NCBI RefSeq assembly: GCF_014696065.1
Contig: NZ_JACJPL010000026.1
Coordinates: 558,001-622,000, forward strand
DNA length: 64,000 nt
Source of the DNA: Leptolyngbya sp. FACHB-261
Lineage (GTDB): Bacteria; Cyanobacteriota; Cyanobacteriia; FACHB-261
Direction: 5' to 3'
Shown: in pieces, positions 1 to 64,000 of the stretch
How positions within the stretch are numbered: position 1 is the stretch's first letter
Layout of the letters: each line of letters starts with the position of its first letter
The notes under the pieces: generated by a model
Databases searched by the model: none
Told to the model about the DNA's origin: nothing
Seen by the model: only the letters and a program-made list of their open reading frames with translations
Position numbers and translations under genes: made by a program

Positions 1-978
1 GGCCTTCAGTTAACAGAACAACCGCAACCCAGGCCAAGCCAAGCAGAAGTACTGGTCAAATTAGAGGCAGTCTCCCTCAATTATGTGGATCTGCTTGTTG
101 TCAAAGGCTTACTCAATTCAAACTTACCCCTGCCTTACATTCCAGTAAGTGATGGAGCAGGTGTCGTTGAACAAGTGGGTGAAGGTGTCACAGCTTTTAA
201 GCCTGGGGATCGGGTCGTGACGACTTTTATTCCTGACTGGTTGAATGGCAAACCAACGCCGCAAGAAACTGATTACGCCACACGGCAGGGCCTAGGCCAA
301 GTACCAGGCCAACTTTCAGAATACAAGAGCTTTCAGTCGAATCAATTGATTCATAGCCCAGCCAATCTTTCTACCCTTGAAGCCTCAACTTTACCGATTG
401 CTGGGCTCACTGCCTGGAATGCTTTAGGGTATGGCAATTTGCAAGCTGGGGAAACTGTTTTGCTGCACGGGACTGGCGGCGTGTCTATCTTTGCATTGCA
501 ATTCGCCAAAGCGCGAGGGGCACGAGTGATCATCACCTCTAGTAGTGATGCCAAGCTCAAGCAAGCCCAAGCCTTGGGAGCCGACTACCTAATCAACTAC
601 AAAAACACGCCAGACTGGGAAGGGCTGGTGCACCAGTTCACTGAAGGCGAGGGAGCTGATGTCATTGTTGAAACCGTCGGCGGTCAAAATTTGCAGCGCT
701 CGCTTAATGTAGTTCGCATGGGCGGTTGCATCCCCATTGTCGGCTTGCTAGATGGTTTTAATACCAACATCAACACCTTAACGCTGTTGCACCAACAAGC
801 GACCATTCGAGGCATGGAAGTTGGTAGCACCCAAGACTTCGAGACGATGAATCAGGCGATTGAAGTCCATGACATTCATCCAGTGATCGACAAAGTTTTC
901 CCAATTGAGCAAACGCAACAAGCCTTTGAATATCTCGACCAGGGTTTGCACTTCGGCAAAGTTGTGATCACGTTCTGA
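1..978 (+). CDS. Zinc-independent MDR oxidoreductase (quinone oxidoreductase-like), 5' end outside window
   Basis: The reading frame is already open at base 1, so the true start lies upstream; the GTG at 85 falls inside the conserved MDR segment SLNYVDLLVVKG and is not the start. A GroES-like N-terminal domain is followed by a Rossmann domain with HGTGGVSIFALQFAKARGA, the NAD(P)-binding turn, then VIITSSSDAKL and ADVIVETVGG. The cysteine lobe of zinc alcohol dehydrogenases is absent, so this is the zinc-less quinone-oxidoreductase/enoyl-reductase branch of the medium-chain dehydrogenase/reductase family, which reduces quinones or enones with NADPH. The substrate cannot be predicted. It ends 125 bp before a convergent VOC gene. 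Confidence 0.85.
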   Translation, partial: GLQLTEQPQPRPSQAEVLVKLEAVSLNYVDLLVVKGLLNSNLPLPYIPVSDGAGVVEQVGEGVTAFKPGDRVVTTFIPDWLNGKPTPQETDYATRQGLGQVPGQLSEYKSFQSNQLIHSPANLSTLEASTLPIAGLTAWNALGYGNLQAGETVLLHGTGGVSIFALQFAKARGARVIITSSSDAKLKQAQALGADYLINYKNTPDWEGLVHQFTEGEGADVIVETVGGQNLQRSLNVVRMGGCIPIVGLLDGFNTNINTLTLLHQQATIRGMEVGSTQDFETMNQAIEVHDIHPVIDKVFPIEQTQQAFEYLDQGLHFGKVVITF

Positions 979-1102
979 GTGTCGCTAGATTTTGATCCTT
1001 AAATGGCCACTCCATCCTCAGACCCAAGCCTAGTTAAACTCAGTTCTTGCGAACCATGTTCTCTAGCTAACCTTGTGAAAATTGGAGTAACTCTTCTGCT
1101 AG

Positions 1103-1558
1103 TCATGCTTTCGGCTGATAGAGTTCGATCAAAATGCCGTTGTTGTCTTTGAAGAAAGCAAATCGCTCCCCATCAGAATCAGGCACTTCACCGATTTCAG
1201 TGACAAATTCAACTCCCCGATCTTTCAGAGCAGCGACTGCCTGCTCTACATCGTCAACTGCAAATGCAATATGCTTCAGACCTCGCACGGCTAAATCAGT
1301 TGCAAGTTCGGAGTGATAATCTGGCATTACTGATGAGTTTGCCAACTCGAAAACCTCAATGCGAAAGTCGTTCAAAGTCATGAAAGCAACTCTTGCATTC
1401 ATAGCTGGCATCTCGTATCTAAAGCCAGGCGTGAAACCTAGCTTTTCAGCGTACCAATTCATTGTTTCCTCTAAGCCAGTGACTGAGATAGCAAAGTGAT
1501 GAAGATGTAGGTTTAGAGATAAAGGCTGATGAATTTTGAGATCGGTAGTCTGTGTCAT
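1103..1558 (-). CDS. VOC / glyoxalase-family protein
   Basis: A 151-residue single-domain protein. After about 18 leader residues comes LHHFAISVTGLEETMNWYAE, a typical first beta-alpha module of the vicinal oxygen chelate fold with its metal-binding histidine. The second module has LKHIAFAVDDVEQAVAALK and ends FFKDNNGILIELYQP, where the glutamate is the usual last metal ligand. The family includes glyoxalase I, extradiol dioxygenases and resistance proteins; the reaction here is not predictable. It is the last gene of a minus-strand group with the SDR and NTF2-like genes upstream (gaps of about 90 bp), which suggests one small-molecule modification or detoxification unit. Confidence 0.85.
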   Translation of the reverse strand: MTQTTDLKIHQPLSLNLHLHHFAISVTGLEETMNWYAEKLGFTPGFRYEMPAMNARVAFMTLNDFRIEVFELANSSVMPDYHSELATDLAVRGLKHIAFAVDDVEQAVAALKDRGVEFVTEIGEVPDSDGERFAFFKDNNGILIELYQPKA

Positions 1559-1648
1559 TGCAGTAACCTCTTTCTGTCTACTCGTTCTCGTGATGCATCA
1601 CTTCTTGAATAGCTTCAAAAAATTGAGCTGGCGAATCTTCTGAACGTC

Positions 1649-2452
1649 TTAGAGCGTGACAATGCTACCGCCATCAATTCGAATGTTGGTTCCATTGATG
1701 TAACCAGCTAAAGGGCTGCTCAAAAACGTCACTAAATTGGCAATATCTTCAGGTTGAGCCAAGCGACCTGTTGGATTATCTAACTCTGTCGTCAATACAT
1801 GCCGCTCAATCTCTTCCCATTCGGTACTGCGGCCTTCTCTGGCGGCAGCTTCGGTCATGCGCTGGCGGATTTGTTCAGTAACAATGATGCCAGGGCTAAC
1901 CACATTCACAGTGACCCCGGTACGGTCAAATCGCTTCGATAAACTTTTGGTCAGATTGAGCACGGCGCACTTAGCGGCTGCGTAATCTGGCATCATGGCA
2001 AACGGTTGCAGCGATTGAGCACTGGCAATATTGATGATGCGCCCCCAGCCCAAGGTTTCCATGTGGGGTTTCAAGGCATTGACTAGACGTACGATGACGA
2101 GGACAACGCCGTCATACATCGCTGCCCAGTCTTCAGCGCTCACATCATCCCAAGTTTCGTAATAGCCAATCAGCGCAGCGTTATTGACCAGAATATCAAC
2201 ACCACCCAATGCCTCAAGCGCATCATGGGCAACTTGTTGAGCGCCTGCCGTTGTACTGAGATCGCCAATGACCACAGCCGCCTTGCCACCTTCTGCTCGA
2301 CTCTCGGCAGCAACTGTCTCTGCTCGCTCTGAGTTCCGGCCATGTACAACCACATGAGCTCCCTCACGTGCGAGTGTTTTAGCAATAGCAGCGCCTGTGC
2401 CTGCGCTAGAGCCTGTGATCAAGGCTCGTTTATGTTTAAGAGCAAGGTCCAT
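1649..2452 (-). CDS. SDR-family NAD(P)-dependent oxidoreductase
   Basis: A classical short-chain dehydrogenase/reductase of 267 residues. Visible motifs are the cofactor loop TGSSAGTGAA near residue 14, VNNAA, the active-site region IINIASAQS followed by YAAAK (Tyr and Lys of the catalytic tetrad), and the C-terminal RIDGGSIVTL typical of FabG-like SDRs. The loop after the second strand has HGRNSER, consistent with NADP(H) preference. Substrate unknown. It sits between a VOC gene and an NTF2-like gene on the same strand, with gaps of about 90 bp on either side. Confidence 0.9.
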   Translation of the reverse strand: MDLALKHKRALITGSSAGTGAAIAKTLAREGAHVVVHGRNSERAETVAAESRAEGGKAAVVIGDLSTTAGAQQVAHDALEALGGVDILVNNAALIGYYETWDDVSAEDWAAMYDGVVLVIVRLVNALKPHMETLGWGRIINIASAQSLQPFAMMPDYAAAKCAVLNLTKSLSKRFDRTGVTVNVVSPGIIVTEQIRQRMTEAAAREGRSTEWEEIERHVLTTELDNPTGRLAQPEDIANLVTFLSSPLAGYINGTNIRIDGGSIVTL

Positions 2453-2542
2453 TCAATATCCTTGTTATTGGCAAGATAGTTGCCCGATCAGTTGCCCCTA
2501 GTAATTTAGATGAATTGGTGACAGCTTAAGGTTTAACTCTAC

Positions 2543-2917
2543 CTAAGCCTGACTATCCGCATAGACTGGCGAGATGTCCATGTTCATACGGAAGTCATAG
2601 ATTTGGTCATTACGTGAGCGTAGAATACTGGCACAGGGTAGGGTTACCTGAGTGCCATTCTTACGCGTGTAGGTCACATCCACCTCGTACACTGCCGAGT
2701 TACCGTCCTCGCCCAACCATAGCCCCATATTTTCGTGATGCATGGTCTGAATGGTTGCGAAGAACTGGGCGAGTGAATCGCGGATAGCTTGCTTACCCAC
2801 TACAGGAGGTTGGTTGCTAAACCGAAACTTACCGTCATCGCTGAAGTAGGCGACGATTGCATCTGGGTTCAGGGTGTCTACCGTTTTGAAATAGTGCTGT
2901 ACCCACTTAGCGTCCAT
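2543..2917 (-). CDS. NTF2-like / SnoaL-like small protein
   Basis: A 124-residue protein with the pattern of a single cone-shaped NTF2 fold: an N-terminal helix, VDTLNPDAIVAYFSDDGKFRFS, GKQAIRDSLAQFFATI, then strand-rich ENMGLWLGEDGNSAVYEVDVTYTRKNG. This fold is used by ketosteroid isomerase, SnoaL cyclases and scytalone dehydratase, but also by non-enzymatic ligand carriers. No catalytic residue can be assigned. It heads the minus-strand group SDR-VOC, so it may act on or bind the same ligand. Confidence 0.8.
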   Translation of the reverse strand: MDAKWVQHYFKTVDTLNPDAIVAYFSDDGKFRFSNQPPVVGKQAIRDSLAQFFATIQTMHHENMGLWLGEDGNSAVYEVDVTYTRKNGTQVTLPCASILRSRNDQIYDFRMNMDISPVYADSQA

Positions 2918-3329
2918 TGACTGCTGCCTCTTCTGGCGTTTGTTTGGGCTAAAGAATGTTTAGCAATAGCTTGTTTTCAGTCATTTAAGGGCTACCTGAG
3001 CAGTGATCACACTCCTCCAAAGGTAGAGGTTTGTAACGGTTTCATATTGATTAAGGTCAAGGCGAGCGCTTTAAGATGTTGATAAACACAGCTTAACCAG
3101 CATACCTCCAATAAATTTTATACAGAATTTTCAGCACAAAGTTTGCATCAGATAACAATGATGCAAGGAGGTTTCTTTGATGAAGATTACTATTCTGTGA
3201 CTCCTGCTCCTTGACAAATAAGAAGTTGAAACAGGTACATTTAGAAATCTACAAAGCAATCCTTAAATACGCAGCTTTCAAGCTTATCTTGTAAGATTCT
3301 TCACGTATCCTGTTCCAATCTCGTAATAA
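2918..3329. other. Intergenic region, 412 bp
   Basis: No gene of normal length is visible. The one notable feature is a perfect Shine-Dalgarno sequence AAGGAGG (3165-3171) placed 8 bases before an ATG on the plus strand (3180), which opens only six codons (MKITIL, stop at 3198-3200). MKITIL is a common beginning of Rossmann-fold oxidoreductases, so this may be the decapitated start of a lost gene or a leader peptide. The rest is AT-rich and presumably carries the promoter of the minus-strand NTF2-like gene. Confidence 0.5.
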
Positions 3330-4079
3330 CTACCACAATAGTTGAACTGGCATACCAAACCTTCGCATTTCAGCAAAAAACTTGCCCTGAGGGCCTCCAT
3401 CCGGTAGGGTTGCTAAATATAAGGCTGTCTCGGCCCCCTCTTCAGCGGTAAATGGAGCGTCAGCACCACCCATATCTGTTTTTAACCAACCTGGTGAATA
3501 CGCATTGATGAGAACATTTGTTTCTTGAAGCTCTTTGGCAAGAATAGCTGTCACCGCATTAAGACCCACCTTAGAAATTCGATACGAGGGAACTATTGGA
3601 TAACTGTCCTCACTCATTAAACTAAGTGATGCCATTTCCGTCGAAACATTTACAATCCGACCATAATTCTGCTGTTTCATGAATGGGATTAAGGCTTGGC
3701 AGAGTTGAATGACAGCTAAAACATTGGTAGTAAAAGTAGAGAGCACGGTTTCCATCTGAGCCGTGAGCAAACTTGCTTCTTCCACGTGTCCCGATGAGTT
3801 CACTCCAGCATTGTTCACAAGGATATCAACTTTGCCGTAGGTCTGTCTTAACCAGTTGGCAAGCTGTTGAATACTTTGGGCATCTGTAACATCTAGCGTA
3901 TGATAGTCTGCTTGTATCCCTTCAGCCACCAACTGCTCTTTTGCAGCTAATCCTTCTGCTTCTCGACGGCTAGTTATGATCACCCTAATGTCTTGTTGAT
4001 GCCCTAACTTACGGGCGATCGCATACCCCAACCCTCGATTACTGCCTGTGACAACTGCAATTTTCGGTTGTTCCATCAT
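3330..4079 (-). CDS. SDR-family oxidoreductase (carbonyl-reductase-like)
   Basis: A 249-residue SDR distinct from its neighbour at 1649-2452. It has VTGSNRGLGYAIA near the N-terminus, LVNNAGVNSSGHVEEA, the serine segment RIVNVSTEMASLS and YRISK as the YxxxK catalytic pair, followed by VLINAYSPGWLKTDMGG. The long gap between Ser and Tyr and the TDMGG motif recall monomeric carbonyl reductases and their bacterial relatives. TSRRE after the second strand suggests NADPH. The first codons may be ATG-ATG, and either could start. It is preceded on the same strand by a transposon remnant and followed by a 412-bp gap. Confidence 0.88.
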   Translation of the reverse strand: MMEQPKIAVVTGSNRGLGYAIARKLGHQQDIRVIITSRREAEGLAAKEQLVAEGIQADYHTLDVTDAQSIQQLANWLRQTYGKVDILVNNAGVNSSGHVEEASLLTAQMETVLSTFTTNVLAVIQLCQALIPFMKQQNYGRIVNVSTEMASLSLMSEDSYPIVPSYRISKVGLNAVTAILAKELQETNVLINAYSPGWLKTDMGGADAPFTAEEGAETALYLATLPDGGPQGKFFAEMRRFGMPVQLLW

Positions 4080-4171
4080 GGTGATTCTCCTTGAATGCTA
4101 GGTGCTAGAGGGGTTAATAAATTAACCGTTTGTTGCACATCTTACTCAGTAATTTGGGTGCGTCAATGTGA

Positions 4172-4601
4172 TCATGTCAATCTTTCAATTGGTACAGCAT
4201 CAGTGGCGCAATAGGAATCATTTATGGCATTCGTGTGACTGGAGAGCAAAGGCAATCGGGGTAGAAGGTTGGCTGTGGCATTCTCCTCTGTGAAACTAAC
4301 TTGCAATAATTGCTCTTGAGACATTGCTTTCACTCTTCCATCTGGGTTTCTTCTCACCCTGCTTTCTCTCTTTAGGTTTGAAGCCTTTGCTAATGCCTTA
4401 TGAAGGAGACTTGGATAAATTCTTGCTATTTTGCTTTAACTGTTCTTTGAGCAATTGATTCTCTGCTTGTACTTCTTCGTATCACCGTTCTAATTGCTCG
4501 ATCCGCTCAATCAAACTCTGCGCCAATCCCTTGACGCTCTCTGAGTTTCCCCAGTCTGCTTGGCTGATCTCATGGGTCAAGTTAGAGGAACCCCCTGCCA
4601 T
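4172..4601 (-). pseudogene. Decayed IS66-like transposase N-terminus
   Basis: Read on the minus strand from ATG at 4601, the frame gives 39 residues, an in-frame TGA, then YEEVQAENQLLKEQLKQNSK and LSKSPS to a TAA at 4398-4400. This matches the coiled-coil plus NSxNSSKPPS segment at the start of IS66-type transposases. Past the TAA the same frame continues GFKPKERKQGEKKPR, like the basic stretch that follows in the family. At least two stops and loss of everything downstream make it a relic. A 61-residue open frame at 4172-4357 in another register is best seen as part of this debris, although its own origin is not clear. Terminal inverted repeats were not found. Confidence 0.65.
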
Positions 4602-4717
4602 CTTGGTAGCCCAACAGCACCTCGCTTTTTCTCAATCCCTTAATTCAACGCCGTCAATGTATGAGGTTTGTCGGCGACTTCTATAGGTTTAGGCTCAGGT
4701 TTAAGGTTGTTTGGGAC

Positions 4718-5128
4718 TTAGCCTAAAGCACCTATTTGTCGCATGCCCAGCAGCCAGTCTTCGACATGCCATGACTCAGCAATGCGGTCGTCTTCTAAGC
4801 GATGAAAGTCATGGGCAAAAATTTGGATGGGCTTGCCAGAAGCAGGAGCACCAAACCAGAAACCCTGTTGTGTTCCGGTGATGACAGCGCGAACGGCGAC
4901 TATATCACCCTCAGAAATTGTGCTTTCTACGTTGAAACGCACATCGGGGAAGGCTTCTAGAAGCGCTATTGAAATCGGTTTATACTTCTCAAAATCAGAT
5001 CCTGCTCTAGGCAAATCAGGATGAATTTTCCAATTGGGTTGTAGCACCTGCCCTAGTGCCTCTAAGTCCCTCTTGTTGAAAGCATCGTAGAAGCGCACAG
5101 CTGTCTGCTTAAGAGTGAGTAAAGTCAT
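4718..5128 (-). CDS. SnoaL-like ester cyclase / polyketide cyclase-family protein
   Basis: The start is set at ATG 5128 (MTLLTLKQTAVRFYDAFNKR), giving 136 residues. The frame is open further upstream, but the extra 83 residues show no family likeness and run toward the nickel transporter gene. The protein has the SnoaL-like signature: AFNKRDLEALGQVLQPNW, FPDVRFNVESTISEGDIVAV, then a GTQQGFWFGAPASGKPI loop and HDFHRLEDDRIAESWHVED, where His/Asp residues in this family carry the acid-base chemistry. Such proteins cyclise esters or serve as ligand-binding proteins. Function in this genome unknown; it is the second NTF2-fold gene in the first 5 kb. Confidence 0.8.
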   Translation of the reverse strand: MTLLTLKQTAVRFYDAFNKRDLEALGQVLQPNWKIHPDLPRAGSDFEKYKPISIALLEAFPDVRFNVESTISEGDIVAVRAVITGTQQGFWFGAPASGKPIQIFAHDFHRLEDDRIAESWHVEDWLLGMRQIGALG

Positions 5129-5336
5129 CAGCGTTAGGACAAAAGTTGAGTGACTTGGCTTAGACGCTACAAGATTGCACTTAGAGTTTGACCGGCTAAG
5201 GTTAGCCTGCAATCTGCAAAATAATCTTGCTCTGATTGCGCTTTTGTTGCAAATGATGTTGCAAATAGTCGCCGGCAACTGTAGCTGTAGCATTAGGTCA
5301 CTCTCATGCCTTGACCCTGAGTTCACTGATCCTGAG

Positions 5337-6188
5337 CTACATAACTGCCATTGCTGAGATTGCACTTCCTGCCACAATCACGGCACCTGCTGAAAAGAGC
5401 GAAAGACGCTCCAGCCAAAGGCCGCTGGCTGGGAAGTGATCGAGCCACTGGCGCAAATAAACCACGACCAATCCAAGCGCGATCAACACCGACGCTAAGC
5501 CTAGGCTGAAGGCGCTGACTAAGGCGAGACCGTAATAAACTTGATGCAAAGCAATCGCGCTCAGCATCAGGACTAAGCCAGAGGGGCAAGGGATAATCCC
5601 ACCAGCAATGCCCAAACCTAGAACTGAAGAATGCCCAAGCTGCTGACTATGGTGATGATGATCAAGATGGTGATGATCATGATCATGATGCCCGTGGTCA
5701 TGATACTCGTGGTCATGACTATGCGAATGAGAGTGAGGCTGTTCAGATAGCCGTTGGTCCAATAGCCAAAAGCCAACTCCACAAACCGTCAAGCCACTTA
5801 GCAGGCTCAAGATTGGATACAGTGCTTCGGAGACAATATATTGAGACGCGAGACTGGCCACAATGCCCAATAAAAAGACTGCGATTGTATGCGTGAAAGT
5901 TGTCACGAGCCCCAACAGGATTGCTTGCTGCGGAGTGCCCTGCTTGCCTACTAGATAAGCTGCCACCATCGTCTTGCCATGTCCGGGTGAGAGCGCATGA
6001 CCAACCCCAAATAAAAACGCTAATCCTAAACCTGTAAGCGCTAGTGAAGGCGTGAGCGTCTGTTGCAGTAAGTGCTTGGCAAAGAAGTCACCATGTCCCG
6101 GATGGGCAAATGCAGGTGGAGTGACTAGGCAAACCCCTACCACAATCCATAAAACTGCAAAAACTCGATGCCAAAGCGATTGCGTCAT
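5337..6188 (-). CDS. NicO/RcnA-type nickel-cobalt transporter with His-rich loop
   Basis: A 283-residue membrane protein. Residues 1-28 form a signal-peptide-like or first TM segment ending AFAHPGHGD, followed by helices with the family motifs GVGHALSPGHGKTM (metal-binding HxxxxxH in TM2) and TTFTHTIAVFLLG (HT motif). Residues about 152-186 are an almost pure His/Asp loop, then GGIIPCPSGLVLML in a later helix. These are features of the NicO superfamily, which includes RcnA efflux pumps and uptake systems; the His-rich loop buffers or senses Ni/Co. Direction of transport cannot be read from sequence. Its ATG overlaps the upstream gene's stop (ATGA at 6185-6188), so the two are translationally coupled. 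Confidence 0.85.
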   Translation of the reverse strand: MTQSLWHRVFAVLWIVVGVCLVTPPAFAHPGHGDFFAKHLLQQTLTPSLALTGLGLAFLFGVGHALSPGHGKTMVAAYLVGKQGTPQQAILLGLVTTFTHTIAVFLLGIVASLASQYIVSEALYPILSLLSGLTVCGVGFWLLDQRLSEQPHSHSHSHDHEYHDHGHHDHDHHHLDHHHHSQQLGHSSVLGLGIAGGIIPCPSGLVLMLSAIALHQVYYGLALVSAFSLGLASVLIALGLVVVYLRQWLDHFPASGLWLERLSLFSAGAVIVAGSAISAMAVM

Positions 6189-6637
6189 GGCGCTTCCTGA
6201 AGTTCTGAACGGTTTCGTTGATAGAGCCAGAAGCCCACCCCAGCCAATATTTCGTTAATCGCAGCAACAACCACATTTGGGTAAATCGTAATGCCTAAAA
6301 GTTGTGGCAATGCTTCATTGGGGTCGGCGTTAAGGCTGGTTCCAGGAACTAGCGCAGTGGTGAAGAAGAAGGGCAACCAGAAAAGTACAGGTACTAAGGT
6401 CGCGACGAGCGTGCTGATATAGGGCTCGCGCGAGCGTCGCCACAGTAGCCATAGTGCTACAACCGACATGCTAGCTAAGAGCCATAGCATGGCGACATCA
6501 TGAAACCGTGCATGGGGATGCCATTCCGGATTGAAGAGATGAGAGGCATTCCAATCGACGAGCGTCGAGACAACGGCTGTATTGAGCACCACGACCGAGA
6601 GCAGAATCCGGCCAAGCTTCCGATTTGACATACCCAA
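6185..6637 (-). CDS. Membrane protein coupled to the Ni/Co transporter
   Basis: 150 residues with about four hydrophobic segments: ILLSVVVLNTAVVSTLV, VAMLWLLASMSVVALWLLW, TLVATLVPVLFWLPFFFTT and VVVAAINEILAGVGFWLY. Between the first two lies HLFNPEWHPHARFHD, rich in His and acidic residues and possibly a metal-binding site; I recall a similar pattern in a family of uncharacterised membrane proteins (DUF6640-like), not verified. It overlaps the transporter by 4 bases, which strongly suggests a joint role, perhaps delivering or gating Ni/Co. Start: ATG at 6637, with a second ATG two codons later. Confidence 0.75.
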   Translation of the reverse strand: MGMSNRKLGRILLSVVVLNTAVVSTLVDWNASHLFNPEWHPHARFHDVAMLWLLASMSVVALWLLWRRSREPYISTLVATLVPVLFWLPFFFTTALVPGTSLNADPNEALPQLLGITIYPNVVVAAINEILAGVGFWLYQRNRSELQEAP

Positions 6638-6815
6638 AAGAATTGTTGGATGTTCTAACTACCCGCAGAGCATACCTTAACCTCAGCAATACGAACTTGT
6701 CACAGGATAATAATTCAATATTTCTATATTTTCTACAGATCCCTTTCAAGAGTGTGCTGAAAAGTTTCTTGAATGCTACGAAACTTGATTCTGATCAATA
6801 AAATCAGCCTAGCCT

Positions 6816-7427
6816 TTAAGATTTAGATTGCCACAAAACACGCACATCAATTGAGCGAATACCAGCGCGACGAGCCGCTTCTAAGCCTCCCTCGCTGTCT
6901 TCGTAAATAAGGCAGTCTTCAGGCGCGATGCCGAGCCGCTGAGAGGCCAGGAGAAAAATATCTGGCTCGGGTTTGCCCCGCTCCACGTCATTAACACTGA
7001 CAACAACGTCGAAGAAATTGCGCAGTTTGATAGCCTCAAGGGTTGCTTCAAGTACGGCTCTCTCGCCACCTGAGGCAACGGCCATAGGAGTTTTGCCATA
7101 GTGCAGGCGCACAATGTCTGCTACTGCCTGAATTTCTTGGATGCTGTGAATGAGGGTATGGTAGTGCTCTTGCCTGGCTGCAATCACTGCCTCTGAGTTG
7201 AATTGGTAGCCAAATGCTTCTTTGAGCAATTGCAGCATTTCCATGGCTGAAGTGCCGCAGTACTGGTAATACCAGTCTCTAGAAATATCTGCGCCAGCAG
7301 CTTGCAATGAAATAGACCAGGTTTGAAAGTGAACGGGCAAGGTATCGGCCAGAGTGCCATCGCAATCGAAGATCAGTGCTTTGTAGGGTGGGGTCGGCGC
7401 AATTGCGGTGATGTTCGCGACGTTCAT
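6816..7427 (-). CDS. HAD-superfamily phosphatase (beta-phosphoglucomutase-like)
   Basis: 203 residues. Motif I is ALIFDCDGTLADT (nucleophile and acid Asp at the DxD position), motif II threonine/serine in MAVASGGERAVLEATLEA, and motifs III-IV in GKPEPDIFLLASQRLGI with EDSEGGLEAARRAGI. The alpha-helical C1 cap spans roughly residues 35-95. This is the class that holds beta-phosphoglucomutase, phosphoglycolate phosphatase and sugar-phosphate phosphatases. The DCDGTLADT form fits a sugar-phosphatase or mutase, but the substrate is undetermined. It lies about 90 bp downstream of the Fur-family gene on the same strand. Confidence 0.88.
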   Translation of the reverse strand: MNVANITAIAPTPPYKALIFDCDGTLADTLPVHFQTWSISLQAAGADISRDWYYQYCGTSAMEMLQLLKEAFGYQFNSEAVIAARQEHYHTLIHSIQEIQAVADIVRLHYGKTPMAVASGGERAVLEATLEAIKLRNFFDVVVSVNDVERGKPEPDIFLLASQRLGIAPEDCLIYEDSEGGLEAARRAGIRSIDVRVLWQSKS

Positions 7428-7519
7428 AGTTCAGCAGTAGGTGACGTTACTCAGTGGCAGGAGATCTACAACCACTGCTCACAACTTACCGTGATCAATG
7501 AGCCCACACCCCCAACCAA

Positions 7520-7954
7520 TTAGGCTGAGTTGTTCTGCAATCGGTGATGCGCAAAAAACTCGACCCGATACTCGGTAATCTCTAGGCCAAGCAGATCCTC
7601 CACAGCCGCAATGACCTCAGGTGGCAAGGTCACCATGACATTGACAATGTGTCCGTCATCCAGGCAGTGGACATGGGAGTGGCACAGGGTTTGATGGCTG
7701 TAGAGACATCCCTCTGCGGTCTCTAGCCGCTCAACAACGCCGATCTTGGACAGCACATCGAGATTTTGGTAGACCGAGGTGTGGCCAATGTCTTCGCCTC
7801 GCTGGTGTAAACGGTCGTAAATTGTCCTTGCCAGCAAATGTTCGTCGCTCTCCCACAGCAGTTTGAGGATCAGCTGACGTTGCTTGCTCAGGCGCAGTCC
7901 TTGCTTGGAGCAATACTTCAAAGCAGCTTCGTAAGATTTCAGATGGGGAGCCAT
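7520..7954 (-). CDS. Fur-family transcriptional regulator
   Basis: 144 residues. The N-terminal winged helix is seen in SKQGLRLSKQRQLILKLLWE and the recognition helix region GHTSVYQNLDVLSKIGVVER. The dimerisation/metal domain has HSHVHCLDDGHIVNV, the HxHxxC-type metal ligands, then a strand-helix end with EITEYRVEFFAHH. The second structural CxxC pair seen in many Fur/PerR/Zur proteins is not visible. Which metal or peroxide it senses is therefore open; the neighbouring truncated Dps-like gene hints at PerR-like duty, and the Ni/Co transporter downstream hints at metal control. A dyad sits 54 bp upstream of its start. Confidence 0.87.
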   Translation of the reverse strand: MAPHLKSYEAALKYCSKQGLRLSKQRQLILKLLWESDEHLLARTIYDRLHQRGEDIGHTSVYQNLDVLSKIGVVERLETAEGCLYSHQTLCHSHVHCLDDGHIVNVMVTLPPEVIAAVEDLLGLEITEYRVEFFAHHRLQNNSA

Positions 7955-8007
7955 TTGATCCAGCTCCTAAACCAAGCTCTCTTTCTTCTATAGTGCTACA
8001 AAAAACT

Positions 8008-8024
8008 ATACTCATATCGAGTAT
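8008..8024. promoter_or_regulatory. Candidate Fur-family operator (dyad ATACTC-N5-GAGTAT)
   Basis: A 17-bp inverted repeat with perfect 6-bp arms, ATACTC and GAGTAT, separated by ATATC. It lies in the region between the divergently oriented Fur-family gene (start 7954) and the truncated Dps-like frame (start 8246). Fur-family proteins bind AT-rich palindromes of similar length. The match is to structure, not to a known consensus box, so autoregulation is an inference. Confidence 0.45.
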
Positions 8025-8245
8025 GAACAAACATCAAGTCTGCTGTTCTTTTTTGCCAAATTCTCACACAATTGAGTTGTGCAATAGGCAAAGGATCTGC
8101 TGAAAAGCTAGTCCTGAACTCTGTTGTTTAATCGTCCTGACGCTTTGCTGTTTCTACATTCGCCACAATAGAAACAGCGGGTGAGGAGTGGCTTAAATTC
8201 AATCAATTGCTTTAAAAACCTTCTTGAGAACAGGGGGATTTCATC

Positions 8246-8383
8246 ATGGCTCAAGGCGCATTACAGAGGGTAGAGCAAGCTGGAATCAATGTCGCTGAAC
8301 TGCGAGACAAACTAGTTCGGGCGGTCTCGGCAGAGTTTACAACTCCCATGTTTGCAAATCTCACGTTCACAAATTTAAAGTGA
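8246..8383 (+). pseudogene. Truncated Dps/ferritin-like protein, N-terminal fragment
   Basis: A 45-codon frame beginning MAQGALQRVEQAGINVAELR and continuing to AEFTT, then diverging and stopping at 8381. From memory, this start resembles cyanobacterial ferritin-like/Dps proteins, whose first helix reads like AGINVxxLxxKLxxAAAAEFTT followed by the YYYYT stretch that begins the ferroxidase bundle. Everything after AEFTT is missing, so no iron-binding protein can be made. It is transcribed away from the Fur-family gene, the common arrangement for a peroxide/iron regulator and its storage target. A real but unrelated 45-residue peptide cannot be excluded. Confidence 0.5.
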
Positions 8384-8401
8384 GATTGAGAGGTAAAGAC
8401 G

Positions 8402-9340
8402 ATGGATACTGAAGACCTCCTGAGACGTTATGCCTTGGGGGAACGAGACTTCCATACGGCTGATTTGAGTGGGGCGCAGCTGCAACGAGTTGACTTGAGT
8501 GGCGTAGCCCTCAGAAAAGCAATTTTGTTTGACGCGGACCTGAGTGAGGCGAATTTAGTGGGGGCGGACCTCAATGGTGTGGTTTTGAGACAAGCGAACC
8601 TACGGGGAGCCAATCTGAGTGGGGCGCACTTGGTAGGGACAGAATTGTCTGAGGCTGTGCTCAACCAAGCAGACCTGAGTGGAGCTATGTTGTGGAAGTC
8701 AGTTTTGAGAAAGGCGAACTTATGTGAGGCAAATCTAAGTCGAGCCAATCTGCATGAGGCGAATTTAATTGGTGCAAACCTGCGGGGAGCCAATTTGAGT
8801 GGCGCGAACTTGAACGAGGCTAATTTGATTCAGGCGGAGCTGACGGAGGCAAATCTCAGTCGAGCCAATCTGAGCAGTGCCAAGTTGAGCCGGGCAGTTT
8901 TGCGAGGAGCAAACTTAGAGCGAGCGGAGTTGACCAAGTCTGTCTTGGTCGGGGCAGATTTGAGCTGGGCACATCTAGAAGGAGCTAATCTCACTGGTAG
9001 TAATCTCAGTGATGCCAACTTGACTGAGGCAAATCTAATTGGAACCAACTTGAGTTGGGCAAATTTGTGCGATGCCAAATTGATCTTGGCGGTTTTGCGA
9101 GGGGCTTATCTGGAGCGAGCTGAGCTGATTAAGGCGAATCTGACTGAGGCAGACCTGAGTTGGGCAAATCTGGATGGAGCCAATTTGAGCGGTGCCAACT
9201 TGAGTCGGGCGATTTTGACTCAAGTGACTTTGGGTTCTGTTGTTTTGCGGGGAGCAGTTTTGGTTGATACTAAGCTTTCTCAAGTGAAACTAGACCAGGT
9301 AGACCTCAATTGGGCAACGATGTCTAATGGGCATGGCTAA
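8402..9340 (+). CDS. Pentapeptide-repeat protein
   Basis: 312 residues, nearly all of it tandem A(D/N)LXX pentapeptides from about residue 18 to the end (for example ADLSGAQLQRVDLSGVALRK). This predicts a right-handed quadrilateral beta-helix of about 58 coils-worth of repeats, with Leu at the central i position and Ala at i-2. There is no signal peptide, TM helix or attached domain. Such proteins are abundant in cyanobacteria; most have no assigned role, and a few mimic DNA. The first 17 residues, MDTEDLLRRYALGERDF, are the usual short cap. Start ATG at 8402, 18 bp after the Dps-like remnant. Strong internal DNA repetition follows from the protein repeats. Confidence 0.92.
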   Translation: MDTEDLLRRYALGERDFHTADLSGAQLQRVDLSGVALRKAILFDADLSEANLVGADLNGVVLRQANLRGANLSGAHLVGTELSEAVLNQADLSGAMLWKSVLRKANLCEANLSRANLHEANLIGANLRGANLSGANLNEANLIQAELTEANLSRANLSSAKLSRAVLRGANLERAELTKSVLVGADLSWAHLEGANLTGSNLSDANLTEANLIGTNLSWANLCDAKLILAVLRGAYLERAELIKANLTEADLSWANLDGANLSGANLSRAILTQVTLGSVVLRGAVLVDTKLSQVKLDQVDLNWATMSNGHG

Positions 9341-9350
9341 GATTCACAGC

Positions 9351-10340
9351 TTAGCCTGCTTGCGCTAGCCCGTTTTGCTTAATGGCATTAGCAAGTTCTA
9401 TCAATCCAGCCTCGCGAGTCACGATTGGACTGTAGCCTAGTTCTGTTTGCGCTTTGCGGTCGCTAAAGGTTAGCTCTTGACCGATAAGTCTGACCATTGT
9501 GCGGGTAATGGGCGGGGTATCTTTGCGGCGCGTCACTCGCCAAATCGTTTCCATTAAGCCAGCGACATGCCAAGCGAGCCAGTGGGGCAGGCTAACTCTG
9601 CCAGGTTCAACTCCTGCGACGCTCAGCAACGTGGTTATCCATTGGCGAAATTGGACAACATCGCCGTCGCTGAGAAAGTAAGCTTGTCCACCGGGGCTGC
9701 GTGCCGCTAAGATTGCACCGTGACAAGCGTTGGCAACGTGAGTGGTCATGTAGGGATAGTCGCCCTGATCAATCCAAACAAATCGTCCGGTCTTTACGCT
9801 GGCCAAGAGCTGCGGTAAGACATGGTCACCGTTACCCCAAATCCAAGAAGGGCGAACTACAGAGGTTTTAAATCCAGGTCGATTGGCGGCAATGACTCGT
9901 TGTTCTGCGATGCTTTTGGTGGTGATGTAAGGAGAGAATTTGGGTTGCTTGAGCGGAGCTGATTCGTCAATCTCAGATAAGGGTTGATGGCCAAAGACAG
10001 AGGCCGCAGCGCCCATTTGCACAAAGCGTGGAACATTGGCTGTTTGGGCAGCAGCTAACGCACCTTCAGTTCCAATCACGTTGGTCTCATAGAACGATTG
10101 GTAATCGCCCCAGATGCTTAAGAAGCCTGCGATGTGAAACACAACATCACAGCCTTGCATGCCTTGTGCCATTGCCTGTTGGTTCAGGTCGCCTGGAAAC
10201 GCCTTAGCACCCAACTGAGTCACCTGCATGGCGGCACGTTTGGAGCGAGCCAAAGCAATCACTTGATAGCCGCGCTCGCGCAGCATGGGAATCAGATAAT
10301 GACCGACAAATCCAGAACCGCCTGTTACAAAAGCTTTCAT
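9351..10340 (-). CDS. Extended SDR: NAD-dependent epimerase/3-beta-HSD/dihydroflavonol-reductase-like
   Basis: 329 residues. Starts MKAFVTGGSGFVGHYLIPML, the GxxGxxG nucleotide-binding loop of extended SDRs; then GDLNQQAMAQGMQGCDVVFH, the YITTK catalytic YxxxK and RPSWIWGNGDHVLPQLL, typical of the 3-beta-hydroxysteroid dehydrogenase/dihydroflavonol-4-reductase group. In cyanobacteria relatives act on sugars, hopanoids or aldehydes; the substrate here is unknown. It is divergent from a MerR-family gene, and the promoter between them has MerR-type geometry pointing at this gene, so it is the likely regulated target. Confidence 0.85.
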   Translation of the reverse strand: MKAFVTGGSGFVGHYLIPMLRERGYQVIALARSKRAAMQVTQLGAKAFPGDLNQQAMAQGMQGCDVVFHIAGFLSIWGDYQSFYETNVIGTEGALAAAQTANVPRFVQMGAAASVFGHQPLSEIDESAPLKQPKFSPYITTKSIAEQRVIAANRPGFKTSVVRPSWIWGNGDHVLPQLLASVKTGRFVWIDQGDYPYMTTHVANACHGAILAARSPGGQAYFLSDGDVVQFRQWITTLLSVAGVEPGRVSLPHWLAWHVAGLMETIWRVTRRKDTPPITRTMVRLIGQELTFSDRKAQTELGYSPIVTREAGLIELANAIKQNGLAQAG

Positions 10341-10410
10341 AGGACGCCTGTGACCAGCGCTGTTTCACGCCGTGGTTGGTTTTTAGAAGGTTTAAGGGTT
10401 GACAGCAACC

Positions 10411-10442
10411 AGCTTAGGCTGTGGACTATACTCCACAGTCAA
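10411..10442 (-). promoter_or_regulatory. MerR-type promoter with dyad operator for the 9351-10340 SDR gene
   Basis: On the minus strand TTGACT (10442-10437) is followed after 20 bases by TAAGCT (10416-10411). The overlong spacer contains a dyad with perfect 7-bp arms, CTGTGGA and TCCACAG, around a 6-base centre (10419-10438). A dyad in a 19-20 bp spacer is the hallmark of promoters activated by MerR-family proteins through DNA untwisting. The adjacent divergent gene encodes such a protein. The -10 match is weak, as expected for an activated promoter. Confidence 0.65.
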
Positions 10443-10471
10443 GAGCAAACCTCAGATTTTAGGTGGCGGCG

Positions 10472-10831
10472 ATGCTGATCGGTGAACTGTCTAAAAAAAC
10501 AGGCTTGTCGAAGGATACGATTCGCTTCTACGAAAAAATGGGACTGCTTGAGGCAGAGGAGCGACAGGCAGGCACAAGAGTCTATAAAGAATTTAGCCCG
10601 GAGATTGTGGAGCGAGTAACGATGATTGCTCAGGGCAAAGCTCTAGGGTTCACGCTCAATGAGATTAAGCTCTTGATTCAGGCTTGGGGTAATCGTGAGA
10701 TGCCGACGGCTGAGAAATTAAAAGTCATTGATCGCAAACTCGATGAGATCGCTGAGAAGATGCGACAGCTCAATGAGATTAAAACTTATTTAACTGCCAA
10801 GCGCGATAGAGTCACGCAGGAAACTCTATAA
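10472..10831 (+). CDS. MerR-family transcriptional regulator
   Basis: 119 residues from ATG 10472, preferred over an in-frame GTG at 10463 because MLIGELSKKTGLSKDTIRFY is the standard MerR beginning. The winged helix-turn-helix spans residues 1-70 (EKMGLLEAEERQAGTRVYKE is the wing), followed by a dimerisation coiled coil to the end. There is not a single cysteine, so it is not a thiol-type metal sensor of the ZntR/CueR/MerR class, and no effector domain follows. It is therefore a minimal MerR whose signal is unknown. Divergent from the SDR gene whose promoter carries a matching dyad. Confidence 0.88.
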   Translation: MLIGELSKKTGLSKDTIRFYEKMGLLEAEERQAGTRVYKEFSPEIVERVTMIAQGKALGFTLNEIKLLIQAWGNREMPTAEKLKVIDRKLDEIAEKMRQLNEIKTYLTAKRDRVTQETL

Positions 10832-10910
10832 GTATTACCCGCACGACTGGCAGTGGCGGTTGCTGAGATAGGTCTCATCAGGCCGAATAGTGACAGCTTT
10901 TTGTTGCCAG

Positions 10911-11627
10911 TTACGCAGCTTTTTCGCAGTAAAACACCAATCTGTTTTCTTGGAAACCCAGATATTGGCAGTCGGTTGGCTTTACTACATCAGTTGCACG
11001 TAATCGGTTGGTCTTGAATCCTGCTGCCTGGATGCGGTCTATATAATCTGGTCCACAACACCGGACATGATCCTCTTGGCCAAAGACTCTTTTACGTTCT
11101 TCGGGGCTAGTGATCGATGGGTCCTCAAATGTTTTGTCAGTGGTGATTGGAACTTGCAGGACAGCCCATCCTTGAGGTTTACAGACTCGATGAAACTCGC
11201 TTATTGCTCTTTTATCGTCTGGAACATGCTCTAATACATGACTGCAATAAACAATATCAAAGGTATTGTCAGGGAATGGAATGTCGGTGATGTCTACCTT
11301 CAGCATTGCCCTAGGGCTCATCAAATCTGCACTAATATAATCGAGGTTCTCAATCTGTTTCAGCCTAAGCTCAAAGCTTTGCTCAGGCGCAATATGCAGC
11401 ATTTTCTTAGGAGATTTATCAAAGAGATTTGTATATTTCTCAAAGAAAATCTGGTCTAATCGGTGCCTTTCTAAAGAGTGACAGACTGGACAGAGAGCGT
11501 TTTGCCTTGGAGGATCACCAAAAGGCAAGAAGGAACGAAGATGATTATGACAAACAGAGCAATAATGTGCCCAACCCAAATACTGAAGCTTTGTGAGTTG
11601 TTGTTTTAGCAGGGTCTTGTAATTCAT
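10911..11627 (-). CDS. Class I SAM-dependent methyltransferase with N-terminal CxxC pairs
   Basis: 238 residues. The N-terminus has two CxxC pairs, CSVC and CPVC about 25 residues apart, which likely form a zinc ribbon. The catalytic domain follows: MLHIAPEQSFELRL (motif I region in the diverged form), YISADL with the acidic ribose contact, VDITDIPFPDNTFDIVYCSH (motif IV) and VLEHVPDDKRAISEFHRVCKPQG, typical of the Methyltransf_11 group. These often act on lipids, sugars or natural-product intermediates. The LPFGDPPRQNALCPVC motif is seen in genes near glycosyltransferase clusters, but none is here. Target unknown. Confidence 0.85.
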   Translation of the reverse strand: MNYKTLLKQQLTKLQYLGWAHYCSVCHNHLRSFLPFGDPPRQNALCPVCHSLERHRLDQIFFEKYTNLFDKSPKKMLHIAPEQSFELRLKQIENLDYISADLMSPRAMLKVDITDIPFPDNTFDIVYCSHVLEHVPDDKRAISEFHRVCKPQGWAVLQVPITTDKTFEDPSITSPEERKRVFGQEDHVRCCGPDYIDRIQAAGFKTNRLRATDVVKPTDCQYLGFQENRLVFYCEKAA

Positions 11628-12078
11628 GTTGATCTTCCATTGCTAAATGGTGTCACACAGCTTGATCAACTGCGTTCCCGTATTGGCAAGCAGTTAACTC
11701 GGGGGCTTACTAGCTACTGTTAAACTGGTATTTTGTCGCTTAGCACTCCTGCTCAGTGGTTAGGCCAACATTTTGCAATAATAATCTGGATCACTAGTCG
11801 ACCGCAGCGAACACAGTATAACTACTACCATCCCAGAATGCTTAAACTGAAACTTTCCGTAAACATTCTGGTTAGTGGGAGGTCATTTTGTCGCTTAGCG
11901 CTCTTTTTTCGGTGATTAAACTAACGAGACAGGTATCCGTCCTTACAAAGTAGTGTCCTAAAAGTGTGTGACTGAGTGCGCGATGAATTTTAAGGTTCTG
12001 TTGCGCTAACTGAAGGAACCTGTGTCTTCCGGAAATGGCTCTCGCTCACTACGCTAATATGTTGCCCTGCTTCAATCG
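11628..12078. other. Intergenic region, 451 bp, with a repeated 19-mer and a hairpin
   Basis: No gene is seen. Two near-identical 19-mers, ATTTTGTCGCTTAGC(A/G)CTC, lie at 11730-11748 and 11885-11903, 155 bp apart with one mismatch. Between them is an inverted repeat CCAGAATG/CATTCTGG (11833-11840 and 11864-11871) with a 23-base loop. The arrangement could be the relic of a small mobile element or two regulator sites; neither is proven. Confidence 0.4.
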
Positions 12079-12540
12079 CTACTTTGCTGAGGAAACGTTT
12101 TGGGACCACGACTCCTGAGCTTCTGACCAAATATTCATGACTCGTTTTGAGAAGAGTTTGAGCCGCTGATCCTCGTTGCTTAGACTTTCATACTCACCAC
12201 TTTCTTGTAAATAGAGAAACTTCTCAACCTGAAGTCTTTGCGCAACACTACGGGAATGAACCCACATTTTCTGTGAGTTGGTTTGACTCAGAAAGGTAGT
12301 TGCTAAGGTTGCTAATCCACTCAAAGCTGGAACGGTCCAGTCTAGTTGATCTAGCTTTTTACTCGCAGATAAAGCTGAGAGAATGGTTGTAGAGATTGAA
12401 AGAGCAATACTAATAAACTGAAGTCTCTTATAGCTAAGCTTGTTTCGGTCGGCGCGAGCAGCAAAGTTTTTGATGAGATGATCACACTGATCAAGAGCTT
12501 CTTTCTGCTTACTTGAAGGTGAAGGTTCTTGGTCAACCAT
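12079..12540 (-). CDS. SLATT / DUF4231-like two-TM protein
   Basis: 153 residues. An N-terminal soluble helix (DQCDHLIKNFAARADRNKLS) precedes two TM helices, RLQFISIALSISTTILSALS and VPALSGLATLATTFLSQ, then an amphipathic helical C-terminus with KMWVHSRSVAQRLQVEKFLY and YESLSNEDQRLKLFSKRV. This layout, with the conserved W/R-rich helix after TM2, is that of the SLATT superfamily, predicted pore-forming effectors in several nucleotide-signal-controlled defence systems; many members also occur alone. No nucleotidyltransferase or sensor is adjacent. It lies 74 bp downstream of another membrane protein on the same strand. Confidence 0.65.
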   Translation of the reverse strand: MVDQEPSPSSKQKEALDQCDHLIKNFAARADRNKLSYKRLQFISIALSISTTILSALSASKKLDQLDWTVPALSGLATLATTFLSQTNSQKMWVHSRSVAQRLQVEKFLYLQESGEYESLSNEDQRLKLFSKRVMNIWSEAQESWSQNVSSAK

Positions 12541-12614
12541 GTTCTATAGTTTGAGAGAAGTATCTAAGTGTTAAATCGCTGCCAAATTCGTGATTGCTTT
12601 TCGATGCTGATTTT

Positions 12615-13397
12615 TCAGCGATTTTCTCTCCTTATGATGGCAAACCTAATCTTAGATTCAGGAACTATGTATATCTCTGGAAAGATACCGCTTTTTTGAA
12701 CATCTAGACTTTGTTGCTTTACAACGTAATAATTACCCTTGTGTTGCATGAGTAAAATCAAATCACTATTAAGTTCTTGAGGAGGGGGTGTAGCATCCCA
12801 GACAAAACGGACTCGTGTTATCTCTTCATACTTTCCACCGATCAAGTTTGTAGCACTATTATTTCCTAATATTTGAGCACTCAGAACAAAAAGAGCAAAT
12901 ATTGACACCAAAGCTGACAAACGAAATAAAAAACTTGTTTTTATTGATTGAAAGAAAGAAACTCCCAAATATGTTAATAGGGTCGTTGCAGATAACACTA
13001 TGACTGCTATTGAAAAATAACGAACCCTATCTGCACCAATTTCTTGTGATGCAACGTATAGGATTAGAAAACCTGCAAGAAAAGGCAGTATATTGCCAGA
13101 TAAAGCTTCTCTTCGGCGGTTTTTGTATTTTCCTTTTAGGAAGAATGAGAGATAAATAGCTATAACCCCAACAAGTACAGGAAGTGCAGATTGTTGGACA
13201 TAAAAGGATGTTGGAAAGTCTAAAGAGTTTACGTCAAGCCCTAGCCTGCTGTAGTAAGCGCTTATATACGTCTTGCCAATATAATAAGTGGCAGCAACAA
13301 CTATTGTGGTAATCGCTGCAGGTTCGATAAATTTACTGAAAGTGGCACGAGATAGGGGTGCGCCTGTTTCATTGCTCTCATCTCTTAAGCCGCTCAT
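12615..13397 (-). CDS. Five-TM membrane protein of unknown function, next to the SLATT-like gene
   Basis: The start is ATG 13397, preceded by a perfect AAGGAGG (13402-13408); a TTG one codon earlier is too close to it. 260 residues: a short cytoplasmic start, about five TM helices (AAITTIVVAATYYIGK, LPVLVGVIAIYLSFFL, ILPFLAGFLILYVAS, FSIAVIVLSATTLLTYLGV, ALVSIFALFVLSAQIL) and a soluble tail of about 85 residues with alternating strands (RVRFVWDATPPP, LILLMQHKGNYYVVKQQ, EIYIVPESKIRFAIIRR). I recognise no family. Such paired small membrane genes are seen in toxin and abortive-infection modules, but this is only inference. Confidence 0.7.
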   Translation of the reverse strand: MSGLRDESNETGAPLSRATFSKFIEPAAITTIVVAATYYIGKTYISAYYSRLGLDVNSLDFPTSFYVQQSALPVLVGVIAIYLSFFLKGKYKNRRREALSGNILPFLAGFLILYVASQEIGADRVRYFSIAVIVLSATTLLTYLGVSFFQSIKTSFLFRLSALVSIFALFVLSAQILGNNSATNLIGGKYEEITRVRFVWDATPPPQELNSDLILLMQHKGNYYVVKQQSLDVQKSGIFPEIYIVPESKIRFAIIRRENR

Positions 13398-14524
13398 CAA
13401 ACCTCCTTAAAATTTCTTTTGAGAATTGCAGACAATATTTGGCAATTTGTCCTTAGTGCCCAACATTAGATCCAATTCAATTATATGTACTAACATCGCA
13501 ACCATTCTACTGCCTTTGTGTTGTTTCTCCGGATTATCTTTCGAGTGTGTTCTATTTGAAAGCTTATACTTGCTTAGCGGTTGACCTCCTTATCATTCAA
13601 GTTTGTTTCTCGCTTAGCCATCTAGACTGCGAAACGACGATCTAAACGATTTAGATACATCTTCATCTTACAGATCGCTAGGCTGGAAACTTAAGCACAT
13701 AATACCTGAATCTAGAAGGATTAGGTTATCAGCTTCTATAAGATTCTAGGCCTGGTCATCTTGTTTTAGGCCAAAGTTCTGGACAGGAGAACGATGCCTA
13801 GATAGGCTTGATTGCCAATAGCTGAGCTGATTTCTCAAAAATCAAATGTGAACTTGTCAAGGATAGAAGTGTTCACAAAAATTCAATCTTCAACCCCGTG
13901 AAAACACTGAAATTTGAATCCCACGCTTGAAAAAATCAGTGAAATTAGCGACAAAAGCATCCGCAAAAGGCTCGATTGGCTATCTGAGATTGAAATCTTG
14001 TTGTTTGGGAGCGAAATTTCAGTCCTGGCAGCGGTTTTTTGCTATTTCGGACCGACGCGAGCTAAAAATTTGGCTCGGTTGGCTAATCAGTAAGCTGCGG
14101 TGGCTACTGCGGAGCGACGAGTTGCTAATTTTTGGCTCAGTTGGCTAATTGGTAGGCTCAGTTGGCTAATTTTAGGCTTCATTGGTTAATCGGTAGGCTC
14201 TGTTGCCTGCTGCGGAACGACGGGTTGCTAATTTTTGGCTCGGTTGGCTGGTAAGTGGCAAAAAGAAGACTCGCTTGCGCAACGCCCGGTCGTCTGCTAA
14301 TCTTGGCTGCATCGCACTGAGCGGAGCTTTTGCCTATCGTCGATCATTGCTGATAAGCTGCAAAAATTTAGCGCTGCCGAGAAGCTATGGAGCAACTTCT
14401 GGGCAGCTAACCCCTCAACTGGTACCAGCCCAGTCAGGAGGCTAACGGGTGATTTTAACACCCCCTAGCCACCCCGACTTTGCACTGCCAAAAACAGGGT
14501 GGCTAATCATTTGGCGGTATTCCG

Positions 14525-14551
14525 GTAAGGGCGAGACAACCTCGCCCCTAC
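14525..14551. repeat. Palindromic interspersed repeat
   Basis: An imperfect inverted repeat with 11-base arms (GTAAGGGCGAG and CTCGCCCCTAC, one mismatch) around ACAAC. From memory, elements reading GTAGGGGCGAGG...CTCGCCCCTAC are dispersed in many cyanobacterial genomes. No protein is encoded. It would form a strong hairpin in RNA from either strand. Confidence 0.6.
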
Positions 14552-14577
14552 CCACGACCGCACTTTGGCCCCCCTAA

Positions 14578-14664
14578 CCCCCCAATTCTGGGGGGACTGG
14601 AACTAATTTTTGCCATCACATTAAACCCTCAATCAACTTTCTTTCTCCCCCCAAACTTGGGGGG
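14578..14664. repeat. Paired C-run/G-run palindromes
   Basis: Two hairpins of the same type: CCCCCCA-ATTC-TGGGGGG at 14578-14595 and CCCCCCAA-AC-TTGGGGGG at 14647-14664, the second followed by further G-runs. Such C6/G6 palindromes flanked by CCCCTAACCCC are common between cyanobacterial genes. The second ends 46 bp before the next gene's ATG and could affect its transcription or act as a G-rich structure. Confidence 0.6.
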
Positions 14665-14710
14665 CCGGGGGGGCCTGCATACCCAATTTCTCATCCAAAA
14701 CTGCATCCCC

Positions 14711-15097
14711 ATGCGCAAACTTTTGCAAGCCATCAATCCGCGTCAATTCGAGATTTCGCTCTCGTACCTTGCCACTTATCTCGGCATCCCGCCGGACTGC
14801 ATTCTGCGCTTTGAACAATGGGCACAAGTTCTATTCGTCCACCGCAAAGACCGAGGCGGGCAATTCGTCAGCTATCGCAGCCTCATTCACTGGCTCGAAG
14901 CCTGCGTGCAAGCCATTCGGGCCTGTGAAACCCATCAAGCTTTACAAGAATTTGGCCAACTGCTCAAAACCGAAATCGAGCGGTTTACCTATGCGCCTGA
15001 TGCCGTTGCTTACCTGCGTCGCTTGTGGCAACAACGCAAAGCCCAGTTAGATCTCAACCTCAATCTCCGCAGTTTCTATACTCCTAATCCCCAATGA
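14711..15097 (+). CDS. Uncharacterised protein, first gene of a coupled pair
   Basis: 128 residues from ATG 14711 (MRKLLQAINPRQFEISLSYL); the frame is open 18 codons earlier, but that part lies in the C/G palindrome. It appears soluble and helical: LATYLGIPPDCILRFEQWAQ, VLFVHRKDRGGQFVSYRSLI, HWLEACVQAIRACETHQALQ. No catalytic motif or known domain is evident. It overlaps the next gene by ATGA (15094-15097), so the two are probably made together. It follows the repeat region, consistent with an accessory location. Confidence 0.65.
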   Translation: MRKLLQAINPRQFEISLSYLATYLGIPPDCILRFEQWAQVLFVHRKDRGGQFVSYRSLIHWLEACVQAIRACETHQALQEFGQLLKTEIERFTYAPDAVAYLRRLWQQRKAQLDLNLNLRSFYTPNPQ

Positions 15098-15420
15098 TTC
15101 CTTCCCATTTATCCCCTTCCCAAGTTCGCCTGCGCCTTTGGGATCACATTAGCCGTGAACTGAAACTCATGCCCTCACTCAAGCTAATTTTGCTCGTGTT
15201 AGCTAACTACACCGACTCGCGCAGCCACAAAGCCAACATTCCCGCTTCCCTCATCATTCGCGACTCTGGCTTGCGTGATGAAGAAATCAAGCGCTTGCTA
15301 TTGAGCTTAGAAGCAGCCAATTGGATTGAGAGCGCCCGCGTGCTTTCAGACGCTGGACGCTCAGTGATGCTCTACAACCTATCTGCCCGTCTGATTCAAC
15401 TAGCCTTCAGTTCGACTTAG
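15094..15420 (+). CDS. Uncharacterised protein with probable winged-helix fold
   Basis: 108 residues. The pattern LKLILLVLANYTDSRSHKAN, IPASLIIRDSGLRDEEIKRL, LLSLEAANWIESARVL and a two-strand wing resembles the helix-turn-helix domain of phage and plasmid replication/regulatory proteins, in which successive helices decide when to test for a DNA site. No effector domain follows. The start is fixed by the ATGA overlap with the preceding gene. A DNA-binding role is plausible but unproven, and the partner gene's role is unknown. It is convergent with the cupin gene 13 bp away. Confidence 0.65.
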   Translation: MIPSHLSPSQVRLRLWDHISRELKLMPSLKLILLVLANYTDSRSHKANIPASLIIRDSGLRDEEIKRLLLSLEAANWIESARVLSDAGRSVMLYNLSARLIQLAFSST

Positions 15421-15433
15421 GGCCGTTTGAACC

Positions 15434-15793
15434 TTAGATCCGCTGAAGTGTCTCAACCGTTCTCTCACTCCTGATATTGCCTGTATTCAAAGTTGAGGCC
15501 GGTTCAAACAGCAGAACATGCACTTCCTCCGGTGCAACTGGTTTGTGTTCCATACCTCTAGGAATAACGAGAAATTCACCAGGATTGAGAATTACTTCCC
15601 GGTCGCGGAACAACAGCGTCAACTGTCCTTCCAACACTAGAAACAGTTCATCTTCTTGCTCGTGATGATGCCAAACAAACTCGCCAGAAAGCTTAACTAG
15701 CCTCAGCGTTTGCCCGTTCAGCTCGCCGACCAACTTAGGACTCCAATAATCTGAGAACTGTGTAAGCTTCTCGGCCAAATTTACCTTTTCCAT
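15434..15793 (-). CDS. Cupin-domain protein
   Basis: 119 residues forming one small beta-barrel. Cupin motif 1 is seen as GEFVWHHHEQEDELFLVLEG (His-His-His and Glu ligands) and motif 2 as NPGEFLVIPRGMEHKP (His). Metal ligands of a typical HHxE...H set are therefore present. Small stand-alone cupins include isomerases, dioxygenases and binding proteins, so the reaction is not predictable. Downstream of the threonine aldolase gene on the same strand, about 30 bp from its stop, so probably co-transcribed with it. Confidence 0.87.
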   Translation of the reverse strand: MEKVNLAEKLTQFSDYWSPKLVGELNGQTLRLVKLSGEFVWHHHEQEDELFLVLEGQLTLLFRDREVILNPGEFLVIPRGMEHKPVAPEEVHVLLFEPASTLNTGNIRSERTVETLQRI

Positions 15794-15826
15794 ATCGATC
15801 TCTTTCTCCTTTTAGGCAATATCAAA

Positions 15827-16855
15827 TCAGTCAGCTTGTTGCAGCGCAGCTTCAACCTGAGCAGGCACGCTTTGGACTTGTGCTTGATTCACCATCAAAT
15901 TAGTGACCGCTCTAACTGAATGTGGACCTACCGCTAAAACAGCAATGCCTCGCTCCTTCAGCCGTTGCACTAGGATTGGCGCTGGTATGGTCTTGACCTG
16001 GAAAAATACCAGATTGGTTTGCACATCCTCAGGCTTGATTTCAATCCCCGCTATGTTCTGCAAACCTGTTGCCAAAATCTTGGCATTGTCGTGATCCTCT
16101 TTCAGTCGCGCTCGATGATGCTTCAAAGCATACAAAGCCCCAGCCGCGATGATGCCCGCCTGCCGCATACCACCACCAAATAGCTTGCGAAACCGTCGTG
16201 CCCGTTTAATTGACTCGCTTGAACCAACCAGCGCTGAACCAACCGGCGCTCCCAAGCCTTTGGAAAAACAAACGCTGACTGTATCGAAAGGTCGGGCGTA
16301 TTCGCGTTCAGAAATTCCAGTGGCAACGCAGGCATTCCATAGACGCGCGCCATCCAAATGCAGTTTGAGATCGTGCTTTTGACACACCTGAGCAATTGAT
16401 TCAATTTCAGCCAGCGGAAAAATGCGCCCGCCGCCTCGATTGTGCGTATTTTCTAGACAAACTAGCTTGGTCCTAGCAAAGTGATCATCCACAGGACGCA
16501 GCACCTGCTCTAAATCAGTAGCGCTGAAGATGCCCTGCTTGCCCGGAATCAAACGGCACATTACGCCAGATAAAGCAGCCGGAGCGCCGCCTTCGTAATA
16601 GTAAATGTGGGCCTGCGCTTCTAAAACGACTTCATCACCAGGCTCGGTATGCGTGCGCAAAGCCACTTGATTGGTCATCGTGCCAGAAGGCATGTAAACC
16701 GCAGCCTCTTTACCCAAAAGTTCGGCCACATAAGCTTCCAACGCATTCACGGTTGGGTCGTCGCTAGAAACATCATCGCCTACCGTGGCTTGTGCCATTG
16801 CTTCGCGCATGGCTGGTGTGGGCTGCGTGATCGTGTCGCTTCTGAGGTCAATCAT
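15827..16855 (-). CDS. ltaE: Low-specificity L-threonine aldolase
   Basis: Cleaves L-threonine and L-allo-threonine to glycine and acetaldehyde with pyridoxal phosphate. The start is set at ATG 16855 ([20 protein letters not shown]), the family's usual beginning, giving 342 residues; an in-frame start 16 codons earlier adds unrelated sequence. Visible features are the early [58 protein letters not shown] and the PLP lysine in [14 protein letters not shown]. Glycine production and serine/threonine turnover are the probable roles. Divergent from a LysR gene 91 bp away, which may control it. Confidence 0.92.
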
Positions 16856-16946
16856 TACAGTGAACTTGGGGCTTTGTTGAGGAGGGAAGCAAGCGCTAAG
16901 CATTGACTATGGCAGGGATACCCCGAATGATCAAATCACAGTTCGA

Positions 16947-17882
16947 ATGACCGCCATGACGAGCATTGATGTATCCAAAATCAAGCTGTTCCAACTGCGA
17001 GCCTTAGTAGCAGTTGCCAATTGTGGTAGTTTTGGCGGTGCCGCACTGAAACTTGATCTCACGCAATCGGCCATCAGTCACGCCATCGCTAGTTTGGAGC
17101 AAGAACTGGGAGTCATCTTGTTAATTCGAGGCCGAAATGGCGCCTCACTCACCTATGTTGGCGAACAAATCATTGGCGAAGTCCGACAAATGCTGCAATT
17201 GTTGGACATTGCTATTGAAAAGGTGAACTGCTCCAGAGGCTTACAAGCAGGGCAAGTCAAAATTGCCTCCATCCGCAGTCTGGCAACTCATTGGCTACCG
17301 TCGGTAATGGCCGCTTTCAACCAGCGGTTTCCTCAAATTACCGTGACTCTGACTAAGTGTTTTGATTATGTTGAGGTCCAAGCCGCTCTGCAAAATCGCT
17401 CAGCCGATCTGGGTTTGATGGATATTGATGAGCGTACCGGCTTCACCGTTACCGAGATTGGCAGCGATGATTACCTGGTGCTTCTACCCGCCAACATTGC
17501 CTTGCAAAGTAACTCGATCTCTTGGCAACAACTGAGCCAGTACCCGCTAATTATGCCTGCACCGAATGACCAAGGTTATGCCCCGTTGCGGCGCTACATT
17601 GCCAATGCAGAAGTGCCCTTGACCATTGCTTACGAAATCAATGAGGATTCAACGATTGTGAGCATGGTAGCCCAAGGTTTAGGTATCGCTATCTTGCCCC
17701 AGCTTGCCGCGCTACCAATTCCCCAAACCGTGCAGGTTTGTCGTCCACCTCAACCCCTGTCTCGATTGTTAGTGGCTGCAATTTTAGAAAATGCCCTGCA
17801 CAGCCCAGCCGTTTTTGTATTTCTAGAGTTGATTGAGCAGATGAACTGGCGTTCTATCCCTGTGCTCCAGCGTTTCAGTTAG
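16947..17882 (+). CDS. LysR-family transcriptional regulator
   Basis: 311 residues; the alternative ATGs at residues 1 and 4 leave the first codons uncertain. The N-terminal winged helix reads FQLRALVAVANCGSFGGAAL and LTQSAISHAIASLEQELGV, the LysR signature. The rest is the type-2 periplasmic-binding effector domain in two lobes (VKIASIRSLATHWLPSVMAA; ISWQQLSQYPLIMPAP), with the hinge near residue 240. The ligand is unknown. Divergent from ltaE, 91 bp between the starts, the classical arrangement for a LysR protein and its target, so threonine/glycine metabolism is a reasonable guess. Confidence 0.92.
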   Translation: MTAMTSIDVSKIKLFQLRALVAVANCGSFGGAALKLDLTQSAISHAIASLEQELGVILLIRGRNGASLTYVGEQIIGEVRQMLQLLDIAIEKVNCSRGLQAGQVKIASIRSLATHWLPSVMAAFNQRFPQITVTLTKCFDYVEVQAALQNRSADLGLMDIDERTGFTVTEIGSDDYLVLLPANIALQSNSISWQQLSQYPLIMPAPNDQGYAPLRRYIANAEVPLTIAYEINEDSTIVSMVAQGLGIAILPQLAALPIPQTVQVCRPPQPLSRLLVAAILENALHSPAVFVFLELIEQMNWRSIPVLQRFS

Positions 17883-17900
17883 GCTAGTCGAACTAGGGTT

Positions 17901-19136
17901 CTAAGTCAGTCCCTGTTTGGCTAACCGCCAGCATTCCTGGGCAATGGCCCAATCTTCTTGCGTGTGAACAATCAACACGCGCACACTTGAATCCGGTGTG
18001 GCAATATCCTGATCGGCGGGTGATTGCGCATTTTTCTCGGCATCCAATTTCAGACCCAAAAAGGCAAAGGCTTCGCAAACAGCCGCTCGCACCGGAGCAG
18101 AATTTTCGCCCACGCCTGCAGTAAATACCAACGTATCTAAGCCGCCCAAACTGGCTAGCATGGCGCCCAAATAAGCGCGCAGACGATGCACATAAACATC
18201 AAAAGCCAGCTGCGCTCGCCCATTGCCCTCAGCAATGGCTTGCTGAATCTGGCGCATATCACTGGAAACGCCGGAAACACCCTGCAAACCCGAGGCGCGA
18301 TTGAGCAAATGATCGAGCTTGTCTGGGGTGTAGTCGCCTTGCCGCAGCAGATGAATCAAAATGCCAGGGTCCACTGAACCGGAGCGGCTGCCCATCATCA
18401 AGCCGTCTAGGGGTGTAAAGCCCATCGTCGTATCAATACTTTTGCCATCGCGAATCGCGGCCAGCGAGCAGCCATTACCCAGATGACAGGTGACTAAGCG
18501 CAAATCTTCAAGCTCTCTGCCAACAATTTGAGCCGCCCGTTGAGCGCAGTATTGATGACTGATGCCATGAAAACCGTAGCGCCGAATTCCCTGCTCCAAC
18601 CATTCATAGGGGCCAGGGTAAACAAAAGCCGCCGGAGGCAAGTTGCTATGAAAGGCAGTATCAAACACCGCAACTTGTGGAATCTCCGGTCCTAAAACCT
18701 GCTCAATCGCTTCGATGCCTTCAAGATTAGCTGGATTATGAACCGGCGCAAACACAGACAAGCGGTCAATCGTCGCTTTCACCTCCGGCGTAATCAAGGT
18801 GCTTTGCTGATAGTCTTGCCCACCATGCACCACGCGATGACCAACCAGGTCAATCTCAGCCTGGTCAGCAATCACTTGGGTTTCGCCATGCCAAAGCGTC
18901 TGGAGCATTTGGGAAACTCCAGCCGCCCGAGACTCTAATGAAAGTTCTTGCTCTAGCTGTTTGCCCTGGCTGGTTTTGACCTTTAGTTCTGCGGCACCTT
19001 GGTGATGGGTCCAATCAATTTGGGCTTCCCAAACTGGTTCTACTGGCTCTAATGGTTGAGTCGGTTCATCACCCTTCAACTCGTAAAGGCAGCTTTTTTG
19101 ACTGCTCGACCCTGCATTGAGCACCAAGATTTTCAT
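17901..19136 (-). CDS. ackA: Acetate kinase
   Basis: Interconverts acetyl phosphate plus ADP with acetate plus ATP. 411 residues, slightly above the usual 400. Begins MKILVLNAGSSSQKSCLYEL (acetokinase signature 1), then GHRVVHGGQDY, FDTAFHSNLPPAAFVYPGPY, RYGFHGISHQYCAQRAA (signature 2), CHLGNGCSLAAIRDGKSIDT with GFTPLDGLMMGSRSGSVDPG, and FTAGVGENSAPVRAAVCEAF. An insert near residues 25-45 (PTQPLEPVEPVW) is common in cyanobacterial forms. Downstream of the phosphoketolase and cNMP-binding genes on the same strand: acetyl phosphate made by phosphoketolase would be its substrate. Confidence 0.95.
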   Translation of the reverse strand: MKILVLNAGSSSQKSCLYELKGDEPTQPLEPVEPVWEAQIDWTHHQGAAELKVKTSQGKQLEQELSLESRAAGVSQMLQTLWHGETQVIADQAEIDLVGHRVVHGGQDYQQSTLITPEVKATIDRLSVFAPVHNPANLEGIEAIEQVLGPEIPQVAVFDTAFHSNLPPAAFVYPGPYEWLEQGIRRYGFHGISHQYCAQRAAQIVGRELEDLRLVTCHLGNGCSLAAIRDGKSIDTTMGFTPLDGLMMGSRSGSVDPGILIHLLRQGDYTPDKLDHLLNRASGLQGVSGVSSDMRQIQQAIAEGNGRAQLAFDVYVHRLRAYLGAMLASLGGLDTLVFTAGVGENSAPVRAAVCEAFAFLGLKLDAEKNAQSPADQDIATPDSSVRVLIVHTQEDWAIAQECWRLAKQGLT

Positions 19137-19226
19137 ACTGACTTACACGCTACCGCTGAATGGTCGGCTTCAGAGTCTTCACTTAAGAACCAGCACCAGC
19201 TCAGAGCTGACTAAAAGCAAGCTCTC

Positions 19227-19598
19227 TTAAAGTAAACGCTTCAAATGGCGCAGCCGATTGGAGAAACTGCGCATCACTTCAAGTGCAAACATCGGTGTTT
19301 CTTGAACCGCAAACAGAAAGCGCTTTTGATCGAGAAAGGCTAGATTACAATCGGTTTTGGCAATTGCCGTGGAAGCTCTAAGGCCATCCTGATGAACCAG
19401 GGCACCCTCACCAAAGACATCACCAGTTTTAATCGTCTCAACGGTCTTGCCATTGACAACCAAGTCAACTTCTCCTTCGAGAATGCCGTACATCACGTCA
19501 CCAGGTTGTCCCTCTTCAAAGATGACTTCTCCGGCTGAAAAGAGCTTGGGTTCAAGCTGCCTTTGAAAGATGCGAACGACTTCAGCGGGTTCTAGCAT
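19227..19598 (-). CDS. Single-domain cyclic-nucleotide-binding protein (Crp/cNMP-like, no DNA-binding domain)
   Basis: 123 residues that are one cNMP-binding beta-roll: RQLEPKLFSAGEVIFEEGQP, GDVMYGILEGEVDLVVNGK, TGDVFGEGALVHQDGLRAST and a C-terminal helix. The phosphate-binding cassette FGEGALVHQDGLRAST keeps the Glu and Arg that contact cyclic nucleotide ribose and phosphate. No helix-turn-helix, kinase or channel follows, so it must act through a partner. It lies between phosphoketolase and acetate kinase on the same strand, hinting that it tunes this carbon branch, perhaps by binding one of the enzymes. Confidence 0.85.
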   Translation of the reverse strand: MLEPAEVVRIFQRQLEPKLFSAGEVIFEEGQPGDVMYGILEGEVDLVVNGKTVETIKTGDVFGEGALVHQDGLRASTAIAKTDCNLAFLDQKRFLFAVQETPMFALEVMRSFSNRLRHLKRLL

Positions 19599-19645
19599 GA
19601 TATTTGAAACCTGATAAACGGGTAATCATCGTACCGCTAACAGCA

Positions 19646-19696
19646 GCAAGTGTTGAGGCGGGAATCCAAACCTGAATCCCAACGCTCAACACTTGC
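19646..19696 (-). terminator. Long hairpin downstream of phosphoketolase
   Basis: Perfect 12-bp arms GCAAGTGTTGAG (19646-19657) and CTCAACACTTGC (19685-19696), with a weaker inner pairing GGGA/TCCC. It begins 12 bp after the phosphoketolase stop and ends the stretch before the cNMP-binding gene. No T-run follows on the minus strand, so it may be an attenuator, an mRNA-stabilising 3' structure or a Rho-dependent stop as easily as a terminator. Confidence 0.55.
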
Positions 19697-19707
19697 CGGT
19701 AGATTAG

Positions 19708-22188
19708 CTAAGAGCCGGAACGCGCGACGCCTTCAAAGCCTTCCTGGGAAGGTGAGTTGGTATCGCGGGGTGTTTTGGATCCAGAATCAGCTCCCAGTGG
19801 GTCGCTGTAATAGCCCCATTGCCAATCGCGAATTTCAGGCATGTCGTCCCCATGTTTAGAGACATATTCCCTGTGTTCAATCAGCTTGTCATGCAGCATC
19901 TGCTTGACATGCGCAGCCGTATTTCTGAGCCCTGGCACGCGGTCAATTGCGTCATCAGCTAAATTAAACCGATCTAAATCATTCAAGACCACCATATCGA
20001 AAGGCGTGGTCGTTGTACCCTCTTCTTTGTAGCCGCGAACGTGGATATTCGAGTGATTCGTGCGGCGATAGGTCAGGCGATGAATAACCCAGGGATAGCC
20101 GTGGAAGGCAAAGATCACCGGCTTATTAGTCGTGAAAATGCTGTCGAAATCCTTATCGCTCAAACCGTGAGGATGCTCGGTTTCAGGTTGCAACGTCATC
20201 AAGTCAACCACATTAACCACGCGAATGCGCAAGTCTGGAAAATTCTGACGCAGGAGATCTACAGCCGCTAGCGTTTCCAGGGTTGGAATATCACCAGCGC
20301 AGGCCATAACCAGATCCGGCTCGACGCCTTGGTCGTTGCTAGCCCAACCCCAAATGCCAAGGCCTTTGGTGCAATGCTTAACTGCATCGTCCATGCTGAG
20401 ATATTGCAACGCCGGTTGCTTGCCGGCAATCACCACATTGACGTAATGGCGGCTGCGCAAACAGTGGTCGGTTACCGATAGCAAGGTGTTAGCATCAGGT
20501 GGCAAATAAACTCGAACCACCTCTGCTTTCTTGTTGAGCACATGGTCGATAAAACCTGGATCTTGGTGGCTGAAACCGTTATGGTCTTGCCGCCAAACGT
20601 GCGAAGTTAGCAAATAATTGAGCGAAGCAATGGGGCGACGCCAGGAAATGTGACGGGTGGTTTTCAGCCACTTGGCGTGCTGATTAAACATCGAATCAAC
20701 GATGTGAATGAACGCCTCGTAGCAAGAGAAAAAGCCGTGCCGACCAGTCAGCAAATAACCCTCTAGCCAACCCTGACACAGGTGTTCGCTGAGCACCTCC
20801 ATGATCCGGCCATCCGGAGCGAGGTGGTCATCCTCTGGCAGCCTTTCAGCCATCCAGGTTCGGTCGGTCGCCTCCATAATTGCGCCCAAACGGTTGGATG
20901 CCGTTTCATCAGGGCCGAACACGCGGAAATTGCGTCGGTCCGCATTTAGTTTCATCACATCGCGCAGAAATACGCCCATGACCCGCGTGGCTTCGCCAAC
21001 CGTGCCGCCGGGGTGAGGTACTTCAACCGCGTAGTCGCGGAAGTCAGGCAGCTTTAGGTCTTTGAGCAGTAGGCCACCATTGGTGTGGGGATTGTCGCCC
21101 ATGCGACGGGTGCCCTTGGGAGCCAGTTCCGCCAGTTCAGGAGTCAGGGTACCGTTTTCATCGAAGAGTTCCTCCGGCTTGTAGCTCTTCATCCAGTCTT
21201 CGAGCAGCCTTAGATGGTCTGGCTTGGTCGCCAGTTCCGCGAAAGGTACCTGGTGTGAGCGCCAATAATTCTCGGTTTTCTTGCCATCAACTTCTTTCGG
21301 TCCGGTCCAGCCCTTGGGCGAACGCAGGACAATCATCGGCCATTGCGGACGTTTGAGATTGCCGTTGATGCGGGCCTCATGCTGAATGGCTTTAATCTCG
21401 GCGATCACTGTATCCAGGGTGCCAGCCATCAATTGATGCATGGCTTCGGGCTCTGAACCCTCCACGAAGTAGGGTTTGTAGCCGTAGCCCACCAATAGGC
21501 TTTCCAACTCCTCGTGGCTCATGCGGGCTAAGAAGGTGGGATTGGCAATCTTATAGCCGTTGAGGTGCAGGATCGGCAGCACTGCCCCGTCGTGGATTGG
21601 ATTGAGAAACTTGTTGGAGTGCCAGCTAGTAGCGAGTGGCCCAGTCTCAGCTTCGCCATCTCCCACCACAGCGGCAACGATCAAGTCAGGGTTGTCGAAG
21701 GCCGCGCCGTAAGCGTGAACCAGAGCATAGCCCAGTTCCCCGCCCTCATGGATTGAGCCGGGTGTTTCTGGAGCTACGTGGCTAGGAATGCCACCGGGGA
21801 ATGAGAACTGCTTAAATAACTGCCGCATCCCCTCCGCATCCTGGGAGATGTTGGTGTAATACTCACTGTAAGTTCCCTCCAGATAGGTATTGGCGACCAA
21901 TCCTGGACCGCCATGTCCTGGACCCGCGATGTAAATAACGCTCAAGTCCTGAGCCTTAATCACCCGGTTGAGATGGACATAAATGAAGTTGAGACCCGGT
22001 GTTGTCCCCCAATGTCCGAGCAGTCTGGGCTTGACATGCTCTAGCTTCAAGGGTTCACGTAGCAATGGGTTGGCGAGTAGATAGATTTGTCCAACCGAGA
22101 GGTAGTTCGCCGCACGCCAGTAGGCGTTCATCTTGCGCAATTCATCTGCGCTTAAGGGCGTCGTCCGTACCAAGTCAGCTACTGTCAT
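19708..22188 (-). CDS. xfp: Phosphoketolase (xylulose-5-/fructose-6-phosphate)
   Basis: 826 residues; family length is about 790-800. A thiamine-diphosphate enzyme that splits xylulose-5-P or fructose-6-P with phosphate into acetyl phosphate plus glyceraldehyde-3-P or erythrose-4-P. Hallmarks: [56 protein letters not shown], and the TPP motif [20 protein letters not shown]. Later comes [20 protein letters not shown], and the C-terminal domain has [20 protein letters not shown]. The last 25 residues ([20 protein letters not shown] and beyond) are low-complexity and probably recent. With AckA it gives acetate and ATP, and it can save carbon in photosynthetic metabolism. Confidence 0.95.
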
Positions 22189-22747
22189 GGCAACGACAAA
22201 TTATTTACAGGGCTATTGCGGCTAATCATGACCGCATTTGTTGTCTGACTTTTATTCTTTCGGCTTTTCTTAATTCTCCTACCTATAGAAGTAGATTGCT
22301 TAATACATTGATTCAGTACATTCCATAGATAAATTTACATAAACTCAGGATTATGAGATTTCAGCGCAGCTAAGTGAGTAATCAACTACATCTTTAATCT
22401 TTAACCAAAGGATAACTCGGTAATAAGAAATGCCAGCTTTGATTTGGATCATCCTAAAGGGTGATTTGAATCTGCTACTACAAATAGGTCAAAAGTAAGT
22501 AGCCATGCCTTTAAAAAGTCTTTAAAAGCACATTGCTATTCGGTAAGCCTAGCGGAGACTAGATATGGCTTAGTGGATTAGCAATAAGATTGAGTCCGAT
22601 TTTGAATCAAATTCAGCGCTCATTTTCATGCTTGCCATTCACAAAGAGTTCTAAGAATTGATTCAAGCCAACTCAACCAATGCTGAGAGGGCTGGGATGG
22701 TTAATCCACCCCAGCCTGTGATCTCGCAGTGCGCTTGATTTTTAGCT
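22189..22747. other. Intergenic region, 559 bp
   Basis: Separates the start of the phosphoketolase gene (minus) from the end of tldD (minus). Apart from the hairpin at 22690-22716, I see no gene, repeat or recognisable riboswitch; AT-rich stretches near 22200-22330 probably hold the phosphoketolase promoter. Confidence 0.5.
22690..22716 (-). terminator. Hairpin after tldD
   Basis: On the minus strand GGCTGGG-G-TGG pairs with CCA-T-CCCAGCC around the loop ATTAA: an 11-bp stem with one G-U pair (27 bases). It starts 32 bp past the tldD stop. No T-run follows, so efficiency as an intrinsic terminator is uncertain. Confidence 0.5.
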
Positions 22748-24265
22748 CTAGCCGTTAGTTGGGGCTCCCCCAATTTGAATATCGCGAACCCGTGCCGGTA
22801 CTGCGGCATGGGTCATCTGCGCAATTTGCATTGGCTCACCCTTGCCACACATATTGGTGCCACACAATAGACGTTCCGAAGCGGGACCTACGGCATCTAC
22901 TCGGTTCCAAAAGTCGGTGGTCATGGCATGGTAGGTGACATCCTTGAGCATGCCAACGATTTTGCCTTTTTCAATTTGCCAAAACGCATCGCCGCCAAAC
23001 TGGAAATTGCGCCGTTGTTGGTCAATCGAGAAGCTGCCAATACCGTCAATTAAAATGCCAGATTCAGTATCTGCAATCATCTCCGCCAAGGTTGCGGTGT
23101 GACTGCCGCCCTCAGGCCCTGGTTCTAAGCCTAAATTGGGAATGCGCACCATTGGCACACTCGACCAGCTATCGGCATAGGCACAACCGTTGCTGCTTCC
23201 CCGCCCTAGTTTGAAAGCAGTTTCGCGGTCGGTGAGGTAATCCACCAAGCGGCCATCTTTGACTACGTACCAGTCTTGCGCAGGCACACCTTCATCATCG
23301 AAGCCTACGGTGCTGCGGCCTCCAGGCTGAGTGCGGTCAGCTTTGAAGTTCACACAGTCGGCGGCGTACTGAAGTTTGCCTAACTGGTCGGTGGTCGCGA
23401 AGCTGGTCCCGGCAAAATTAGCCTCATAGCCATACACCCGGTCAAGCTCGGTGGGATGGCCAACCGATTCGTGAATGGTTAACCAGAGATGACTGGGTTT
23501 GAGAATAAGCGTGGAGCGGATCCCCTGCGGTCCTTTGGGCGCATGCACTTTCTCAATTGCTTCCTCGGCCACCCGTTCGACCTGAGCTAGCAAGTCGGCA
23601 CTGTCCACATGTTCGTAGCCGACATTTAATGGGGGTCGCTCGTAGTTCCGATTTTGAGAATCGCCATTGGCAACGGCAGTGCAACCAAAACCCGGATAAC
23701 TGCGGTAGACAGTCTGCTCAATCACTGAGCCCACCGTAGAGGCGAATAATTTATCTTCGCGTGTGAACGACAGGTAAGAATTGGCTTTTTTAATCCCCCG
23801 GTTACCATAGGCCAGTAGCTGCTCATTCAAGCCCAACAGTAACTCTGCTTTCTGTGCAATCGGCACTTCAAACGGGTCGATTGCAATTGGGGTCTTGAAG
23901 GTTGCCTGGTACGCGTCTACAGGCACCAACTGCACGCGCTCACGCTGGGATAAGCGACTGGCTCGGGCAATATCCACAGCCAAGCTGACCAGTCGTTCAA
24001 TTTCTGTGGCACTAATACGATGGCTAGCCGCAAAACCCCAAGCCCCATCCAGCAATACCCGTACGCCAAAACCAGAACTGACATTATCTGAGAGGTTGCT
24101 CAGCGAACGGTCGCGCGCGTAGAGCCGTTGAGAGCGATAGGTGCAAAGGCGGATATCGCCATACTCACAGCCTGCTTTGCGAATCAGGTCCACCGCTAGC
24201 GCTGCCAAATCGGGAGAGGTGCTCAGAACTGGGCGAGGCGTCAGGGTTGGCAGTGAGGGCGTCAC
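22748..24265 (-). CDS. tldD: TldD metallopeptidase family protein
   Basis: 505 residues. TldD works with TldE/PmbA as a heterodimeric zinc protease that degrades unstructured peptides, and processes some antibiotic peptides and CcdA in E. coli. Conserved features are visible: LIRKAGCEYGDIRLCTYRSQ, GFGVRVLLDGAWGFAAS, the zinc motif HESVGHPTELDR followed by GYEANFAGTSF, and the C-terminal GTNMCGKGEPMQ and GAPTNG. The HExxxH of the family is present as HESVGH. TldE is not in this window. Length fits the family (about 480). It is monocistronic, followed by a hairpin. Confidence 0.9.
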   Translation of the reverse strand: MTPSLPTLTPRPVLSTSPDLAALAVDLIRKAGCEYGDIRLCTYRSQRLYARDRSLSNLSDNVSSGFGVRVLLDGAWGFAASHRISATEIERLVSLAVDIARASRLSQRERVQLVPVDAYQATFKTPIAIDPFEVPIAQKAELLLGLNEQLLAYGNRGIKKANSYLSFTREDKLFASTVGSVIEQTVYRSYPGFGCTAVANGDSQNRNYERPPLNVGYEHVDSADLLAQVERVAEEAIEKVHAPKGPQGIRSTLILKPSHLWLTIHESVGHPTELDRVYGYEANFAGTSFATTDQLGKLQYAADCVNFKADRTQPGGRSTVGFDDEGVPAQDWYVVKDGRLVDYLTDRETAFKLGRGSSNGCAYADSWSSVPMVRIPNLGLEPGPEGGSHTATLAEMIADTESGILIDGIGSFSIDQQRRNFQFGGDAFWQIEKGKIVGMLKDVTYHAMTTDFWNRVDAVGPASERLLCGTNMCGKGEPMQIAQMTHAAVPARVRDIQIGGAPTNG

Positions 24266-24448
24266 AGGTGGCTTGCTCCTTTCGGGGTTGGCTTATTCTA
24301 GCCCGGATGATTTTGCTTCAAGCTTGTGGGCAAAGCTTAGGGGGAACAGAGCTGAAGTCACCCAAATCAAAGCCTAAATCAACAGGGGCCAGCTCTTGCT
24401 ATCAATCCGGGATGTCATAACTCGGTGATGTATATTCGGTGAGCCAGG

Positions 24449-26305
24449 GTGTTCCGCGAGTCAAAAATCGCTGCGATCACAGACCTCATGCAACCCGAAA
24501 AATCACAATCTTCATCGTTAGAGCCTAGCCAACGATCAAAATCAGCGAAGCAGCCGGAATTTCTAACCGCCTGTCTCAGTCGTCTAACCCATCACTGGGG
24601 CATTCGTAAAAAGATTGGCTTTGGCTATGGTCTCTCGATTGGGATAGCCGTTTTGGGGACCGGCATCGGTTTGCTAGTGGGGGACCACTATCAAAATAAA
24701 GCAGTGGATAAGTTAGCTGCTGCCCAGGAAAAACACAAGCTAATCGAGCATTTAGAAAAATCTTTTCTCAAGGCTCAGATTCAGCAGGGGAAGATTGCTT
24801 TGGCTCCTCAGAATAGTGAGACCCAGCAGAAAGAAACTGACAGCTTACTTGCCATTACCTATGACATTAAACGGCTCTTACCTCAGCTTGAGGCTAGCCT
24901 ATCAGTTCACAGTATTTCATCCCGAGAGGCAGCTCAAGACCTCAGTGAGGTTTTGTCTCGGTATGACGTAGAACTAGAACAGTATATCCAGCTCATCGAA
25001 TTACAGCGTCAGAAAGGCAAGCGTGAGGTAGCTCAAGAGGCTACACAGGAGGCCATTCAAGGGGCCACACAGGAGGCTAGTCAGATCGCGCCAGGCTTCT
25101 CTTCCGAGTTTAGGGAGAAGCAAGTAACGGTGTTTGAGCAGCTCATGAGAGATACCGAGAAATTAACCGAATCAACCCTGCATCAGGAGCATCAAGCAAC
25201 TGAGTCTTTGAATTCTGCCAGAACCTTACGCTTCAGAATTATGCTCGGTAGTATGCTGCTTTCAATTGCGATTGCGATTGCTCTGGCATACTATACCAGC
25301 CAAATAATCTCTCACCCCATTCGGGCTGTAACCCGGGTGGCGCAGCAGGCAACTCAGGAGTCCAATTTTGAGCTACAAGCACCAGTTTTGACAGGTGACG
25401 AAGTGGGTCTGCTAGCTACTTCTCTCAACCAATTGATTCAACGGGTGTCCAAACAACTGCAAGAACTCAAACAAGCCCAAGCTCATTCGATTCAAAGCGA
25501 AAAGATGTCTAGCTTGGGCCAAATGGTAGCTGGTGTCGCTCACGAAATTAATAATCCAGTCAGTTTCATCTATGGCAATCTGGGGCACATCCAGCAATAT
25601 GCTGAAAGTCTGTTGAGCCTAGTGAGCCTTTATCAAAAGCATTATCCCCAACCGGTAGCCGCGATTAAGGATGAGATTGAGGCGATTGAGCTAGATTTCT
25701 TGTGTGAGGATTTTCCTAGAACCATTTCATCGATTCAACTGGGTGCAGAGCGAATTCAGCAAATTGTGCGCTCTTTGCGTAATTTCTCGCGCCTTGATGA
25801 GGCTGAGATGAAACGGGTTGATATCCACGAAGGTCTTGAGAACACGCTGCTCATTCTCAATCATCGAACCAAAGGCAAAATCAAAATCGTTCGGCAATAT
25901 GGTGACTTACCTGAGGTCGATTGCTACCCTGCTCAGCTCAATCAAGTATTTATGAACATCCTCAACAATGCTATTGATGAGCTGCTGGAAAACGGGCCCC
26001 ATATTCAACCGCAGATTCTGATTCAGACTCTAGCGGTTGACCACGAGCAGGTTGAGGTGCGTATTCAAGATAATGGCTCTGGCATTAAACCAGAGCTTAG
26101 CCAGAAAATTTTTGATCCTTTTTTCACGACCAAACCGATGGGCAAAGGTACTGGTATGGGCCTGGCGATTTGCTATCAGATCATTGAGAAGCATCAGGGA
26201 CAGCTTGGTGTAACCTCCAACCCCAAATCGGGGGCCGAATTTGTCGTTACCTTGCCAACCAAATTTCCTCAACCAGCCAGCGATGAAGTTTCAGCTGAAG
26301 CTTAA
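24449..26305 (+). CDS. Membrane sensor histidine kinase (HAMP, HisKA, HATPase)
   Basis: 618 residues from GTG 24449, or 605 from ATG 24488; the codon choice is unclear. TM1 is near residues 57-78, then an extracytoplasmic region of about 185 residues rich in helix ([16 protein letters not shown]), TM2 near 270-290, HAMP ([16 protein letters not shown]), HisKA with phospho-accepting His at about 365 in [14 protein letters not shown], and HATPase with [17 protein letters not shown] (N box), [26 protein letters not shown] (F and G2). The HEINNP form belongs to the NtrB/ATP-conserved group common in cyanobacteria. Its response regulator is not adjacent; signal unknown. Confidence 0.9.
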
Positions 26306-26361
26306 AGCAATGCTCTCGGTTAATCAGTTGCCGTGCAGTTGGTGAGCAACATCTTAAGAGA

Positions 26362-26395
26362 TAGCAGGAGGAATTTTGTAGAATTTCTCCTGCTA
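26362..26395. terminator. Bidirectional terminator-like hairpin between the histidine kinase and pncA
   Basis: A 14-base arm TAGCAGGAGGAATT (26362-26375) pairs with AATTTCTCCTGCTA (26382-26395), one G-T mismatch, loop of 6. It lies 56 bp after the kinase stop and 62 bp from the end of the convergent pncA, so it can serve both. A TTT run is inside the right arm; no long U-tract follows. Confidence 0.6.
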
Positions 26396-26456
26396 AATGT
26401 GGCCTTAGATTTATGGCCTTAAGTTTAAGGCTTTAAGTCCTAGAAGCGAGCTGAAA

Positions 26457-27083
26457 TCAAACCACCGGTTGAGCCAGACTGCTCAAGAAATCAGCGGTGT
26501 TGGTTAGGGTTGCTCCTGCGTTAGACATCTCAGCTAAAGCTGCCTGTGCCCCCGCCTGAGTAACGCCTTCGACCGCATCGGTTAGCAAATAGACTGGCCA
26601 ATTGCGGGCTCTCAAACCCAGCACTGCTGCTTTGACACAGTAATCGGTTGCAACACCCGCGACTGCCCAAGCCGTAATGCCTTGGTTGCGGTAAGAGTCT
26701 AGTAAGCGTTCGGTTAAGGGACTATCCCAAACATCGAAACTTTGCTTGGCAATCACTAATTCCCTTGGTAAATCGCTCAATGGCTCGGGAAGCGCTGCGT
26801 CAAAATTCAACAATGGACCGTTGAGTTCTGCCTCAGGAACGTAAGCAGCTCCAGCTGTACCTGCCAGACAATGGGCAGGGAAACCATGGTTAGCAAACTC
26901 AACATCATCGGGAGCATGAGCGTCAGCCGATCCGACAATGGGCAAGCCTAAGCTACGCGCTGCCCTCAGTAACTCAGCCCAGACTGGCAGCAACGCCTCT
27001 GCCCCTGGCACCGACAATGCGCCAGTAGCTCGCACGAAATCATTTTGCGGATCGATCAGTAGCAGTCCCACACTGACAGTCAT
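26457..27083 (-). CDS. pncA: Nicotinamidase (isochorismatase superfamily)
   Basis: 208 residues. Hydrolyses nicotinamide to nicotinate, the first step of nicotinamide salvage. The catalytic triad is visible: Asp in LLLIDPQNDFV, Lys in LVIAKQSFDVWDS, Cys in GVATDYCVKAAV. Metal ligands for the nicotinamidase subgroup appear in GSADAHAPDDVEFANHGFPA (Asp, His, His). Divergent from the NAD genes pncB-nadD-nrtR-nadE, with two NrtR-like operators in between, so it belongs to the same regulon. The start ATG at 27083 lies 12 bp from operator 1. Confidence 0.9.
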   Translation of the reverse strand: MTVSVGLLLIDPQNDFVRATGALSVPGAEALLPVWAELLRAARSLGLPIVGSADAHAPDDVEFANHGFPAHCLAGTAGAAYVPEAELNGPLLNFDAALPEPLSDLPRELVIAKQSFDVWDSPLTERLLDSYRNQGITAWAVAGVATDYCVKAAVLGLRARNWPVYLLTDAVEGVTQAGAQAALAEMSNAGATLTNTADFLSSLAQPVV

Positions 27084-27095
27084 AGCGACCCTCTG

Positions 27096-27116
27096 TTATG
27101 GTTATTGCAACTATAA
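27096..27116. promoter_or_regulatory. Candidate NrtR operator 1 (pncA side)
   Basis: A 21-bp imperfect palindrome, TTATGGT-N7-ACTATAA, with a GT-N7-AC core. It lies 12 bp upstream of the pncA start codon, where a repressor would block transcription or translation. It has the same right half as operator 2 at 27227. From memory, NrtR sites share the GT-N7-AC core, which this pair meets. Confidence 0.7.
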
Positions 27117-27226
27117 ATCATCAGCTTTGTGTTGGTCAAGATTTTGAGCCATGCTTCAAAAAATGATTAATCATAGCTATCCACAACCCAGCTTTAAGTA
27201 GAAAAAACAAGTAATCACCCGTTGAT

Positions 27227-27247
27227 TTTTAGTAAGTTCGACTATAA
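27227..27247. promoter_or_regulatory. Candidate NrtR operator 2, over the pncB promoter
   Basis: TTTTAGT-N7-ACTATAA, 21 bp, GT-N7-AC core; the right half is identical to operator 1. It overlaps TATAAT (27243-27248), a perfect -10 box 54 bp before the pncB ATG, with TTGATT (27222-27227) as a possible -35 at a short 15-bp spacing. Binding here would occlude RNA polymerase, as expected of NrtR repression of NAD salvage genes. Confidence 0.75.
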
Positions 27248-27301
27248 TGAGGTGAGCCAGAGACGTGGATTCGCTTTACCTTAGTCAACTGCTAAGACCC
27301 T

Positions 27302-28687
27302 ATGAACACTGTCACAAGTGCTACACCAATATCCCAGTCTCAGGTGCCGTCTCTGCTTGTCAGCCCAGACCACTACGGTCTGTTGACAGACTTGTATCAG
27401 TTGACGATGGGAGCGTGCTACGCCGGTGAAGGCCTTGACCAGAAGTGGGCCAGCTTTGAGCTAACTGTGCGCAAACTGCCAACAGACCTGGGGTATTTGA
27501 TTGCGATGGGGCTGACCCAAGCCATTGAATATCTGCAACAGCTGCGATTTACCCCAGAGCAGATCAGCGCCCTGCAAGCAACCGGTCTGTTTGAGCGTGC
27601 CCCTGAGCGTTTTTGGGAACTGCTGAGACAGTGCCGTTTTACAGGGGATGTCTGGGCTGTACCAGAAGGCACCGCTGTCTTTGCCCATGAACCTCTGTTG
27701 CGGGTTGAGGCCCCACTCTGGCAGGCGCAACTGGTTGAGACTTATCTTCTCAACGCGATCAACTATCAGACGCTGGTTGCAACTCGGGCTGCCAGGCTTC
27801 GGGATGTTGCTGGTCCCGAGGCTACCTTGTTGGAGTTCGGCTCCCGACGAGCCTTTGGTCCTCAAGCTGCGGTTTGGGCAGCGCGGGCCGCTTTGGCGGG
27901 GGGGCTTGATGCCACCTCAAACGTCCTGGCCGCTTTGGAACTGGGACGCAAACCGGCGGGCACAATGGCCCATGCCTTAGTTATGGCAATAACTGCTTTG
28001 GAAGGGAATGAACAGGAGGCGTTTGAGGCATTTAGCCACTATTTCCCTGGTGCGACCCTGCTGATCGACACTTATGATCCCCTAGTGGCAGCCCGAACCC
28101 TGGCCGCGCGAGCCAGAGAGGGTTTTGTGCTAGGGGGAGTGCGCTTAGACTCAGGTGATTTAGTGGAGTTGTCACGGTCGCTGCGCGAAATTTTGCCCCC
28201 TGAAACTAGCATCTTTGCCAGTGGCGATTTAGATGAGTTCGAAATTCTGCGGCTGCGACAGGCAGGCGCTTGCATTCAAGGCTACGGCGTTGGCACTCGT
28301 CTTGTGACAGGATCACCTGTTAATGGGGTCTACAAGTTAGTGGAAATCGAGGGGATTCCGGTGATGAAGGAGTCAATGGGCAAGCTCACCTATCCCGGTC
28401 GCAAGCAAGTCTTCCGTCGCCTGACTTCTGAAGGGATTGAGGACAGACTGGCGCTGGCAGAGGAAGCAGCTCAGCCCCAAGAGCAACCTCTCCTAGAACA
28501 GGTGCTCCAGGGCGGTAAGCTTGTGCGTCCTTTAGAAGCGTTAGTTGCCATTGCTCAACGCACTAGAGCTTCAGTTGAGGTCTTGCCCGAGAAGGTGCGC
28601 CAGATCCGAGAACCTGTGACTGTGGAGGCTCGGCCCTCGGCAGCGTTACAGACGCTCGTAAACCAAACTCGCCGCGTTCCCGCCTAA
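27302..28687 (+). CDS. pncB: Nicotinate phosphoribosyltransferase
   Basis: 461 residues. Converts nicotinate, PRPP and ATP into nicotinate mononucleotide. Begins with HYGLLTDLYQLTMGACYAGE, the family N-terminus; then FELTVRKLPTDLGYLIAMGL, FGSRRAFGPQAAVWAARAAL, AGTMAHALVMAI, LIDTYDPLVAA and GVRLDSGDLVELSR, carrying the conserved substrate and phosphate-binding residues. First gene of the pncB-nadD-nrtR-nadE operon, with an NrtR-like site overlapping its -10. The last 60 residues (EQPLLEQVLQGGKLVRPLEA) resemble the C-terminus of bacterial long-form PncB. Confidence 0.93.
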   Translation: MNTVTSATPISQSQVPSLLVSPDHYGLLTDLYQLTMGACYAGEGLDQKWASFELTVRKLPTDLGYLIAMGLTQAIEYLQQLRFTPEQISALQATGLFERAPERFWELLRQCRFTGDVWAVPEGTAVFAHEPLLRVEAPLWQAQLVETYLLNAINYQTLVATRAARLRDVAGPEATLLEFGSRRAFGPQAAVWAARAALAGGLDATSNVLAALELGRKPAGTMAHALVMAITALEGNEQEAFEAFSHYFPGATLLIDTYDPLVAARTLAARAREGFVLGGVRLDSGDLVELSRSLREILPPETSIFASGDLDEFEILRLRQAGACIQGYGVGTRLVTGSPVNGVYKLVEIEGIPVMKESMGKLTYPGRKQVFRRLTSEGIEDRLALAEEAAQPQEQPLLEQVLQGGKLVRPLEALVAIAQRTRASVEVLPEKVRQIREPVTVEARPSAALQTLVNQTRRVPA

Positions 28688-28751
28688 ACTCTGGCTCTTA
28701 CTCTGCGGTTCATTCTTGTTCTGCTCTACTCTGCTTTACTAAATCAGACCT

Positions 28752-29345
28752 ATGAGTGTCATGCCCCAAACCATCGCTCTGTTTGGAACCAGCGCCGATC
28801 CACCCACGATTGCTCATGGCGAAATCGTGGCTTGGCTCGCTGATCACTTCGATCGGGTCGCGGTTTGGGCTTCTGATAACCCTTTCAAGCAACACCAAAC
28901 CTATCTACGCCATCGCTTGCATATGCTGGAGTTGTTGCTCAGCGACCTGCAACGGTCAAACGTGCAACTAGAACCAGATTTAGGCCATCCCCGCGCCCTG
29001 ATTACAGTGCAACGGGCGAGAGAACGCTGGCCAGACGCTCACTTAACTCTGGTGATTGGCTCTGACCTAGTGGCTCAACTGCCGCGCTGGTACTGCGTGG
29101 AGGAGCTACTGATGCGTGTTCAGCTTTTGATTGTGCCCCGCCCCGGCTATCAGTTGCGAGCAGCGGACCTGGCGGCGGTGCAAGCCTTGGGCGGACAATA
29201 CTGGATTGCAGAACTGACCGGGTTACCCGTTTCCTCGACAGCGTATCGTGAGGGAGACAGGGAGGCAGGGGTCAGTGCCCCGGTCCAGGCGTATATCGAA
29301 CAGGAGCAGTTGTACTCATGCCAGGACGTGGCAGTTGTGACCTGA
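28752..29345 (+). CDS. nadD: Nicotinate-nucleotide adenylyltransferase
   Basis: 197 residues. Adenylates nicotinate mononucleotide to deamido-NAD. The nucleotidyltransferase start IALFGTSADPPTIAHGEIVA is the cyanobacterial variant of the GxFDPxHxGH motif; VIGSDLVAQLPRWYCVEELL follows, then LPVSSTAYREGDREAG, the ISSTxxR-type ATP site. An upstream ATG three codons later may be the alternative start. It overlaps nrtR by 28 bp, so translation of the two is coupled. Belongs to the NAD operon. Confidence 0.88.
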   Translation: MSVMPQTIALFGTSADPPTIAHGEIVAWLADHFDRVAVWASDNPFKQHQTYLRHRLHMLELLLSDLQRSNVQLEPDLGHPRALITVQRARERWPDAHLTLVIGSDLVAQLPRWYCVEELLMRVQLLIVPRPGYQLRAADLAAVQALGGQYWIAELTGLPVSSTAYREGDREAGVSAPVQAYIEQEQLYSCQDVAVVT

Positions 29346-30064
29346 GCGCGAATGCTTTGCAGGGAAGCCTCGCAGATTTCAAAGTAGGGGTAGACAACGT
29401 CATTTTTTCAGTTGATATCGTTCTCAATCGCCTGCTTGTGTTGCTAGTCATGCGCGATGAGCCACCCTTTCTCAACCAGTGGTCGCTACCTGGAACTCTG
29501 GTGCGTCATGGAGAGTCGCTGGAGGACGCTGCCTACCGAATTTTGTCTGAGAAGATTCGCGTTCGCAACTTGTATTTGGAGCAGCTTTACACCTTTGGTG
29601 GGCCTGGCCGAGATCCAAGGGAAGAGCCAAATAGCTACGGGATACGTTATCTCTCGGTCAGCTATTTTGCCCTGGTCCGTTTTGCTGAGGCTGAATTAAT
29701 CGCCAATGGTGTCAGTGGCATTGCCTGGTATCCCGTGAGCCAGGTTCCTCAACTTGCCTTCGACCACAATCGGCTGTTGCAATACGGGTATAAGCGGCTG
29801 CGCAACAAACTTGAATACAGCCCGATCGCCTTTGATGTCCTGCCGGAAAAATTTACCTTGAGCGATCTCTATCAGCTTTACTCAACGGTATTGGGAGAAA
29901 ATTTCTCGGACTATTCCAACTTTCGAGCACGTTTGCTCAAGCTCGGTTTTCTAGAAGAAACGGGTGAAAAAGTGTCAAGAGGGGCGGGTCGCCCTGCCAG
30001 CTTATATCGCTTTGACTCCGAAGCTTTTGCCCCCTTCAAAGATAAACCGTTGGTATTTGTTTAG
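29318..30064 (+). CDS. nrtR: NrtR, Nudix-related regulator of NAD metabolism
   Basis: 248 residues in two parts. Residues about 22-150 form a Nudix fold (LVLLVMRDEPPFLNQWSLPG), but the box reads GTLVRHGESLEDAAYRILSE-KIRV: the REx(x)EE part is R-I-L-S-E-K, so the second catalytic glutamate and the glycine are lost. This is typical of NrtR, where the domain senses ADP-ribose or NAD metabolites instead of hydrolysing. Residues about 165-248 make a winged helix (FTLSDLYQLYSTVLGENFSD, FRARLLKLGFLEETGEKVSR). It is in an operon with pncB, nadD and nadE; matching GT-N7-AC sites are in the pncA/pncB gap. Confidence 0.9.
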   Translation: MPGRGSCDLSANALQGSLADFKVGVDNVIFSVDIVLNRLLVLLVMRDEPPFLNQWSLPGTLVRHGESLEDAAYRILSEKIRVRNLYLEQLYTFGGPGRDPREEPNSYGIRYLSVSYFALVRFAEAELIANGVSGIAWYPVSQVPQLAFDHNRLLQYGYKRLRNKLEYSPIAFDVLPEKFTLSDLYQLYSTVLGENFSDYSNFRARLLKLGFLEETGEKVSRGAGRPASLYRFDSEAFAPFKDKPLVFV

Positions 30065-30149
30065 AGGCTGACTGAGATATTAGCTTGATCGGCCTAGATA
30101 TCAGTTCAGGTATTGGCTCAGAATTCGCTTAGGTTCTTCAGAAATCGGT

Positions 30150-31838
30150 ATGAAACTGGCAATTGCGCAACTCAATCCAACCATTGGCGATCTAGCAGGT
30201 AATGCGCGGCAGATTCTTCGGGCGGCTCAGGCAGCTGCAGCTCAGGGAGCAACTCTGCTGCTCACACCCGAGCTGTCGTTGTGCGGTTATCCGCCGCGTG
30301 ATTTACTACTCGATCCCAGTTTCGTGGCCGATTGTCAGGCCACTCTAGAGCAGCTTGTTGCTGAGTTCCCTGCTGCATTGACGGGCCTCATTGGCACCAT
30401 TGAATTCAATCCCGCAGCGGAGCAGGCAGGGGGTAAGCCATTGTTCAACAGTACTGCGCTAGTTGAGCGCGGCAAAATTCGTCAACTCTTTCACAAACGC
30501 CTGCTGCCGACCTACGATGTCTTTGATGAAGATCGTTATTTCGAACCGGGCCACCAGCCTAATATTTTCACGCTAGATGGCATCAAGATTGGTGTCACTA
30601 TTTGTGAGGATTTGTGGAACGATGACCAGTTTTGGGGCAAACGCCTCTATCCTCACAATCCGATTGAAGATCTGGCTAAACATGGAGTTGATGTGGTCGT
30701 CAATTTATCGGCTTCGCCCTATAGTGTTGCCAAGCAAAAGCTGCGAGAGTCGATGCTGCACTACACCGCAGTTCGCTTTCAATTGCCAGTGATTTATGTG
30801 AACCAGATTGGTGCGAATGATGATCTGATTTTTGATGGTCACAGTGTTGCTTTTAATCGGCAGGGTGAGGTTGTGGCTCGGGCCCAGGGATTTACCGTCG
30901 ATTTACTGAACCTCGAACTGGATCCGGTCAAGCGCGATTTACCATTGGGTGCCTTGCATCCCCTACCGGAATGCGAGGACGCGGAGATCTGGCAAGCGCT
31001 CGTTTTGGGCCTTCGCGACTACACACACAAGTGTGGTTTCAAGAACGTAGTGGTTGGCCTCAGCGGGGGGATCGACTCGGCGTTGACCGCCGCAATTGCC
31101 GCAGAGGCGTTGGGACCGGAGCAGGTGATAGGTGTGCTGATGCCATCGCCCTACAGCTCCGACCACTCGGTGAAGGATGCACTGGATCTGGCTAAGAATC
31201 TGGGTATCGTCACACACACGCTGCCTATTGCTCCCCTGATGCAAGGTTTTGAGACGGCACTCAGCGGCGTCTTTGCTGGAACCAAGCCAGGTATCGCTGA
31301 AGAGAATATCCAGTCCCGAATTCGGGGCAATTTGCTGATGGCTTTGTCTAACAAGTTTGGCTATCTGCTGCTGACAACTGGTAATAAATCGGAACTCGCA
31401 GTGGGTTATTGCACCCTCTACGGCGACATGTGCGGCGGGCTGGCAGTAATTTCAGATGTGCCCAAAACTCGGGTCTACTCCCTCTGCCGCTGGCGCAATC
31501 AACAGTCTTTGGTGATTCCAGAGCATGTGCTGACCAAAGCCCCTAGCGCCGAACTCAAACCCGATCAGGTGGATCAAGACTCACTGCCAGCCTACGAAAT
31601 ACTCGACGACATTTTGCAACGGCTGATTGATGCCCATGAGGCTCCGGCCCAAATCGTTGCCGCTGGTCACAATCCAGATACGGTTGCCCAAGTGGCTCAA
31701 TTGGTCGCCCGCGCTGAATTCAAACGTCGTCAGTCTCCACCCGGTCTTAAGATTACCGATCGGGCCTTCGGCTCTGGTTGGCGCATGCCCATTGCTGCCC
31801 GTCGCACCACCAGCCCGGCCCCTTCTCACCAAGCTTGA
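30150..31838 (+). CDS. nadE: Glutamine-dependent NAD+ synthetase
   Basis: 562 residues in two domains. The N-terminal nitrilase-fold glutaminase has Glu in TPELSLCGYPPRDLL, Lys in FHKRLLPTYDVFDEDRYFEP, and Cys near 153 in GVTICEDLWNDDQFWG. The C-terminal synthetase has the ATP PP-loop GLSGGIDSALTAAIAAEALG near residue 305, and TTGNKSELAVGYCTLYGDM for deamido-NAD. It converts deamido-NAD to NAD using glutamine nitrogen. Follows nrtR by 85 bp and the lipoprotein gene begins 5 bp after it. Length fits the bacterial glutamine-dependent class. Confidence 0.95.
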   Translation: MKLAIAQLNPTIGDLAGNARQILRAAQAAAAQGATLLLTPELSLCGYPPRDLLLDPSFVADCQATLEQLVAEFPAALTGLIGTIEFNPAAEQAGGKPLFNSTALVERGKIRQLFHKRLLPTYDVFDEDRYFEPGHQPNIFTLDGIKIGVTICEDLWNDDQFWGKRLYPHNPIEDLAKHGVDVVVNLSASPYSVAKQKLRESMLHYTAVRFQLPVIYVNQIGANDDLIFDGHSVAFNRQGEVVARAQGFTVDLLNLELDPVKRDLPLGALHPLPECEDAEIWQALVLGLRDYTHKCGFKNVVVGLSGGIDSALTAAIAAEALGPEQVIGVLMPSPYSSDHSVKDALDLAKNLGIVTHTLPIAPLMQGFETALSGVFAGTKPGIAEENIQSRIRGNLLMALSNKFGYLLLTTGNKSELAVGYCTLYGDMCGGLAVISDVPKTRVYSLCRWRNQQSLVIPEHVLTKAPSAELKPDQVDQDSLPAYEILDDILQRLIDAHEAPAQIVAAGHNPDTVAQVAQLVARAEFKRRQSPPGLKITDRAFGSGWRMPIAARRTTSPAPSHQA

Positions 31839-31843
31839 ATCGC

Positions 31844-33184
31844 ATGCAAGCCAAATGGGTCACGGCGGGCTTGTGCGCCGTCCTCAGCGCAGCCTGCGGC
31901 TTGCGTGGTGAAAGCAGTTACCTCACGTTTGACCGGGCTAGGGCTTTAACCGAAATTGCTGGGCAGTATCAAGCCGTTGGTCAGGCTAAGCAAGCGACAT
32001 CAGTCCTTGCTGAGGCTCAACAGGCTGCCACGTCAATTCGCAATCCCTGCATTCAACCCAGAGCCCTGTCAGAAGTGGCAGGGCAATACGCGGCCCTAGG
32101 GCAGTTAGGGCAAGCCCTCAAGATCTCAGCACAAGCCATTCAAGTCAGCCAAAAGGCTAGTCAAGAATGCGATAGCGATGTTGTTCTGCTCTCCCACTTG
32201 GCGGCTCATTACCTTGAGATTCAGCAGCCGGCTCTGACTCTTCAGGTTGCACAGCAGATGGAAAGCACTGAAAAAGTCTCGACTTGGCTTCAGGTTGCTG
32301 GTCAGTATGCCGAGGCCAAACAAACACAGGCAGTTGTGGGTCTGCTCACGCAAATACTGGCCCAGGTGAAAGCGCAGCAATTGGATCTGAGTTCTGCCCA
32401 ATTGGCAGAGTTGGCAGGTTTGCAGGCTGCCATTGGCAAGCGGCAATCCGCTCTGGAGCAACTCATGCAAGCAAGCCAAACTGCCAAAGCTGAATCCGGA
32501 ATTGAGCAGGTCTTCGGTCTAATTGCAATTGGACATCAGTATGCTGAGTTGGGTCAGACCAAGCAAGCCCTGGCCCTACTCAATCAGGCCCAACAGACCA
32601 GCCAGACGCTGAATAACGCGGCTTTGCAGACCTCACTCCTATCAGATCTCGCAGTGGAGTATCGCCGGTTGAATCAACCAATCTTGGCTGCAGCAGCGCT
32701 CACTCAAGCCGCTGCTACAGCTCAAACCCTGAGCCCTTTGCTGCAAGCTCAAACCTGGATTGACCTGGCAGCTGAGGACAGCGCAGTCCGATCACAACCA
32801 GCAGTTCAGCCGCAGCAGATCACCCAACTTCTTGACCAGGCGCTGCAGGACGCTCAATTCTCCAAGGATCACTCGCTCATCACAGAGGTTGCGATCCGCT
32901 ATGCACAGATTGGACAGCCTGCCCGAGCCTTGCAAGTGACTAAAGCGATGGAGGGTGAATTCCATTCGGAAAGGTCGCGTGCTCTGGTCAGTATTGCCAA
33001 CGCCTACGCCCAGCAAGGCCAATTTGGGCAGGCACTGCAGATCGGGCAATCGGCCGCAGATCCCTACTACCGGGTTCGTGCGTTGATTCAAATTGCCAGC
33101 CAGTACAAAACTGTAGGGCAACAAGATCAGGCCACTACCATTCTGAATCAAGCACTTCAGATGGCCCGCTCATTGGGAAAGTAA
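31844..33184 (+). CDS. TPR-like repeat lipoprotein
   Basis: 446 residues from ATG 31844. The first 20, ending AVLSAACGLRG, are a lipoprotein signal with a lipobox-like LSAAC, so it is probably anchored to a membrane; a start 22 codons earlier has no signal sequence. The rest is made of about ten helical repeats with Ala/Gln-rich pairs such as ALTEIAGQYQAVGQAKQATS, VLAEAQQAATSIRNPCIQPR, ALSEVAGQYAALGQLGQALK. This matches TPR/SEL1-like scaffolds that mediate protein contacts. It begins 5 bp after nadE, but no link with NAD metabolism is evident. Confidence 0.8.
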   Translation: MQAKWVTAGLCAVLSAACGLRGESSYLTFDRARALTEIAGQYQAVGQAKQATSVLAEAQQAATSIRNPCIQPRALSEVAGQYAALGQLGQALKISAQAIQVSQKASQECDSDVVLLSHLAAHYLEIQQPALTLQVAQQMESTEKVSTWLQVAGQYAEAKQTQAVVGLLTQILAQVKAQQLDLSSAQLAELAGLQAAIGKRQSALEQLMQASQTAKAESGIEQVFGLIAIGHQYAELGQTKQALALLNQAQQTSQTLNNAALQTSLLSDLAVEYRRLNQPILAAAALTQAAATAQTLSPLLQAQTWIDLAAEDSAVRSQPAVQPQQITQLLDQALQDAQFSKDHSLITEVAIRYAQIGQPARALQVTKAMEGEFHSERSRALVSIANAYAQQGQFGQALQIGQSAADPYYRVRALIQIASQYKTVGQQDQATTILNQALQMARSLGK

Positions 33185-33536
33185 AGTTGTGGGCCGAGTT
33201 GCTGTGCCTGATGGGTTAGAGCTGAAAAATGTCAGTTCTGAATAGAGCTAATGATTGACCAAAATCGCTCCTTCAAGTTTTAAGTCCAACGATCCCATGA
33301 CAATTTTGCTAAATGTAAACTACAATTGCGAGAATTAGTTAGTTATGTATTGGGTGAATTGGAGCGCCCTAGAAGAAATTCAAAGATTTGCCCAAGTACA
33401 ACTTGAACCACCCTACAAATAGTTTATTTCTATCGACAGACTTTGCGCTCGACAAGATACCCTAATTGGCAGACTTCGAGAATAGCTATTTGATCGATGC
33501 TGGGCATATTCTTCTTGTTTACTAAACGCCTTTAAA
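33185..33536. other. Intergenic region, 352 bp
   Basis: AT-rich spacer between the lipoprotein gene and a membrane-protein gene. No open frame longer than about 40 codons, repeat or terminator hairpin was recognised. Confidence 0.4.
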
Positions 33537-34220
33537 ATGTTACCAGTGGACTTTTTTGATCTTACTGTGCCACTTTTGCGCACGAAGCAAGCAGTTCTAA
33601 GCCGTCAGCCTAATCAGGATCGCTGGGGCCTTTGGCAAGTACATTGGCAGCTTGGTGAGATAACTGTCTTCTCATCGTTTTATACACCTACTGACCTTGC
33701 CTGTTTACTCTGGGGAATCATTACAGTCGCAATTTTCGTCACAGCTCAATTCCTACCTTTGAGCTGGAACATCCAAGCCATTCTATGGACTGCACTGACC
33801 TTAGCAGGAACCATTGCTATGGTGAATTTGACTCAGGCGTGGGTCAAGGTCAAACGTCTGAGCTGGGTACTGCATGCCTGGGTTGCACTAATGTTATTCG
33901 GCCTGATTCTGACCGATCTCAGCATTTTTCTATGTTGGGGTCAGGTTCTCACTCGCCTTTGCCCGCTTTGGCTAGGATTAAGTGCTTTAGGTTACTTTTT
34001 GACAAGTTTAGAACTGCGTTCACGGGTTTTCTTACTAGCAGGCTTTATTCATCTTGTAGGAATTCTGGCTTTGCCTTACTTGAGCAGTTTGCAATATTTA
34101 AGTACAGGTATATTCATGGCAATCAGTCTACTTTTGCTTGCAGAATTCGTCTGGGATATTCGCTTGCCTATTGAGTTGCAACAGTTGGCAGTCCCAACGG
34201 CAGAGCCCCTCCTAAAATAG
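33537..34220 (+). CDS. Integral membrane protein of unknown function
   Basis: 227 residues with about six TM helices: ACLLWGIITVAIFVTAQFLP, IQAILWTALTLAGTIAMVNL, VLHAWVALMLFGLILTDLSI, LCPLWLGLSALGYFLTSL, FLLAGFIHLVGILALPYLSS and GIFMAISLLLLAEFVWDI. The 60 N-terminal residues before them are soluble and polar (PLLRTKQAVLSRQPNQDRWG). No family motif was recognised. A strong terminator follows, and neither neighbour on the same strand is close enough for an operon. Confidence 0.7.
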   Translation: MLPVDFFDLTVPLLRTKQAVLSRQPNQDRWGLWQVHWQLGEITVFSSFYTPTDLACLLWGIITVAIFVTAQFLPLSWNIQAILWTALTLAGTIAMVNLTQAWVKVKRLSWVLHAWVALMLFGLILTDLSIFLCWGQVLTRLCPLWLGLSALGYFLTSLELRSRVFLLAGFIHLVGILALPYLSSLQYLSTGIFMAISLLLLAEFVWDIRLPIELQQLAVPTAEPLLK

Positions 34221-34235
34221 TCGATAGCAAACAGT

Positions 34236-34275
34236 AAATAGCGGCCAGTATTAACTCTACTGACCGCTATTTTTG
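34236..34275 (+). terminator. Rho-independent terminator
   Basis: Arms AAATAGCGGCCAGT (34236-34249) and ACTGACCGCTATTT (34259-34272) pair with one mismatch across a 9-base loop, followed directly by TTTT in the sense strand. It ends the 33537-34220 gene 15 bp after its stop. Confidence 0.85.
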
Positions 34276-34319
34276 ATTTTCTAAACAGTCTAATCGAGCT
34301 GCTTTAGCAGGAGAGATTG

Positions 34320-34502
34320 TCAATCCGGATCGGTGCTTTGACGCTGGCTCCCAGTAAACAGAACCTGCACCAGGCTCCAGAAGACCGTGAGTACTGTAGC
34401 CGCTAACAGAAAGAGCATGAGTAGCGACAAAGCAGACAGAGGGGAGAGAACTGCCACCAAGAGCAGCCCCAAAACCAGAAATGTAATTAATGTATTGCCC
34501 AT
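34320..34502 (-). CDS. Small two-TM membrane protein
   Basis: 60 residues: TLITFLVLGLLLVAVLSPLS and LMLFLLAATVLTVFWSLVQV form two TM helices with a short loop, and the tail FTGSQRQSTDPD is polar. No known family. The start is the single ATG at 34502. Small hydrophobic proteins of this type are common in cyanobacteria and easily missed; expression is unverified. It faces the amylase gene and lies downstream of it by about 150 bp. Confidence 0.55.
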   Translation of the reverse strand: MGNTLITFLVLGLLLVAVLSPLSALSLLMLFLLAATVLTVFWSLVQVLFTGSQRQSTDPD

Positions 34503-34655
34503 GTTTTCACCCTGTCTGCAATTGCACCCTAATGTCTGTCCGGCTGGCTGTTAGCTCGATCTTCGGAGGCTTAAAGCAGAATGACATCAGTCCCTCGGGT
34601 GAGGATTGCCAACTGTTTGTCCGACTGCGCTGTCCGTTCGAGCGTCCTAGTTGCC

Positions 34656-36026
34656 TTAGGGCACAGCTTTAACAAAGAAAGCGGCGCTAGAACCTCCAAG
34701 TTCCACCCGAGGTAGCCTGCCTTGACTGACTTTCAGGGTCCGGCGCGACAGGAGATCAACGTAGTCTCCGTCTTCAAGCGAGGTTTGCAAGTTTTCGCGC
34801 ACTAACTGCTCGCCTGCCTTGTTGATGATCACCCAGCTATCCCTACCTCGCTGCCAAGCTAAAACATTGGCTTCGGCAATGGTCCAAAGCACTGGTTTGC
34901 CCAAAGCGAGGTTGTGAAATTTGGCTCCTGCCAGAACCAGGGGATGCTTGTATTTGTCCAAGAAAACATAGGGAAACCCTTCTTCTCGGCCCAAGATGTA
35001 GGTGTAGGCTAGCAGTTCATCAACACCGCTCATGTCAAAACCGCCAAACTGGGCATTAGCCGTGTCATGGTTCTTGACGAAAGTGACAGCGCTTGGACCA
35101 GGCAGTGCCTGTCGAGAAGCGGCAGGCGTGACTAAACTCCTGAGATCGCCGCCGAAAGCGAAAGCCCCCTTCATTGTGGACAGCAATGGAAAGTCGAAGG
35201 CGTCCATATTTCTCAGATAGGGTGCTAGGTCTGTAGGGCTACTGCTAATGTATTCCCCAACTGAAAACACCTCTTTGGGCACTGCTGCGACCACATCATC
35301 AAAGTATTCTGGCTCCATGTGTTTGATCGCATCAAAACGAAAACCATCGACGCTATAGCTCAATAGCATTTTTAGATAATTTTTTGCTTCCTGGCGCACA
35401 TAGGGCGAGGAGGTGTCGAGATCCGGTAAGCCGCAGTCGCTACCAATCCAACCTCGCGTCTCTGATTCTCGATTGCCGTAGCTAATGCAAGCTTGGGGAT
35501 GAAAATCTGCTCTTGAAAAACGTGGAAATTGTAAGTTGACAATCTTGTCATAGCTTGCCATGTGGTTTAGAACCACATCAACAACGATGTCGATTCCTGC
35601 TCGATCAGCAGCAGCATTCATGCTTCTAAATTCTGCTTCTGTTCCGAGAGGACCCTCAATCTTGGTGTGGTCAATCGGCTGATAACGTCCCCACCATTCA
35701 TCAGCTGGATTGCTTTTTTGAGGAGGCGAAACGTGAATGTGGCTGTATCCCATTCTTACTAGGTTGGGAATCTCTGCTTCAATCTCCTTGAACCGGCAGT
35801 CAAAAAGCTGAACCATAACATTGCGTTCCCTTGCCTCTGCAACGCGAGGAGAACTAATCGCTGGTGGCGTAGGCGTCGCTGAGAAGTTGCACCGGACACG
35901 CTCGGTTGCGCTAGAAGGAACTGGCTGCTGAGCTATTGAGGCATTACAGGCCAAACCCATCAACACGAATCCAGATAGAAGCAAGCTAATTCTCAATGAA
36001 TGCATGGTTTTATTGATCAAGGTCAT
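34656..36026 (-). CDS. Secreted alpha-amylase family protein (GH13)
   Basis: 456 residues from ATG 36026; another ATG at 36005 is possible. Residues 1-30 form a signal peptide (LRISLLLSGFVLMGLA), after which comes a catalytic (beta/alpha)8 barrel: VMVQLFDCRFKEIEAEIPNL and GYSHIHVSPPQKSN, region I DVVLNHMASYDK, region II GFRFDAIKH (nucleophile Asp), region III VFSVGEYI (acid/base Glu) and region IV FVKNHDTANAQF (stabilising Asp). Domain C ends GGSSAAFFVKAVP. It hydrolyses or transfers alpha-1,4 glucans outside the cytoplasm; chain-length preference is not visible. The nearest upstream signal is a hairpin at 36154-36189. Confidence 0.88.
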   Translation of the reverse strand: MTLINKTMHSLRISLLLSGFVLMGLACNASIAQQPVPSSATERVRCNFSATPTPPAISSPRVAEARERNVMVQLFDCRFKEIEAEIPNLVRMGYSHIHVSPPQKSNPADEWWGRYQPIDHTKIEGPLGTEAEFRSMNAAADRAGIDIVVDVVLNHMASYDKIVNLQFPRFSRADFHPQACISYGNRESETRGWIGSDCGLPDLDTSSPYVRQEAKNYLKMLLSYSVDGFRFDAIKHMEPEYFDDVVAAVPKEVFSVGEYISSSPTDLAPYLRNMDAFDFPLLSTMKGAFAFGGDLRSLVTPAASRQALPGPSAVTFVKNHDTANAQFGGFDMSGVDELLAYTYILGREEGFPYVFLDKYKHPLVLAGAKFHNLALGKPVLWTIAEANVLAWQRGRDSWVIINKAGEQLVRENLQTSLEDGDYVDLLSRRTLKVSQGRLPRVELGGSSAAFFVKAVP

Positions 36027-36153
36027 CAACTCTGATTCGAGAGATAGCTTAGGGGTTAGTCAATTGCAGGTCAACCTAGCAGGTCAACAGCTCTTGATGG
36101 ATACCTTACTTGAGGTTTTAGGCTTGAGGCTTGAGCGAGCCAATCCTAATCAA

Positions 36154-36189
36154 ACTAAAAGCCTCCGGATTTTCTCGGAGGCTTTTAGT
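36154..36189 (-). terminator. Terminator of the 36271-36567 gene
   Basis: A perfect 14-bp stem, ACTAAAAGCCTCCG (36154-36167) and CGGAGGCTTTTAGT (36176-36189), with an 8-base loop. It lies 81 bp beyond the stop of the small minus-strand gene and upstream of the amylase gene. The TTTT is inside the stem, so both strands could be terminated. Confidence 0.75.
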
Positions 36190-36270
36190 TGTCTCTCTCA
36201 ATAGCTGTTTGTAGCTAAAACATTTTTAAGATTAGGAATTAAGTTGCTTGGGATCAATATCAGTCTCAAT

Positions 36271-36567
36271 CTAATTTCGATGATTTGGAGTTGACAGTGA
36301 ATTCGAATTCGGGCTTTGAGGCGCTTCAAAGCTGATTTCATTTGTGCCCGCAGGACCTGCATCAATATTGATGCCTCCCCGCTCTCTAGATTCCACTTGC
36401 GTGGTAGGAGCTGGCATCCAAAAGGCCAAAATTCCTAGCAAGCCGGTCCAATAGTTCTGAGATTCGTTGGGATTGTCACTAGTCATAATTTTGAAGAGAC
36501 AGATTGTGACCGCAGCAAAGGTGATACCAGATTGAACATAGAAGCGGCCAATGTTGAGGTTCTGCAT
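36271..36567 (-). CDS. Small membrane protein with disordered tail
   Basis: 98 residues from ATG 36567 (MQNLNIGRFYVQSGITFAAV); upstream in-frame starts add an unconvincing leader. Two hydrophobic segments, SGITFAAVTICLFKIM and NYWTGLLGILAFWMPAP, are followed by a polar tail rich in Asn, Ser and Pro (IDAGPAGTNEISFEAPQSPN). No family recognised. A strong hairpin downstream supports a transcribed gene. Confidence 0.55.
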   Translation of the reverse strand: MQNLNIGRFYVQSGITFAAVTICLFKIMTSDNPNESQNYWTGLLGILAFWMPAPTTQVESRERGGINIDAGPAGTNEISFEAPQSPNSNSLSTPNHRN

Positions 36568-36771
36568 CGTCTTGCCTGAGTGGAGTTGCGTTGTGATGTC
36601 TTTAAAGTAAAGGCAGGACCGCAGCATGCGCATTCACGCTTTCGGCCAAGTTGACGGTTCAATTCCGCCAAGCCTTTTGCTGAAAAGTGCAAACTCCCAG
36701 CCTGAATTCTCTTCATCCCGCCCCTATGTCATTCTGTAGTTGGGCCAACCATTAATGGTGAGACACAAGAC

Positions 36772-37140
36772 ATGAGCCTACTGGGTAACATCATCTGGTT
36801 GATTTTTGGTGGCCTGCTCACTGGGCTGGGCTATATCCTGGGTGGTTTGGGCATTTGCTTGACGATCATCGGCATTCCCTTTGGGTTGCAGTCGATTAAG
36901 CTCGGCCTTGCCACAATGGCTCCTTTCGGCAAACAAATCGTGGAAGAACCCAACGCCAACGGCATTCTCCAGCTCATCTTCAATGTCATCTGGCTGGTAA
37001 CTTTTGGCTGGCCGATTGCTCTAGCCCACCTCAGTCACGCTGCTCTATTGGCAATTACGATCATCGGCATTCCCTTTGCTGTGCAGCACGTCAAGCTAAT
37101 TCCGCTGTCTTTGTTTCCCTTCGGTCGGAGCCTCCGCTAA
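36772..37140 (+). CDS. YccF-family inner-membrane protein (DUF307)
   Basis: 122 residues. The protein contains two similar halves: LGNIIWLIFGGLLTGLGYIL and GICLTIIGIPFGLQSIKLGL, then QLIFNVIWLVTFGWPIALAH and TIIGIPFAVQHVKLIPLSLF. IIGIPFxxQ is repeated in both, which is the YccF signature. Four or so TM helices. Function is unknown; YccF proteins are widespread and often stress-associated. A well-placed start, with no gene close enough to form an operon. Confidence 0.9.
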   Translation: MSLLGNIIWLIFGGLLTGLGYILGGLGICLTIIGIPFGLQSIKLGLATMAPFGKQIVEEPNANGILQLIFNVIWLVTFGWPIALAHLSHAALLAITIIGIPFAVQHVKLIPLSLFPFGRSLR

Positions 37141-37264
37141 GGGCAGTCACTGCTAGAAAATGAGAGAGCCAATGGGCAGAGCATTTCGTACCCTTCGCCT
37201 GCACGAGCATCCGCGGGTAGACTGAGACAGTAAGCAATGTCAGCAATACCACCCGGAGAATGCC

Positions 37265-38017
37265 TTGTTTGGTGGATTCAGTGGCCTTCCGTTTCAAGGG
37301 CAGTCCGGAGATAAGGTTGTCGGCTCAGTTGCGACCACAGCCATTAGTGCTCTTTTCAAGCACACCGAAGCGCTGGAAGCGCGAGTCAAAGCTAACCCCG
37401 TGTCCAAAATTCTGCAAGGCAGTTTGGACGGCTTTGATTTCTGGGGCCAGGGCCTACAGATGTACAACGGCCTACGCCTTGCTGCCCTCAGCTTGCAAGT
37501 GGAAGCCGTTGCCATCGACTTGTCTGCTCTGCTAACTGGCCAGGTCAAGCTTAAAACCTCCACTCGCTCGACCATGCGGGTCGTCCTCAGCGAAGAAGAC
37601 CTGACACGCTCATTCAATACCCCTTTCATCTTAGAGAAGCTGCAACAGGTCAGCTTTGAGGGCCAGGCTCTCTACTTCAGCGATATTGAGGTGCAACTGC
37701 TCGACGACAATCAGCTTTCCCTCTCAGCGAAGGTTGGGGTTGGCAGCACTAGTAACCCCGTTGCCCTGAGTCTCAAGGCACGTCTAGAGCTCCAAGACGA
37801 CCAGCGTGTGGTGTTTACCGACGTGGTTTACGACGGTGAGGGCCAAACAGTCGCGCTGGCCCAAACTCTGATTACACATACCAATAGTCTGCTAGATGTG
37901 GAGAAGTTCAATCTCGATGGCGTGCAACTGCGTTTTCAGCGCTGTGATACCCGAGATCGCAAGCTGATCTTCAAAGGCACTGCCCGCTTTGACCAATTCC
38001 CTAAGCGGCGGAGCTGA
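37265..38017 (+). CDS. DUF2993-domain protein (LmeA-like)
   Basis: 250 residues. The start is TTG 37265: no in-frame ATG or GTG exists back to a stop at 37223, GGAG lies 6 bases upstream, and MFGGFSG is the usual cyanobacterial beginning. The body is a beta-rich DUF2993 fold with SKILQGSLDGFDFWGQGLQM, DLTRSFNTPFILEKLQQV, LSLSAKVGVGSTSNPVALSL and NLDGVQLRFQRCDTRDRKLI. The family is thought to bind lipids (relatives of LmeA and TULIP-like folds). Role in cyanobacteria unknown. Confidence 0.85.
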   Translation: MFGGFSGLPFQGQSGDKVVGSVATTAISALFKHTEALEARVKANPVSKILQGSLDGFDFWGQGLQMYNGLRLAALSLQVEAVAIDLSALLTGQVKLKTSTRSTMRVVLSEEDLTRSFNTPFILEKLQQVSFEGQALYFSDIEVQLLDDNQLSLSAKVGVGSTSNPVALSLKARLELQDDQRVVFTDVVYDGEGQTVALAQTLITHTNSLLDVEKFNLDGVQLRFQRCDTRDRKLIFKGTARFDQFPKRRS

Positions 38018-38143
38018 ATTGGGCAGAGCTGAGTTAGAGACTTACTTGGTTCGAAACTAAATTCTGAGAGTAGATCCTGATATTGTTAATTTAGTTTAAT
38101 GTTTATCATAAACCGGCCTTCTCCCAGGCTCATGCTTTAAGAC

Positions 38144-39541
38144 ATGCTCCCCAATCCCACCCTTGCTCAGCTCAGGCACACCTTAGGAGATGCTCACTTT
38201 CCTACCAGCTTCGGGGTGTACTTTAAGAACACACTGGTCGCTCTCTGTCATGCGATGGAGGATCACATCCTCCAGACTGAGGAGCAACCTCTAGTTATCA
38301 CAACCTTCCAGCAAGGCAAGTGGTATCTCCAAGAGGCGGAGCGGTATCGCCAGATTGCTAATCGCTCGCAGCAAGTGGTGATTATGGCTCAGGCCGACAG
38401 CGGCTTTGGCGAGCATCCCACAGGGCAACTGCCTAATGTTGCGCTTGTTAATTTAGCCGCTGACGATTGTCTGGTCAACGAGTGGAACCTGGTGATTCTG
38501 GCGCCGACCTACGCAGCGATGGTCCTCTGTGAGGAGCTATCTGCCGGCGACTACGGACCCGATGGCTACCCAGAGCGAGACAGCGAACGCAAGTTTTATG
38601 GCTTGTGGACCTTTGAGCGCGAGCAGGTCCGGCAGGCAGCTCTGCTCCTGGTCCAGCAGATTGAGCGTTACAATTTTCCCCTAGCGGCGCAGCTTCATCG
38701 CTGCCTCTACGACCTCGAAACCCAAAAAAGTGGTCCTAGCGTCGATCTCAGCTCTGTTGTCTCGCGGATCGTCACCTATCTTCAGACGAGCCAGCAGCAG
38801 TTGGTGGCGGTTAGTCGTCAGAGCCGCACCTTGCGCGAGTTAGAAGACGAAGAGAACCGCCTCAGTCGCAACCTCACAGCCAACAAACTCCAAGCTTTTC
38901 TGCGCATGGCGCAACGGCTCGACGGTGCAGATAGCCATAACCCCAATAGCTCCCTCCAAGTCTCAGCCTTCTGCGAAACCTTGGGCCAACTGCTCGACTT
39001 ACCGACCCTAAACTTGCGGCGGGTGCGTCTGGCAGGGTTGCTGTATCGCATTGGTCTAGGTCAGGCCCCCGTTGCCCTGCTGACAACAGCCGAATCGGAG
39101 TGGAGCGATTCTGACCGAGACTTTTTTCTCAGCCACCCAGAATTTGGTGCCACTCTGCTGGAAGCCATGCCCGAACTAGAGGCTGTCGCCAAAATCATTT
39201 CCCACCAGCATGAGCACTGGGACGGCAGTGGGCGCCCACAAGGTCTGCGCGGCGAGGCCATTCCCTTGGAATCACGCATCCTGTCTCTAGTCGCTCATTT
39301 TCAAAGCTTGATTTATCCCCGCGGTAACCGAGCCCCTCTAGCCTCTGCTGACGCCTTGGCTGCATGCCAAGCGCTCAGCGGCACTTACTTTGAGCCCAGA
39401 CTGCTAGAGTCCCTAGGCCATGTGCTCAAACTTTGTGAAATTGGCCTGATTACCCTGCCTACCCGACCCCGCCACATGCCCGCAGGCTGGCTGGGCAGCG
39501 AGTGGGCGAATACAGCCGAATCAGTGACAGCCCCCTCATGA
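38144..39541 (+). CDS. DICT-domain sensor fused to a degenerate HD-GYP-like domain
   Basis: 465 residues. The first 140 or so form a DICT domain (GVYFKNTLVALCHAMEDHIL, PLVITTFQQGKWYLQEAERY, LVNLAADDCLVNEWNLVILA), a cyanobacterial input domain that often precedes diguanylate cyclases and kinases. A helical linker leads to an HD-GYP-like C-terminus (SHPEFGATLLEAMPELEAVA, HQHEHWDGSGRPQGLRGEAI). The HD metal pair is missing where it should be: GLLYRIGLG stands in place of HDIGK. This suggests a non-catalytic HD-GYP-like module, perhaps sensing c-di-GMP. It overlaps the next gene by ATGA (39538-39541). Confidence 0.8.
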   Translation: MLPNPTLAQLRHTLGDAHFPTSFGVYFKNTLVALCHAMEDHILQTEEQPLVITTFQQGKWYLQEAERYRQIANRSQQVVIMAQADSGFGEHPTGQLPNVALVNLAADDCLVNEWNLVILAPTYAAMVLCEELSAGDYGPDGYPERDSERKFYGLWTFEREQVRQAALLLVQQIERYNFPLAAQLHRCLYDLETQKSGPSVDLSSVVSRIVTYLQTSQQQLVAVSRQSRTLRELEDEENRLSRNLTANKLQAFLRMAQRLDGADSHNPNSSLQVSAFCETLGQLLDLPTLNLRRVRLAGLLYRIGLGQAPVALLTTAESEWSDSDRDFFLSHPEFGATLLEAMPELEAVAKIISHQHEHWDGSGRPQGLRGEAIPLESRILSLVAHFQSLIYPRGNRAPLASADALAACQALSGTYFEPRLLESLGHVLKLCEIGLITLPTRPRHMPAGWLGSEWANTAESVTAPS

Positions 39542-40113
39542 TTGACCTCCATGCGCTTCACTCTGGTAAACTGCGCCATCTGCGCGGTGCGGATTTAGAA
39601 AGTGCCGACTTGCGGTGCGTTGACCTCAGTGGCATTGATTTGGCGGGAGCCAATTTAGCTGGGGCTGATCTCAGTGGTGCAATCTTGCGGGCACCGCTGC
39701 GCGGGGTGGATTTCAGCGGTGCCAATCTGACTGGGGTCGATTTTCGCAACGCCGATTTGCGCGGAGCGCTTTTTTTGGGAACGCAGTTGCGCGGAGCCAG
39801 CTTCTCAGGGGCCTTTCTGTCTGGAGCAACGCTGAGCAATTTGATGCTGAACGACCTGGATTTGCAGGGAGCGGATCTGCGCGGCACCAATCTGTCAGGC
39901 TCAAACCTCTCGGGAGCGGATCTCGGCAACAGCAATCTTTCAGGAGCTGATTTGAGCCGCGCCATTCTAGAGGAAGCCAATCTCAGTGGGGCAGTTTTGT
40001 GTGGAGCGAACCTCACCGAGGCCTCGTTGCTATGTGCTGTGCTCGATCACACGAGTGTCGAGGGCGCAATTCTTAAGGGTGCCTGTGTCAGGGGGACGGT
40101 CTTAGATCGGTAG
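39538..40113 (+). CDS. Pentapeptide-repeat protein coupled to the DICT-HD gene
   Basis: 191 residues from ATG 39538, overlapping the preceding stop by ATGA. A 20-residue cap (MIDLHALHSGKLRHLRGADL) leads to about 30 tandem A(D/N)LXX repeats, giving the right-handed beta-helix of the family. No other domain is present. The 4-base overlap with a sensory gene suggests joint synthesis and perhaps a contact with the DICT protein. Later repeats lose regularity (LDHTSVEGAILKGACVRG). It is not closely similar to the 8402-9340 protein beyond the repeat type. Confidence 0.88.
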   Translation: MIDLHALHSGKLRHLRGADLESADLRCVDLSGIDLAGANLAGADLSGAILRAPLRGVDFSGANLTGVDFRNADLRGALFLGTQLRGASFSGAFLSGATLSNLMLNDLDLQGADLRGTNLSGSNLSGADLGNSNLSGADLSRAILEEANLSGAVLCGANLTEASLLCAVLDHTSVEGAILKGACVRGTVLDR

Positions 40114-40123
40114 AGTTTTAGTT

Positions 40124-40765
40124 ATGGCTATTACCTACCCGATCCATCCGGAAACGCCGCAGCTGGCGATGCTGGGAAAGATTACCGCTGCGTTGCGGGA
40201 TGGAGCTGTGATGCTTTATCCCACTGATACGGTTTATGCCATCGGTTGTGACCTCAACAGCAAAAAAGGGGTGACACGGGTGCGCCAGATAAAGCAATTG
40301 TCCAATGACAAGCCTCTAACCTTTTTGTGCCCGTCTTTATCTGATATTGCTAACTATGCAGTGGTGAGCGATCCAGCCTATCGCCTGATGCGCCATCTGG
40401 TACCCGGACCCTTCACTTTTCTGTTACCAGCAACCAAGTTGGTCCCTAAGCTGGTGATGAACCCGAAGCGGCGGACAGTTGGCATTCGTGTCCCTGCCCA
40501 TCCGATCGCTCGTGCGCTACTCACCACCTTGGGCAATCCGCTGATCTCCACCTCTGCTCACTTACCAGAAGAGGTGGATGTGCCAGACCAGTCGGTCGAG
40601 CGCGCGCTCCTGTTTGACGAGCTCAGTAACCAGGTAGACCTGATTGTCAATGATGGGCGCGATTTGCCCAATCAGGTTTCCACAATTTTAGATTTAACCG
40701 ACGACGAACCGCAGGTTCTGCGTCAGGGTTTGGGCTGGGATAAGGTCGCTCACCTGATTGGGTGA
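40124..40765 (+). CDS. YciO/YrdC/Sua5-family protein
   Basis: 213 residues. The Sua5/YciO/YrdC core is seen as GAVMLYPTDTVYAIGCDLNS, VTRVRQIKQLSNDKPLTFLC, HLVPGPFTFLLPATKLVPKL and GIRVPAHPIARALLTTLGNP with a final STSAHLPEEV. YrdC makes threonylcarbamoyl-AMP for the tRNA t6A modification, but the shorter YciO branch may have another role; which one this is cannot be decided. The N-terminal ITYPIHPETPQLAMLGKI is more YciO-like. Follows the pentapeptide gene by 10 bp, so co-transcription is likely. Confidence 0.85.
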   Translation: MAITYPIHPETPQLAMLGKITAALRDGAVMLYPTDTVYAIGCDLNSKKGVTRVRQIKQLSNDKPLTFLCPSLSDIANYAVVSDPAYRLMRHLVPGPFTFLLPATKLVPKLVMNPKRRTVGIRVPAHPIARALLTTLGNPLISTSAHLPEEVDVPDQSVERALLFDELSNQVDLIVNDGRDLPNQVSTILDLTDDEPQVLRQGLGWDKVAHLIG

Positions 40766-41071
40766 CCCCCGTATAAATCCGTAGACAGTTCTGAGACTGG
40801 CTCAAATTCTGCTGCTCGGTCACCCACGTGGGTGATTCCACTGAGAAGGCGTCAACTTAGCTTGTTACAAGGGTTTGCCCCAATTAAGTGCTGAGGTAAG
40901 CCCCCTTGAAATCTAGTTACCTCAGGGAGTGACACAGCTGCGTCCCAATCCCAAACGGTCCGAACCTACAGTGGACGCATCAGACACAGCAAACACAGCT
41001 ACCCTCGCTGAAACCGCTGCCCGTCTGGCTCTCTTTCCCTCAGTGAATCTGTGCGTTTACCGGAGATTGTT
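40766..41071. other. Intergenic region upstream of hetZ, 306 bp
   Basis: No gene. Contains a perfect 16-bp palindrome TCACCCACGTGGGTGA at 40820-40835, about 236 bp before the HetZ start codon, and AT-poor sequence elsewhere. A recognisable -10 was not pinned down. The HetR-binding consensus known from heterocystous species was not found. Confidence 0.5.
40820..40835. promoter_or_regulatory. Perfect 16-bp palindrome upstream of hetZ
   Basis: TCACCCACGTGGGTGA is fully self-complementary. It stands 55 bp after the YciO-family stop and well before hetZ. It could be a regulator site for hetZ or a transcript-end hairpin; no T-run follows, which favours a protein-binding site. Confidence 0.45.
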
Positions 41072-42307
41072 ATGACAGCCCACTCTGTTGCCCCCCAGGT
41101 GAGCCCTTCCGCCTCTACTGCTCCCTCCACCCATTTAATCCAACGTTCCGGAGCTTTTTACAACCCAAATCTCAGCGATGCTGACGCAGTACAAAGTTTA
41201 CTGCGCACCGAGTTTCAGCAACAGACGCGGGCTGCGGCTGGCGATGTGGAAGCCATTGTCGGACGGCTGACAGTAGAAGTTCTCCGCGTCTGCGAACGCA
41301 GCGAGCGCATTCAAAACTCGGGCGAGGTCCGGGTCTGGTCTTTGGATCTGGCTCGCCAGCGGTTGCACCGGATTCTCAACTACTACCGGTCTGGCGCTAC
41401 CCGTGGTCGGGTCGATCTGCACAGCACGCTAAGTGCAATGGTCTACCGCTATGTGGCCCTATCTCGCAAGCATGTTGGTTTCCAGGCTCGTCGGACTCTG
41501 ATTGAGGACTTCCTGCAAAGCTTCTATGTCGAAGCCCTAAACGTATTCCGCCGCGAAAATCACCTTGAGGCTAGCTATTGCCCTCGTAGCTTGTTGGAGT
41601 TGTCAGAATTCCTGGCCTTTGTTGAGCAGTATGCAAAACGTCGCATCGGTTTGCGCGGTGGACGTTCGCAACAGCTGATCGTACTGCGGGCACAGTCCTT
41701 CGCCAAACGCCAACCGCCTGAACTCACCCTAGATATCGAACAGGCTGCGGGTGCTAGCCGCTATGACGAGGACGACCGTTACAACACTGGCTCGCAAATC
41801 CAGCAGGTGCGTGAGCAAATGGTGGCGGAAGCCGACGACCCTGCAGAAGCTGTCCTCCGGGAGCGAGTGATTGCTGAGTTGATCAGCTATCTGAGCGAGC
41901 GTGGCCAGGAGCAATGTGTTAACTACCTGACCCTGCGCCTTCAAGATCTCAGCGTGCCCGAAATTGATGGGATGTTGGGCCTAACGCCTCGGGAACGGGA
42001 CTATCTGCAACAGCGTTTTCGCTACCACATCACTCGCTTTGCTCTGGTTCACCACTGGCAGTTAGTGCACCAATGGCTGGAAGCCGATCTAGACCAGCGC
42101 TTAGGCATGCCCACACCAGTCTGGGAAGAGTTCCTAAAACAGTTGAGTGAAGGTGAGCGCGAATTGCTGGTGTTCAAGCAAGCTCGCCTAGACGACAAAG
42201 CCATTGCCCGGAAGCTGCGTTGGACCGCTAAGCAACTTCAAATGCGCTGGTTTGGCCTGCTGGCCCGCGCTTGGGAGGTCCGCAATGATGGTCATGGGAT
42301 TGCCTAA
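41072..42307 (+). CDS. hetZ: HetZ-family protein
   Basis: 411 residues from ATG 41072, preceded by CGGAG; an upstream GTG at 41051 is less likely. Family likeness rests on RVWSLDLARQRLHRILNYYR, GRVDLHSTLSAMVYRYVALS, IEDFLQSFYVEALNVFRREN, LGLTPRERDYLQQRFRYHIT and WLEADLDQRLG, which I recognise as the HetZ core. HetZ in Anabaena is a DNA-binding factor needed early in heterocyst formation and is controlled by HetR. The family also occurs in filamentous cyanobacteria that make no heterocysts, where its job is unclear. No patU3 follows; instead a PatA-like gene does, 453 bp away. Confidence 0.85.
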   Translation: MTAHSVAPQVSPSASTAPSTHLIQRSGAFYNPNLSDADAVQSLLRTEFQQQTRAAAGDVEAIVGRLTVEVLRVCERSERIQNSGEVRVWSLDLARQRLHRILNYYRSGATRGRVDLHSTLSAMVYRYVALSRKHVGFQARRTLIEDFLQSFYVEALNVFRRENHLEASYCPRSLLELSEFLAFVEQYAKRRIGLRGGRSQQLIVLRAQSFAKRQPPELTLDIEQAAGASRYDEDDRYNTGSQIQQVREQMVAEADDPAEAVLRERVIAELISYLSERGQEQCVNYLTLRLQDLSVPEIDGMLGLTPRERDYLQQRFRYHITRFALVHHWQLVHQWLEADLDQRLGMPTPVWEEFLKQLSEGERELLVFKQARLDDKAIARKLRWTAKQLQMRWFGLLARAWEVRNDGHGIA

Positions 42308-42760
42308 GCACACCGAGCTACCTCAGGGCTACTAGCCCCCTTCTAACTAGCTCTGAGGTGAGCTCCCGCCTGCTAGCGGGCAATCCTGATTTCCATTTCA
42401 CGCAGCTGATTCAATTTAGGCAATTCAGGTAATTTAGATAATTCAGAGATTGAGACAAAATGCGCATTAGATACCCCCTTTATTCCGTAGCTCACGCTCG
42501 TTTTGAAATACAAACGATATAGGCCAAGTTTCGGCAAACCTGCAAAAGCACAGCGGTAGTTAATTAATCTGATACCGGAAGTAATAAGGTAAGGGCGAAC
42601 TCGGCCGACTGATCTCAGAGCCTCTGTGTAGCAATCCTCCCTAGAAATTTCTAGCTTCTGTTAAGCAGAGGAGAAGCCTAAATAGCCCATCCGGATGCTT
42701 CTATAAACCCAGGAAGAGGTAACCAGAGCCCATCCTTGGGGCGGTAGTCCCGTTACAGCT
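42308..42760. other. Intergenic region between hetZ and the PatA-like gene, 453 bp
   Basis: Begins with the 51-base hairpin structure at 42315-42365 and a small CCCGC/GCGGG hairpin next to it, then AT-rich sequence. The 150 bases before the GTG start of the next gene contain a repeated AGCCCATCC (near 42684 and 42727), of unknown meaning. No small gene recognised. Confidence 0.45.
42315..42365 (+). terminator. Terminator-like structure after hetZ
   Basis: GAGCTACCTCAG (42315-42326) pairs with CTGAGGTGAGCTC (42353-42365) with one bulged G, enclosing a smaller GGGCTA/TAGCCC hairpin. It begins 8 bp past the hetZ stop. No U-tract follows, so termination strength is uncertain. Confidence 0.5.
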
Positions 42761-43909
42761 GTGTCAATTGACTATCGAGGAATTAAGAAGCTCGCGAACC
42801 AGTTTGCGATCCTTCAACGCGCTCAATTTAGTGGCAGATTAGATGTCGCTTCTGAAACGGAAAAGCAGCCATGGAGTTTCTACTGCTATTTGGGACGGAT
42901 TGTCTATGCGACAGGAGGTCCCCACGCGGTTAGACGTTGGCGCAGAAACCTAGCCTGCTATTGGTCTGAAGTAGAAATTACGGCCCTAGTGACTAAGGTC
43001 ACTGAAGCAGAGGTTTGGGATTATCAAGCCCTTTGTTTGCTGGCTGATAGTGACGCCAGCAAGCTGCCGCAGATCAAAGCCATGATCAAAAGTATCGTGG
43101 TTGAGGCAGTTCTGGATATCGCCCAAATGCCTAACATTACCTGCCGAATTGGTAGCCAAAAACCTTTAGACACTCAACTGGCACTCATTGGCATTGGCGA
43201 AGTCTTTAAGGAGATGCAGCAAAATTGGCAGCGCTGGCAGGGCGCTGGCCTAGGTCAATACTCGCCCAACTTAGCGCCAATTCTTAGGCAGCCCGAGCGC
43301 CTGAGATCGCGAATTCCTACTGCTCATTACCAGCTGCTCAAGACCCTGCTGAATGGCAAGCAAACTCTGCGCGATGTAGCCAAGCAGATGAAGCGGGAGG
43401 TCGCCATCATTGCCAAATTTCTAGCTCCCTACCTGCAAGACGGCATTATCGAACTGGTTGAGATTTCGGACCTGCCCGCGCCGGTTCGTCCGACTATACC
43501 GTCGGTACCTGCAACGCTTGCTGTAGCACCCCTGATTGCCTGCCTTGATGATAGCCCGAGCATCTGTCAGGAAATGGAGCAGATTTTAATGGGAGCTGGT
43601 TATCGATTTATCGCCATTCAAGACCCCCTGCGAGCTCTGACCACCCTACTCACGCGTAAGCCAGATCTGATTTTTCTAGACTTGGTGATGCCGGAAACTA
43701 ACGGCTATGAAATTTGCTCTAAACTGCGCAAGACTTCGCTCTTTCGCAACACGCCTATCGTCATCTTGACCGGCAACGACGGCATTATTGATCGAGTCCG
43801 AGCCAAAATTGTCGGCGCATCAGATTTTTTAGGAAAACCAGTCGAGTCTAAAACGGTGCTGGAAGCAACCCGAAAACATCTGGCTCAGGCTCAAACAATC
43901 TCAGCCTAA
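42761..43909 (+). CDS. PatA-like response regulator (PATAN domain plus REC)
   Basis: 382 residues, GTG start (42761). The first 160 residues are a PATAN domain, as in PatA and PixG/PilG: YRGIKKLANQFAILQRAQFS, GRLDVASETEKQPWSFYCYL and LGRIVYATGGPHAVRRWRRN. A middle helical region (YQLLKTLLNGKQTLRDVAKQ) is followed by a receiver domain near 262-378 with DDSPSI, phospho-Asp at about 307 in LIFLDLVMPETNGYEI, Thr in VILTGND, and Lys in LGKPVES. Such proteins act as output regulators for Pix/Pil phototaxis or pili systems, or in heterocyst patterning. Its partner kinase could be the CheA hybrid 7 kb away. Confidence 0.88.
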   Translation: MSIDYRGIKKLANQFAILQRAQFSGRLDVASETEKQPWSFYCYLGRIVYATGGPHAVRRWRRNLACYWSEVEITALVTKVTEAEVWDYQALCLLADSDASKLPQIKAMIKSIVVEAVLDIAQMPNITCRIGSQKPLDTQLALIGIGEVFKEMQQNWQRWQGAGLGQYSPNLAPILRQPERLRSRIPTAHYQLLKTLLNGKQTLRDVAKQMKREVAIIAKFLAPYLQDGIIELVEISDLPAPVRPTIPSVPATLAVAPLIACLDDSPSICQEMEQILMGAGYRFIAIQDPLRALTTLLTRKPDLIFLDLVMPETNGYEICSKLRKTSLFRNTPIVILTGNDGIIDRVRAKIVGASDFLGKPVESKTVLEATRKHLAQAQTISA

Positions 43910-44776
43910 AGCTGAGATCAGGGTTCGATGCAATCTAGAAGTATAAGCTGAGGCGGCAGTAGCTACACGCCTGCTTTAGCGCGCAGCGCTAAAGCACTTG
44001 GCTTTAACACGCTTTATAACCCCTCCTGCGCATACGTAGCCGATCACGTATTGGGTGCGTAAAAAGTCAGGCTTTGTATACTCACCTTTCTTGCCCTGAC
44101 AGCATTGTGCCAAGTTAGTAACATCCGGATTTATCATGTAAACTTTGTGTAAACTAGTTGCCAAACATCGGTTTCTACTTATAAAGATAATGTAAAGATA
44201 ACTTCTTATGGTCGACGGTACTAGTTTCCATCAGTCATAAGGGATAGGTGGATGTACTGAAAGGGATGCACAAGGTACTATGAGCGTTTGCTCGAAGGCA
44301 TCAAGGCGGAGGTTGTCCCCCGCCCTCTTGTTGCTACACCTCAAAGCTCTTCAGTCATGGTCGTAACTTCTCGGCTCTTATCAGGTGCAGCAAGCGGTCG
44401 GAGCTAAAGCAAGCAGGGCGCATCTGTTACGCATTATTGAGATTTGGTTAGGGTGAAATTTGGTCAGAGGATTGCATGGCAATACGTTTCTGTACGTACT
44501 GCAAGAGAGCTATCTCAAAAATTTCTTCAGGGTCTGTGCAATTCAGCAGAGCAGCAGATCCCTTCTGGCTCGCTTGATTTTCTTTGAGTCAGTTTGTTCG
44601 ACTTTCTAGCTAGATGCTAGATAGCTGAGTCTCGGCAAGTTGTTCTACTGATGTTAAATCGGTAATCCAATTTATCGTGCGTCAAGCGATCTCTAGTTTT
44701 CTTGACTTGGTTAATGACTTGAGTTCATTAGCCCGCACAGACATGCCTTAGAACGGTACTGGCAAGGAGAACCCAA
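43910..44776. other. Intergenic region, 867 bp
   Basis: Only the hairpin at 43973-43995 stands out. A 62-codon open frame on the minus strand (43976-44164) starts near a plausible ATG but its product has no recognisable feature and it overlaps the hairpin, so I do not call it. The stretch could hide an untranslated RNA, but no known family was recognised. Confidence 0.4.
43973..43995 (+). terminator. Hairpin after the PatA-like gene
   Basis: GCTTTAGCGC (43973-43982) and GCGCTAAAGC (43986-43995), a perfect 10-bp stem with a 3-base loop, 63 bp after the stop. There is no T-run after it; a terminator or RNA-stabilising structure. Confidence 0.5.
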
Positions 44777-45313
44777 ATGCAAACTTTCACCAGAATGGAC
44801 CAGGCTACTGTTGAGCACTGGCAACACATTGTCGTTGAAGGCAAACGGGTTCAAGAAACGACACCCGTTCGCATCAAACGAATGCTACGACAGCTCGAAG
44901 ATATTAATTACGGCTTTGCGGTTAATCAGTTGGAGCATTCCTTGCAAACTGCAACTCGAGCCGAACGAGCAGGCGCGAGCGAGGAGATGGTGCTGGCAGC
45001 GCTGTGTCACGACATTGGTAAGGCGATTTCTGTGCCCAACCACGCGGCAATTTCCGCCGAAATTCTAAGGCCTTATGTCTCCCAGGAGGTCTACTGGGTG
45101 ATCAAGAATCACCGCGATTTCCAAGGCCGCTTTTATTACCAATACTTAGGTCAAGACCCAGAAGCCTATCGCAAGCACGAAGGTCATCCAGCCTTTGACT
45201 TGGCCATGCAATTCGCGGGTGAATGGGACCAAAGGGCCTTTGATCCTGAATACGACACCTTCTCTCTAGAACACTTTGAACCGCTGATCGACCATTTCTT
45301 TGGCTGTTCTTAG
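44777..45313 (+). CDS. HD-domain protein (PhnZ/MIOX-like layout)
   Basis: 178 residues, ATG 44777 after AAGGAG. The HD core is QLEHSLQTATRAERAGASEE, ALCHDIGKAISVPNHAAISA and VIKNHRDFQGRFYYQYLG, with the H...HD...H...D set of metal ligands. The tail AMQFAGEWDQRAFDPEYDTF-S has the aromatic and acidic residues that follow the HD fold in PhnZ and related diiron oxygenases. This could be a phosphohydrolase or an oxidative phosphonate/inositol-type enzyme; no phosphonate genes are near, so the substrate is open. It stands between the PatA-like and the chemosensory genes but is probably unrelated. Confidence 0.82.
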   Translation: MQTFTRMDQATVEHWQHIVVEGKRVQETTPVRIKRMLRQLEDINYGFAVNQLEHSLQTATRAERAGASEEMVLAALCHDIGKAISVPNHAAISAEILRPYVSQEVYWVIKNHRDFQGRFYYQYLGQDPEAYRKHEGHPAFDLAMQFAGEWDQRAFDPEYDTFSLEHFEPLIDHFFGCS

Positions 45314-45431
45314 CCTTGTTACTTAAAGTTTCATGATGTCGACGGGCGGCAGCCTGAAGCCCCATCCGGCTGCCGTTCCACTGTACTGATATTGCTGGCA
45401 TTTACCTTGATGGGTCAGGAGCCTACCAACG

Positions 45432-46316
45432 TTGGATCTATCCGAACTTTTAAACCCTGGGCTTTTTGCGCTGTTGCTGCTAGGAACTATCGTCGGTATA
45501 CTCTCGGCGCTACTTGGTATCGGGGGGGGGCTTCTGATGGTGCCAGCCCTCACCGTATGGGGAGCTTCGCCCTTACAAGCTGTCGCAACCAGTTTGGTTG
45601 GTGTAGTGCTTGGATCCGCCTCAGGTAGCCTTCAGAACTGGCGGCGAGCGCAATTGAACTTAGAGCGGGTTGTACTACTGGCACCGCCTGCCATGCTGAC
45701 AACAGAGCTAGGAGTTTGGCTGGCTAACACCCTACCCGCAGGAGTGTTGCTACTGAGTTTTGCTGCCTTGCAAGTTCTGACAATCTTCCTCATGGACTTT
45801 AAGCAGCGGCTCCAAAAGCTGCCGAAAATTAGTGATCCGCTGACCTTAACGACAACGCCTGTAGTCTCAAATCAGAGTTTTCAAAGCTCGGTTGCCTCTG
45901 GCGGCGTGGGCTTAATGCAAGCGGTCAGTTCTGACCCTGAAATGGCTGAGACCCAGATTTATCAGAGTCAAGGAATTGGTTTGTTGGCAGGAGTCCTATC
46001 AGGTCTGTTTGGGGTCGGTGGCGGTGTTGTCATGGTGCCTTTGCAGATGTTGTTTCTGGGGGAAGGGATTAAAGACGCGGTGCGAACCAGCTTGGGGGCA
46101 GTCACGCTGATTTCGCTTTGGGCGGTAGGACGGCACGCGGCGGCAGGCAGCGTCTTATGGTTGCCGGGTCTCTACCTAGGCCTGGGCAGCTTGTGCGGGG
46201 CACAACTGGGCGCACGGCTTCTACCCAAATTACCGGATGCAGTGGTTGGTTGGCTGTTCCGCGGCTTGCTGCTACTCTTGGCAACTTATATGACCCTTAA
46301 AGCATTATCAGGCTGA
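45432..46316 (+). CDS. TauE/SafE-family sulfite/anion exporter (TSUP)
   Basis: 294 residues with a TTG start (45432) preceded by GGAG 10 bases earlier; MDLSELLNPGLFALLLLGTI is the first helix. Two repeats of the family motif are visible: LLGIGGGLLMVPALTVWGA with AVATSLVGVVLGSASG, and LSGLFGVGGGVVMVPLQMLF with RTSLGAVTLISLW. About eight TM helices in two halves, joined by a soluble stretch (residues about 115-170). TSUP carriers export sulfite, sulfoacetate or organosulfonates, or take up anions. The substrate is unknown. Confidence 0.85.
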   Translation: MDLSELLNPGLFALLLLGTIVGILSALLGIGGGLLMVPALTVWGASPLQAVATSLVGVVLGSASGSLQNWRRAQLNLERVVLLAPPAMLTTELGVWLANTLPAGVLLLSFAALQVLTIFLMDFKQRLQKLPKISDPLTLTTTPVVSNQSFQSSVASGGVGLMQAVSSDPEMAETQIYQSQGIGLLAGVLSGLFGVGGGVVMVPLQMLFLGEGIKDAVRTSLGAVTLISLWAVGRHAAAGSVLWLPGLYLGLGSLCGAQLGARLLPKLPDAVVGWLFRGLLLLLATYMTLKALSG

Positions 46317-47035
46317 GGGCTTTCGCCGTGAGTAGAATTCGCCAAGGTTTACAAACTCTAAATTAAAAATGCTTATCCTGTCCGAATTTGAATGAATTGC
46401 CCTTCCCTCTAAAGGTCTACTGGGCCGATTCAAAAGTCATTTCAAGTTCTGCTCGCAACCGATCGATGTAGGCTTCGCTATCTTGAAGTTAGACAAAAAT
46501 TTGAGTAATCGTCCGGATATTGCTACCCAGTTTGAAAAAAGACATTAGGGTGATGAACTCACTGTGCAGATAAGCAAAGGGAACTTCTCTGAAGGATAAG
46601 AGTATGAGATGCGTGAAAATTGAGTATGGAAAACTAACCATGCTTGCTTTCAAGATTTCGCTCCCTTAAACTGAATGGCACATGGCGTGACTTCACTCGG
46701 GTGCAGTTGAGGTGCAGAGTATCGGTCATATTCAGGGCATATTCAGGGTAGCCAGAGGCATTGTTCTGCAAGGGGTGATAGGAGAACCTGTCACTACAAG
46801 GACAGCTGAAAAGCCTGCTTAGGCACTGCGCTAGTTCGCCCTGATTTCTTTGATTTGAGCCTTCTCTAGTTCAAGTTGAGCTAGGAGAGTTTTAGTCAGC
46901 CCAGTATCTACCGTTGCAGTCGTTGGCCTTAACCGGTCAGGTTTTCTACCCCCTCAACCGTGTAGCTTCACGGTCTGAGAAAGATCAGCACAGTTACATC
47001 GGTAGCTGTCGCAACTCGCTCGCTTGGAGAAGTGT
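46317..47035. other. Intergenic region upstream of the chemosensory genes, 719 bp
   Basis: AT/GC-mixed spacer, in which I see no gene, repeat or riboswitch. It must contain the promoter for cheY-cheW-mcp-cheA-cheW. A Shine-Dalgarno GGAG (47026-47029) precedes the cheY ATG by 6 bases. Confidence 0.4.
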
Positions 47036-47404
47036 ATGGGAACGGTTTTAGTTGTTGAAGATACCTTGACAGAGATGGAGATTTTGTCTCGATGCCTTCA
47101 ACGAGGTGGATTGAGCACGATTGCCGCTGCCAGTGGTGAAGAAGCTTTGGAGAAAATCAGTCGGCAAAAACCAGATGTCATTGTTCTTGACGTTGTGCTG
47201 CCTGGACAAAGCGGGTTTGAACTCTGCCGTGAACTTAAGGCTAATGCCAACACTAGCAAGATTCCCATTGTGATGTGCTCTAGCAAGGGCGGCGAGATGG
47301 ATAAATTTTGGGGCATGAAGCAGGGCGCTTCCGCCTATCTACCCAAGCCAGTTGACCAAGACGAGTTACTGCGTACTGTCAAGCTATTGCTCAAAAGTTT
47401 GTAA
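47036..47404 (+). CDS. CheY-like single-domain response regulator
   Basis: 122 residues from ATG 47036; GGAG lies six bases upstream, so an in-frame TTG at 47024 is not used. A lone receiver: VVEDTLTEMEIL (acidic pocket), phospho-Asp at about 52 in VIVLDVVLPGQSGFE, Ser/Thr in IVMCSSKGG and Lys in YLPKPVDQDEL. No output domain. First gene of the operon cheY-cheW-MCP-CheA-CheW, matching pixH/pilH. It would be the phosphate acceptor from the CheA hybrid and act on the pilus or motor. Confidence 0.92.
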   Translation: MGTVLVVEDTLTEMEILSRCLQRGGLSTIAAASGEEALEKISRQKPDVIVLDVVLPGQSGFELCRELKANANTSKIPIVMCSSKGGEMDKFWGMKQGASAYLPKPVDQDELLRTVKLLLKSL

Positions 47405-47410
47405 GCCTAG

Positions 47411-47989
47411 ATGACTTTTCCTGAGCCTTTTGAGCCAGCTCCATCGAGTCTGGTACTGGCTAAGACGGCCAATCTTGCGATCACCAAACAATCTCAAGGC
47501 CGAACTTCGCCTCAGACGGCGGAGACCACTCAGCAGTTTTTGCGTCTGCATCTTCTACCAGAAACTCTACTGGCTCTGCCGGTTAAGCAGATTACAGAAG
47601 TTTTGAAGGTGGCCCTCACTGAGATCGTGCCGATTCCTCGCATGCCTGAGTATGTGATGGGTGTCCACAATTGGCGTGGGGAGGTGCTCTGGATCATTGA
47701 TTTGGGTTGTCTTCTGGGGCTTCAGCCCTTATTTCAGCAACCTGTCAGTCAGCTGATTCGGACTACCGTTGTTATCCATAGCCAAGGGAAAACTTTGGGA
47801 GTGTCTGTACAACAAGTAGAGGGGATGGAATGGTGGGATTCCAACCTGATCCAGCCCTCTTCTAGGGTGACAAGTACTCCGAAATTACAGCAATTTTTAC
47901 AAGGATACTTACTCAAGCCTAGTGGGGAAATGCTGGCGGTTCTCGATGGGAACCTGATTATGGCCGGCCTACCCAAGCCAGAAGTTTGA
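47411..47989 (+). CDS. CheW-like coupling protein
   Basis: 192 residues. The CheW domain occupies about residues 40-185 (LHLLPETLLALPVKQITEVL, PRMPEYVMGVHNWRGEVLWI, DLGCLLGLQPLF, VSVQQVEGMEW). The first 40 residues are an unstructured leader (MTFPEPFEPAPSSLVLAKTA). It joins CheA to the receptor. Six bp after cheY and 164 bp before the MCP gene, in the position of pixI/pilI. Confidence 0.88.
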   Translation: MTFPEPFEPAPSSLVLAKTANLAITKQSQGRTSPQTAETTQQFLRLHLLPETLLALPVKQITEVLKVALTEIVPIPRMPEYVMGVHNWRGEVLWIIDLGCLLGLQPLFQQPVSQLIRTTVVIHSQGKTLGVSVQQVEGMEWWDSNLIQPSSRVTSTPKLQQFLQGYLLKPSGEMLAVLDGNLIMAGLPKPEV

Positions 47990-48153
47990 TCGATTTTGGC
48001 TGATTGATTTTGGCTTGATATTGCTCGATGTTGATTCGCCTCGAACAAGGTCTATCTCCAATTTTATTCAGGACCTCAACTAGAAGCTGTCAATAGAAAC
48101 CCATCATCAATCGGTTACTGCCCTGCCCCCCAACTACATTCTCCCTTCTCCCC

Positions 48154-50619
48154 ATGCCTCAGCCCCCCTCTTCTCAAGACGGTAAGCCCTTACCCCAAAG
48201 TGAACTGAATGGTTCTTACGGGCGCACAAGTGCTAAGCAGCATTTCGGGGCCAACCGAGTCAGCACGGCATCGCCAGCAAACTTGAGGCCTGGAGCCGTG
48301 GGTAGTCATAGACAAAATAGTGACCTAAGCTCGGTCCCATCGCCCGACCTTCTTCAGACAGAAGGCCCAGGTCGCTGGCCAACGCAGCAAACAGCGGAGA
48401 AACCACTGCGGCCCTGGCAACGCCTGAGTTTGAAAACCAAGGCAACAGCTTTAGCCATTGCCTTGGGAACTTTACCCGTGCTGGCCATTGGCGCGACGGC
48501 TTACTACTTCACAAGTAACAGCGTGACGCAGAATGCTATCGATAAACAGCAGGCGCACACAATTTACTTGGCAAATCAGCTCGACCGCTTTGCCTTGGAG
48601 CGATACAGCGATATTCAAACTCTGTCTCAACTAAGCATTCTGACCGATCCTCGTCTGCGAGCAACTGCTACCCCGCGCGAAAAGGAGGCAGTGCTCAACC
48701 AATACCTCAAAGCCAAGCAGGGCTATGACAGTATTGCTGTGACTGATTTGTCAGGTCGACTGATTTTGCAGTCGGAAGGGGAAACAATTGCTGATTACAG
48801 CAAGATCGATTACTTCCAAGAAGTTATTCGAAGCAACCGCCCGGTGATCACACCACCCCGACTTTCGCAAGCGTCTTTTACCTACTCTATTTTTGCTGCT
48901 GCCCCGATTATCGATACAGCAACCGGCAAAACGATTGGCATGATTCGTTCACGGACGCCTGCTAAATATCTCAATGATATTATTCAAGCTGATGCCCAGC
49001 AGTTAACTGACAGCATTAAAGACTACGGCACTGAAAGTAACTTCGCAGTAGGTGATTTAGGCAAACTCTTTGTGGCTCCAAAGCCCGATTATATTGATAA
49101 GCCAGTTCAAGAAGTTTTTGCCACTGCTGCTGCCAACTTCAAACCAGGCACTAGCATCGTTAGCCAAGTCGACACCAACCGTCTGGATCGGCAGCAATAT
49201 CTTGTTTCCTATATTCCTGCTGGTCGGCTTGAGACTTTACCCAAGCTCAATTGGGGTGCTTTGGTTGCTCAGCCCAGTGCAGAGGTCTTCGCGGCCCGCC
49301 AAGGCTTACTGCTAACCTTTGCCATTGGCACCGGTGCAACTGCCTTCTTAGTCGGTGTGCTAGCCATTTATCTGGCAAACCGAGCCACTCGCCCAATTTT
49401 GGCTGCCACTGATGCGGTAGAAAAATTAGGCCAAGGCGAGCTAGATACTCGAATCATCGTATCTGGACGGGACGAGCTAGCGGTGTTGGGTTCTAACATC
49501 AACCAGATGGCTCAGCAACTTCAGGTTCTGCTAGACGAGCAAGAGGAAGCCACTCAGCAACAATTGGCTGCTCAGGCTGAGATTGCCCAACAGCAATCGG
49601 AGAACGCTGAGCAACAGAAGCAAGCCAAAGAAGCTCTGCAAAGGCGAGCTTTAGAACTTTTGCTAGAGGTGGATCCGGTTAGTAAGGGAGATTTGACCAT
49701 CCGCGCCACGGTGGACGAAACCGAAGTTGGCACAATTGCTGACTCCTATAACGCTACCATCGGCAGCTTGCGCAAAATTGTGGCGCAGGTGCAGCAAGCC
49801 GCTCGACAGGTTGTGCAAACCACCAGTACCAGTGAAGTGGCGGTGCGAGAGCTATCAGAAGAAGCATTAAAGCAGACGGAGAACATCGAAGCCGCGCTCG
49901 ACAAAATTGAAGATCTATCAACGTCAGTCCAAGCGGTTGCAGCCAATGCCCAACAGGCGGAAGTAGCTGTGCAGCAAGCTAGACAAACCGTTGAAGATGG
50001 CGATATTGCCATGAACCGCACAGTGGACGGGATTGTGGCGATTCGTGAAACGGTGGCAGAAACTTCTAGTAAGGTGAAACGCCTGGGTGAGTCTTCCCAG
50101 AAAATTTCCAAAGTTGTGAATCTGATTAGCACCTTTGCCGCTCAAACTAACTTGCTGGCACTCAATGCCTCGATTGAGGCTGCCCGCGCCGGGGAGGAGG
50201 GCCGAGGCTTTGCAGTTGTTGCTGATGAAGTGCGAACCCTGGCTCAACAATCGGCTGAAGCAACGGCTGAAATCCAACAGCTAGTTGAAGATATTCAGAC
50301 AGAGACCAGCGAGGTGGTTTCGGCAATGGAGGCTGGCACCGAACAGGTGGTGAATGGCACTCGCCTAGTTGAAGAAACCCGTCAAAACTTGAACAAAATC
50401 TCAGCGGCCAGCTTGCAAATTAGTTCACTGGTAGAAGCGATTGCCCAGGCTGCTATTGCCCAAACGGAGACCTCTCAATCGGTCACCCAAACTATGCAGG
50501 ATGTGGCCATGATTGCTAGTAGAACTGCAACTGGATCTAGACAAGCTTCGGATGCCTTCAAGCAATTGCTGGCTGTGGCCCGAGCCCTTCAAGCCAGTGC
50601 TGCTCAGTTCAAGATTTAG
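48154..50619 (+). CDS. Methyl-accepting chemotaxis protein with periplasmic Cache-like domain
   Basis: 821 residues. A disordered cytoplasmic N-terminus of about 95 residues precedes TM1 ([20 protein letters not shown]), then a periplasmic region of about 255 residues with Cache features ([59 protein letters not shown]). TM2 is [20 protein letters not shown], followed by HAMP, a coiled coil and the signalling hairpin ([20 protein letters not shown], then [18 protein letters not shown]). No GAF or phytochrome domain, so unlike PixJ it should sense a small molecule or envelope state. Position in the operon is that of pixJ/pilJ. Confidence 0.9.
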
Positions 50620-50712
50620 GTTGCGTCAAGGGTCTTAGCAGAGAGCCTTCAGACTGGGTGGTCTTACCCCTTTCGTCCTCCCAATCTGAAGGCGTGGTAT
50701 AGGAGCACCGGC

Positions 50713-53667
50713 ATGGCGATTGATAGCGATATTCGCAAGCAAGCCTATCAGTTTTTTGTTCAAGAAGCACCAGAGCTTTTGCAAGTTATTGAGCAGGGTT
50801 TATTGAGCCTGACTCAAGACCGCAGCATCCAAAAAGTCCACACCTTAATGCGAGCCGCTCACTCGATTAAAGGAGGGGCTGCCAGTGTTGGCTCAGAGAC
50901 CATTAAAGAGATCGCCCATCGCCTCGAAGACAGCTTCAAAGCTTTATACGACGAAGACTTGCAGGTCGATCCTGAACTGGAAGATTTACTCTTTAAGGCT
51001 TACGATTGCCTGCGTCTTCCCTTGATAGAAGGGATCAGCACTGGCAGAATCAATAAATCTAAAGCCGTTACAGATGCCGACCAGGTCTTTAGCCAATTAG
51101 AAGCAAAATTAGGAGATTTCCTCAACAACGCTGCTAACTTGCCCAGTTCAGTGGAGCTGGGTGTTGATATTGCTCAGTCGATTTTCGAGGTAGATGTCGC
51201 TCAGGGATTGGAGCGGCTAGAAGCGGTTCTCGCTGATCCACATGCTTACGAAGTTGCCGGAGAGCTGTGTACACAAGCCGAAGTGTTCTCGGGGTTAGCA
51301 GAGCTTCTAAACCTGCCCGGTTTCCAAAATCTATCCCAGACAGCGATTGCCGCCGTCAAAGCTAATCCTGATCAAGCGGAAGCGATTTTAGGTTTGGCCC
51401 TAGCAGACTTTCAGCAAGCACAGCAAGCTGTTCTAGCGGGTGATCGAACTCAGGGTGGCTCGCCCTCAGAGGCATTGCTGCAATGGTTAGAGCCTGTACT
51501 CCCAACTACACCTACGGAAGTTTTAACAGCCTCCAGTCTAGTCCCGCAGTTCGACCCGGCCTATGCCCAAGAAGCCCAAGATGTCCAAGATGTCCAAGAC
51601 ACACGAGCTGTCTTAGATGTCTTCACTGATTTAAACCTCGATTTGGACTCTAATTTAGGCACCGATTTAGACGCTGTTAATGCTGAGGAGCCTGCCTTTG
51701 ATCAAGTCTTCGACCCGGCGTTTGAATTGGGTCAACAACCCAGTGAGCAGCCCACGCCCCAATCAGTACGGGTTGATTTGGACCGGCTGGATCGCCTGAA
51801 TAATTTGGTGGGTGAACTAGCGATTAACCAAAGCCGGTTATCGCTACAGAACAAGCAGCTTAGAGGCTCTGTGCAAGCCCTGTTGAAACGGTTTGCTAAT
51901 TTTCAGCAAATGGGGACACACCTACGGCATCTCTCGGACCAAACGATCGTCTCGCTTAAAACCAAAAATTTTGCACTGCCACTCTCGACCGGGCCGGACA
52001 GCGAATTTGATCAACTAGAAATGGATAGTTACAGCCAGATCCATTCCTATTTGCAATCTGTCTTGGAGGAAGTTGCCCAGCTTGCCGAAAATACAGGAGA
52101 CGTCGCACTGTTCGCGGACCAAACAAATCACGCTGTCGAGAAGCAACGTCAGACGTTGACCCATCTTCGCGACGATTTGATGTGGGCGCGCATGCTGCCT
52201 CTGAGCGAAATTCTGGAGACCTTTCCCCGCACGCTCCGGGACATGGCCAGAACTTATGGTAAACCGGTCGATTTAAAGTTGAGCGGCACGCGGGTCCTGG
52301 TAGATAAAGCTGCTTTAGAAAAGCTACGAGCGCCTCTGCTGCACTTGTTGCGCAACGCCTTTGATCACGGCATCGAGCCTCCACAAGTGCGCCAAAAGCT
52401 AGGCAAGCCAGTCACTGGTCAGATCACGATTCACGCCTACCACCAAGGTAGCCAAACCGTGATCGAAGTCCGCGATGATGGCCAAGGAATTAACCTGGAT
52501 GAGATCTGTCGTCAGGCGCGAAAGCTTAATCTGTTACCTGAAGATACCAACACAGCGATCCCAACGGCCCAGCTATATAACCTTATTTTTGAACCTGGTT
52601 TTTCAACTGCTAGCCAAGTGAGCGATATCTCGGGCCGTGGCATTGGTTTGGATGTTGTCCGTTCACAGATTCAGGAGCTTAAGGGCTCTATTAGTATCAA
52701 TTCGGAGCCTCAGCATGGCACTGCGTTTACCATTCGTCTCCCTCTGACCCTGACCATTGCTAAACTGCTGATTTTTGTCGTGAATTCCTCTACTTTGGCA
52801 CTGCCATTAGACAGTGTTGAGGAAATTATTATTCCAAAACCTGATCAAATCAAAACCTCAGGGGGCAAAAAACTCTTGCATTGGCGTGGCAGCATCGTGC
52901 CTGTGCGCCCTATATCGAGCTTGCTCACTTACACCTACCCCTTTCCAGAGTCAGCGCCTAGCCAGGTTTTAGTAGCGGTTCCAGCGCCTTCGGATTGGGC
53001 TTCTCCTCTATTGTTATTGCAACGGGATTCACAATTTTTTGCGCTCGAAATTGACCGTCTGATCACTGAGCAGGAATTGGTGATTAAACCCTTTGGTTCT
53101 GCTATGGCGCCACCCCCCTACATCTATGGCTGCACGATTCTGGGTGATGGTAGTTTAATCCCAGTGGTCGATACTTCAGCTCTACTCAGTGATGTGGAGG
53201 ATAATTTAGTTCCGATTCAACCTAAGTTACCACCTGCTTCGATTCGCAAAGCTCCAACGGTCTTGGTCGTCGATGATTCTGTGGGGATGCGACAGACGTT
53301 AACTCTCGCTCTGCAAAAGGTTGGTTACCGTGTTTTGCAAGCCCGAGATGGCCGCGAAGCTCTAGAACATCTGCGTCAAACCTCTGAGATTTGTGCGGTG
53401 ATCTGTGATGTCGAGATGCCTAACATGAATGGCTTTGAGTTTTTAACTCGTCGTCGTCAGAATCCAGAATTGAGCAAAATTCCAGTTGCCATGCTGACCT
53501 CTCGTAGCAGCCAAAAACACCAACGTATGGCAATGCTTTTAGGGGCCTCTGCTTACCTGACCAAACCTTGCCTGGAACAAGAATTGGCAGCCACATTAGA
53601 GACGATGCGCCGTGCATCAACAGCCGATAACGTGCCTCTTGTAACTGCCCTATCCGCTAAAGTTTAG
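50713..53667 (+). CDS. CheA-type histidine kinase with C-terminal receiver (hybrid)
   Basis: 984 residues. Hpt domain 1-110 with phospho-His at about 50 in RAAHSIKGGAASVG, then a long variable linker with Asp/Val/Gln-rich stretches (YAQEAQDVQDVQDTRAVLDV), a dimerisation domain near 355-480 (VRVDLDRLDRLNNLVGELAI), HATPase (LLHLLRNAFDHGIEPPQVRQ, DDGQGI, GRGIGLDVVRSQIQELKGSI), a CheW-like domain, and a receiver from about 849 with phospho-Asp near 899 in VICDVEMPNMNGFEF and Lys in YLTKPCLEQEL. This is the PixL/TaxAY1 layout of cyanobacterial motility systems. No CheR or CheB gene is in the cluster. Confidence 0.93.
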   Translation: MAIDSDIRKQAYQFFVQEAPELLQVIEQGLLSLTQDRSIQKVHTLMRAAHSIKGGAASVGSETIKEIAHRLEDSFKALYDEDLQVDPELEDLLFKAYDCLRLPLIEGISTGRINKSKAVTDADQVFSQLEAKLGDFLNNAANLPSSVELGVDIAQSIFEVDVAQGLERLEAVLADPHAYEVAGELCTQAEVFSGLAELLNLPGFQNLSQTAIAAVKANPDQAEAILGLALADFQQAQQAVLAGDRTQGGSPSEALLQWLEPVLPTTPTEVLTASSLVPQFDPAYAQEAQDVQDVQDTRAVLDVFTDLNLDLDSNLGTDLDAVNAEEPAFDQVFDPAFELGQQPSEQPTPQSVRVDLDRLDRLNNLVGELAINQSRLSLQNKQLRGSVQALLKRFANFQQMGTHLRHLSDQTIVSLKTKNFALPLSTGPDSEFDQLEMDSYSQIHSYLQSVLEEVAQLAENTGDVALFADQTNHAVEKQRQTLTHLRDDLMWARMLPLSEILETFPRTLRDMARTYGKPVDLKLSGTRVLVDKAALEKLRAPLLHLLRNAFDHGIEPPQVRQKLGKPVTGQITIHAYHQGSQTVIEVRDDGQGINLDEICRQARKLNLLPEDTNTAIPTAQLYNLIFEPGFSTASQVSDISGRGIGLDVVRSQIQELKGSISINSEPQHGTAFTIRLPLTLTIAKLLIFVVNSSTLALPLDSVEEIIIPKPDQIKTSGGKKLLHWRGSIVPVRPISSLLTYTYPFPESAPSQVLVAVPAPSDWASPLLLLQRDSQFFALEIDRLITEQELVIKPFGSAMAPPPYIYGCTILGDGSLIPVVDTSALLSDVEDNLVPIQPKLPPASIRKAPTVLVVDDSVGMRQTLTLALQKVGYRVLQARDGREALEHLRQTSEICAVICDVEMPNMNGFEFLTRRRQNPELSKIPVAMLTSRSSQKHQRMAMLLGASAYLTKPCLEQELAATLETMRRASTADNVPLVTALSAKV

Positions 53668-53671
53668 AGCC

Positions 53672-54187
53672 ATGACCTTTGAATCCACTCATTCTGCGCT
53701 CACCCATTCAGCTCGCGGTTCCCTTCGGCAGAAAAAGGCTGAGCCTCAGGTTCGAGTCATTGTTTTCTCGATTGGAGAACTGACCCTAGCTCTACATATT
53801 GAAGTAGTCTATAAGATCATCAGTAATACACTCGTTTTCGGTAGTGGCTTGAGCAATGTTGGTATTGCCCATCTGGGTGAGCATGAGCTGACGATTCTAG
53901 ATCTGCAGCAGAATTTGTACCAAAATCGCACTCCAGGTCAGGCGGTGACGGCAGATTACGTGATTGTTATTCAAAGTTCTAATGGCGAATTCTACGGCAT
54001 TCCAGTCTCAGTTGCGCCGACCATTATGGAGCTGCCTATCTCTACGATTCGCGTTCTCCCAGAGTCGTATCGTAATGCAGATACTCTAGGGATTGCCACT
54101 CATACTGCTGTGATCGAAGCAGAAAAGCCTCTGACTCTATTTCTTTTAGATGTCTATCAACTGCTGCATAAATTGATGCCTCAGTAG
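53672..54187 (+). CDS. Second CheW-like protein
   Basis: 171 residues, 4 bp after the CheA gene. CheW core: VRVIVFSIGELTLALHIEVV, IAHLGEHELTILDLQQNLYQ and FYGIPVSVAPTIMELPISTI. The leader (MTFESTHSALTHSARGSLRQ) is polar. Two CheW-like genes per cluster, one at each end, allow two receptor-kinase assemblies or a split regulatory role. It overlaps the convergent alpha/beta hydrolase gene by 7 bases at the 3' end. Confidence 0.85.
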   Translation: MTFESTHSALTHSARGSLRQKKAEPQVRVIVFSIGELTLALHIEVVYKIISNTLVFGSGLSNVGIAHLGEHELTILDLQQNLYQNRTPGQAVTADYVIVIQSSNGEFYGIPVSVAPTIMELPISTIRVLPESYRNADTLGIATHTAVIEAEKPLTLFLLDVYQLLHKLMPQ

Positions 54188-55902
54188 CCTGAGCGATCGC
54201 GTTTCTGCCCTAATAGATCCACCTGATATCGCTCTGGGGCTAGAACGACTTGGATGCCTTTTTGCTGACAGGCTTCGGACAACACTTGCAATTGTTGTTC
54301 TGGTGTCTGGTCAGATCCAGTCAAGGCGTTTAAAAATTCCTGAAAACCTAGAAACGCAAGTTGATAGATCGCCTGTTGACTAAACTGACCTCGAAAATAG
54401 CCACCATGCACATCCAGGTTTAGAGCAAAAAAGGCCACGCTCAAAGCAATATAATCCCAAAGCTGCAACACGGGCTTGCCGAGAGCATAGCTCACTACCC
54501 CTGTTGAGTGGCCTTGTTTAGCCGAGTTTTGGGTCAGCTCGCGATAGTCAGTACAATCAAAGTACGTAAACAAGTTGGCAACAGGCTTACTGCCGCTCGC
54601 TGAGCGAATCTCTCTTAATGCTTTGTGCTCCCGTTTAGAAGCTCGCACCTCTAAATACTGATAGGGATCCTCAAAATTGCCATCTGCCAAACGCGGATTG
54701 ACAATACCGTAGAACGGTTTAGAACCTGAGCGCTGTTGCTGATTGACAAAATGCTTAACAGTGATATTGCCCAAGCGATAACCGCTGGTCCGGTTCATGG
54801 CCGGAAAACTGAAATAATTAGCGGTGGTCGAAGCTAAACGCAGTGCCAGATCACCCTCATTGCTGAAAATATAGGCTTCTTCAAAACGGCGCAGGGACGA
54901 ACGTAGAAAATTGGCACGCCTGGGCATGATGGTCTCCACGGGGATGTCAGGCGCAACCAAAACTAGACGGCCCAGACTAAATACGCGACCGATTGCTGAT
55001 GAAGGTGACTTATCAGGATTAACGATACTGAGGTTTCCAATCGAACGGGTATCAAATACATCTGATAAAATCCGAATCGCATTGGTTACGACAAAGCAAC
55101 CCATGCTGTGACCGATAAAGGTCAGTTTGAGGCGTTTGCGGTCTTGAGAGCCTGGGTCTGGCTGAATTTTCCATTGCTCTTCTGTCAGTTTGGACTGTTC
55201 GAATACCGCCTGGTCTAGTTGCCGAATTAACTCAACTAAGTCTGGAACTCCAAAGTTGGCAGCTCGATAGGAATCACGGAAATAAGTGACCAAACGCAGG
55301 ACAACCAGCATCAGAATTAATGAGAAGCCGGTCACGAACAGGAGCAAGGGAATGACTAGTAACAGAAAGGGCTTCAGGACTAGAAATGCTATCAGTGTGA
55401 GAGCACTACCAACTAATCTACCCCACAACATGCCACTAGGCAGAGAGGGTAGAGCTTTGACTGCATTGCTCAGATTCCTAGAGAAGGGGCTAGATGCATC
55501 ACCCGCTGGGTTTTCTGAGGGCCAACGATAGCCGATAAACACTCGTCCCTTAGACTTGTCAATGTTCACATCATTATTGATGTAATCGTAAATGCTTTTA
55601 TACCAGGCTTGCACGTCAGAAAATCTGGAGCTGTAGCCATGAATCGCAATGACTAGTTCTGGTGTTTCGTCCTTCCATAAATGTCTGGCGATCTGCTGAA
55701 TCTGAGTTTCTGCTTCCGCCTTGGGCTGATCCTCTGCTATCTCAAAGATCGCAGCATCTGGCAGTGCGGGATAGACCTGCGTTGCATCGACATTAACGGG
55801 AGCGGTGCTGAGCGCAAGATAGCCTGGAATCGTCTGGTCACTTCGAGCTCTAAATTTATAGAGATCGAAGAGAGGAATGTCAGTATGAGATATCAGTTGC
55901 AT
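54181..55902 (-). CDS. Membrane-associated alpha/beta hydrolase-like protein
   Basis: 573 residues from ATG 55902 (MQLISHTDIPLFDLYKFRAR); an in-frame start 22 codons earlier adds unlikely leader. Sequence ELVIAIHGYSSRFSDVQAWY carries the oxyanion strand, then RVFIGYRWPSENPAGD, two adjacent TM helices (LVLKPFLLLVIPLLLFVTGF and beyond), the nucleophile elbow TFIGHSMGCFVVTNAIRILS (Ser in GHSMG), and later RLVLVAPDIPVETIMPRRA. This is the DUF900-like/lipase-like group, with membrane insertion in the middle. Substrate unknown; it overlaps the cheW gene tail to tail. Confidence 0.75.
   Translation of the reverse strand: MQLISHTDIPLFDLYKFRARSDQTIPGYLALSTAPVNVDATQVYPALPDAAIFEIAEDQPKAEAETQIQQIARHLWKDETPELVIAIHGYSSRFSDVQAWYKSIYDYINNDVNIDKSKGRVFIGYRWPSENPAGDASSPFSRNLSNAVKALPSLPSGMLWGRLVGSALTLIAFLVLKPFLLLVIPLLLFVTGFSLILMLVVLRLVTYFRDSYRAANFGVPDLVELIRQLDQAVFEQSKLTEEQWKIQPDPGSQDRKRLKLTFIGHSMGCFVVTNAIRILSDVFDTRSIGNLSIVNPDKSPSSAIGRVFSLGRLVLVAPDIPVETIMPRRANFLRSSLRRFEEAYIFSNEGDLALRLASTTANYFSFPAMNRTSGYRLGNITVKHFVNQQQRSGSKPFYGIVNPRLADGNFEDPYQYLEVRASKREHKALREIRSASGSKPVANLFTYFDCTDYRELTQNSAKQGHSTGVVSYALGKPVLQLWDYIALSVAFFALNLDVHGGYFRGQFSQQAIYQLAFLGFQEFLNALTGSDQTPEQQLQVLSEACQQKGIQVVLAPERYQVDLLGQKRDRSGY
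54193..54200. repeat. HIP1 octamer
   Basis: GCGATCGC, the highly iterated palindrome of cyanobacteria. Only one other copy was noticed in the 64 kb, at 4015-4022, so this genome appears HIP1-poor. Confidence 0.8.
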
Positions 55903-55970
55903 GACGCCACTTTTCCTAGCCCACTTGGTTCTGTTCAATGATTTCCATATAACAAGCTCGCTTAACAAAT

Positions 55971-57011
55971 TTACGCGCTGGGTCGGAGGGCAACTTTGAG
56001 CGCTTTTCGGGCTTTCATTTGTTGGAACACTTGCTCAATATTGCTCAACGGCTGTTGGTCACTCACCAATAGTTCCAATGGAAAACGGCGAGACGACAGT
56101 AAACCTAGAGCTTCCCGGACGTAGTAAGGTGTGTTGTGAAAAACGCCTTTGAGCGTTAATTCGCTGTAATGGAGGCGCTCAGTGCTCACCGAAATTTGGG
56201 TGTTGCGAGGACAGCCGCCGAATAAGTTGACTGTAGCCCCTGGACGCGCACAAGCAATGGCCGTCTCCCAGGCTGTCGTTACACCAGCTGCTTCAATGAC
56301 GACATCAGCTCCTTGTCCTTGAGTGTGCTCACGCACCACTGCTGGAATATCGGCTAATTCGTGATAGTTAAACACAGCGGTTGCCCCTAGCTGCTGACCT
56401 AAAATCAGACGCTCTGGCTGACCACCAAACAACAATACTTTGACATCCCATTGCTGTAAGGCGGCCACAAACATCAGTCCAATCGCCCCATCTCCTAATA
56501 CCGCTACCGTATCCCCGCTCCGTACATTGGAGCGAGCAGCACCATGGAGCACGCAAGCTAGAGGCTCAGTGAGGGCAGCTAGATAGTCGGGCAATGGGTC
56601 AGGAATGCGTAGCAAGTTAGAGCGCACAATGGCTGCGGGAATGCGTAGGTACTCGGCAAAGGTGCCATTGTTAAACGTCAGGTCTGAGCACAGAGAAACT
56701 TGTTGACGTTGGCAGTAAAAGCAAACCCCACATGGTGCTGAGTTGTTAGCGATTACTCGTTCACCAATCTGCCAGTCACTGATACCCTCTCCCAGGCTGG
56801 TAATCACCCCAGCAAATTCGTGACCAAAGGGCACAGGTCCGCCATTCGCCCCAAGCATTTTGGCGTGGTTACCGCGACGCCAAACTTTTAAATCAGTGCC
56901 ACAGGTCGTTGCAACGCTGACCTGGACCACAATTTCACCCGGTCCAGGTTCCGGCCGTGGCAGATCTTCCAACCGCAGATCTTCTTGTCCATAAAGTAGA
57001 GCAGCCAGCAC
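55971..57011 (-). CDS. Zinc-dependent medium-chain alcohol dehydrogenase
   Basis: 346 residues. GroES-like domain with the catalytic-zinc Cys in TTCGTDLKVWRRG and His in FGHEFAGVI; the structural zinc lobe is CGVCFYCQRQQVSLC (four cysteines). The Rossmann domain follows: TVAVLGDGAIGLMFVAALQQ, LGATAVFNYHELAD and ADVIVEAAGVTTAW. The group includes sorbitol/threonine-type dehydrogenases and related sugar-alcohol enzymes. Cofactor NAD(P); substrate unknown. Single gene between hydrolase and small membrane protein, all on the minus strand. Confidence 0.9.
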   Translation of the reverse strand: MLAALLYGQEDLRLEDLPRPEPGPGEIVVQVSVATTCGTDLKVWRRGNHAKMLGANGGPVPFGHEFAGVITSLGEGISDWQIGERVIANNSAPCGVCFYCQRQQVSLCSDLTFNNGTFAEYLRIPAAIVRSNLLRIPDPLPDYLAALTEPLACVLHGAARSNVRSGDTVAVLGDGAIGLMFVAALQQWDVKVLLFGGQPERLILGQQLGATAVFNYHELADIPAVVREHTQGQGADVVIEAAGVTTAWETAIACARPGATVNLFGGCPRNTQISVSTERLHYSELTLKGVFHNTPYYVREALGLLSSRRFPLELLVSDQQPLSNIEQVFQQMKARKALKVALRPSA

Positions 57012-57044
57012 AGAGATTCTTGATGCGAGAATTCGCCCCTCAGC

Positions 57045-57278
57045 CTAGCAGAGCCAGTGGCTACTAGCCAGAAATAGCAGTGCTAAGCCCCCATTCCAAA
57101 TCAACAAGCCAGCCATAATAAAGGGGCCATAAGTAACCATGGCGCTAGGCAGCAAAACCGACAGCAAAACGTTTTGGCCAATAGTGAGACTAAATGTGGT
57201 AATCAAGGCAACTAAGGGCATGGGATCTGAAGAACGGCGACGGCGTTTAGCAGTAAAAAAGTAGCGAGGAAGGCGCAT
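57045..57278 (-). CDS. Small basic two-TM protein
   Basis: 77 residues with a basic start (FFTAKRRRRSSDPMPLVALI) and two hydrophobic segments, ALITTFSLTIGQNVLLSVLL and GPFIMAGLLIWNGGLALLFL. The positive-inside pattern makes it a plausible inner-membrane protein. No family recognised. ATG 57278; expression not proven. It is 33 bp upstream of the dehydrogenase gene on the same strand, so they may be co-transcribed. Confidence 0.55.
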   Translation of the reverse strand: MRLPRYFFTAKRRRRSSDPMPLVALITTFSLTIGQNVLLSVLLPSAMVTYGPFIMAGLLIWNGGLALLFLASSHWLC

Positions 57279-57482
57279 GATCTCTAAGAATAATGGTAGA
57301 AGAGCTTACATCTCTAGCTAGCGTTCCCGGTTGTTTGGGCGAGGGAACGAGCTTGCCACCTGCTGGCCTGGTACTTGTACTTCGTGCCTCTGTGCCTATT
57401 CAAATCAGGGATTGCTCCTCCTCTCCAAATCGACCTATACTGCTTGAGCAATCAGGCTTTGACGCCCTTGGGGGACAGAACG

Positions 57483-58070
57483 ATGCGGCTGGGCAAAGTC
57501 GTTAAATCAAATTCCCACTGCGACTACGTTGTCCAGGTTGACGATGCTAGGGCCGTCATTAGTCCGCCACAGGCTGAGGACTACGGTTTCGGTAGTTTTG
57601 TGAAGATCGAAGGCCCAGACAAGCGACACTGGGCAGTTGGGGTTATCTACAATTCACAACTGGTCAATCCGCTTTACAACAGCAATGGTCCGCGTCTGAC
57701 CAGCGAACCTGATCCGTTGTTTACGCCAGATTTGGTCAACGAGATCCGCACGTTGCTCAGCGTTGTCTTGATCGGCAGCCTCGAAGAAACCTCTGGGGTT
57801 CAGGGCATTCCTCGCGTGGTGGTTCCTGTCGATATGCCGGTTTGCACCATGACCCAGTCGGAAGTCAAACGGTTTCACAGTGGCCAATCGGGCAAGCCGC
57901 AGTTCTGTTATTACGGCCATTTGTTGCGCTCAGGCGGTCCTTTTGCACCCCAACTAGTGCATCAGATTCTAGAAGAGATCAGCGGTTTGTTTGAGGGGCC
58001 AGAAGGGCGGGCTCTAGAAATTTTGCGTCGGGAGATGTCCTGGAAAATTACGATGGGAGCTATGCGTTAA
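57483..58070 (+). CDS. HAS-barrel domain protein (HerA-associated type)
   Basis: 195 residues from ATG 57483 (MRLGKVVKSNSHCDYVVQVD); the frame is open earlier but without family likeness. The start is a HAS-barrel-like beta fold (SFVKIEGPDKRHWAVGVIYN), the module that precedes the HerA ATPase core; here no Walker A or B follows, so the ATPase must be elsewhere. The C-terminal part (FHSGQSGKPQFCYYGHLLRS, LVHQILEEISGLFEGPEGRA) is conserved in cyanobacterial homologues as I recall. It is 3 bp from the NurA gene, so they form a pair. Confidence 0.75.
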   Translation: MRLGKVVKSNSHCDYVVQVDDARAVISPPQAEDYGFGSFVKIEGPDKRHWAVGVIYNSQLVNPLYNSNGPRLTSEPDPLFTPDLVNEIRTLLSVVLIGSLEETSGVQGIPRVVVPVDMPVCTMTQSEVKRFHSGQSGKPQFCYYGHLLRSGGPFAPQLVHQILEEISGLFEGPEGRALEILRREMSWKITMGAMR

Positions 58071-58073
58071 CCA

Positions 58074-59252
58074 ATGACGCTCAAACCCTCGCAACTAGTC
58101 AGCCTTTTGCACAGCAAACGGGATGACTTTGCCCATTTCAATCACCAGGCGATTACAGATCTACAGCGCTATCGAACCAGCTTGAAACAGGTTGCTAAGC
58201 TCTCAGCCGCTGAAGTCGATGAGAAGTTGCGCCAGTGCGAAGCGCCAGGGGCGATCCCGTTAGAACCCACTCATGCCAGGACGGGTTGGATACTGAACGC
58301 GCAGCTCAATTTCACTAGCCGTGAGCAGAGCTTTGATTGGGCCCGCCAACGCATTGTTGGTGTCTCTACGTTCGCGGTTGACGGCTCTCAAGTTTTTCCT
58401 AGCAAAGACTTGTCACTGCCGATTGCATTGGTGCAAGTGGGTTGGTTTGAGAACCCTCACACTTTAGATGGCAAGTACACCAAAGATGTCGAACTCGATG
58501 TCATGACACCCGCGGAATTGCGCACTAGTAATAGTGGTGAACCCGCCGACCGACGCGTGAATATGCGCCGCTTCCAGATGGAAACTGAGCGGCTCATCAC
58601 CTATATGCGTTCGCGTCAGTCCTGCGAGAATTGCCTAGTTTTTCTAGATGGTTCTTTGATCGCGACCTTCGCTGAAGCACTGGATGCTGAGGGGCAAAAA
58701 TTTTATGTAGATTGTCTCCTCAGCTTATTGCGCACGAGTGAACAAACTCGTGTGCCGCTAGTGGCTTACATCGATACCAGTTACAGCCGTGATCTGACGA
58801 CGCTGCTACAAGTTTTATTCGATCTACCGCCAACCCGCTCGGTTCATGATGCGCAGTTACTCAACCCGATTTTGCAGCGTTGGGGCGATCGATCCGGCTG
58901 TTTTCGCAGTGTGCGCGGCGGTGATACTGGTATTTTGAGTGACTATCAAGAACACGAAAATCGCATTGCCTTCGCCTATCTCAAAGCCCACGAAGGCTAT
59001 CCTGTGCGTTTGGAGTTTCCTGTCTGGCTGGTGGAGTCGGGCTTGCTGGATCGTGTCTTAGATTGGGTTCGCTGCGAAGTGATTATTGGCGGTGGTTATC
59101 CTTATGTAATTGAGACTGCCGATCAAACTGCTGTGCTTCAGGCAGAAGATCGCTACACCTTCTACCGCATCTTGCAGGATTGGGCTGAGCAGGAAGAGCT
59201 ATCCTTGCGCTTCTCACGCAAGATGGTCAGCAAAGTGCGACGGCGGCGTTAG
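58074..59252 (+). CDS. NurA-domain nuclease
   Basis: 392 residues. The NurA domain carries VGVSTFAVDGSQVFPSKDLS (VDGSQ metal-binding motif), VFLDGSLIATFAEALDA (second acidic site) and PLVAYIDTSYSRDLTTLLQV, then VRGGDTGILSDYQEHE and a C-terminal helix. NurA is a 5'-3' single/double-strand nuclease that works with the HerA translocase in DNA end resection, and with partners in some anti-phage systems. The catalytic Asp residues look intact. It is directly downstream of the HAS-barrel gene, supporting a NurA/HerA-like module with the ATPase encoded elsewhere. Confidence 0.82.
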   Translation: MTLKPSQLVSLLHSKRDDFAHFNHQAITDLQRYRTSLKQVAKLSAAEVDEKLRQCEAPGAIPLEPTHARTGWILNAQLNFTSREQSFDWARQRIVGVSTFAVDGSQVFPSKDLSLPIALVQVGWFENPHTLDGKYTKDVELDVMTPAELRTSNSGEPADRRVNMRRFQMETERLITYMRSRQSCENCLVFLDGSLIATFAEALDAEGQKFYVDCLLSLLRTSEQTRVPLVAYIDTSYSRDLTTLLQVLFDLPPTRSVHDAQLLNPILQRWGDRSGCFRSVRGGDTGILSDYQEHENRIAFAYLKAHEGYPVRLEFPVWLVESGLLDRVLDWVRCEVIIGGGYPYVIETADQTAVLQAEDRYTFYRILQDWAEQEELSLRFSRKMVSKVRRRR

Positions 59253-59556
59253 CTGCCGTTTGTAGAGCCAATCTAGAACCAGGTTATTAGGTCATAACGA
59301 GTCATCTAGGGGGTCGTCTGATCGGATGATGCAAACCGGATGATGCAAAAGGAAGCCACTAAGCTTTGTTTGGCATACTCAGGGAGGCGGCAATTTTTTA
59401 AAATTCAGCCCTTGTCCAACCTACCTTCCAACTCTGCGAAAGCTTCCAATTATGCTGGAACCTATAAGGTGGTAGAACCCCACCAGGGCACAAAACCCTT
59501 GGGACTGTTGGTTTCTAGGTTAGTAAAGCGAGGGCGCCTCGTAGGGATAGTCTTTC
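59253..59556. other. Intergenic region, 304 bp
   Basis: Separates the NurA gene from the histidine kinase. A 78-codon plus-strand frame (59340-59576) overlaps the kinase start and shows no recognisable feature, so it is not called. No terminator hairpin was recognised. Confidence 0.4.
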
Positions 59557-60951
59557 ATGGCACTGAACGCTGGTAAGCAAGCACGGCTGGGTAAAAGGCT
59601 ACTAAATCCACTCGTGAGAAATACAAAAGCGCTACTGGCGCGCTTGCAAGTACCACCGGGTTCTGCTGACTATGAAGCTTGGCGGCATCGCTTTCTCATG
59701 GAACGCCTTCAGTTAGGTCTATGGGTGGCCTTTGCTTGTCTGATCACGTTTGTGCTGCGCGACCTCTACAACGTAGCCTTCCCGTTGAAAGAGATGCAGG
59801 GCATGCCCCAAGAGCTGGCAGGTCTGTGGATTGTCATGGACACGCTCACGGTGCTGCTGCTACTGGCGGGTTTAGTTTTGCGCCGTACGCAGTGGGGTTA
59901 TCGCCATCCCACTGTCTTGTTTTTGGGGCTTTCCTGGTCTCTGACCTTGGTGCCTCAGGTTCTAACCACTCTTAGAGGCTTACCTCTACCCGATCTGCTG
60001 TCCTGGAGTTTGGTGTTTCTTACCCAGGCCACGCTTATTCCAATCCGCTGGCAGTTGCATCTGATCTCGCAATTAGGAGTTTTGGTTTATTACGTCGGCG
60101 TTTATTCGGCTTTGGGCTTGACCGTCATTCAAGGCCAATCCATCTATAACGTCACTATCTTTTTGTATCTCTTTTGGTTTTGCTTCATTTGCGATCTAGC
60201 TGTGTATCTGTATGAGCGTTTACAGCAAGCTGAGTTTGAATCCCGCCGCGAATTGAGAGTATTTTTGCACGCAGTTTCTCACGACCTGCGCACACCGGTC
60301 ATGGGAACCTCGATGGTTTTGCAGAAATTGTTGCAGCAGCCTACCGAGGACGTCTCTGTTACCAAAACAACTCTCCAACGTATGCTTCAGGGTAACGAAC
60401 GTCAACTGACGCTGATTAACTCACTGCTAGAAGCTCATTTGAGCGAATTGCAGGGGGTCGTTCTACACTGCGAGCCGGTGCAACTTTGTGCTCTGGTCCA
60501 GTCGGTGCTCGCCGATTTGGACCCTTTGCTAATCAAAAGTCAAGTCGTGCTGGTTAATCAGATCGCGGATGATCTACCGCTGATTCAAGCTGACCCGATT
60601 CAGCTTTGGCGCGTGTTTGGCAACCTAATCGCCAATGCCCTGAAACATAATCCCCCCGGGCTTAAGCTACTGCTCACAGCAACACCGGAGCAAAATTTTA
60701 TCCGTTGCACCATTGAGGACAATGGAATCGGCATAAACCCATCCCAGCTTCGGCGCCTATTCGAGCTGTATGTCCGCGGTACTCGCAGCCGCTACACTCC
60801 TGGTCTCGGTTTGGGCTTGTACCTTTGCCGTCAAATCATCACGGCCCATGGTGGTGATATTGGTGTAAGCAGTGAGCTCGAAGCTGGCTCAACTTTCTGG
60901 TTTACCCTGCCTTGTGCTGGACAAACCGCCTTGCCCCGAGCCTTGCCCTAA
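59557..60951 (+). CDS. Six-TM sensor histidine kinase
   Basis: 464 residues. About six TM helices between residues 50 and 220 (LWVAFACLITFVLRDLYNVA, LWIVMDTLTVLLLLAGLVLR, HPTVLFLGLSWSLTLVPQVL, LGVLVYYVGVYSALGLTVIQ), with short loops and no periplasmic domain, a layout typical of membrane-sensing kinases. HisKA phospho-His at about 242 in AVSHDLRTPVMGTSM, HATPase with FGNLIANALKHNPPG (N), DNGIGINPSQ (G1), YTPGLGLGLYLCRQI (G2). The partner regulator is not adjacent. Probably senses lipid, light-driven membrane state or a hydrophobic signal. Confidence 0.88.
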   Translation: MALNAGKQARLGKRLLNPLVRNTKALLARLQVPPGSADYEAWRHRFLMERLQLGLWVAFACLITFVLRDLYNVAFPLKEMQGMPQELAGLWIVMDTLTVLLLLAGLVLRRTQWGYRHPTVLFLGLSWSLTLVPQVLTTLRGLPLPDLLSWSLVFLTQATLIPIRWQLHLISQLGVLVYYVGVYSALGLTVIQGQSIYNVTIFLYLFWFCFICDLAVYLYERLQQAEFESRRELRVFLHAVSHDLRTPVMGTSMVLQKLLQQPTEDVSVTKTTLQRMLQGNERQLTLINSLLEAHLSELQGVVLHCEPVQLCALVQSVLADLDPLLIKSQVVLVNQIADDLPLIQADPIQLWRVFGNLIANALKHNPPGLKLLLTATPEQNFIRCTIEDNGIGINPSQLRRLFELYVRGTRSRYTPGLGLGLYLCRQIITAHGGDIGVSSELEAGSTFWFTLPCAGQTALPRALP

Positions 60952-60972
60952 ACCCGGTCTCGACGCTTGTTC

Positions 60973-61875
60973 CTACTCCACAGCCGCTGGTTGTGCTTCT
61001 GGCGCTAGAAACTCCTGCTGCTTCAGAATCTCGTAAAGGTTTACAGTCTCCTCTAGCAAGCAAGCATGGCCGCATTGGGGCAGCACCAGCGCTTTAGAAT
61101 TTGGCAACTGCTCATGCAACCACTGCACCTCAGTCACCGAAGGTAGCAAGCGATCGGCACCGCCTGCGATCAGTAAAACTGGCTGAGTGAGTTGGGCTAG
61201 CTCTTCAGGGCTGATCCGAAAGTTATATAGCAGAGACATTCGCCAGCTAGCCGTTTGGACTGGCACCATTCGCATAGCATCCAGAAGCGCGCGACGATTC
61301 GCCGTTAAGATCCGGCTGGGATTCGATAGAAACGGTAGCAGCCCCAAAGCCGCAGTTCGGTAAAGACTGTCAGGCGTGTAATTAGATAGTTGACCAAGCC
61401 AGTACAGCCAGGGTCGCCGATGGTAAGAAGAAGCCGGGTTTATCAACACGATATGGGTGAACAGCTCTGGCGCTTTGACCGCAGTGCGCAGGGCGAGACA
61501 GCCGCCGAAGGATTCCCCACATAAGTAGACCGACCGCCGCAACGGGGAACCCGGCCTAGCCTTACCCAGTTCTGCCCAGACTAACTCGACCAAAGCTGTC
61601 GCTAGACTATCCCAATCATCGTGGTTCCAAGGCGGAAGAGCCAGGCAGCGCACCTCAAAGCCCTGCTCCAGACCTGCGGTTTGCGTGTGCAGGAGCTGCC
61701 CCGTGCCGTCCATTCCGGAGGCGTAGACAAACAGGGGCCGGTCAGACTTGCTGCGCCCCTCCTGTCCCCGCGCCACGTTTACCTGCTTCGGTGTAATGAA
61801 GAAGGGGCGGTTCTGGTTCTGATTATCCTGGGCCCGGTTGGGTTCGAGCGGACTGTTGTTGTTGGAATCTGGCAT
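60973..61875 (-). CDS. Alpha/beta hydrolase resembling the N-terminal half of plant phytyl ester synthase
   Basis: 300 residues. After a polar leader (MPDSNNNSPLEPNRAQDNQN) comes LFVYASGMDGTGQLLHTQTA, CLALPPWNHDDWDSLATALV, the nucleophile elbow CGESFGGCLALRTAVKAP (Ser in GESFGG), VLINPASSYHR, LLIAGGADRLLPSVTE (Asp) and LPQCGHACLLEE (His). GESFGGCLA, the LxxPxxSNP region and ADRLLPS...WLHEQLPN follow plant PES1/2 closely from memory, in which this domain precedes a lysophospholipid acyltransferase. In this window an acyltransferase gene lies just upstream on the same strand. Phytyl or other ester formation, or lipase action, is plausible. Confidence 0.78.
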   Translation of the reverse strand: MPDSNNNSPLEPNRAQDNQNQNRPFFITPKQVNVARGQEGRSKSDRPLFVYASGMDGTGQLLHTQTAGLEQGFEVRCLALPPWNHDDWDSLATALVELVWAELGKARPGSPLRRSVYLCGESFGGCLALRTAVKAPELFTHIVLINPASSYHRRPWLYWLGQLSNYTPDSLYRTAALGLLPFLSNPSRILTANRRALLDAMRMVPVQTASWRMSLLYNFRISPEELAQLTQPVLLIAGGADRLLPSVTEVQWLHEQLPNSKALVLPQCGHACLLEETVNLYEILKQQEFLAPEAQPAAVE

Positions 61876-61974
61876 GATAATCAGCTTGTGACAGCAAGGG
61901 GCAGCTCGTACAGCAAAGCGACTAAATATCTAGGTTCTGAGCCAGCTTGGAAACCAGTAGCTCAAGAGAATAGC

Positions 61975-62742
61975 TCAGGAAAAAGCAGGACTAAAGCCAA
62001 CTGGAGTCTCTAACCGCGATTGCTGCAGCAGTTCAATCTGGTTTTGGCAGCTACGAGACAGCTCAGCCGCTACCCGACCCGCTTGACGGCCCCGATAGGC
62101 TTCTCGCTGCGCTTGGGTAATCCACACAGGCTTGCCAATCACCACCTCGACCTGACGATAAACCACCATTGGGTGCCAGCCCTCGCGTTGAAACAGTGGT
62201 TCACTGGGATCGAACCAGCTCAACAACCGCAAAGGAATGGCAGGCGGGCTCACTTCTTCCTGCGACACAATGGCCACTGGCACTACAGCTAAATCGGACA
62301 CCGGAGCCCGTAGCGCTAAATGCGCAAAGCCTCGATGAAACTTGCTCATCTGATCTGGAGCCGTGAATTGCGTCATTGGCTCACCACCCTCAGGGAAAAC
62401 CCCCACCATTTGGCGAGCCCGCAGTAGGGCACTGGCCTGTTGGAAAAAGCTTTGTTGCCGGTGGTCAGCTTCAGACAAAGGAAAGCAGCCTAACTGATTG
62501 ACCAACTCCCGCATGACGGGCACCTGGCTCATGTAGTGATGGCAGGCAAAGCGGATCGAGCGCCCCAAACCCACCATTAACAGAGGTGCATCGATAAAGC
62601 TGCGGTGATTGCTGACGACCAGCGTCGGGCCTCGCTCCGGTAGGCGGCTTTGATGATGGACCCGCACTCGCATTCCCAATAGGGAGAGCAGCAGGCGGGA
62701 GGTGTTCAGCGGGGTGCTTAGCAGCAGACTGTCCGGTAGCAT
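61975..62742 (-). CDS. PlsC-family 1-acyl-glycerol-3-phosphate acyltransferase-like protein
   Basis: 255 residues. NHRSFIDAPLLMVGLGRSIR contains the HxxxxD catalytic motif; GCFPLSEADHRQQSFFQQAS and VGVFPEGGEPM are blocks II-III of the LPLAT family, and LAVVPVAIVSQEEV block IV. It transfers fatty acids to lysophosphatidate or another acceptor at the membrane. The N-terminal hydrophobic stretch STPLNTSRLLLSLLGMRVRV can lie on the bilayer. It sits 99 bp upstream of the PES-like hydrolase, mirroring in two genes (in swapped order) the two domains fused in plant phytyl ester synthases. Confidence 0.85.
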   Translation of the reverse strand: MLPDSLLLSTPLNTSRLLLSLLGMRVRVHHQSRLPERGPTLVVSNHRSFIDAPLLMVGLGRSIRFACHHYMSQVPVMRELVNQLGCFPLSEADHRQQSFFQQASALLRARQMVGVFPEGGEPMTQFTAPDQMSKFHRGFAHLALRAPVSDLAVVPVAIVSQEEVSPPAIPLRLLSWFDPSEPLFQREGWHPMVVYRQVEVVIGKPVWITQAQREAYRGRQAGRVAAELSRSCQNQIELLQQSRLETPVGFSPAFS

Positions 62743-62996
62743 AGCGACCTGCAGGAATTAAGACTATCTTAGAGTCTCGCAATACTCCGTTACAGCATTC
62801 ATCAACCGGGCTACAGAGCTGTTTAGCAGCAAAGCTGCCTCTCCAGGCATAGCGCTTGCTACAACCGGCCTGATCAGTTCGGTATTTGCACCTAAGTACT
62901 GGCTCTGATTCACTTCCAGGCTGCGTCACAATGGAGTGAAAACAGGCAATCGTGCTACTTGCTCTTGTTGCACCAGGCCAGGAGACCCCCAAATCC

Positions 62997-63398
62997 ATGA
63001 ACGTTAACGAACCCCGTAGCTTCTCGCTAAATTTCTCTGGCCTTGGCTGCCCCTTGTTTGCCCTTTGCCTGATCTTGCTACTCAGTTCGGTGGGCTTGGG
63101 CTGGCTGGTGAAAGCCTCTTTTGTACTCTTGCTGCTCTTGCCCCTGGTGCCGGTGGTTTTGATCTACGGTTTTCAGTGGTGGTTCCGACGCAATTTAGTC
63201 ACGGCTGCCTGTCCAATCTGTAGCGTTGAGTCGCAGAATCTTAAGGGAGTGGAGTTCCGCTGTCCCAGTTGTGGTGAACCGCTAAAGGCGGAATCTCAGC
63301 AGTTTGTCCGTCTGACCCCTCCCGGCACGATTGAGGTGCAGGCCCAAACGGTTGATATCCAATCTAACGTCATCGAAATCCAAGCGCACGAAGAATAG
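62997..63398 (+). CDS. Membrane protein with C-terminal zinc ribbon
   Basis: 133 residues from ATG 62997, with AGGAG 12 bases upstream; an earlier in-frame start at 62952 adds 15 residues. Two adjacent TM segments, GLGCPLFALCLILLLSSVGL and KASFVLLLLLPLVPVVLIYG, precede a cytosolic CPIC...CPSC zinc ribbon (CPICSVESQNLKGVEFRCPS) and an acidic tail (VQAQTVDIQSNVIEIQAHEE). The function is unknown; such membrane zinc ribbons often anchor regulatory or redox partners. Immediately upstream (5 bp) of the epoxide-hydrolase-like gene. Confidence 0.75.
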   Translation: MNVNEPRSFSLNFSGLGCPLFALCLILLLSSVGLGWLVKASFVLLLLLPLVPVVLIYGFQWWFRRNLVTAACPICSVESQNLKGVEFRCPSCGEPLKAESQQFVRLTPPGTIEVQAQTVDIQSNVIEIQAHEE

Positions 63399-63403
63399 AT
63401 AGC

Positions 63404-64000
63404 ATGACCGCCCTCGCCGCTGGCTGGCAGCACCAATTTGTTGAAACCAATGGAATTCGTCTGCACTGCGTACTGCAGGGCGAAGGCGACCTCGTGGTTT
63501 TGTTGCATGGCTTTCCTGAGTTTTGGTATTCCTGGCGCCACCAAATTCCGGTTCTCGCCAAACACTTTAAGGTCGTTGCACCTGATCTACGAGGCTACAA
63601 CGACTCCGATAAGCCGGAAAGTGGCTACGACATGCAGACCCTGATGGATGACATACGGGGTCTCATTACCGCTCTAGGCTACAAGCGCGCTCACATCGTC
63701 GCCCATGACTGGGGTGGCTCGATTGCCTGGCATTTGGCCCAGCAATACCCCAAAGTTGTGGATCGACTGGTGGTGCTGAACTGCCCTCACCCCCAGCGGA
63801 TGGTTCAAGAACTGGTCACTAACCTAGATCAGTTGCGTCGCAGCTGGTACTTCCTGGGCTTTCAGGTGCCCTGGTTACCGGAGTGGTTAATCCAGCGCAA
63901 TCTCAATGAGTTTGTGCGTCGTCTGTTTCAGGAACAAGCGATTCGCAAAGGCGCTTTTTCTTCGCGAGACATCGAGATTTATCAGGCGGCTCTGGCTAAG
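63404..64000 (+). CDS. Epoxide-hydrolase-like alpha/beta hydrolase, 3' end outside window
   Basis: The frame runs from ATG 63404 to the last base, 199 codons without a stop. It starts MTALAAGWQHQFVETNGIRL, with the oxyanion motif HGFPEFWYSWRHQ near residue 36, VVAPDLRGYNDSDKP and the nucleophile elbow HDWGGSIAWHLAQ (Asp as nucleophile), which is the epoxide hydrolase/haloalkane dehalogenase type rather than the Ser type. The cap domain starts near residue 140 and the catalytic Asp/His of the C-terminus lie beyond the window. It follows the zinc-ribbon gene by 5 bp. Confidence 0.85.
   Translation, partial: MTALAAGWQHQFVETNGIRLHCVLQGEGDLVVLLHGFPEFWYSWRHQIPVLAKHFKVVAPDLRGYNDSDKPESGYDMQTLMDDIRGLITALGYKRAHIVAHDWGGSIAWHLAQQYPKVVDRLVVLNCPHPQRMVQELVTNLDQLRRSWYFLGFQVPWLPEWLIQRNLNEFVRRLFQEQAIRKGAFSSRDIEIYQAALAK

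Follow-up and report, generated by a model that had tools for sequence, protein, structure and literature searches.

Two predicted NrtR operators between a rare pncA and the pncB-nadD-nrtR-nadE cluster of Leptolyngbya sp. FACHB-261

Two 21-bp palindromes lie between the divergent genes pncA and pncB in a 64,000-nucleotide stretch of the genome of Leptolyngbya sp. FACHB-261 (hereafter the window), and both are very probably operators of the NrtR repressor encoded in the same locus (Table 1). A sequence-only reading of this DNA had proposed as much, and the proposal is now supported by the fit of the two sites to a motif conserved in other cyanobacteria and by the way in which such sites track NrtR across genomes. 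Control of NAD genes by cyanobacterial NrtR is already known; the local feature is the recruitment of pncA, a rare gene that carries its own predicted operator, a consensus match, over a good putative promoter.

Gene cluster, palindromes and promoter elements

The pncA gene on the minus strand is divergent from pncB, nadD, nrtR and nadE on the plus strand. The end of nadD and the start of nrtR share 28 bp, and gaps of 64 bp and 85 bp separate pncB from nadD and nrtR from nadE, a spacing that is consistent with a single transcript running from pncB to nadE, as we infer. PncA contains the residues of the nicotinamidase triad and metal site (D11, D54-x-H56, H71, K113 and C149). It was aligned with the nicotinamidase structure 1ilw over residues 6-192, with D11, D54, H56, H71 and C149 in register and K113 assigned by eye, and its score against the NCBIfam nicotinamidase model was 74 bits, short of the cut-off of 174.

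Table 1. Positions of the genes, predicted operators and putative promoter elements in the window
Feature	Position	Strand	Basis
pncA, nicotinamidase-like	26457..27083	-	PF00857 102 bits; PDB nicotinamidase 1ilw E 8e-19
NrtR operator 1 (predicted, pncA side)	27096..27116	.	TTATGGT-TATTGCA-ACTATAA (TTATGGT-N7-ACTATAA); exact cross-genome consensus match
pncA promoter (putative)	27110..27139	-	TTGACC-N18-TATAGT; 10/12 consensus positions; consensus match only
NrtR operator 2 (predicted, pncB side)	27227..27247	.	TTTTAGT-AAGTTCG-ACTATAA (TTTTAGT-N7-ACTATAA); one consensus deviation, A at position 5
pncB -10 (putative)	27243..27248	+	TATAAT by sequence reading; overlaps operator 2
pncB, nicotinate phosphoribosyltransferase	27302..28687	+	NF006696 600 bits, cut-off 503
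nadD, nicotinate-nucleotide adenylyltransferase	28752..29345	+	NF000842 249 bits, cut-off 167
nrtR, Nudix-related repressor	29318..30064	+	NUDIX, NrtR_WHD and AraR_C domains; degenerate Nudix box
nadE, glutamine-dependent NAD synthetase	30150..31838	+	NF010588 760 bits, cut-off 479

The coordinates and letters of both sites given in the sequence-only reading are exact to the base, as are the common right half ACTATAA and the GT-N7-AC core that it described. In each palindrome the arms are complementary at 6 of 7 pairs, and the two centres are 131 bp apart. The remaining details of the layout also hold: exactly 12 bp (27084-27095) separate operator 1 from the pncA start, TATAAT overlaps the right half of operator 2, and the regulator said to lie two genes downstream is the second gene after pncB. 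The putative -10 of pncA falls inside operator 1, and this overlap with the promoter-like TTGACC-N18-TATAGT places both operators over a putative -10. For pncB, a good -35 at standard spacing was not found, and its TATAAT was not listed in the promoter scan.

Within the genome of 6.95 Mb, the pattern TTWTRGT-N7-ACTATAA, which was fitted to operators 1 and 2 themselves, occurs with zero mismatches only at these two sites. We also scored the window with a matrix built from 48 distinct sites of relatives, from which the window was left out. By this matrix the two operators rank first and second among all window positions on both strands, with scores of 25.2 for operator 1 and 18.4 for operator 2, the next independent position reaching 8.3. 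In simulations under an AT-rich intergenic model, the chance per position and strand is below 5e-8 for operator 1 (0 in 20 million simulated) and about 5e-7 for operator 2. A weak match within nadE (30719, 2 mismatches) was treated as chance.

The lower score of operator 2 raises the question of whether it has decayed, such that only or mainly operator 1 works and either operator 1 or both dimers jointly control both genes. The A at position 5 is rare, being seen in 2 of the 48 relatives' sites, and the unsymmetrised score falls just below that of the weakest relative (19.6). Yet the site remains far from a chance match by the simulation above, its symmetrised score of 19.3 is inside the relatives' range (minimum 17.2), and it is placed before pncB, as in relatives. 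We regard decay of the pncB-side site as improbable, though less so than the other alternatives; with both palindromes taken as operators, the degenerate operator 2 may still be weaker than operator 1.

The motif and its regulon in other cyanobacteria

With the window nrtR as query, 80 named cyanobacterial nrtR loci were fetched, most of which keep the order pncB-nadD-nrtR-nadE. A near-consensus GT-N7-AC palindrome is present no more than 450 bp upstream of pncB in 60 of the 63 loci with a pncB start, and the 48 distinct pncB-upstream sites give the consensus TTWTGGT-N7-ACYATAA. The GT-N7-AC core is invariant in these 48 sites, which were chosen via that core, and the longer arms are conserved as well. 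The 915 kb surrounding the 80 nrtR genes contain 60 exact motif matches, of which 55 are before pncB and the other 5 before nadD, against 0 for the reversed control pattern. The scan of orthologous pncA/pncB intergenic regions suggested in the sequence-only reading thus came out well for the pncB side, with GT-N7-AC in 48/48 sites and within a motif to which the two window sites conform, while for the pncA side no orthologous region was found. Because no close pncA occurs in other photosynthetic cyanobacteria among the 386 genomes searched, orthology offers no check of operator 1, whose support comes from its fit to the motif and from an analogous layout in another genus, described below.

What did not hold is the idea of GT-N7-AC as a general hallmark of NrtR, since the operator in M. 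smegmatis reads GTTTTCGA-N7-TCGAAAAC (PMC6800001), and operator motifs differ widely across the family (PMC4666351, PMC6800001). The sequence of a cyanobacterial NrtR operator was not found in the literature searched, with Rodionov et al. 2008 outside that search. An NrtR-motif site is also present some 20 bp ahead of nadD in G241, G085 and G409, three genomes from a single genus (L240, L241, L243, site at 1501), which suggests that there the operator stayed with nadD-nrtR.

The exact motif was then searched across 59 whole genomes, comprising the window's own and 58 relatives. In the relatives, 82 of 90 distinct exact sites precede NAD genes (nadA 40, pncB 38, nadD 3, nadE 1); two of the other eight precede a nicotinamidase-like hydrolase gene, one sits close to the end of its contig, and the others seem unrelated. 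In the window genome the exact consensus occurs at operator 1 and at one other locus, which lies 38 bp ahead of nadA (L179:3978-3998, equivalent to G000:C31:856977-856997). Its other one-mismatch sites (L003, L005, L120-L123) adjoin unrelated genes and were treated as chance, and genome-wide matches with up to two mismatches show no excess over the reversed control. With NrtR called present at E <= 1e-60, motif and NrtR agree in 55 of the 59 genomes, 44 having both and 11 neither (Fisher P ~2e-8, a value that overstates independence because the species are related). The 4 discordant genomes are two that bear NrtR and have no exact site, and two fragmented ones that have sites and in which NrtR was undetected.

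These patterns bear on two further alternatives. Given that the operators were assigned from sequence and that motifs vary so much in the NrtR family, a different regulator could be imagined to bind the palindromes; however, motif and NrtR share their pattern of presence and absence, nrtR sits inside the regulated cluster, and the NrtR recognition helix (D198-Y-S-N-F-R203), identical in 111/111 cyanobacterial sequences, is invariant where the motif is, all of which makes another regulator very improbable. Least credible is that the palindromes, each of which overlaps a TATAAT-like or TATAGT-like hexamer, are look-alike -10 regions conserved for RNA polymerase with no repressor involved, for the conserved pattern has two-fold symmetry and takes in TTWTGGT, the right half starts ACC in 25 of the 48 distinct relatives' sites and so breaks TATAAT, and the matches are limited to NAD genes and follow the presence of NrtR.

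The NrtR protein, its likely effector and the proposed control

The window NrtR exceeds the cut-offs of both the NUDIX (47 bits) and NrtR_WHD (82 bits) models, and scores 164 bits against the AraR_C Pfam model. Against NF050029 (ADPR responsive repressor NtrR, equivalog) it scores 120.5 bits (E 8e-35), below the cut-off of 400, and so counts as a homologue of that narrower group and not as one of its equivalogs. Among solved structures it matches SoNrtR with an E of 3e-26, with BtAraR being closest (E 4e-36). Its Nudix box has undergone three changes, RE to RI, EE to EK and the final G to R. With key Nudix residues lost and the E-to-K change invariant in 111 cyanobacterial NrtR sequences, Nudix catalysis by this protein is unlikely.

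PMC4666351 lists which residues of SoNrtR contact ADP-ribose and which of BtAraR contact arabinose, and reports that ADP-ribose suppresses DNA binding by the NrtR of Synechocystis and Shewanella. In the window NrtR, R46, K79 and R101 are equivalent to SoNrtR contacts with ADP-ribose and are near-invariant in the cyanobacterial NrtR sequences compared. The SoNrtR contact N43 is replaced by E48, at a position that is variable in cyanobacteria, and the N-terminal adenine contacts of SoNrtR do not align with the window protein. The nearest solved sequence is that of AraR, yet the SoNrtR-type K79 and R101 make ADP-ribose a likelier effector than arabinose. Bacteroides AraR (5bs6, 5ddg, 5deq; PMC4666351) has the same fold and responds to arabinose; despite its AraR_C match, the window protein does not fit the AraR subfamily in its DNA contacts or its pocket. 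At the positions of the SoNrtR phosphate-contact lysine and arginine, AraR has Leu67 and Gly89 where the window protein has K79 and R101. The AraR DNA contacts K179, R180, N181 and K184 correspond to Y199, S200, N201 and A204, so that the base contacts K179, R180 and K184 become Y, S and A.

In the proposed control, an NrtR dimer would occupy each 21-bp site with one half-site per subunit. Since each operator overlaps a putative -10, bound NrtR would block RNA polymerase at pncA and at pncB-nadD-nrtR-nadE, and by repressing the latter NrtR would hold down its own production. Consumption of NAD would cause ADP-ribose to accumulate and bind the inactive Nudix domain, releasing NrtR, upon which salvage from nicotinamide to NAD (PncA, PncB, NadD and NadE) and de novo synthesis (nadA) would rise together. 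Binding by the window NrtR, repression as opposed to activation, and ADP-ribose as the effector are the parts of this scheme that we infer.

The NrtR proteins of Synechocystis and Shewanella oneidensis (Rodionov et al. 2008, as cited in PMC4666351) are the closest known systems. Like the window protein, they (3gz5, 3gz6, 3gz8) are Nudix and winged-helix repressors of NAD genes, with a palindromic operator, a degenerate Nudix box and release by ADP-ribose, the last presumably holding for the window as well; the predicted window targets differ in adding a divergent pncA with its own operator. NrtR repressors released by ADP-ribose that act on NAD salvage genes including pncB are also found in Pseudomonas aeruginosa (PMC11535050) and Streptococcus sobrinus (PMC12735969), where the gene sets are otherwise different.

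Probable recruitment of pncA and a candidate nicotinamidase of relatives

Of the 386 genomes of the phylum that were searched, 7 carry a close homologue of pncA, counting the window's own. Those of the remaining six, all outside the class of the window genome, are 42-46 percent identical to it, which makes a gain of pncA by horizontal transfer likely. In the genomes of 39 relatives nothing exceeded about 30 percent identity to pncA, and among plasmid records the matches were only distant, at about 35 percent or less.

An isochorismatase-like hydrolase of about 350 residues is encoded in 41 of the 59 genomes and is absent from the window genome. It conserves D64, D112-x-H114, H192, K226 and C278, the nicotinamidase residue pattern, while its scores against Pfam and NCBIfam are marginal and a profile search of solved structures returned no relative. 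In G177, G332 and G405, which belong to one genus, the gene and pncB are transcribed divergently and two motif sites separate them; by analogy, this parallel two-operator layout supports the idea that a nicotinamidase-type gene placed divergently before pncB can acquire its own NrtR site. In G395 and G402 the hydrolase start has a single motif site no more than about 60 bp away (loci of the five genomes: L197:4366-5430 on the plus strand, L200, L201, L212:1444 and L132:152). At the remaining large-hydrolase loci examined, a motif site near the gene was not found, and NrtR control of the hydrolase is thus not general. In some relatives a second NrtR-like paralogue, of about 43 percent identity, adjoins the hydrolase gene (L203:721-1371, L221:38-685). 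A tentative reading, which we put forward as a possibility somewhat short of even chances, is that the large hydrolase is the usual cyanobacterial nicotinamidase, sometimes regulated by NrtR, and that in the window lineage it was replaced by the acquired PncA at the same divergent two-operator position.

The cyanobacterial NrtR motif and its targets (nadA and pncB-nadD-nrtR-nadE) are usable for annotation, and the large hydrolase becomes a candidate nicotinamidase for most cyanobacteria. In the window itself, a rare salvage gene would have been wired into an existing NAD-sensing loop via an operator gained over its promoter.
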